A stretch of DNA of 15,187 nucleotides, from assembly GCA_937896495.1 (NCBI GenBank), contig CALBNQ010000212.1, forward strand, positions 1 through 15,187, read 5' to 3'. Position numbers and translations under genes: made by a program. Source of the DNA: an uncultured archaeon. GTDB lineage: Archaea > Thermoproteota > Nitrososphaeria > Nitrososphaerales > Nitrosopumilaceae. Below the pieces are notes generated by a model. The model worked only from the letters and a program-made list of their open reading frames with translations. It ran no database searches and was not told the DNA's origin. Of this stretch, positions 1 through 15,187 are shown in pieces (position 1 is the stretch's first letter; each line of letters opens with the position of its first letter).

Positions 1-1
1 T

Positions 2-277
2 GATATTTCTGTTCCATCCTGGATTAAAAATAATGCAGGTTGGTGGGCAGAAGATACAATAGATGATGAAACTTTTGTTCGCGGAATTGAATTTTTGGTA
101 AAAAATCAAGTTATCACAACGTCTCCAACTACTCAAGGTTCCGGAACAGGTTCAGATGAAATCCCATCCTGGATTAAAAATAATGCAGGTTGGTGGGCAG
201 AAGATACAATAGATGATGAAACTTTTGTTCGCGGAATTGAATTTTTGATCAAAGAAGGAATACTTTTGGTAAATTAA
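2..277 (+). CDS. C-terminal part of thaumarchaeal surface protein with tandem Trp-rich modules (5' truncated)
   Basis: The frame is open from the window's first bases to the TAA at 275-277, so only the C-terminal 91 residues are seen. They form two copies of a module of about 36 residues (PSWIKNNAGWWAEDTIDDE, then TFVRGIEFLIK), joined by a Ser/Thr/Gly-rich linker. From memory, this W-I-K-N-x-A-G-W-W module recurs at the C-termini of exported thaumarchaeal proteins such as copper-binding or peptidase-like ones; its function is not established. The last copy ends in GILLVN just before the stop. The N-terminal domain, which would say what the protein does, lies outside the window. The two copies are identical in DNA as well as in protein (see the repeat entry). 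The reading frame is certain; the identity of the whole protein is unknown. Confidence 0.75.
   Translation, partial: DISVPSWIKNNAGWWAEDTIDDETFVRGIEFLVKNQVITTSPTTQGSGTGSDEIPSWIKNNAGWWAEDTIDDETFVRGIEFLIKEGILLVN
14..247 (+). repeat. 84-bp perfect direct repeat, period 150 bp, inside the surface-protein gene
   Basis: Bases 14-97 and 164-247 match at every position, and the match breaks on both sides (T/C before, G/A after). The two copies encode the Trp-rich module, with a 66-bp linker between them. Identity at third codon positions means a recent duplication or gene conversion, not protein-level selection alone. More copies may lie upstream of the window. Confidence 0.95.
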
Positions 278-326
278 TTGAAACTAAAACAATTACCGCC
301 AAAATCTAAATAAATTTTTGAATAAT

Positions 327-335
327 CTTATTATA
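327..335 (+). promoter_or_regulatory. TATA-like element of the rhomboid gene
   Basis: CTTATTATA lies about 27-35 bp before the ATG at 362, the spacing seen at other starts in this window. It predicts a very short leader. Position and composition are the only evidence. Confidence 0.4.
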
Positions 336-361
336 CAAATTTCAATGATTAAACATGACTA

Positions 362-1141
362 ATGTTTCCATTACGTGATGAAAATCCTCATCCACCTGGG
401 TTTAAACCAAAAGTAACAATTGCATTAATAATTGTAAATGCAGTTGTATTTCTAATACAAGCAGTATACACAGGACAAATTCTTGATTTTACAAACTCAA
501 ATGCATTTACAATGTTTTACAATTGGGGTGCTGTTCCAAATTGTATAACTGGAGCTACTGGTTCTCTAATTGATTTTGGTGCAGGAGCAGTACGACTTGA
601 TTGTCCATCAGTACCATACGTATCTTTACTAAGTTCCATTTTCATGCATGGAGGATTACTTCATTTTGCAGGTAACATGTGGTTTTTGTGGATTTTTGGT
701 GATAACATTGAACAAAAGTTTGGTAAACTAAAGTTTCTAGGAATCTACTTAATTTGGGGAATTCTTGCAGGATTACTTCACATTTATGGTGATACATCTA
801 GTGTAATTCCTGCAGTTGGAGCATCAGGTGCAATTTCTGGAGTTTTGGGTGCATATTTGGTAATTTTTCCAAGAGCCAGAATTCAGACCTTTATGATGTT
901 GGGATTCTTTTGGAGAATGATGCATATTCAGGCACGTTGGTTTTTACCATTTTGGCTTGTATTTCAAAATCTACTACCATTGTTTACCAGTGGATTTGGA
1001 GTAGCTGGTGGTGGAGTTGCATATTTGGCACACATTGGTGGATTTGCAGTTGGTTTGGCAACTGGATATTTGTACAAAAAAACACACAGTTCTGATTTCA
1101 CATATGGTACAAGGTATGGGTATAGATCAGATTACAGATAA
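362..1141 (+). CDS. Rhomboid-family intramembrane serine protease
   Basis: Cleaves membrane-spanning substrates within the lipid bilayer, using a Ser-His dyad. The sequence shows hydrophobic helices from residue 18 onward, the HxxxN motif on an early core helix (His101, Asn105), the catalytic GASG motif with Ser155 (153-156), and the partner His224 in LAHIGG (222-227), followed by a final helix and a short charged tail rich in Tyr and Arg. At 259 residues it is close to the minimal six-helix core, with a loop of about 50 residues after the first helix (about 35-85) that contains two cysteines (61 and 81). All catalytic residues are present, so it should be active. The ATG start places FPLRDENP before the first helix, a common N-terminus in prokaryotic rhomboids. 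Substrates cannot be predicted. Confidence 0.93.
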   Translation: MFPLRDENPHPPGFKPKVTIALIIVNAVVFLIQAVYTGQILDFTNSNAFTMFYNWGAVPNCITGATGSLIDFGAGAVRLDCPSVPYVSLLSSIFMHGGLLHFAGNMWFLWIFGDNIEQKFGKLKFLGIYLIWGILAGLLHIYGDTSSVIPAVGASGAISGVLGAYLVIFPRARIQTFMMLGFFWRMMHIQARWFLPFWLVFQNLLPLFTSGFGVAGGGVAYLAHIGGFAVGLATGYLYKKTHSSDFTYGTRYGYRSDYR

Positions 1142-1196
1142 TTACATCCAAAACAATTCTTGAAAGAATAAATTCTTGATTCTACTTGAAATTTTT

Positions 1197-1373
1197 ATGC
1201 CTTTGATCACAGTATCAATGTATCCTGGACGTACACAGGAACAAAAAGATGAATATGCAAAAGCAATTACAAAGTCAGCAGTAGAGATTCTAAAAACAAA
1301 AGAGAATCATGTAATTGTTGTTTTTGAAGACAATCCTAAAGAAAACTGGTTTCTAGCTGGAAACCAACTTTAA
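1197..1373 (+). CDS. 4-oxalocrotonate tautomerase-family enzyme
   Basis: A 58-residue protein beginning Met-Pro-Leu-Ile. In this family the initiator Met is removed and Pro becomes the N-terminal catalytic base, so the ATG at 1197 is the right start; an upstream in-frame start at 1176 would add seven residues and bury the proline. The family is 58-70 residues long and forms a beta-alpha-beta fold that assembles as hexamers or trimers. PGRTQEQKDEYAKAIT at 10-25 fits the usual helix, and VIVVFEDNP at 39-47 fits the second strand. It should act on an enol or keto acid in the cytoplasm. Substrate and pathway are unknown. It starts 55 nt after the rhomboid gene, with AATAAAT about 25-30 bp before the ATG as a possible TATA element, so it may be transcribed alone. 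Confidence 0.88.
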   Translation: MPLITVSMYPGRTQEQKDEYAKAITKSAVEILKTKENHVIVVFEDNPKENWFLAGNQL

Positions 1374-1389
1374 TTATTTTTAAAAAAAA

Positions 1390-1417
1390 TACTGGAAATA
1401 TTCCTGTCCAGTACAGG
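1390..1417. repeat. Two overlapping inverted repeats downstream of the tautomerase gene
   Basis: TACTGGA (1390-1396) pairs with TCCAGTA (1407-1413), and CCTGT (1403-1407) pairs with ACAGG (1413-1417) across CCAGT. The two pairings share bases and exclude each other. They may form an RNA hairpin at the transcript end or a protein site; nothing decides which. Confidence 0.45.
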
Positions 1418-1480
1418 TATGACATACACACTTCCTATGGTCGGTTAATAATATTGGAACAAATTTGTATAATAATAAAA

Positions 1481-1503
1481 TGGTACATTTAGCTATTGTA
1501 CCA
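1481..1503. promoter_or_regulatory. Palindromic operator-like site upstream of the nitrilase promoter
   Basis: TGGTACA (1481-1487) and TGTACCA (1497-1503) form a perfect 7-bp inverted repeat with a 9-bp centre. The site lies about 40-62 bp before the nitrilase ATG and just upstream of its probable TATA element (about 1514-1521), where archaeal activators, and some repressors, bind. Two half-sites about 1.5 helical turns apart fit a dimeric winged-helix protein. The binder is unknown. Confidence 0.45.
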
Positions 1504-1542
1504 ATGCTTTATCCTTTTATTCCCATATGATTATCTCATTTC

Positions 1543-2340
1543 ATGAAAGTTGCAGTAATTCAATTCAAAGCATCAACTAGTAAGGAAAATAATTTACAAA
1601 AAATTATTTCATACATTTCAAAAGCTGCTTCAAATCATGCAACCTTTTGCGCATTTCCAGAATTTATGATGTTTTACACAAACTCTAAACAAACTCCAAA
1701 ACAACTTGCAGAACTTGCAGAAACAATTAATGGAAATTTCATTACACAAATTGCAAAAACTGCAAAAGAAAATCATATTCAAGTAATTGGTTCATTTTAT
1801 GAAAAGAGTAAAAAGAAAAACAGAGTTTATGATACTGCATTTGTCATTAATGAGTCAGGTAAAGTGATTTCTACATATAGAAAAATTCATCTTTATGATG
1901 CATTAGGTTTTAGAGAGTCTGACAAGATGGTTCCAGGCTCAAAAATCACAAAACCTGTTAACACTTCTATTGGAAAAATAGGTATGATGATTTGTTATGA
2001 TTTGAGATTTCCTGAAATGTCTAGATCTTTGGCACTTGCTGGTTCTGAAATTTTAGTTGCACCATCAGCTTGGGTAAAAGGTAACATGAAAGAAGACCAT
2101 TGGATTACAATTAACAAAACACGTGCAATTGAAAATGGATGTTATGTTGTAGCTCCTGATCAAGTTGGAAATATTTACTGTGGGAGAAGTTTAGTTGTTT
2201 CTCCATATGGAAAAATTTTACTTGATATGAAAAAGAAACAAGGAATCAGTTATGTTAATATTAATTTGGACAAAGTAAAACAAACACGAAAAACTTTACC
2301 ATTACTAAAAAATAGAAAACCTACTGTTTACTCTTTGTAG
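1543..2340 (+). CDS. Nitrilase-superfamily carbon-nitrogen hydrolase (omega-amidase/Nit2-like)
   Basis: A 265-residue single-domain amidohydrolase that splits a C-N bond in an amide through a Cys thioester. The Glu-Lys-Cys triad is visible: Glu40 in FPEF, Lys114 in YRKIHLYD, and Cys151 in MMICYDLRFPE. The CYDLRFPE and YRKIHL motifs are those of the Nit1/Nit2 branch, whose characterised members hydrolyse omega-amides such as alpha-ketoglutaramate or repair deaminated glutathione; the exact substrate here cannot be told. The length matches the family with no extra domains. The ATG at 1543 begins directly with strand 1 (MKVAVIQF), as in homologues, and a TATA-like CTTTTATT lies about 22-29 bp upstream. 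The 3' end overlaps the convergent zinc-finger gene by 20 bp. Confidence 0.9.
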   Translation: MKVAVIQFKASTSKENNLQKIISYISKAASNHATFCAFPEFMMFYTNSKQTPKQLAELAETINGNFITQIAKTAKENHIQVIGSFYEKSKKKNRVYDTAFVINESGKVISTYRKIHLYDALGFRESDKMVPGSKITKPVNTSIGKIGMMICYDLRFPEMSRSLALAGSEILVAPSAWVKGNMKEDHWITINKTRAIENGCYVVAPDQVGNIYCGRSLVVSPYGKILLDMKKKQGISYVNINLDKVKQTRKTLPLLKNRKPTVYSL

Positions 2341-2794
2341 ATTTCACTTCTCTACTTTTACAATTAAAATTTGCACATTGTTTAGTCCATTTTTGATTCC
2401 TTGTATATCTAAAAATTACCATTGGCCATTTACAAACATCACATGGTTGTTTTGTTGCACGAAGTTTTGCTTTTTGTAATAGTGGAGAGGATGCTTTACA
2501 TCCACCATAAAAATTTGAACACCCCATGAAGCGTTTTCTTGTAGTTCTTGATCGAATTACCATTAGTTCACCTAGTTTGCATTGTGGACATTGCACTAGT
2601 CCATTTTTTGGAGAATTAGTTCCAAGAATCATGTATTTTTTTTCTTTTGATGACCAAGAAAGATATCCATTACTATCCAAAAATTGAATTATTTCTTTTT
2701 TGAAGATATTGGTTTTGGACTTTGAAGTTTTTACAACATGTCTTGCAGTAATTTTTTTAATTTGAATAGTTCTAACTCTTTTTTTTATTGGCAT
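2321..2794 (-). CDS. Stand-alone topoisomerase IA-type C4 zinc-finger protein
   Basis: A basic 157-residue protein. After a Lys/Arg-rich N-terminus come two zinc modules: CPQC with a partner GCSNFYGGC, then PLLQKAKLRATKQ, then CDVC with partner CANFNC. This order, including the connecting 'PL-Q-x-x-K' stretch, resembles the C-terminal zinc fingers of archaeal topoisomerase I, but no catalytic topoisomerase domain is present. I expect single-strand DNA or RNA binding. I chose the ATG at 2792-2794 rather than one at 2840-2842 because a minus-strand TATA element (CTATAAAAA, about 2820-2829) lies between them; the longer form would begin upstream of its own promoter. The chosen start predicts a nearly leaderless transcript. 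Role unknown. Confidence 0.72.
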   Translation of the reverse strand: MPIKKRVRTIQIKKITARHVVKTSKSKTNIFKKEIIQFLDSNGYLSWSSKEKKYMILGTNSPKNGLVQCPQCKLGELMVIRSRTTRKRFMGCSNFYGGCKASSPLLQKAKLRATKQPCDVCKWPMVIFRYTRNQKWTKQCANFNCKSREVKSTKSKQ

Positions 2795-2819
2795 TGTATA
2801 TGGTACAATTACTAAAACG

Positions 2820-2829
2820 ATTTTTATAG
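2820..2829. promoter_or_regulatory. Shared bidirectional TATA element
   Basis: ATTTTTATAG reads as a TATA box on both strands. The thiolase GTG (2851) is about 26 bp from its centre on one side, and the zinc-finger ATG (2794) about 30 bp on the other. Both spacings suit leaderless or near-leaderless archaeal transcripts. The intergenic region is only 56 bp, leaving little room for two separate promoters. Confidence 0.5.
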
Positions 2830-2850
2830 GGATTTGCATCAATCACATTT

Positions 2851-4005
2851 GTGGAAAAGGTTTGTGTTCTTGGTGCAGGTAGTACCAAATATGGAAAATT
2901 AGCAGACAGTATAGCAGATATTGCAACTCAGGCGTCAGTTTCAGCCATTGAGACTGCTGGAATCGATCCAAAAGAGATCAAGGCATCTTACATTTCAAAT
3001 GTTTTTGGAGTTGCAGACAAACAGGTACATCTTGGACCTGTCTTAATGAGTAATTTAGGAATTTCAGATAAACCATCATTATCTATTGAATCAGCATGTG
3101 GAAGTGGTTCAGTAGCATTCAGAGAAGCATATGCAAATGTTGCTGCTGGATTTTATGATTGTCTTGTAGTTACTGGTGTTGAGAAAGTAACTCATACTGG
3201 AACTGAATGGACAACAACTTACTTTGCATATTGTTCTGATTTCTTTTATGAAGGACAAGCAGGTGCATCATTTCCAGGATTGTTTGCATCAATGGCTCGA
3301 GCTTACTTGACAGAATTTGATGCAACTGAAGAAGACTTTGCTAAAGTTGCAGTAAAGAATCATGAAAATGGTTTACTTAATCCAAAAGCTCATCTACAAA
3401 AGAAAATTACTATTGATGATGTTTTAAATTCTGCAGTAGTTGCTAGTCCGTTAAAACTTTATGACTGCTGTCCATTTTCTGATGGTGCAAGTTCTGTAAT
3501 TTTGTGTTCTGAAAAGTTTGCAAAAGAACATGGTAATGACTATGTTGAAGTAATTGGTTCAGGTCGTGGCGGTTCACCAGCAGCATTACAAGGACGTGAA
3601 CACATGACAACTATTCCAAGTACAAAGATTGCAGCACAAGCTGCATATGACATGGCAGGAATAACTGCAAAAGATATAGACTTTGCAGAAGTACATGATT
3701 GTTTTACAATTGCAGAAATTGTTGATACAGAAGATTTAGGATTCTTTGAAAAAGGTAAAGGTGTTCAAGCAATTCGTGAAGATAGAACCAAATTAAATTC
3801 TGATATATCCATTAATCCATCTGGAGGTTTAAAATCAAAAGGACATCCAATTGGTGCAACAGGTGTGGGACAAGTTGCAGAAGTGTATGATCAACTAACT
3901 GGAAAAGCTGGTGCAAGAACTGTCAATGATGCAAAAATTGGTTTAACTCATAATTTTGGTGCAACAGGAGCCAGTTGTGCTGTCCACGTATTCCAAAGTG
4001 TATAA
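2851..4005 (+). CDS. Archaeal thiolase (acetoacetyl-CoA beta-ketothiolase-type)
   Basis: Interconverts two acetyl-CoA and acetoacetyl-CoA, or a related beta-ketoacyl-CoA. The 384-residue sequence has the nucleophile Cys83 in ESACGSG, His282 in EVHDCF, and His332 in GHPIGATG, followed by HNFGATGASC with Cys376 near the C-terminus. This is the SCP2/archaeal thiolase branch rather than the bacterial PhaA type. In ammonia-oxidising thaumarchaea such an enzyme splits acetoacetyl-CoA in the 3-hydroxypropionate/4-hydroxybutyrate carbon-fixation cycle and can also feed mevalonate synthesis; the sequence does not show which. The start is GTG, supported by a TATA element about 26 bp upstream and by the N-terminal strand starting immediately (EKVCVLGAGSTKYG). 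The DUF35 partner gene starts 1 nt after the stop. Confidence 0.9.
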   Translation: MEKVCVLGAGSTKYGKLADSIADIATQASVSAIETAGIDPKEIKASYISNVFGVADKQVHLGPVLMSNLGISDKPSLSIESACGSGSVAFREAYANVAAGFYDCLVVTGVEKVTHTGTEWTTTYFAYCSDFFYEGQAGASFPGLFASMARAYLTEFDATEEDFAKVAVKNHENGLLNPKAHLQKKITIDDVLNSAVVASPLKLYDCCPFSDGASSVILCSEKFAKEHGNDYVEVIGSGRGGSPAALQGREHMTTIPSTKIAAQAAYDMAGITAKDIDFAEVHDCFTIAEIVDTEDLGFFEKGKGVQAIREDRTKLNSDISINPSGGLKSKGHPIGATGVGQVAEVYDQLTGKAGARTVNDAKIGLTHNFGATGASCAVHVFQSV

Positions 4006-4006
4006 C

Positions 4007-4375
4007 ATGTCAGTCAAAGAATTACTCATTGAAAACGCCAAACAAGGTAAGGTATTAACTCATAAATGCACTAGTTGTGGGCATCTTCATCTCTCAACTG
4101 TATACTATTGTGAAAAATGTGGCAGTAAGGGTTTTGAGAATGAAATTTTGGAAGGAACAGGCACAATTGCCACCTATACAATAATTACAGTTGCTCCTGC
4201 TGGCTTTGAAAAATATACCCCATATGCTTTTGTTGTTTTACATTTGGATAACTCTGATTTGAGAATTTCTGGATTTATGGCAAATATTGCAATTCCTGAA
4301 GATCTCCCAGTTGGAACAAAAGCCAAAATTACTGATTTTGATGAACATCGTGGAATCATCATTGAAAAGCAGTAA
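4007..4375 (+). CDS. DUF35 zinc-ribbon/OB-fold thiolase partner protein
   Basis: A 122-residue protein with an N-terminal helix, a rubredoxin-like zinc ribbon (Cys21, Cys24, Cys35, Cys38) and an OB-fold (about 48-120). In the structurally known methanogen complex of thiolase, DUF35 protein and HMG-CoA synthase, the DUF35 protein bridges the two enzymes and helps channel acetoacetyl-CoA. Here the gene directly follows a thiolase, with ATG 1 nt after its TAA, so co-translation and a stable complex are likely. No HMG-CoA synthase gene is adjacent, so the partner arrangement may differ. I chose the ATG at 4007 over an in-frame start at 3956 because the latter would overlap the thiolase end and add 17 residues without family character. 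Confidence 0.88.
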   Translation: MSVKELLIENAKQGKVLTHKCTSCGHLHLSTVYYCEKCGSKGFENEILEGTGTIATYTIITVAPAGFEKYTPYAFVVLHLDNSDLRISGFMANIAIPEDLPVGTKAKITDFDEHRGIIIEKQ

Positions 4376-4444
4376 AATAATTTATTTGAATTATTAAAAA
4401 ATTTAAAATAGATTCTTAATTATTTTGCATCTTTAATCATTTTC

Positions 4445-4606
4445 ATGTCAGTAGAAATTGCATGTGGAAAATGTGGTGAAAAGATCAAAGACATGAAGAT
4501 GTTAAAATCTCTAAAAGATGTAATGAAACATACTGATGGAAAATGTCCATCATGTGGACAAAAACTTTCAACAGCAGAATTTTCCCTTGATGTTCAAGAA
4601 AAATAG
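4445..4606 (+). CDS. Small zinc-ribbon protein, 53 residues, unknown function
   Basis: A short ORF with ATG at 4445 and TAG at 4604-4606. It has two cysteine pairs, Cys7/Cys10 (CGKC) and Cys34/Cys37 (CPSC), separated by a Lys/Met-rich helical stretch, which is the layout of a treble-clef or ribbon zinc site. It begins MSVEIACGKCG. A possible TATA element (TCTTAATTAT, 4414-4423) lies 22-31 bp before the ATG, and T-runs follow the stop, so it looks like a single-gene unit. It sits between the thiolase/DUF35 pair and the NrdD-like regulator, all on one strand. I do not recognise a named family. Paired Cys, codon use like the neighbours, and independent signals support it as a real gene. Confidence 0.68.
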   Translation: MSVEIACGKCGEKIKDMKMLKSLKDVMKHTDGKCPSCGQKLSTAEFSLDVQEK

Positions 4607-4631
4607 TACAACAAACGATCGTATTTAGATC

Positions 4632-4646
4632 TTTTTTATTTTTTTT
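4632..4646 (+). terminator. T-rich terminator after the small zinc-ribbon gene
   Basis: Two T-runs (six and nine T, separated by one A) begin about 25 nt after the TAG at 4606. Archaeal RNA polymerase stops at such tracts without needing a hairpin. The same stretch could also act as a weak TATA-like element for the gene at 4689. Confidence 0.4.
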
Positions 4647-4663
4647 CTAGGCACAAATGTTAT

Positions 4664-4692
4664 TAGGTGTACCTAGTCATGATATTTCATGA
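4664..4692. promoter_or_regulatory. Repeats at the start of the NrdD-like regulator gene (possible self-control site)
   Basis: An inverted repeat TAGGT-GT-ACCTA (4664-4675) is followed by two copies of the palindrome TCATGA (4677-4682 and 4687-4692), 10 bp apart, about one helical turn. The second overlaps the ATG at 4689. Upstream, AACGATC (4614-4620) recurs at 6906-6912 before the reductase gene. The pattern could be an autoregulatory site, but the elements are short and AT-rich DNA gives many such matches. Confidence 0.25.
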
Positions 4693-6833
4693 CAATGAAT
4701 GAAGAAGAATTAGAAATGAATATGGATGATGATTTTGATGACGATGATGATTTAGAAAACGATTCAGATAACAGAGGTGGAATAATGCAATCTACATCAA
4801 AACGTGTCAGAATGATTTTCTCTGTAATGGCAAGTCCAAACAGAATTGACATCCTTAGAATTCTAAATTCAAAAGGACCATTAACTTATTCAGAATTAAA
4901 GTCACTTGCAGGATTCAAATCTAAAAAGGAAAGTGGCAAATTTGCATATCATTTAAGAAAATTACTTCGACAATCACTTGTTGCTCTAAACAAAGCTGAA
5001 AGACGTTACACCATTACAAATCTTGGAAAATTAGTTCTAAGTTTGGCAAGACAAATTGAAGAACGTTCAATCATTGAAAGTGGAAAAATGTATGTTAGAA
5101 CATCAAAAGATTCCATTGAAGAATTCAATTCCCATAAAATCATTCAATCTCTAGTTCGTGAAGGTAGCCTTCCATTAGAGTTAGCACAAAAAATTACTGA
5201 AGAAGTTGAAAATAGAATTTACAAATATCAAATAACTTACCTTACAGGCTCACTTATTCGAGAAATGGTAAATTCTGTACTATTGGAGCACGGTCATGAG
5301 GAATATAGGAACAAATTGGCACGTGTAGGCATGCCTGTTTTTGATGTTAAGGAAATGACTTCTAATCTTGATCATGTAAATAATGGTGCTGAAGGACTTT
5401 TGTTTAATGCAGGACAACGTGTCTTTGCAGAACAACTTTTGACAAATGTCTTACCAAAAGATGTAGCTGATTCTCACATCTCTGGAGATTTACACATTAC
5501 AAATCCTGGAGTTTGGTCTATGATTCCTGATACAATATTTGTTAATGTTAAAGAATTAATTGAAGATGGTATTGATCTTGGTGGAAAATATCTTGATGTA
5601 TCAAGAATTTCTGCATCAAAACAACTCAGTGACATTACAAGTTCACTATCCATTATGATTTCCCTTCTTTCAAAAGAAGCTTCACAAGAAATTGTACTTG
5701 ATGGATTGGTTGGATTATTTACAAAACATTCAAAGTCATTACCAGAACTTGAAGAAAAATTAACTAGTGCATTTGCAACAACATCTACAACTTCTGAATA
5801 CAATAACTCAAACACTATTGTTTCAATTAGATTACAACTTGGATCTGATACAAAAATAATAAACACGATAATTAATGCATACAAAAATTACACAAAGATC
5901 ACACCAACTCCAAAAATTGGTTTAATAATTGATCATAGTAAAGGAAAAATCTCAGATGTTTCAGAAATAGTTTCAGAAATAATATCTATTGGTGGAAAAG
6001 TAATGTTTGCTAAAGGACAAGTATCTAGTGCTGGAATTACCAATACAACTGCAAAGACTAGCGGACCTCTTTCAATAATATTGCAATCTGTTTCAATTAA
6101 TCTTCCAAGATTGGCATTTGAATCAAATAAAGATGAAACTTACTTTAGAGCAAGATTGGCACTATTGATGAAACCTGCTTTGTCATCTATGGCATTAAGA
6201 AAGAAAGACATTTCAGATCTTACAAGACGTGGACTTAATCCAATTCTTGCAAAAAACACTCAATATATGCAAAAGAGTTCAGTAACCCTTGTTGTAAATT
6301 TGGTGGGACTAAAAGAGGCAGTCTTTAACATATTGGGATTAAAGGATAACAAAGATGGTAGGGCAATACTTCACAAAGTAATAGAGACTGCAGTTGATGT
6401 TGGAGCCAAAAAAGGTAAGGAATTAGGTGACTCTGTGGCTATTTGCATGACTGAGACTGAAGGTTCTACTCGTTTTGTGACTTTAGATGGCGAAAAATAT
6501 GGTAAAAATTCTACACTCAATTCAATGGATGGTGATTCTTATTCTGATGGAATTATCATTAATGCCTCTGATGTATCTGACTATACCAACAAAAGTGAAC
6601 CTATCTCTCAGTGCAACAAATTTTCAAAATTACTCAACGGTGGATTATTTGTTACATTGAATATTGATAATGATGCAAAAATTGCAGACATCAAAAAATC
6701 CATCGAACAAACATCATTGCTTACACCAACTTTCAAACCTGTCAAGACAGTTGCAATTTGTGGTGAATGTGGATTTAAGGATGAACCATTTGAAGACAAA
6801 TGTCCAAAATGTAAATCTCCTTACATAGTCTGA
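4689..6833 (+). CDS. Winged-helix/ATP-cone/inactive NrdD-like fusion, probable nucleotide-sensing transcription regulator
   Basis: A 714-residue fusion. An acidic Asp-rich tail (about 5-28) precedes an ArsR-like winged helix (about 36-125, MASPNRIDILRILNSKGP). Then comes an ATP-cone (about 134-225, YVRTSKDSIEEFNSHK), the nucleotide-sensing domain of NrdR and of ribonucleotide reductases. The rest resembles anaerobic reductase NrdD: SHISGDLHITNP (262-273), SINLPRLAFE (469-478), VGLKEA (539-544), TEGSTRF (590-596), and a terminal zinc site (Cys691, 694, 705, 708). The enzyme's essentials are missing: the protein ends six residues after the zinc site, before the glycyl-radical RxxGY motif, and the only other cysteines are 586 and 642, so the mid-barrel thiyl Cys is absent. 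No frame downstream encodes the missing end. I infer a dead reductase recast as a DNA-binding regulator, probably of the class II reductase gene that follows. An ATG at 4695 is an alternative start. Confidence 0.8.
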   Translation: MTMNEEELEMNMDDDFDDDDDLENDSDNRGGIMQSTSKRVRMIFSVMASPNRIDILRILNSKGPLTYSELKSLAGFKSKKESGKFAYHLRKLLRQSLVALNKAERRYTITNLGKLVLSLARQIEERSIIESGKMYVRTSKDSIEEFNSHKIIQSLVREGSLPLELAQKITEEVENRIYKYQITYLTGSLIREMVNSVLLEHGHEEYRNKLARVGMPVFDVKEMTSNLDHVNNGAEGLLFNAGQRVFAEQLLTNVLPKDVADSHISGDLHITNPGVWSMIPDTIFVNVKELIEDGIDLGGKYLDVSRISASKQLSDITSSLSIMISLLSKEASQEIVLDGLVGLFTKHSKSLPELEEKLTSAFATTSTTSEYNNSNTIVSIRLQLGSDTKIINTIINAYKNYTKITPTPKIGLIIDHSKGKISDVSEIVSEIISIGGKVMFAKGQVSSAGITNTTAKTSGPLSIILQSVSINLPRLAFESNKDETYFRARLALLMKPALSSMALRKKDISDLTRRGLNPILAKNTQYMQKSSVTLVVNLVGLKEAVFNILGLKDNKDGRAILHKVIETAVDVGAKKGKELGDSVAICMTETEGSTRFVTLDGEKYGKNSTLNSMDGDSYSDGIIINASDVSDYTNKSEPISQCNKFSKLLNGGLFVTLNIDNDAKIADIKKSIEQTSLLTPTFKPVKTVAICGECGFKDEPFEDKCPKCKSPYIV

Positions 6834-6857
6834 AATTCATAAATAAAAAACTAGTAC

Positions 6858-6914
6858 CGATCATTTCTCAAATCTTTTTACTTACTTTCGGTTTGCGATC
6901 ATCGTAACGATCAT
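6858..6914. promoter_or_regulatory. CGATCAT repeat cluster upstream of the ribonucleotide reductase gene
   Basis: CGATCAT occurs at 6858-6864, 6896-6902 and 6908-6914. The last two belong to an 8-bp direct repeat CGATCATC separated by GTAA (period 12). A fourth, imperfect copy (TGATCAT) is at 7030-7036. These lie in the gap between the NrdD-like regulator and the reductase, so they are candidate binding sites for that regulator. The repeats are seen; the role is inferred. Confidence 0.45.
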
Positions 6915-6918
6915 CTTT

Positions 6919-6948
6919 GTGTTACTACAGTATCTATCCATGTAACAC
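6919..6948. promoter_or_regulatory. Inverted repeat in the reductase upstream region
   Basis: GTGTTAC (6919-6925) and GTAACAC (6942-6948) form a perfect 7-bp inverted repeat with a 16-bp spacer, starting 5 bp after the CGATCAT cluster. The half-sites are about 2.2 helical turns apart, which suits a dimer on one face of DNA. It does not match the bacterial NrdR box. It could also form an RNA hairpin. Confidence 0.4.
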
Positions 6949-7015
6949 CAATATGAAACTCATAGTAGCGGTGTCAATATTTTTGAATCAAATTTTGAAA
7001 AAAAATTGGATAACG

Positions 7016-7022
7016 ATTTATA
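7016..7022 (+). promoter_or_regulatory. TATA-like element of the ribonucleotide reductase gene
   Basis: ATTTATA would place the transcript start near 7045, downstream of the ATG at 7029. If it is the true promoter, translation must begin at the in-frame TTG at 7059. A weaker alternative, CAATATTTTT near 6975-6984, would fit the ATG instead. Confidence 0.4.
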
Positions 7023-7028
7023 CTCTCT

Positions 7029-9707
7029 ATGATCATTACTTGTTCTAGGGTTATTATTTTGGACAATTCACAAATAGAAAACACAATCGTTGATATTCGT
7101 AAGCGCAATGGCGTAGTTACTACATTCAATAAAGATAAAATTTCAAATGCCATTTACAAGGCATTGGCTGCCACCTCCAAAGCCGACCGTGGACTAGCCG
7201 ATCAATTAACATCAAATGTTATTGATAAATTAGTAGAGCAAGGATTTACAAGTTCTAGAACTCCTACAGTTGAAGACATTCAAGATATTGTAGAGTCAAC
7301 TTTGATTGATAGTGGGAATAGTGATATTGCAAAATCATACATCGTTTACAGACACGAGAGAAGGAAATTACGAGATGAGAAGATGAATGTCTTGAATCTC
7401 AAAGTACTTGATCCAGTTTCCAAAAAGTTTGACTTGAATTGTTTACGTGTAATAGCATCACGTTATTTGTTTAGAAATAGCAAAAATGAGATAATTGAAT
7501 CTCCAACTCAAATGTTTGAAAGAGTAGCAATTCTTGTAGGAATTGGTGATATTCTATATGATTCACAAATATTTGACAAATCCGGTAATTCTACTCAGAA
7601 TGTAGATGATGCTACATCTTATCTTGAAAAATTGGATGCATTTGACTATAAATTCAAGGTAGGAGACTATTTCTTCAATAAATGGCACTTTAGATCTTTA
7701 ATCAACCACTATGTGACTTTAGCAAATAAAGGCCAGATGAAATTAGGATTCAAAGATGTTTTGACATTATTGGCTGCAAAAAAATTAGATCAATATGCCG
7801 ATAAGATAACTGAATACTTTGATCTGATGGTAGCTCAGGACTTTTTACCAAATTCACCAACTATGATGAATTCTGGTGGACGATTAGGACAACTTTCTGC
7901 ATGCTTTGTTCTTGGAATGGATGATGGCATGGAACAAATCATGAAAACATCTTCTGATGCTGCATTAATCTTCAAGTCCGGCGGTGGTGTTGGAATTAAT
8001 TATTCAAATCTTCGTGAAGAAGGTGATATTGTTGCATCAACTTCTGGTGTTGCATCAGGTCCAGTATCTTTTATGAATATTATAAACACAGTAACTGAAG
8101 TTGTCAAACAAGGAGGAAAAAGACGTGGTGCAAACATGGGAATTATGGAAGCATGGCATCCTGACATTGAAAAATTCATTACAAACAAAACAGAACCTGG
8201 TGTCCTGGAAAATTTCAACATAAGTGTTGGAATTTGGGAAGACTTTTGGCATTCTCTTGTAAATACTGATGGTAACTATGTTTTACGTAGTCCACGTGAT
8301 AAAAAACCAGTTAAAGAAATTAATTCACATCAACTAATTGATTTGATTGCATTATCTGCATGGAAGAGTGCAGAACCTGGTTTGATCTTTTTTGATCAAA
8401 TTAACAAATACAATGTCTTTGCAAAAGCTAGACAAACACCACTAAAGGCAACAAATCCATGTGGTGAACAAAGTCTATATCCAAATGAATCATGTAATTT
8501 AGGTTCTATAAATTTGGCAAATCTTGTAAAGAGACAAGCTGACGGAACTTTTGAATTTGATTGGCAAAGATATGAGGAGACAATCAGAAAGACAACAAGA
8601 TTTTTGGATAATATTATTGATGTAAATAATTATCCAATTCCTGAAATCACTCTAGCCTCAAAAGAATCTAGAAGAATTGGATTAGGTGTAATGGGTGTAG
8701 CTGATTTGTTATACAAATTGCGAATTCCATACAATTCTAAAGAAGGATTTGAATTCCAATCAAAACTATCTGAAGCACTAACGTACTATTCCATGGAAGA
8801 AAGTGTAGCTATTGCTAGCTCTCGTGGCGATTTCCCATTATGTTCAAAAACTGAATACCCTGAAGGTAAAATTCCAGTAGCAGGATACTATGAGAAACCT
8901 AAAGACTCTCATTCTTATGAATGGGATGCTCTAATTGCAAAAATCCAAAAACATGGAATTAGACATGTTTTGACTACTACTGTAGCCCCAACTGGTACAA
9001 TTGCTATGATTGCAGATTGTTCAAATGGAATGGAACCGGCATTTGCTCTTGTATTTGAAAAGAGAGTTACTGTTGGAAGATTCTTTTACACAAACAAAAT
9101 TGTTGAAGAAGCACTCAAAGAACATGGTCTATACAGTGATGAACTTCTTGCAAAAATTGCAGATAACTATGGCTCTTTGAAAGGATTAGAAGAAATTCCA
9201 CAATGGATGCAAGATGTGTTTGTTACTGCAATGGATATTCATTGGTCTGATCATCTAATGGCTCAAAGTGTTTGGCAACAATGGATTGGAAATGCAATTT
9301 CAAAAACAATCAACATGCCAAATGATGTTACAGTAGAAGATGTAAAATCTGCATATCTATTGGCTCATGAGTTAGGTTTGAAAGGTATGACTGTTTATCG
9401 TGATGGTTCTAGACACCAACAGGTTCTTCACATGACAAGTGAGAATGCGCAAAAAATATTTGAAGTTGCTCCAAGTAAAAGTGTCATACAATATGTTACA
9501 GAAAATATCACAAATCCATACATAAAGTCACAAATTAATGCAGCTCTTGCACTAAAAGTCCATGATGAAGAACTCAAAATTGAAGCACCAATACAAGATG
9601 AAGTTTCTGAAGAACGTCTATGTCCAACATGTAAAAACAATCTAGTATTTGTTGAAGGATGCAGTATGTGTATTGAATGTGGATATAGTGGCTGTACTTC
9701 TGGATAA
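7029..9707 (+). CDS. nrdJ: Class II (adenosylcobalamin-dependent) ribonucleotide reductase
   Basis: Makes deoxyribonucleotides for DNA synthesis and repair using a B12-derived thiyl radical. Residue numbers are from the ATG. An ATP-cone (about 20-115, VDIRKRNG then KDKIS) gives allosteric control by ATP/dATP. The catalytic barrel has Cys292 in LSACF, the N-x-C-x-E motif at Asn477, Cys479 and Glu481, the redox partner Cys489 in ESCNLGS, and the phosphate-binding PTGTI (654-658). The C-terminus has a Cys-rich tail (Cys865, 868, 878, 881, 884, 889) like the thiol-shuttling end of NrdJ enzymes. No small-subunit gene is near, as expected for class II. At 892 residues it is a normal length. The start is uncertain: ATG at 7029 gives the longest frame, TTG at 7059 agrees better with the nearest TATA element. 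It follows the dead NrdD-like regulator gene. Confidence 0.92.
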   Translation: MIITCSRVIILDNSQIENTIVDIRKRNGVVTTFNKDKISNAIYKALAATSKADRGLADQLTSNVIDKLVEQGFTSSRTPTVEDIQDIVESTLIDSGNSDIAKSYIVYRHERRKLRDEKMNVLNLKVLDPVSKKFDLNCLRVIASRYLFRNSKNEIIESPTQMFERVAILVGIGDILYDSQIFDKSGNSTQNVDDATSYLEKLDAFDYKFKVGDYFFNKWHFRSLINHYVTLANKGQMKLGFKDVLTLLAAKKLDQYADKITEYFDLMVAQDFLPNSPTMMNSGGRLGQLSACFVLGMDDGMEQIMKTSSDAALIFKSGGGVGINYSNLREEGDIVASTSGVASGPVSFMNIINTVTEVVKQGGKRRGANMGIMEAWHPDIEKFITNKTEPGVLENFNISVGIWEDFWHSLVNTDGNYVLRSPRDKKPVKEINSHQLIDLIALSAWKSAEPGLIFFDQINKYNVFAKARQTPLKATNPCGEQSLYPNESCNLGSINLANLVKRQADGTFEFDWQRYEETIRKTTRFLDNIIDVNNYPIPEITLASKESRRIGLGVMGVADLLYKLRIPYNSKEGFEFQSKLSEALTYYSMEESVAIASSRGDFPLCSKTEYPEGKIPVAGYYEKPKDSHSYEWDALIAKIQKHGIRHVLTTTVAPTGTIAMIADCSNGMEPAFALVFEKRVTVGRFFYTNKIVEEALKEHGLYSDELLAKIADNYGSLKGLEEIPQWMQDVFVTAMDIHWSDHLMAQSVWQQWIGNAISKTINMPNDVTVEDVKSAYLLAHELGLKGMTVYRDGSRHQQVLHMTSENAQKIFEVAPSKSVIQYVTENITNPYIKSQINAALALKVHDEELKIEAPIQDEVSEERLCPTCKNNLVFVEGCSMCIECGYSGCTSG

Positions 9708-9723
9708 ATTACAAAATAACAAC

Positions 9724-9741
9724 TTTTTTACTTTCTTTAAT
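9724..9741 (+). terminator. T-rich tract after the reductase gene
   Basis: Runs of T begin 17 nt after the reductase stop, in a 46-nt gap before the next gene. They fit archaeal oligo-T termination. The following AT-rich bases, up to about 25 bp before 9754, may also serve as promoter for the next gene. Confidence 0.35.
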
Positions 9742-9753
9742 TTTTGAATCCAT

Positions 9754-10875
9754 ATGGACAAAAAGATTTTAGGCGTACTTGTAGGCATAGCAGTAATAAT
9801 TACATTATCTGCTGTAGTGTTGAGTATTCCTACATCTCAAACCATAACTGTTCAACAAACTAATGAAAAAATTGGTCTTGTAATAAATTCCCCAAAACAA
9901 GCAACTACACTACAAGATTTAGATAAAATTTATTCTACAGCATCAAACACTGGAATTGGAAGAAGTAATGTTTACTTGTTTTGGAATTTAATTGAACCAG
10001 AACGCGGTGAATTTGATTGGAAACAATCAGACGTATTAATGAGTCTCAACAAAAAAAATAATCTCAAAGTTACACTTTACTTTTCTATAATTAATGGAGA
10101 AACCCTTGGACCCTTTCCCAGTTGGATTGGAAAACCACCACTCCAATCTTTAGGTGATGATAGAGTAGTAAGTGTTCTTGATGAAATATTATCCAGATAT
10201 GACATTGTAGATACTGTAATTCTTGCAGGGGACACTGAATCACAATTCAGATTCTACGAGCAAAACATTCCAGTTTATCAAAATCTGTTCAATGAAATTT
10301 ATGATAAAATTAAAGAAAAACATCCAGATGTAAAAATTGGAAATTCATTTGCATTACATCAAGTGATTAACAAAAATTTGCAACATATTGTTACAGAATT
10401 AGCAATTGGTGATTTTGTTGCATTTTCATATTCCCCAGTTGACACATTAAATGATATTGTAAAAACTCCATCAGAAGCCAAAAAAGATTTGCAACAAATA
10501 TTTGATTTAGCAGATGGAAAAAAAATTGGAATTTTTGAATTGAGTTGGAGTACTTCTGATTTTGTAGGAGGAAGTGATTCAACCCAGGCAGAATTTGTAG
10601 AAAAATCATTTGAGTTTTACACAGAAAATGAATCAGAATTAGAGTTTTTTACCTGGTATAGACAATACGACAAACCTACAGGAACATGTTCATTTGAAGA
10701 ACATGAAATTGGTGATGATACAACTCTTAGTGTTGGTGGATCTGGATTTGGAACTAGTGAGCATGTAATTGAAAGATTAAACAATTACATTTGTAATGCT
10801 GGATTAATTGATGCAAATAATATTCCTAAACAAAGTTGGAATGTATTTAAAAAACAAATTCAAATGACTAACTAA
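9754..10875 (+). CDS. Membrane-anchored TIM-barrel protein, glycoside hydrolase-like
   Basis: A 373-residue protein with an N-terminal hydrophobic segment (about 5-24) after MDKK, which is a signal peptide or membrane anchor, so the rest should face outside. No lipobox cysteine is seen. The body reads like a (beta/alpha)8 barrel: NVYLFWNLIEPERGEFDW (72-89) has the form of the early-strand motif of retaining glycosidases. Later strands end in acidic residues, Glu162 in LAGDTESQF and Glu262 in IGIFELSWS, plausible as acid/base and nucleophile. I do not recognise the exact family and no substrate can be named; a non-catalytic barrel is possible. Two cysteines near the C-terminus (312 and 347) could form a disulfide. 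The Nep1 gene starts 1 nt after the stop, though the functions look unrelated. Confidence 0.62.
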   Translation: MDKKILGVLVGIAVIITLSAVVLSIPTSQTITVQQTNEKIGLVINSPKQATTLQDLDKIYSTASNTGIGRSNVYLFWNLIEPERGEFDWKQSDVLMSLNKKNNLKVTLYFSIINGETLGPFPSWIGKPPLQSLGDDRVVSVLDEILSRYDIVDTVILAGDTESQFRFYEQNIPVYQNLFNEIYDKIKEKHPDVKIGNSFALHQVINKNLQHIVTELAIGDFVAFSYSPVDTLNDIVKTPSEAKKDLQQIFDLADGKKIGIFELSWSTSDFVGGSDSTQAEFVEKSFEFYTENESELEFFTWYRQYDKPTGTCSFEEHEIGDDTTLSVGGSGFGTSEHVIERLNNYICNAGLIDANNIPKQSWNVFKKQIQMTN

Positions 10876-10876
10876 A

Positions 10877-11545
10877 ATGATTTCTTTAGTTTTAGTAGAA
10901 TCTGCATTAGAACTTGTTCCATTAGAACTAAAACATCACCCATCAGTTGTTTCACATGCAAGAAAATTAGGAAAACATTCATCAGAAATTTTACTTGATA
11001 ATTCCTGGCATTTTGCTGCTATGAAAGGAATTGAAAATGAAATGAAAAGAGGACGTCCAGATTTAGTGCACTTTTCAGTACTTGAAGCAACTACAATTCC
11101 GTTGTATCTTAAAAATAAATTGAAACTTTATGTTCATACTGTTAATGATAAAGTAATATCTTTTGGTGAAAATGTTCATATCCCAAAATCATATCATAGA
11201 TTTGCAGGTGTTATTGAAAAGTTATATCAAGAAAAACAAATTGTAGCAAACAATGACGTGTTACTAGAAATTAAAGATCAAACATTTTTTGAACTGTTAA
11301 ATGAAATAAATCCTTCAAATGTAATTGGTTTTTCAACTAATGGAAAATTTAATTCATATGAAAAAATTGCATCCAATATTTCAGATAATGATTGTTTAGT
11401 AATTGGTGGATTTCAAAAAGGACATTTTTCAAATCCAATTGAAAATAAAATAAATAAATTGTATTCTGTTGGCAGTGAATCCTTTGAAGGTCATGTTGTA
11501 ACATCTAGAATGCTCTACGAGTACGAAAAAACCATTTTTATGTAG
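10877..11545 (+). CDS. nep1: 16S rRNA pseudouridine N1-methyltransferase Nep1/Emg1
   Basis: A SPOUT-family enzyme that methylates N1 of a conserved pseudouridine in small-subunit rRNA (position 914 in Methanocaldococcus numbering) with S-adenosylmethionine, and supports 30S assembly. The 222-residue protein shows the family signatures: GRPDLVHFS at 59-67, IPKSYHRFAGVIEKL at 102-116 (the RNA-binding 'RFxGL' region), and the SAM-site stretch VIGGFQKGHFS at 175-185. Length and order match archaeal Nep1. It begins 1 nt after the glycosidase-like gene, so the two are likely co-transcribed. A tRNA gene follows 22 bp after its stop, and the probable tRNA promoter lies within the last codons of nep1. 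The neighbours beyond are also translation genes. Confidence 0.92.
   Translation: MISLVLVESALELVPLELKHHPSVVSHARKLGKHSSEILLDNSWHFAAMKGIENEMKRGRPDLVHFSVLEATTIPLYLKNKLKLYVHTVNDKVISFGENVHIPKSYHRFAGVIEKLYQEKQIVANNDVLLEIKDQTFFELLNEINPSNVIGFSTNGKFNSYEKIASNISDNDCLVIGGFQKGHFSNPIENKINKLYSVGSESFEGHVVTSRMLYEYEKTIFM
11534..11541 (+). promoter_or_regulatory. TATA-like element of tRNA-Gly, inside the 3' end of nep1
   Basis: ATTTTTAT lies 26-34 bp before the mature tRNA 5' end and overlaps the last codons of nep1. This is the usual archaeal promoter spacing, with only a few bases of 5' leader for RNase P to remove. Confidence 0.45.
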
Positions 11546-11567
11546 GAACTAAAGTTTTCAACTTATT

Positions 11568-11641
11568 GCAGTCATAGTATAGCCTGGTTAGTATTCGGGG
11601 TTTCCAACCCTGTGACGCGGGTTCGAATCCCGCTGACTGCA
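11568..11641 (+). tRNA. tRNA-Gly (anticodon UCC)
   Basis: A 74-nt cloverleaf with no intron. The acceptor GCAGTCA pairs with TGACTGC (7 of 7). The D-stem GTAT/GTAT pairs with two G-U pairs, and its loop contains GG. The anticodon stem CGGGG/CCCTG encloses TTTCCAA, giving anticodon TCC, which reads glycine GGA. The T-arm GCGGG-TTCGAAT-CCCGC is perfect. The discriminator base is A and CCA is not encoded. A T-rich tract (11642-11651) follows and may end transcription. No integrase or duplicated 3' end is near, so the gene is not a visible integration site. Confidence 0.95.
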
Positions 11642-11692
11642 TTTCTTCTTTAAGATAATAACTCATTTTTAGGTCTGTACTAAGAAATTGTT

Positions 11693-11995
11693 GTGAGATC
11701 TAGAGCAAGAAAAATTGCAATGGAAAGAATGCAAATTTTGATTGATAATGCATTAACAAATGCAAAAACAAATCCTGAATTATCTCAAAGACAGGCATTT
11801 CTTGCTAGAAGAATCAGTACACGACATAAAATTAGAATGCCATATCCTCTTAGAATGGTTTTTTGTAAAAAATGTAAATCATTTATTGCACCTGGAGTTA
11901 ATTCTAGAATTCGTATTGGAAGAACATCAACCAAGTCGATCAGAATTTCTTGTAATCTGTGTGGGCATACTTATCACAAAATCATACCTCAATGA
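11693..11995 (+). CDS. rnp4: Ribonuclease P protein component 4 (Rpp21/Rpr2 family)
   Basis: One of the protein subunits of archaeal RNase P, which removes 5' leaders from tRNA precursors; this subunit pairs with Rpp29 and helps bind the RNA. The 100-residue protein has two N-terminal helices (IAMERMQILIDNA, then PELSQRQAFLARRIS), the basic HKIRMPYPLRMVF segment, and the zinc site Cys58, Cys61, Cys87, Cys90, as in Rpp21. The GTG at 11693 is preferred over the ATG at 11720 because homologues have a basic stretch (RSRARK here) before the first helix. It lies 51 bp after a tRNA gene and just upstream of ribosomal protein S19e, a fitting translation and RNA-processing setting. Confidence 0.9.
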   Translation: MRSRARKIAMERMQILIDNALTNAKTNPELSQRQAFLARRISTRHKIRMPYPLRMVFCKKCKSFIAPGVNSRIRIGRTSTKSIRISCNLCGHTYHKIIPQ

Positions 11996-12003
11996 TTTAT
12001 AAG
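11995..12003 (+). promoter_or_regulatory. TATA-like element of the S19e-PDCD5 unit
   Basis: ATTTATAAG touches the last base of the RNase P gene's stop codon and lies 24-32 bp before the S19e ATG at 12027. It predicts a leaderless or nearly leaderless transcript, separate from the gene upstream. Confidence 0.5.
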
Positions 12004-12026
12004 ACGATTCTCGATTTTTTGTCTTC

Positions 12027-12479
12027 ATGGCAAAGGTATACGATGTACCAGCAGATGTGTTAATTGGAAGACTCGCAGAGATTCTAAAAAGTGAAGATAT
12101 TCCTGCACCTTCTTGGACACCGTTTGTAAAAACTGGTGCTCATGCAGATAAACCTCCACAAGATAGAGAGTGGTGGCATACTAGATGCGCATCAATTATG
12201 AGAAAAATTTACTTACATGGACCAATTGGAATTAATGAATTAAGAAAAGATTATGGTGGTGGTAAACCATTAGGATATGGTGCTGCACATCATAAATCTG
12301 CTGGTGGTGCAATTATTAGAAATGCAATTCAAGGTTTGGAAAAACTTGGATATGTGGAAAAAGTAGAGAAAAAAGGCAGACTTATTTCTAAACAAGGAAT
12401 GCAAAAACTTGATAGATTATCAACAGAAATTCTCACAGAATTAATTGTTGAAAATCCTCAACTCAAGGTATATCGTTAG
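12027..12479 (+). CDS. rps19e: Small ribosomal subunit protein S19e
   Basis: An archaeal/eukaryotic ribosomal protein with no bacterial counterpart, a winged-helix-like RNA-binding protein of the 30S head. The 150-residue sequence carries the family hallmarks: VPADVLIGRLAEILK at the N-terminus, WWHTRCASIMRKIY (49-62), the GGGKPLGYGAAHHKSAGG loop (77-94) and the helix AIIRNAIQGLEKLGYVE (95-111). Length is normal. The ATG gives MAKVYDVP, as in homologues, and a TATA element 24-32 bp upstream fits. The PDCD5 gene begins 7 nt after the stop; this S19e-PDCD5 order is conserved in many archaea. Confidence 0.97.
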   Translation: MAKVYDVPADVLIGRLAEILKSEDIPAPSWTPFVKTGAHADKPPQDREWWHTRCASIMRKIYLHGPIGINELRKDYGGGKPLGYGAAHHKSAGGAIIRNAIQGLEKLGYVEKVEKKGRLISKQGMQKLDRLSTEILTELIVENPQLKVYR

Positions 12480-12486
12480 ATGAACA

Positions 12487-12795
12487 ATGAGCTTTCCCGA
12501 AGATGATCAATTCTCTTTAGATAGTAATCAGAATAATAATCAAAACAATCCTCAACAAAATGAACAAGCAGCACAAAAAGAACAAATCCTAAAACAAATT
12601 CTTACACCTGAAGCTAGAATGAGATTAAATAATATCAAAATGGTAAAGCAAGAATTATCCGATCTTGTAGAACAATATCTAATTGGAATGGCTACTCAAG
12701 GAAAAATTCCTGGACAAATCAATGATACACAATTAAAGCAAATTTTACTCTCAATTCAACAACCAAAACGAGATTTTAAGATAAATCGTGTTTAA
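12487..12795 (+). CDS. PDCD5-family DNA-binding protein
   Basis: A 102-residue homologue of eukaryotic PDCD5/TFAR19. After a Gln/Asn-rich flexible N-terminus (about 14-30) comes the conserved three-helix core: QILKQILTPEARMRLNNI (33-50), then KMVKQELSDLVEQYLIGMA (51-69), then KIPGQINDTQLKQIL (73-87). Archaeal members bind nucleic acids in vitro, and their cellular job is not settled. It lies 7 nt after the S19e gene and is very likely co-transcribed with it, which points to a ribosome-linked role. An ATG at 12480, out of frame, gives only an eight-codon peptide. In many archaea L39e and L31e follow this gene; here an oxidoreductase gene follows instead. Confidence 0.93.
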   Translation: MSFPEDDQFSLDSNQNNNQNNPQQNEQAAQKEQILKQILTPEARMRLNNIKMVKQELSDLVEQYLIGMATQGKIPGQINDTQLKQILLSIQQPKRDFKINRV

Positions 12796-12803
12796 TTCAG
12801 AAA

Positions 12804-12814
12804 AAATATAATTA
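12804..12814 (+). promoter_or_regulatory. TATA-like element of the oxidoreductase/lyase operon
   Basis: AAATATAATTA is 22-32 bp before the ATG at 12837, predicting a leaderless transcript that starts a new unit after PDCD5. Confidence 0.45.
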
Positions 12815-12836
12815 TGGGATTAAATTCGGTTAAGTT

Positions 12837-13916
12837 ATGAAAGCCGTTGTATACAATGAATACGCACCAGATGATAATTTTGCTAAAATCCTTAAAGTCC
12901 AGGATATAGATGAACCAAAACCAAAAGCAGATGAAGTTGTTTTTAAAGTAAAATCTGCAGCCCTAAATTATAACGATATTTGGGGAATGCGAGGAAATCC
13001 AGTTCCAGTTCCGTTACCCCATGTTTCAGGTTCTGATGCTGCAGGAGATGTAATCGCAGTTGGAGATGACGTTAAAAATATCAAAGTTGGAGATAAAGTA
13101 GTTTCTCACTCTAACATGTCATGCCGAGTTTGTAAAGCCTGTACTGACGGACGAGAATTTGATTGTGTTAAAAGAACAATTTGGGGATTTCAAACTGGTC
13201 CAACATGGGGTGCATTCCAAGAAGTTACTCATCTTCCAGAAGTTAACGTTTCAAAAATTCCAGAAGGTGTATCATATGATGAGGCAGCAGCAGCATCAAT
13301 GACAATTTTGACATCCTGGCACATGTTAGTTGGAAGAGCCAAAATTACTCCTGGACAAACTGTGTTAATCATGGGTGGAGGTTCAGGTGTTGGTAGTTTT
13401 GGAATTCAAATTGCAAAATTATACAACTGTGATGTTATTGCAACCGCCAGTCCTGACAAACTTGACAAATGTCTAGAACTTGGAGCAGACTTTGCAGTAG
13501 ATCATAGAAAAGATGATTGGCATAAAGAAGTTAGAGCAATCGCTAAAGAATTAGCAAAGAAGAAAGGTGAAGCACCTGGAATTGATCTCTCATTTGATCA
13601 TATTGGTGAAACTCACTGGAATAAACAATTACAGTTGTTAAAGTATGGTGCAACACTTGTTTCATGTGGAGCAACTACAGGTTACAATGCACAAACTGAT
13701 CTTAGACATGTGTTCTTTAAAGGAACTAACATCTTAGGTTCAACACAAGGAACTAAAGCTGAACTTGATCAAGCCCTATATTGGATGGGTCAAGGCAAAA
13801 TTAAAGCTGCCATTGATTCAACATACACATTTGAACAAGCAGCAGAGGCACACACAAAGATGTTAACCGGAAAAGGCATGTTTGGCAAAATCTTAATGAA
13901 GCCTGAAGGCGCTTAG
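12837..13916 (+). CDS. MDR-superfamily oxidoreductase, CoA-ester enoyl reductase-like
   Basis: A 359-residue NAD(P)H-dependent medium-chain dehydrogenase/reductase. The structural zinc lobe is intact (Cys96, Cys99, Cys102, Cys110), and the nucleotide-binding motif GGGSGVGSFG is at 180-189. The catalytic zinc site of alcohol dehydrogenases is not: the usual first Cys position reads ALNYNDIW (42-49), and the Gly-His-Glu motif reads GSD (65-67), leaving only His62. This combination (structural zinc kept, catalytic zinc lost, LNYxDxW and PHVSGSDAAG) is that of crotonyl-CoA reductase and acryloyl-CoA reductase relatives and some quinone reductases. Reduction of an enoyl-CoA is therefore more likely than alcohol oxidation. 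A role in the 3-hydroxypropionate part of carbon fixation is conceivable but unproven. A CitE-like lyase gene follows after 7 nt. Confidence 0.85.
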   Translation: MKAVVYNEYAPDDNFAKILKVQDIDEPKPKADEVVFKVKSAALNYNDIWGMRGNPVPVPLPHVSGSDAAGDVIAVGDDVKNIKVGDKVVSHSNMSCRVCKACTDGREFDCVKRTIWGFQTGPTWGAFQEVTHLPEVNVSKIPEGVSYDEAAAASMTILTSWHMLVGRAKITPGQTVLIMGGGSGVGSFGIQIAKLYNCDVIATASPDKLDKCLELGADFAVDHRKDDWHKEVRAIAKELAKKKGEAPGIDLSFDHIGETHWNKQLQLLKYGATLVSCGATTGYNAQTDLRHVFFKGTNILGSTQGTKAELDQALYWMGQGKIKAAIDSTYTFEQAAEAHTKMLTGKGMFGKILMKPEGA

Positions 13917-13923
13917 TCATTTA

Positions 13924-14781
13924 ATGACTCAGCTCTTCCGTAGCCTTATTTTTGTACCTGGAAATAATCTGAGATTTCTTGAAAAGGCAAAGAGGATTCA
14001 AGCTGATATAGTCTGTTTTGATTTAGAAGATTCTGTTCCAGATGATGAAAAAGTAAAGGCAAGAAAATTAATCAAATCTGCATTAAAGTCACGTAAGTTA
14101 TACTCATCATCAATTTATGTCCGTACTAACTCACCATTGTCTGGAAAAATTCCATCTGATCTTAAAGAAGTTATTCAAAATGGAATTGATGGGATTATAA
14201 TTCCAAAAGTGAATAATGTAAAAGAATTAAAAAAAATCGAAAAAATCATTTCTGTATTAGAAAAATCAAAAAAACTAAAACCGATTCAAATTATTCCCTC
14301 AATTGAATCTGCAGAAGGAGTAGTGAACACGTATAGTATTGCATCTTTTGGAAAAAGAGTTTCTGCAGTAGTTTTTGGTGTCTTTGATTTACTAAATGAT
14401 ATTGGAGTAGAATACACAAAAGAATCAGAAGGTGAAAAATATTCTAGAGGAAAAATTCCAGTAGATGCACATGCAGCAGGTATTGTAGCTATTGATGCCA
14501 TTTGGCAGGATCTAAAAGATTCTAAAGGATTTCAAAAAGACTGTAAATTTGGTAAAAGTCTTGGATATTCTGGAAAAAGTGTCATACATCCAGATCAAAT
14601 TGACACAGTTCACAAATTGTTTTATCCAAACAAAAATGAAATTAGTTGGGCTCAAAAAGTATGCAAAATTTATTCTGAATCTACAAAAAAAGGAAAAGGA
14701 GCAACAACTGTTGATGGAAAAATGATTGATGAAGTACATTTCAAACAAGCAAAAGCATTATTGGAATTAGTTGAATCCTAA
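13924..14781 (+). CDS. CitE-like HpcH/HpaI-family CoA-ester lyase
   Basis: A 285-residue TIM-barrel lyase of the citrate lyase beta/malyl-CoA lyase group, which cleaves or forms C-C bonds in beta-hydroxyacyl-CoA esters. Visible signatures: RSLIFVPGNNLRF (6-18) for CoA binding, FDLEDSVPDDEK (32-43), Arg67 in YVRTNS, the metal ligands Glu128 (PSIESAEG) and Asp155 (FGVFDL), GKSVIHPDQI (217-226), and the late DGKMID (264-269) found in this family. The length suits stand-alone enzymes such as malyl-CoA or citramalyl-CoA lyase, not the CitE subunit of a citrate lyase complex, whose other subunit genes are absent here. It is 7 nt behind the oxidoreductase gene, so the two probably act on connected CoA esters. 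The exact substrate is unknown. Confidence 0.85.
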   Translation: MTQLFRSLIFVPGNNLRFLEKAKRIQADIVCFDLEDSVPDDEKVKARKLIKSALKSRKLYSSSIYVRTNSPLSGKIPSDLKEVIQNGIDGIIIPKVNNVKELKKIEKIISVLEKSKKLKPIQIIPSIESAEGVVNTYSIASFGKRVSAVVFGVFDLLNDIGVEYTKESEGEKYSRGKIPVDAHAAGIVAIDAIWQDLKDSKGFQKDCKFGKSLGYSGKSVIHPDQIDTVHKLFYPNKNEISWAQKVCKIYSESTKKGKGATTVDGKMIDEVHFKQAKALLELVES

Positions 14782-14832
14782 ATTAAATTCAAAATAGATT
14801 AAATTCAATGACTTTCATTATACTGTGATATA

Positions 14833-15187
14833 ATGATAGATCTTCTTGATCCTACAAATGTAATTACAAGAATGTTTAATGCAAAAAAATATGATGAAAT
14901 GTACCATTATTGTAAAGAGTTGCTCAAAAAAACTCCAAATGATATGATTGCATTACAAAACATATCTTTATCTTTAATTTATTTGAAAAAATATTCTGAA
15001 GCAATCACTTTTTGTGATAGAGTTTTAAAAATTAATAATTCTGATGTTTATGCACTGAAAAATAAAATCTATGCACTAGAAAGTGTGAACCAATATGATG
15101 ATGTTGTAGCATTATGTAAAAAAATTCTTCTTACCCATCCAGAAGATATTTGGACATTAAACAGTATGGGATTATCTCTTAATCAAT
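14833..15187 (+). CDS. Tetratricopeptide-repeat protein (3' end outside window)
   Basis: The frame opens with ATG at 14833 (MIDLLDPTNVITRMF) and stays open to the window's last base, giving 118 residues so far. At least three helix-turn-helix repeats of about 34 residues are visible. KKYDEMYHYCKELLKKTPND is followed by KKYSEAITFCDRVLKINNSD, then NQYDDVVALCKKILLTHPED. Each shows the TPR spacing, with a Tyr at the start of helix A and a Pro or Asn/Asp at the end of helix B. TPR arrays bind partner proteins, and no specific function can be given. An earlier ATG at 14809 runs into a stop after six codons. The gene starts 51 bp after the lyase gene, on the same strand. Confidence 0.8.
   Translation, partial: MIDLLDPTNVITRMFNAKKYDEMYHYCKELLKKTPNDMIALQNISLSLIYLKKYSEAITFCDRVLKINNSDVYALKNKIYALESVNQYDDVVALCKKILLTHPEDIWTLNSMGLSLNQ

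What the first reader, a model, noticed from the sequence alone, without database searches (positions are those of the whole stretch)
4689..6833. A dead anaerobic reductase (NrdD-like) fused to a winged helix and ATP-cone: candidate dNTP-sensing transcription regulator
Seen: winged helix (about 36-125), ATP-cone (about 134-225) and a full-length NrdD-like region with SHISGDLHITNP, SINLPRLAFE, TEGSTRF and a terminal Cys4 zinc site. Missing: the glycyl-radical RxxGY end (only six residues follow the last zinc Cys) and any mid-barrel thiyl Cys (only Cys586 and Cys642 remain). Known: ATP-cones sense ATP/dATP in NrdR and in reductases, and NrdD needs the Gly radical to work. Inferred: the allosteric body of a reductase has become the sensor of a DNA-binding protein. 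It would work like NrdR but with a different architecture, including a possible second dNTP site of NrdD type.
Basis: partly seen in the sequence, partly recalled or inferred. Interest (0 to 1): 0.87.

Follow-up and report, generated by a model that had tools for sequence, protein, structure and literature searches.

The report
Dead reductase made into gene regulator
In ammonia-oxidising archaea and their kin, an enzyme that once made DNA building blocks has lost its catalytic parts, gained a DNA-binding head, and sits next to the working enzyme's gene, where it probably acts as the nucleotide-sensing switch for that gene.

Summary
Window 4689-6833 (+) encodes 714 aa: a winged helix, an ATP-cone fold and a class III reductase (NrdD) body with a Cys4 zinc site, without glycyl-radical loop, radical Cys pair or intact HxHD motif. 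It is not one broken copy: RxxGY is missing in 34 of 34 aligned family loci and 338 of 338 database proteins, no member examined has both radical Gly and radical Cys, and selection is strongly purifying. The family is one side of a branch against 11 active NrdDs (100/99).

In the window's order a reductase gene follows directly, same strand, in 72 of 73 distinct fetched loci, though the type of reductase changes; elsewhere in the phylum only in 3 of 19, two with an active NrdD. The window genome has no NrdR match.

The spacer before nrdJ carries GATC-core boxes at roughly helical spacing; the paired box occurs once in the whole window genome, there. GATC is also enriched before the regulator gene.

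Best reading: a dead reductase converted into a transcription regulator of ribonucleotide reductase, doing NrdR's job with another architecture. DNA binding, nucleotide binding and sign of control are inferred; the proposed second, NrdD-type dNTP site is not supported.

The parts
4445..4606 (+). small conserved two-CxxC (zinc-ribbon-like) ORF, 53 aa, directly upstream; neighbour, role unknown
   Evidence: read from the sequence; a pattern of this kind lies upstream of the regulator in 72 of 75 testable named loci
4607..4688 (.). upstream region of the regulator gene with two GATC boxes (4617, 4628)
   Evidence: in 84 relatives GATC is 2.19 per 100 bp in the 130 bp before the gene, against 0.21 in other intergenic DNA
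4689..6833 (+). regulator gene: winged helix + ATP-cone + catalytically dead NrdD body + Cys4 zinc site (714 aa)
4815..5039 (+). winged helix-turn-helix (residues 43-117)
   Evidence: (HTH_20, DUF7347 above cut-off); dN/dS 0.007-0.020
5088..5354 (+). ATP-cone of NrdD type with VRTS in place of VxKR (residues 134-222)
5355..6746 (+). NrdD barrel body without catalytic residues (residues 223-686)
6033..6038 (+). Gly449-Ile450 where active NrdDs have the Cys of the SCCR/MGCR motif
6747..6830 (+). Cys4 zinc site (Cys 691, 694, 705, 708); chain ends six residues later, without the glycyl-radical loop
6858..6864 (+). box 1 CGATCAT
6896..6904 (+). box 2, palindrome CGATCATCG; the two other exact CGATNATCG of the window genome lie inside ORFs
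6908..6914 (+). box 3 CGATCAT
7017..7022 (+). TATA-like TTTATA before nrdJ; likely nrdJ start is the in-frame TTG at 7059, where relatives have ATGGATAATTCACAA
7029..9707 (+). class II (adenosylcobalamin) ribonucleotide reductase NrdJ with its own canonical ATP-cone: the presumed target gene
   Evidence: only PF02867 match in the genome

Best explanation
The protein is a transcription regulator of the adjacent ribonucleotide reductase gene, made from an archaeal class III reductase. A copy of nrdD lost its radical chemistry and gained a winged helix. The ATP-cone and reductase body remain as a sensing and oligomerising scaffold. The winged helices bind GATC-core boxes, spaced in steps of about 10 bp and so largely on one face of the DNA, between the regulator and nrdJ, and probably also before the regulator's own gene (autoregulation). 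A change in the ATP/dATP ratio is felt by the cone, changes the arrangement of the body, and changes DNA occupancy, so that reductase transcription follows the dNTP pool. Shown here: domains, predicted fold, loss of catalytic residues across the family, selection, linkage, boxes. Inferred: DNA binding, nucleotide binding, oligomer switching, sign of control. The boxes lie about 100-160 bp upstream of the nrdJ TATA-like element, so looping or activation is as possible as simple repression.
For: Dead enzyme: the Cys pair is Cys-Cys in 11 of 11 active NrdDs, and neither is Cys in 33 of 34 regulators; no Cys at either place in 338 of 338 proteins, the window's own included; both Cys are essential in T. 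maritima NrdD (passage). At the radical-Gly column 338 of 338 have no Gly; of 120 Bathyarchaeia-type proteins, nearly all of which still have residues there, 54 have Ala, 38 Ser, 20 Tyr. One side of a branch against active NrdDs (100/99). Cone of NrdD type: 43% identity to the cone of the active NrdD beside L084 (E 2e-21), no alignment to the window's own NrdJ cone (best E 0.15, elsewhere in NrdJ). Linkage: reductase directly downstream, same strand, in 73 of 73 loci L001-L073 (72 distinct, window included) and in 77 of 80 named loci. The reductase type in the slot changes while the regulator stays. NrdR over cut-off in 1 of 36 genomes; no match in the window genome. Constraint: dN/dS HTH 0.007-0.020, cone 0.024-0.087, body 0.06-0.24 over five comparisons; window against Bathyarchaeia-type: cone 52% identical, HTH 38%, body pieces 14-28%. 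Boxes: CGATNATCG exact in 53 of 89 spacers, 37 times the density of other intergenic DNA; GATC is the densest of 24 composition-matched 4-mers in both regions; GATC pairs favour steps of about 10 bp; the paired box occurs once in the whole window genome, in the spacer.
Against: No binding or expression data. Phosphate-contacting K/R of the cone are T/S. Outside the order the reductase is adjacent in only 3 of 19 loci, one of the other 16 (L078) being cut 418 bases downstream; within the order one locus (L093) has about 2 kb downstream and no reductase. The palindrome is absent before the regulator's own gene (0 of 89 exact, 0 of 89 with one mismatch). The strict paired box is in the spacer of 7 of 18 genomes. 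Off-phase GATC distances exist (13 and 28 bp upstream, 18-19 bp in the spacer). I saw no such boxes in the spacers of other families of the order that I printed. The sequences compared are related, so their counts are not independent.
Confidence: 0.7

Rival explanations
1. The protein binds DNA but the dead body senses something other than dNTPs, or nothing: the cone is a structural relic and the regulator is constitutive or controlled by partner proteins, for instance by the reductase itself.
For: K/R of the cone replaced by T/S in nearly all members and the second His of the HxHD substrate motif lost (1 of 338 and 0 of 34 keep it); effector Gln position variable.
Against: The cone is the best conserved part between the window and Bathyarchaeia-type members (52%). 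R137, R191, R207 and R212 are kept in 338 of 338 and Y206 in 337 of 338. Some active NrdDs have the same kind of cone (L084 neighbour; viral L207), so the VRTS form probably predates the loss of catalysis.
Confidence: 0.2
2. It is an inactive subunit that docks on the active reductase and tunes it allosterically; the winged helix is a protein-protein module.
For: Linked to the reductase gene; keeps the reductase fold, so co-assembly is conceivable.
Against: The reductase in the slot is exchanged among different types and, in two other families, is a class III NrdD, which one docking surface would hardly follow. The winged helix is the most constrained part in five close comparisons. Boxes at roughly helical spacing lie in the spacer.
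Confidence: 0.07
3. It is a working but unusual class III reductase that uses other residues.
For: Public records call it anaerobic ribonucleoside-triphosphate reductase. In T. maritima NrdD crystals the radical Cys was not in place although the enzyme was active (passages). Single members keep a Cys (L076) or a Gly (L078) at the catalytic columns.
Against: T. maritima keeps both the Cys pair, which is essential, and the radical Gly. Here no member examined has both, and RxxGY is kept in none. No NrdG2-model match over cut-off in the 12 order genomes searched (a weak test, since the model passes cut-off in only 2 of 14 control genomes). The score is far below the NrdD equivalog cut-off (78.7 against 326.35).
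Confidence: 0.02
4. The boxes belong to a different regulator, and the dead reductase controls other genes, such as pyrimidine synthesis (a carbamoyltransferase gene is a recurrent neighbour).
For: OTCace-type genes lie near the regulator in the five loci in which I tested the neighbour, L062, L074, L084, L085 and L090; outside the order the reductase is usually not adjacent.
Against: The boxes are concentrated on both sides of the regulator gene, and the reductase linkage in the order is near complete.
Confidence: 0.1

Closest known systems
NrdR (bacterial RNR repressor, TIGR00244)
   Same: Cone-bearing DNA-binding protein near RNR genes; NrdR also has boxes about three helical turns apart and often controls its own gene (start of abstract; passages of PMC9110341)
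   Different: NrdR is 140-220 residues with an N-terminal zinc ribbon for DNA (passage). Here a 714-residue protein has a winged helix and a whole reductase body; no TIGR00244 match in the window genome; the cone K/R motif is changed.
Class III ribonucleotide reductase NrdD (PF13597, TIGR02487; structures 1h7b, 4coi, 8p28, 9d3x)
   Same: Fold, zinc site, the conserved Asn and Arg of NLPR, and the NrdD-type cone
   Different: No RxxGY, no radical Cys pair, no second His of HxHD in the window protein; winged helix added
ArsR/MarR-type winged-helix regulators
   Different: HTH_metalloreg far below cut-off (23.3 against 55); effector domain is a reductase
ThiR and similar enzyme-derived archaeal regulators (recalled, not tested here)
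   Same: Idea: winged helix fused to a former enzyme domain that senses the product
   Different: Different enzyme, pathway and size

Membership tests
NrdR | match to TIGR00244 over cut-off | tested here: not met
   G000 has 0 matches; 1 of 36 genomes over cut-off
NrdR | N-terminal zinc-ribbon DNA-binding domain | tested here: not met
   N-terminus is a winged helix; the zinc site is C-terminal
NrdR | ATP-cone domain | tested here: met
NrdR | specific boxes in the RNR promoter region at helical spacing | tested here: inconclusive
   GATC boxes at roughly helical spacing in the spacer and upstream, but of a different sequence, and binding is untested
Active class III RNR (NrdD) | NrdD barrel fold | tested here: met
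Active class III RNR (NrdD) | glycyl-radical RxxGY loop | tested here: not met
   absent in the window; RxxGY at the loop in 0 of 34 loci and 0 of 338 proteins; a Gly at the radical column in 1 of 34 (L078) and 0 of 338
Active class III RNR (NrdD) | radical Cys of MGCR/SCCR | tested here: not met
   Gly449-Ile450 in the window; Cys at the radical column in 1 of 34 loci (L076) and 0 of 338 proteins
Active class III RNR (NrdD) | NrdG activase in the genome | tested here: inconclusive
   no TIGR02495 match over cut-off in G000 or the other 11 order genomes searched, but the model passes cut-off in only 2 of 14 controls and misses G294, which has an active NrdD; other activase models not searched
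Active class III RNR (NrdD) | TIGR02487 equivalog cut-off | tested here: not met
   78.7 against 326.35 bits
ArsR metalloregulators | HTH_metalloreg subfamily cut-off | tested here: not met
   23.3 against 55 bits
winged-helix DNA-binding proteins | winged HTH fold and profile | tested here: met
   HTH_20 32.4 against 27 bits; fold matches
winged-helix DNA-binding proteins | specific DNA binding | not testable with these tools
   needs a binding assay

The most novel reading that the evidence does not exclude
Thermoproteota without NrdR control ribonucleotide reductase with a regulator made out of a reductase. One class III enzyme, duplicated and killed early, became a switch that can govern whichever reductase, class II or III, now occupies the neighbouring slot. 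It reads ATP/dATP through an NrdD-type cone and transmits the state through the dead barrel to an array of helically spaced GATC boxes.
Probability: 0.55. Interest if true: 0.92.

Novelty: new variant of a known kind. Interest (0 to 1): 0.85.

Why it matters
How archaea that lack NrdR match dNTP supply to demand is open as far as I could find; a review passage only presumes that, in organisms whose RNRs lack an ATP-cone, total dNTP is regulated transcriptionally (PMC4390871). This family offers a concrete candidate, usually single-copy and found in 58 of 61 relatives across the order, in the ammonia-oxidising archaea, which are among the most abundant microbes in the sea (recalled). In 7 of 18 typed loci of divergent order members Pfam finds no ATP-cone in the linked reductase, so the dead protein may be the main dNTP sensor there. 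It is also a clear case of a whole radical enzyme turned into a likely transcription factor, with eroded intermediates still visible (glycyl loop present but Gly replaced), and it exposes a recurrent public annotation as 'anaerobic ribonucleoside-triphosphate reductase'.

Tried and rejected
Truncated or decaying NrdD: rejected, because the loss is family-wide and the gene is under purifying selection. Second dNTP site of NrdD type: looked for, not supported. NrdR elsewhere in the genome: no match. Regulator in viruses: one viral-contig scan gave one relative, an active NrdD with the same cone type, not the regulator. Operator in other families of the order: nothing recognisable by eye in the spacers printed (L055, L068); not tested statistically. 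The palindrome genome-wide is not more frequent than its reversed control (114 against 129 forward sites in 17 genomes), so most other sites are probably chance. In the 12 genomes whose sites were all listed, the spacer holds an exact site in 8 (G021, G035, G073, G105, G162, G180, G207, G219) and not in G006, G030, G174 or G213; for the other 5 of 17 the list was cut. One search gave 187 of 250 phylum genomes with some match, but this includes short matches to the N-terminal part alone, so it is not used as a family count. One search was superseded: one active row had been overwritten by a fragment. Papers: ten searches listed no paper on such a fusion, judged by titles and abstract starts; passages of six papers were looked at, none read whole. 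The library holds open-licence PubMed Central only.

Rows dropped before counts: one search used 34 of the 92 distinct regulators fetched by then and 11 of 13 active NrdD loci (L105 and L106, oversized or split frames, left out). One search kept 89 of 138 spacers after dereplication; eight of these ran the full 330 bases and may include coding sequence. One search used 84 of 89 upstream regions. L029 and L073 are the same gene. RNRs of L066 and L069 are cut by contig ends and were not typed. The 338 proteins are those listed (best 120 of each of three searches, overlaps removed), the window's own included; some are the same genes as fetched loci.

Full report
What is there. Window 4689-6833 (+) is one open frame of 714 aa. 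Profiles place a winged helix at 43-117, an ATP-cone at 134-206 and NRDD at 465-710. The window lies in a 1.25 Mb archaeal assembly; the closest named relatives are Nitrosopumilus. Directly downstream, same strand, is a class II reductase with its own canonical ATP-cone (7029-9707), the only PF02867 match in the genome; the only NRDD matches in the genome are the dead protein itself.

It is dead, and family-wide. Aligned with 11 active NrdDs from the same phylum, the radical-Cys pair (T. maritima SCCR, Cys329/330; T4 MGCR) is Cys-Cys in 11 of 11 actives; of 34 regulators one (L076) has a Cys at the radical column. The second active-site Cys (T. maritima Cys125) is 11 of 11 against 0 of 34. The four zinc Cys are each kept in 32-33 of 34, and the Asn and Arg of NLPR in 34 and 31. 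In 338 database proteins, the window's own included, the pair is Gly plus a non-Cys residue in all, and the radical-Gly column holds no Gly. Among the 34 it holds a Gly once (L078, RQDGRY); L079 and L091 have a Gly-Tyr one place further on. No member has both Gly and Cys, and RxxGY at the loop is kept in none. In the 120 Bathyarchaeia-type proteins the loop is mostly still there, but the Gly is Ala (54), Ser (38), Tyr (20) or another residue; in the window's group the loop is gone. P0234 and P0251 show RxxGY-like strings near the C-terminus, not at the radical column. Of the HxHD triphosphate motif the second His is kept in 1 of 338 and 0 of 34 (11 of 11 in actives). The NrdG2 model passes cut-off in 0 of 12 order genomes and 12 of 24 others; this is a weak test, since it passes in only 2 of 14 control genomes.

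One family. On a tree of 34 regulators and 11 active NrdDs, cut to start at the cone, the regulators are one side of a branch (100/99, all 200 bootstrap trees). This fits one origin; the root was not tested. The cone is of NrdD type: 43% identical to the cone of the active NrdD lying beside the regulator in L084, and not alignable by BLAST to the window's NrdJ cone. A viral active NrdD carries a similar cone (36% over 136-272). So the VRTS form of the cone probably precedes the loss of catalysis.

Constraint. Against five relatives dN/dS is 0.007-0.020 in the helix-turn-helix, 0.024-0.087 in the cone and 0.06-0.24 in the two body parts, with dS partly near saturation. Against the Bathyarchaeia-type members the cone is 52% identical, the helix-turn-helix 38%, and body pieces 14-28%. 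DNA head and cone are what selection holds; the barrel drifts but stays.

Distribution and linkage. The gene is found in 58 of 61 relatives reaching across the order, usually once. Related proteins of 535-829 aa occur elsewhere in the phylum; names returned include Bathyarchaeia and Brockarchaeota. In loci L001-L073 a reductase follows directly on the same strand in 73 of 73 (72 distinct, window included; gap 67-525 bp by called starts). One further order locus, L093, has none in about 2 kb downstream. Of 80 named loci 77 show it; two others end 223 and 319 bases downstream and one has a broken regulator frame. The downstream enzyme is not one type: among 18 typed loci of L054-L073, 11 have PF02867 enzymes with an ATP-cone (L061 and L067 a short form), five the TSCPD-bearing type and two the Ribonuc_red_2_N class II type, these seven without a Pfam cone. 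That the TSCPD types are class II is inferred. Outside the order adjacency holds in 3 of 19 loci: twice with an active NrdD (L076, L084), once with a TSCPD-type enzyme (L079); L078 could not show it, being cut 418 bases downstream. NrdR passes cut-off in 1 of 36 genomes.

DNA elements. In 89 dereplicated spacers of close relatives CGATNATCG is exact in 53 (34 of 56 sites lie 60-69 bp after the regulator stop); density is 2.73 per kb against 0.07 in other intergenic DNA of the named loci, and 0 of 89 in the 250 bp before the regulator. In the window genome it occurs three times; the two others are inside ORFs. GATC, the core, is the densest of 24 composition-matched 4-mers in both regions: 1.40 per 100 bp in the spacer and 2.19 in the 130 bp upstream, against 0.21 elsewhere; by ratio to background it is first upstream and level with the overlapping CGAT in the spacer (about sevenfold each). 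Two or more GATC occur in 72 of 89 spacers, 70 of 84 upstream regions and 15 of 136 other intergenic segments of at least 130 bp. GATC pair distances upstream peak at 10-11, 20, 32, 39-42 and 60-62 bp, with off-phase peaks at 13 and 28; in the spacer at 18-19, 21 and 39-40. The mean phase vector is largest at a period of 10 bp (0.46 in both sets; 0.06-0.21 at 8 bp and 0.13-0.21 at 14 bp). The paired pattern CGATCAT-N10-40-CGATCAT occurs ten times in 18 genomes, seven of them in the regulator-nrdJ spacer (reversed control: one), and once in the window genome, at 6858-6902. The sequences are related, so these are descriptions, not independent tests. The boxes lie 100-160 bp upstream of the TATA-like element at 7017, which does not suit simple promoter blocking.

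How it most likely works. Inferred steps: winged helices of an oligomer hold the spaced boxes; ATP or dATP at the cone shifts the oligomer, as cones do in NrdR and in NrdD (passages of PMC9110341 and PMC11226230); occupancy sets transcription of the reductase and, through GATC boxes upstream, of the regulator itself. The main doubt is the cone: Lys7 and Arg8 of P. copri NrdD align with Thr138 and Ser139. Tyr206, Arg207, Lys209 and Arg212 near the end of the cone are almost invariant in the 338 and may serve instead; I did not show that they line the site.

Novelty. I found no description of such a fusion in the ten literature searches; public names are 'anaerobic ribonucleoside-triphosphate reductase', 'helix-turn-helix domain-containing protein', 'ArsR family transcriptional regulator' or 'hypothetical protein'. 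It is not NrdR by membership and not a working NrdD by its residues, but it plausibly does NrdR's job.

Noticed in passing
window 7029-7061: The first ATG of the nrdJ frame at 7029 is probably not the start: a TATA-like element lies at 7017-7022, and relatives have ATGGATAATTCACAA where the window has the in-frame TTG at 7059.
   Followed up: partly
window 6925-7010 and relatives: Further conserved-looking spacer elements between the boxes and TATA: an ATGAA-TTCAT inverted repeat and a TAGCGGTGTCAA-like block; possibly sites of another factor.
   Followed up: no
window 4445-4606: A 53-aa two-CxxC ORF is a conserved upstream neighbour of the regulator (72 of 75 testable named loci).
   Followed up: partly
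L062, L074, L084, L085, L090: An aspartate/ornithine carbamoyltransferase-type gene lies next to the regulator or regulator-reductase pair in all five loci in which that neighbour was tested.
   Followed up: partly
L207:2977-5460: Viral contig (IMG/VR) with an active-looking NrdD (RVTGY) bearing a similar cone, followed by a deaminase-like ORF.
   Followed up: partly
G099:C1:34320-38453 and G087:C9:66329-69229: NRDD matches split within very long open frames (1515 and 1104 aa), suggesting inteins in active archaeal NrdDs.
   Followed up: no
L125, L175, P0263: Records labelled Phycisphaerales, Proteobacteria and Eubacterium cellulosolvens carry regulator-type genes of archaeal kind; probably binning contamination or a misplaced name.
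   Followed up: no
L085, L086, L090: Shortened family members (599, 587 and 535 aa) that end before the zinc site, a further stage of erosion of the reductase body.
   Followed up: no
G021 genome: 17 CGATNATCG sites against a control of 7, more than in any other genome; a wider regulon or another factor in that species.
   Followed up: no
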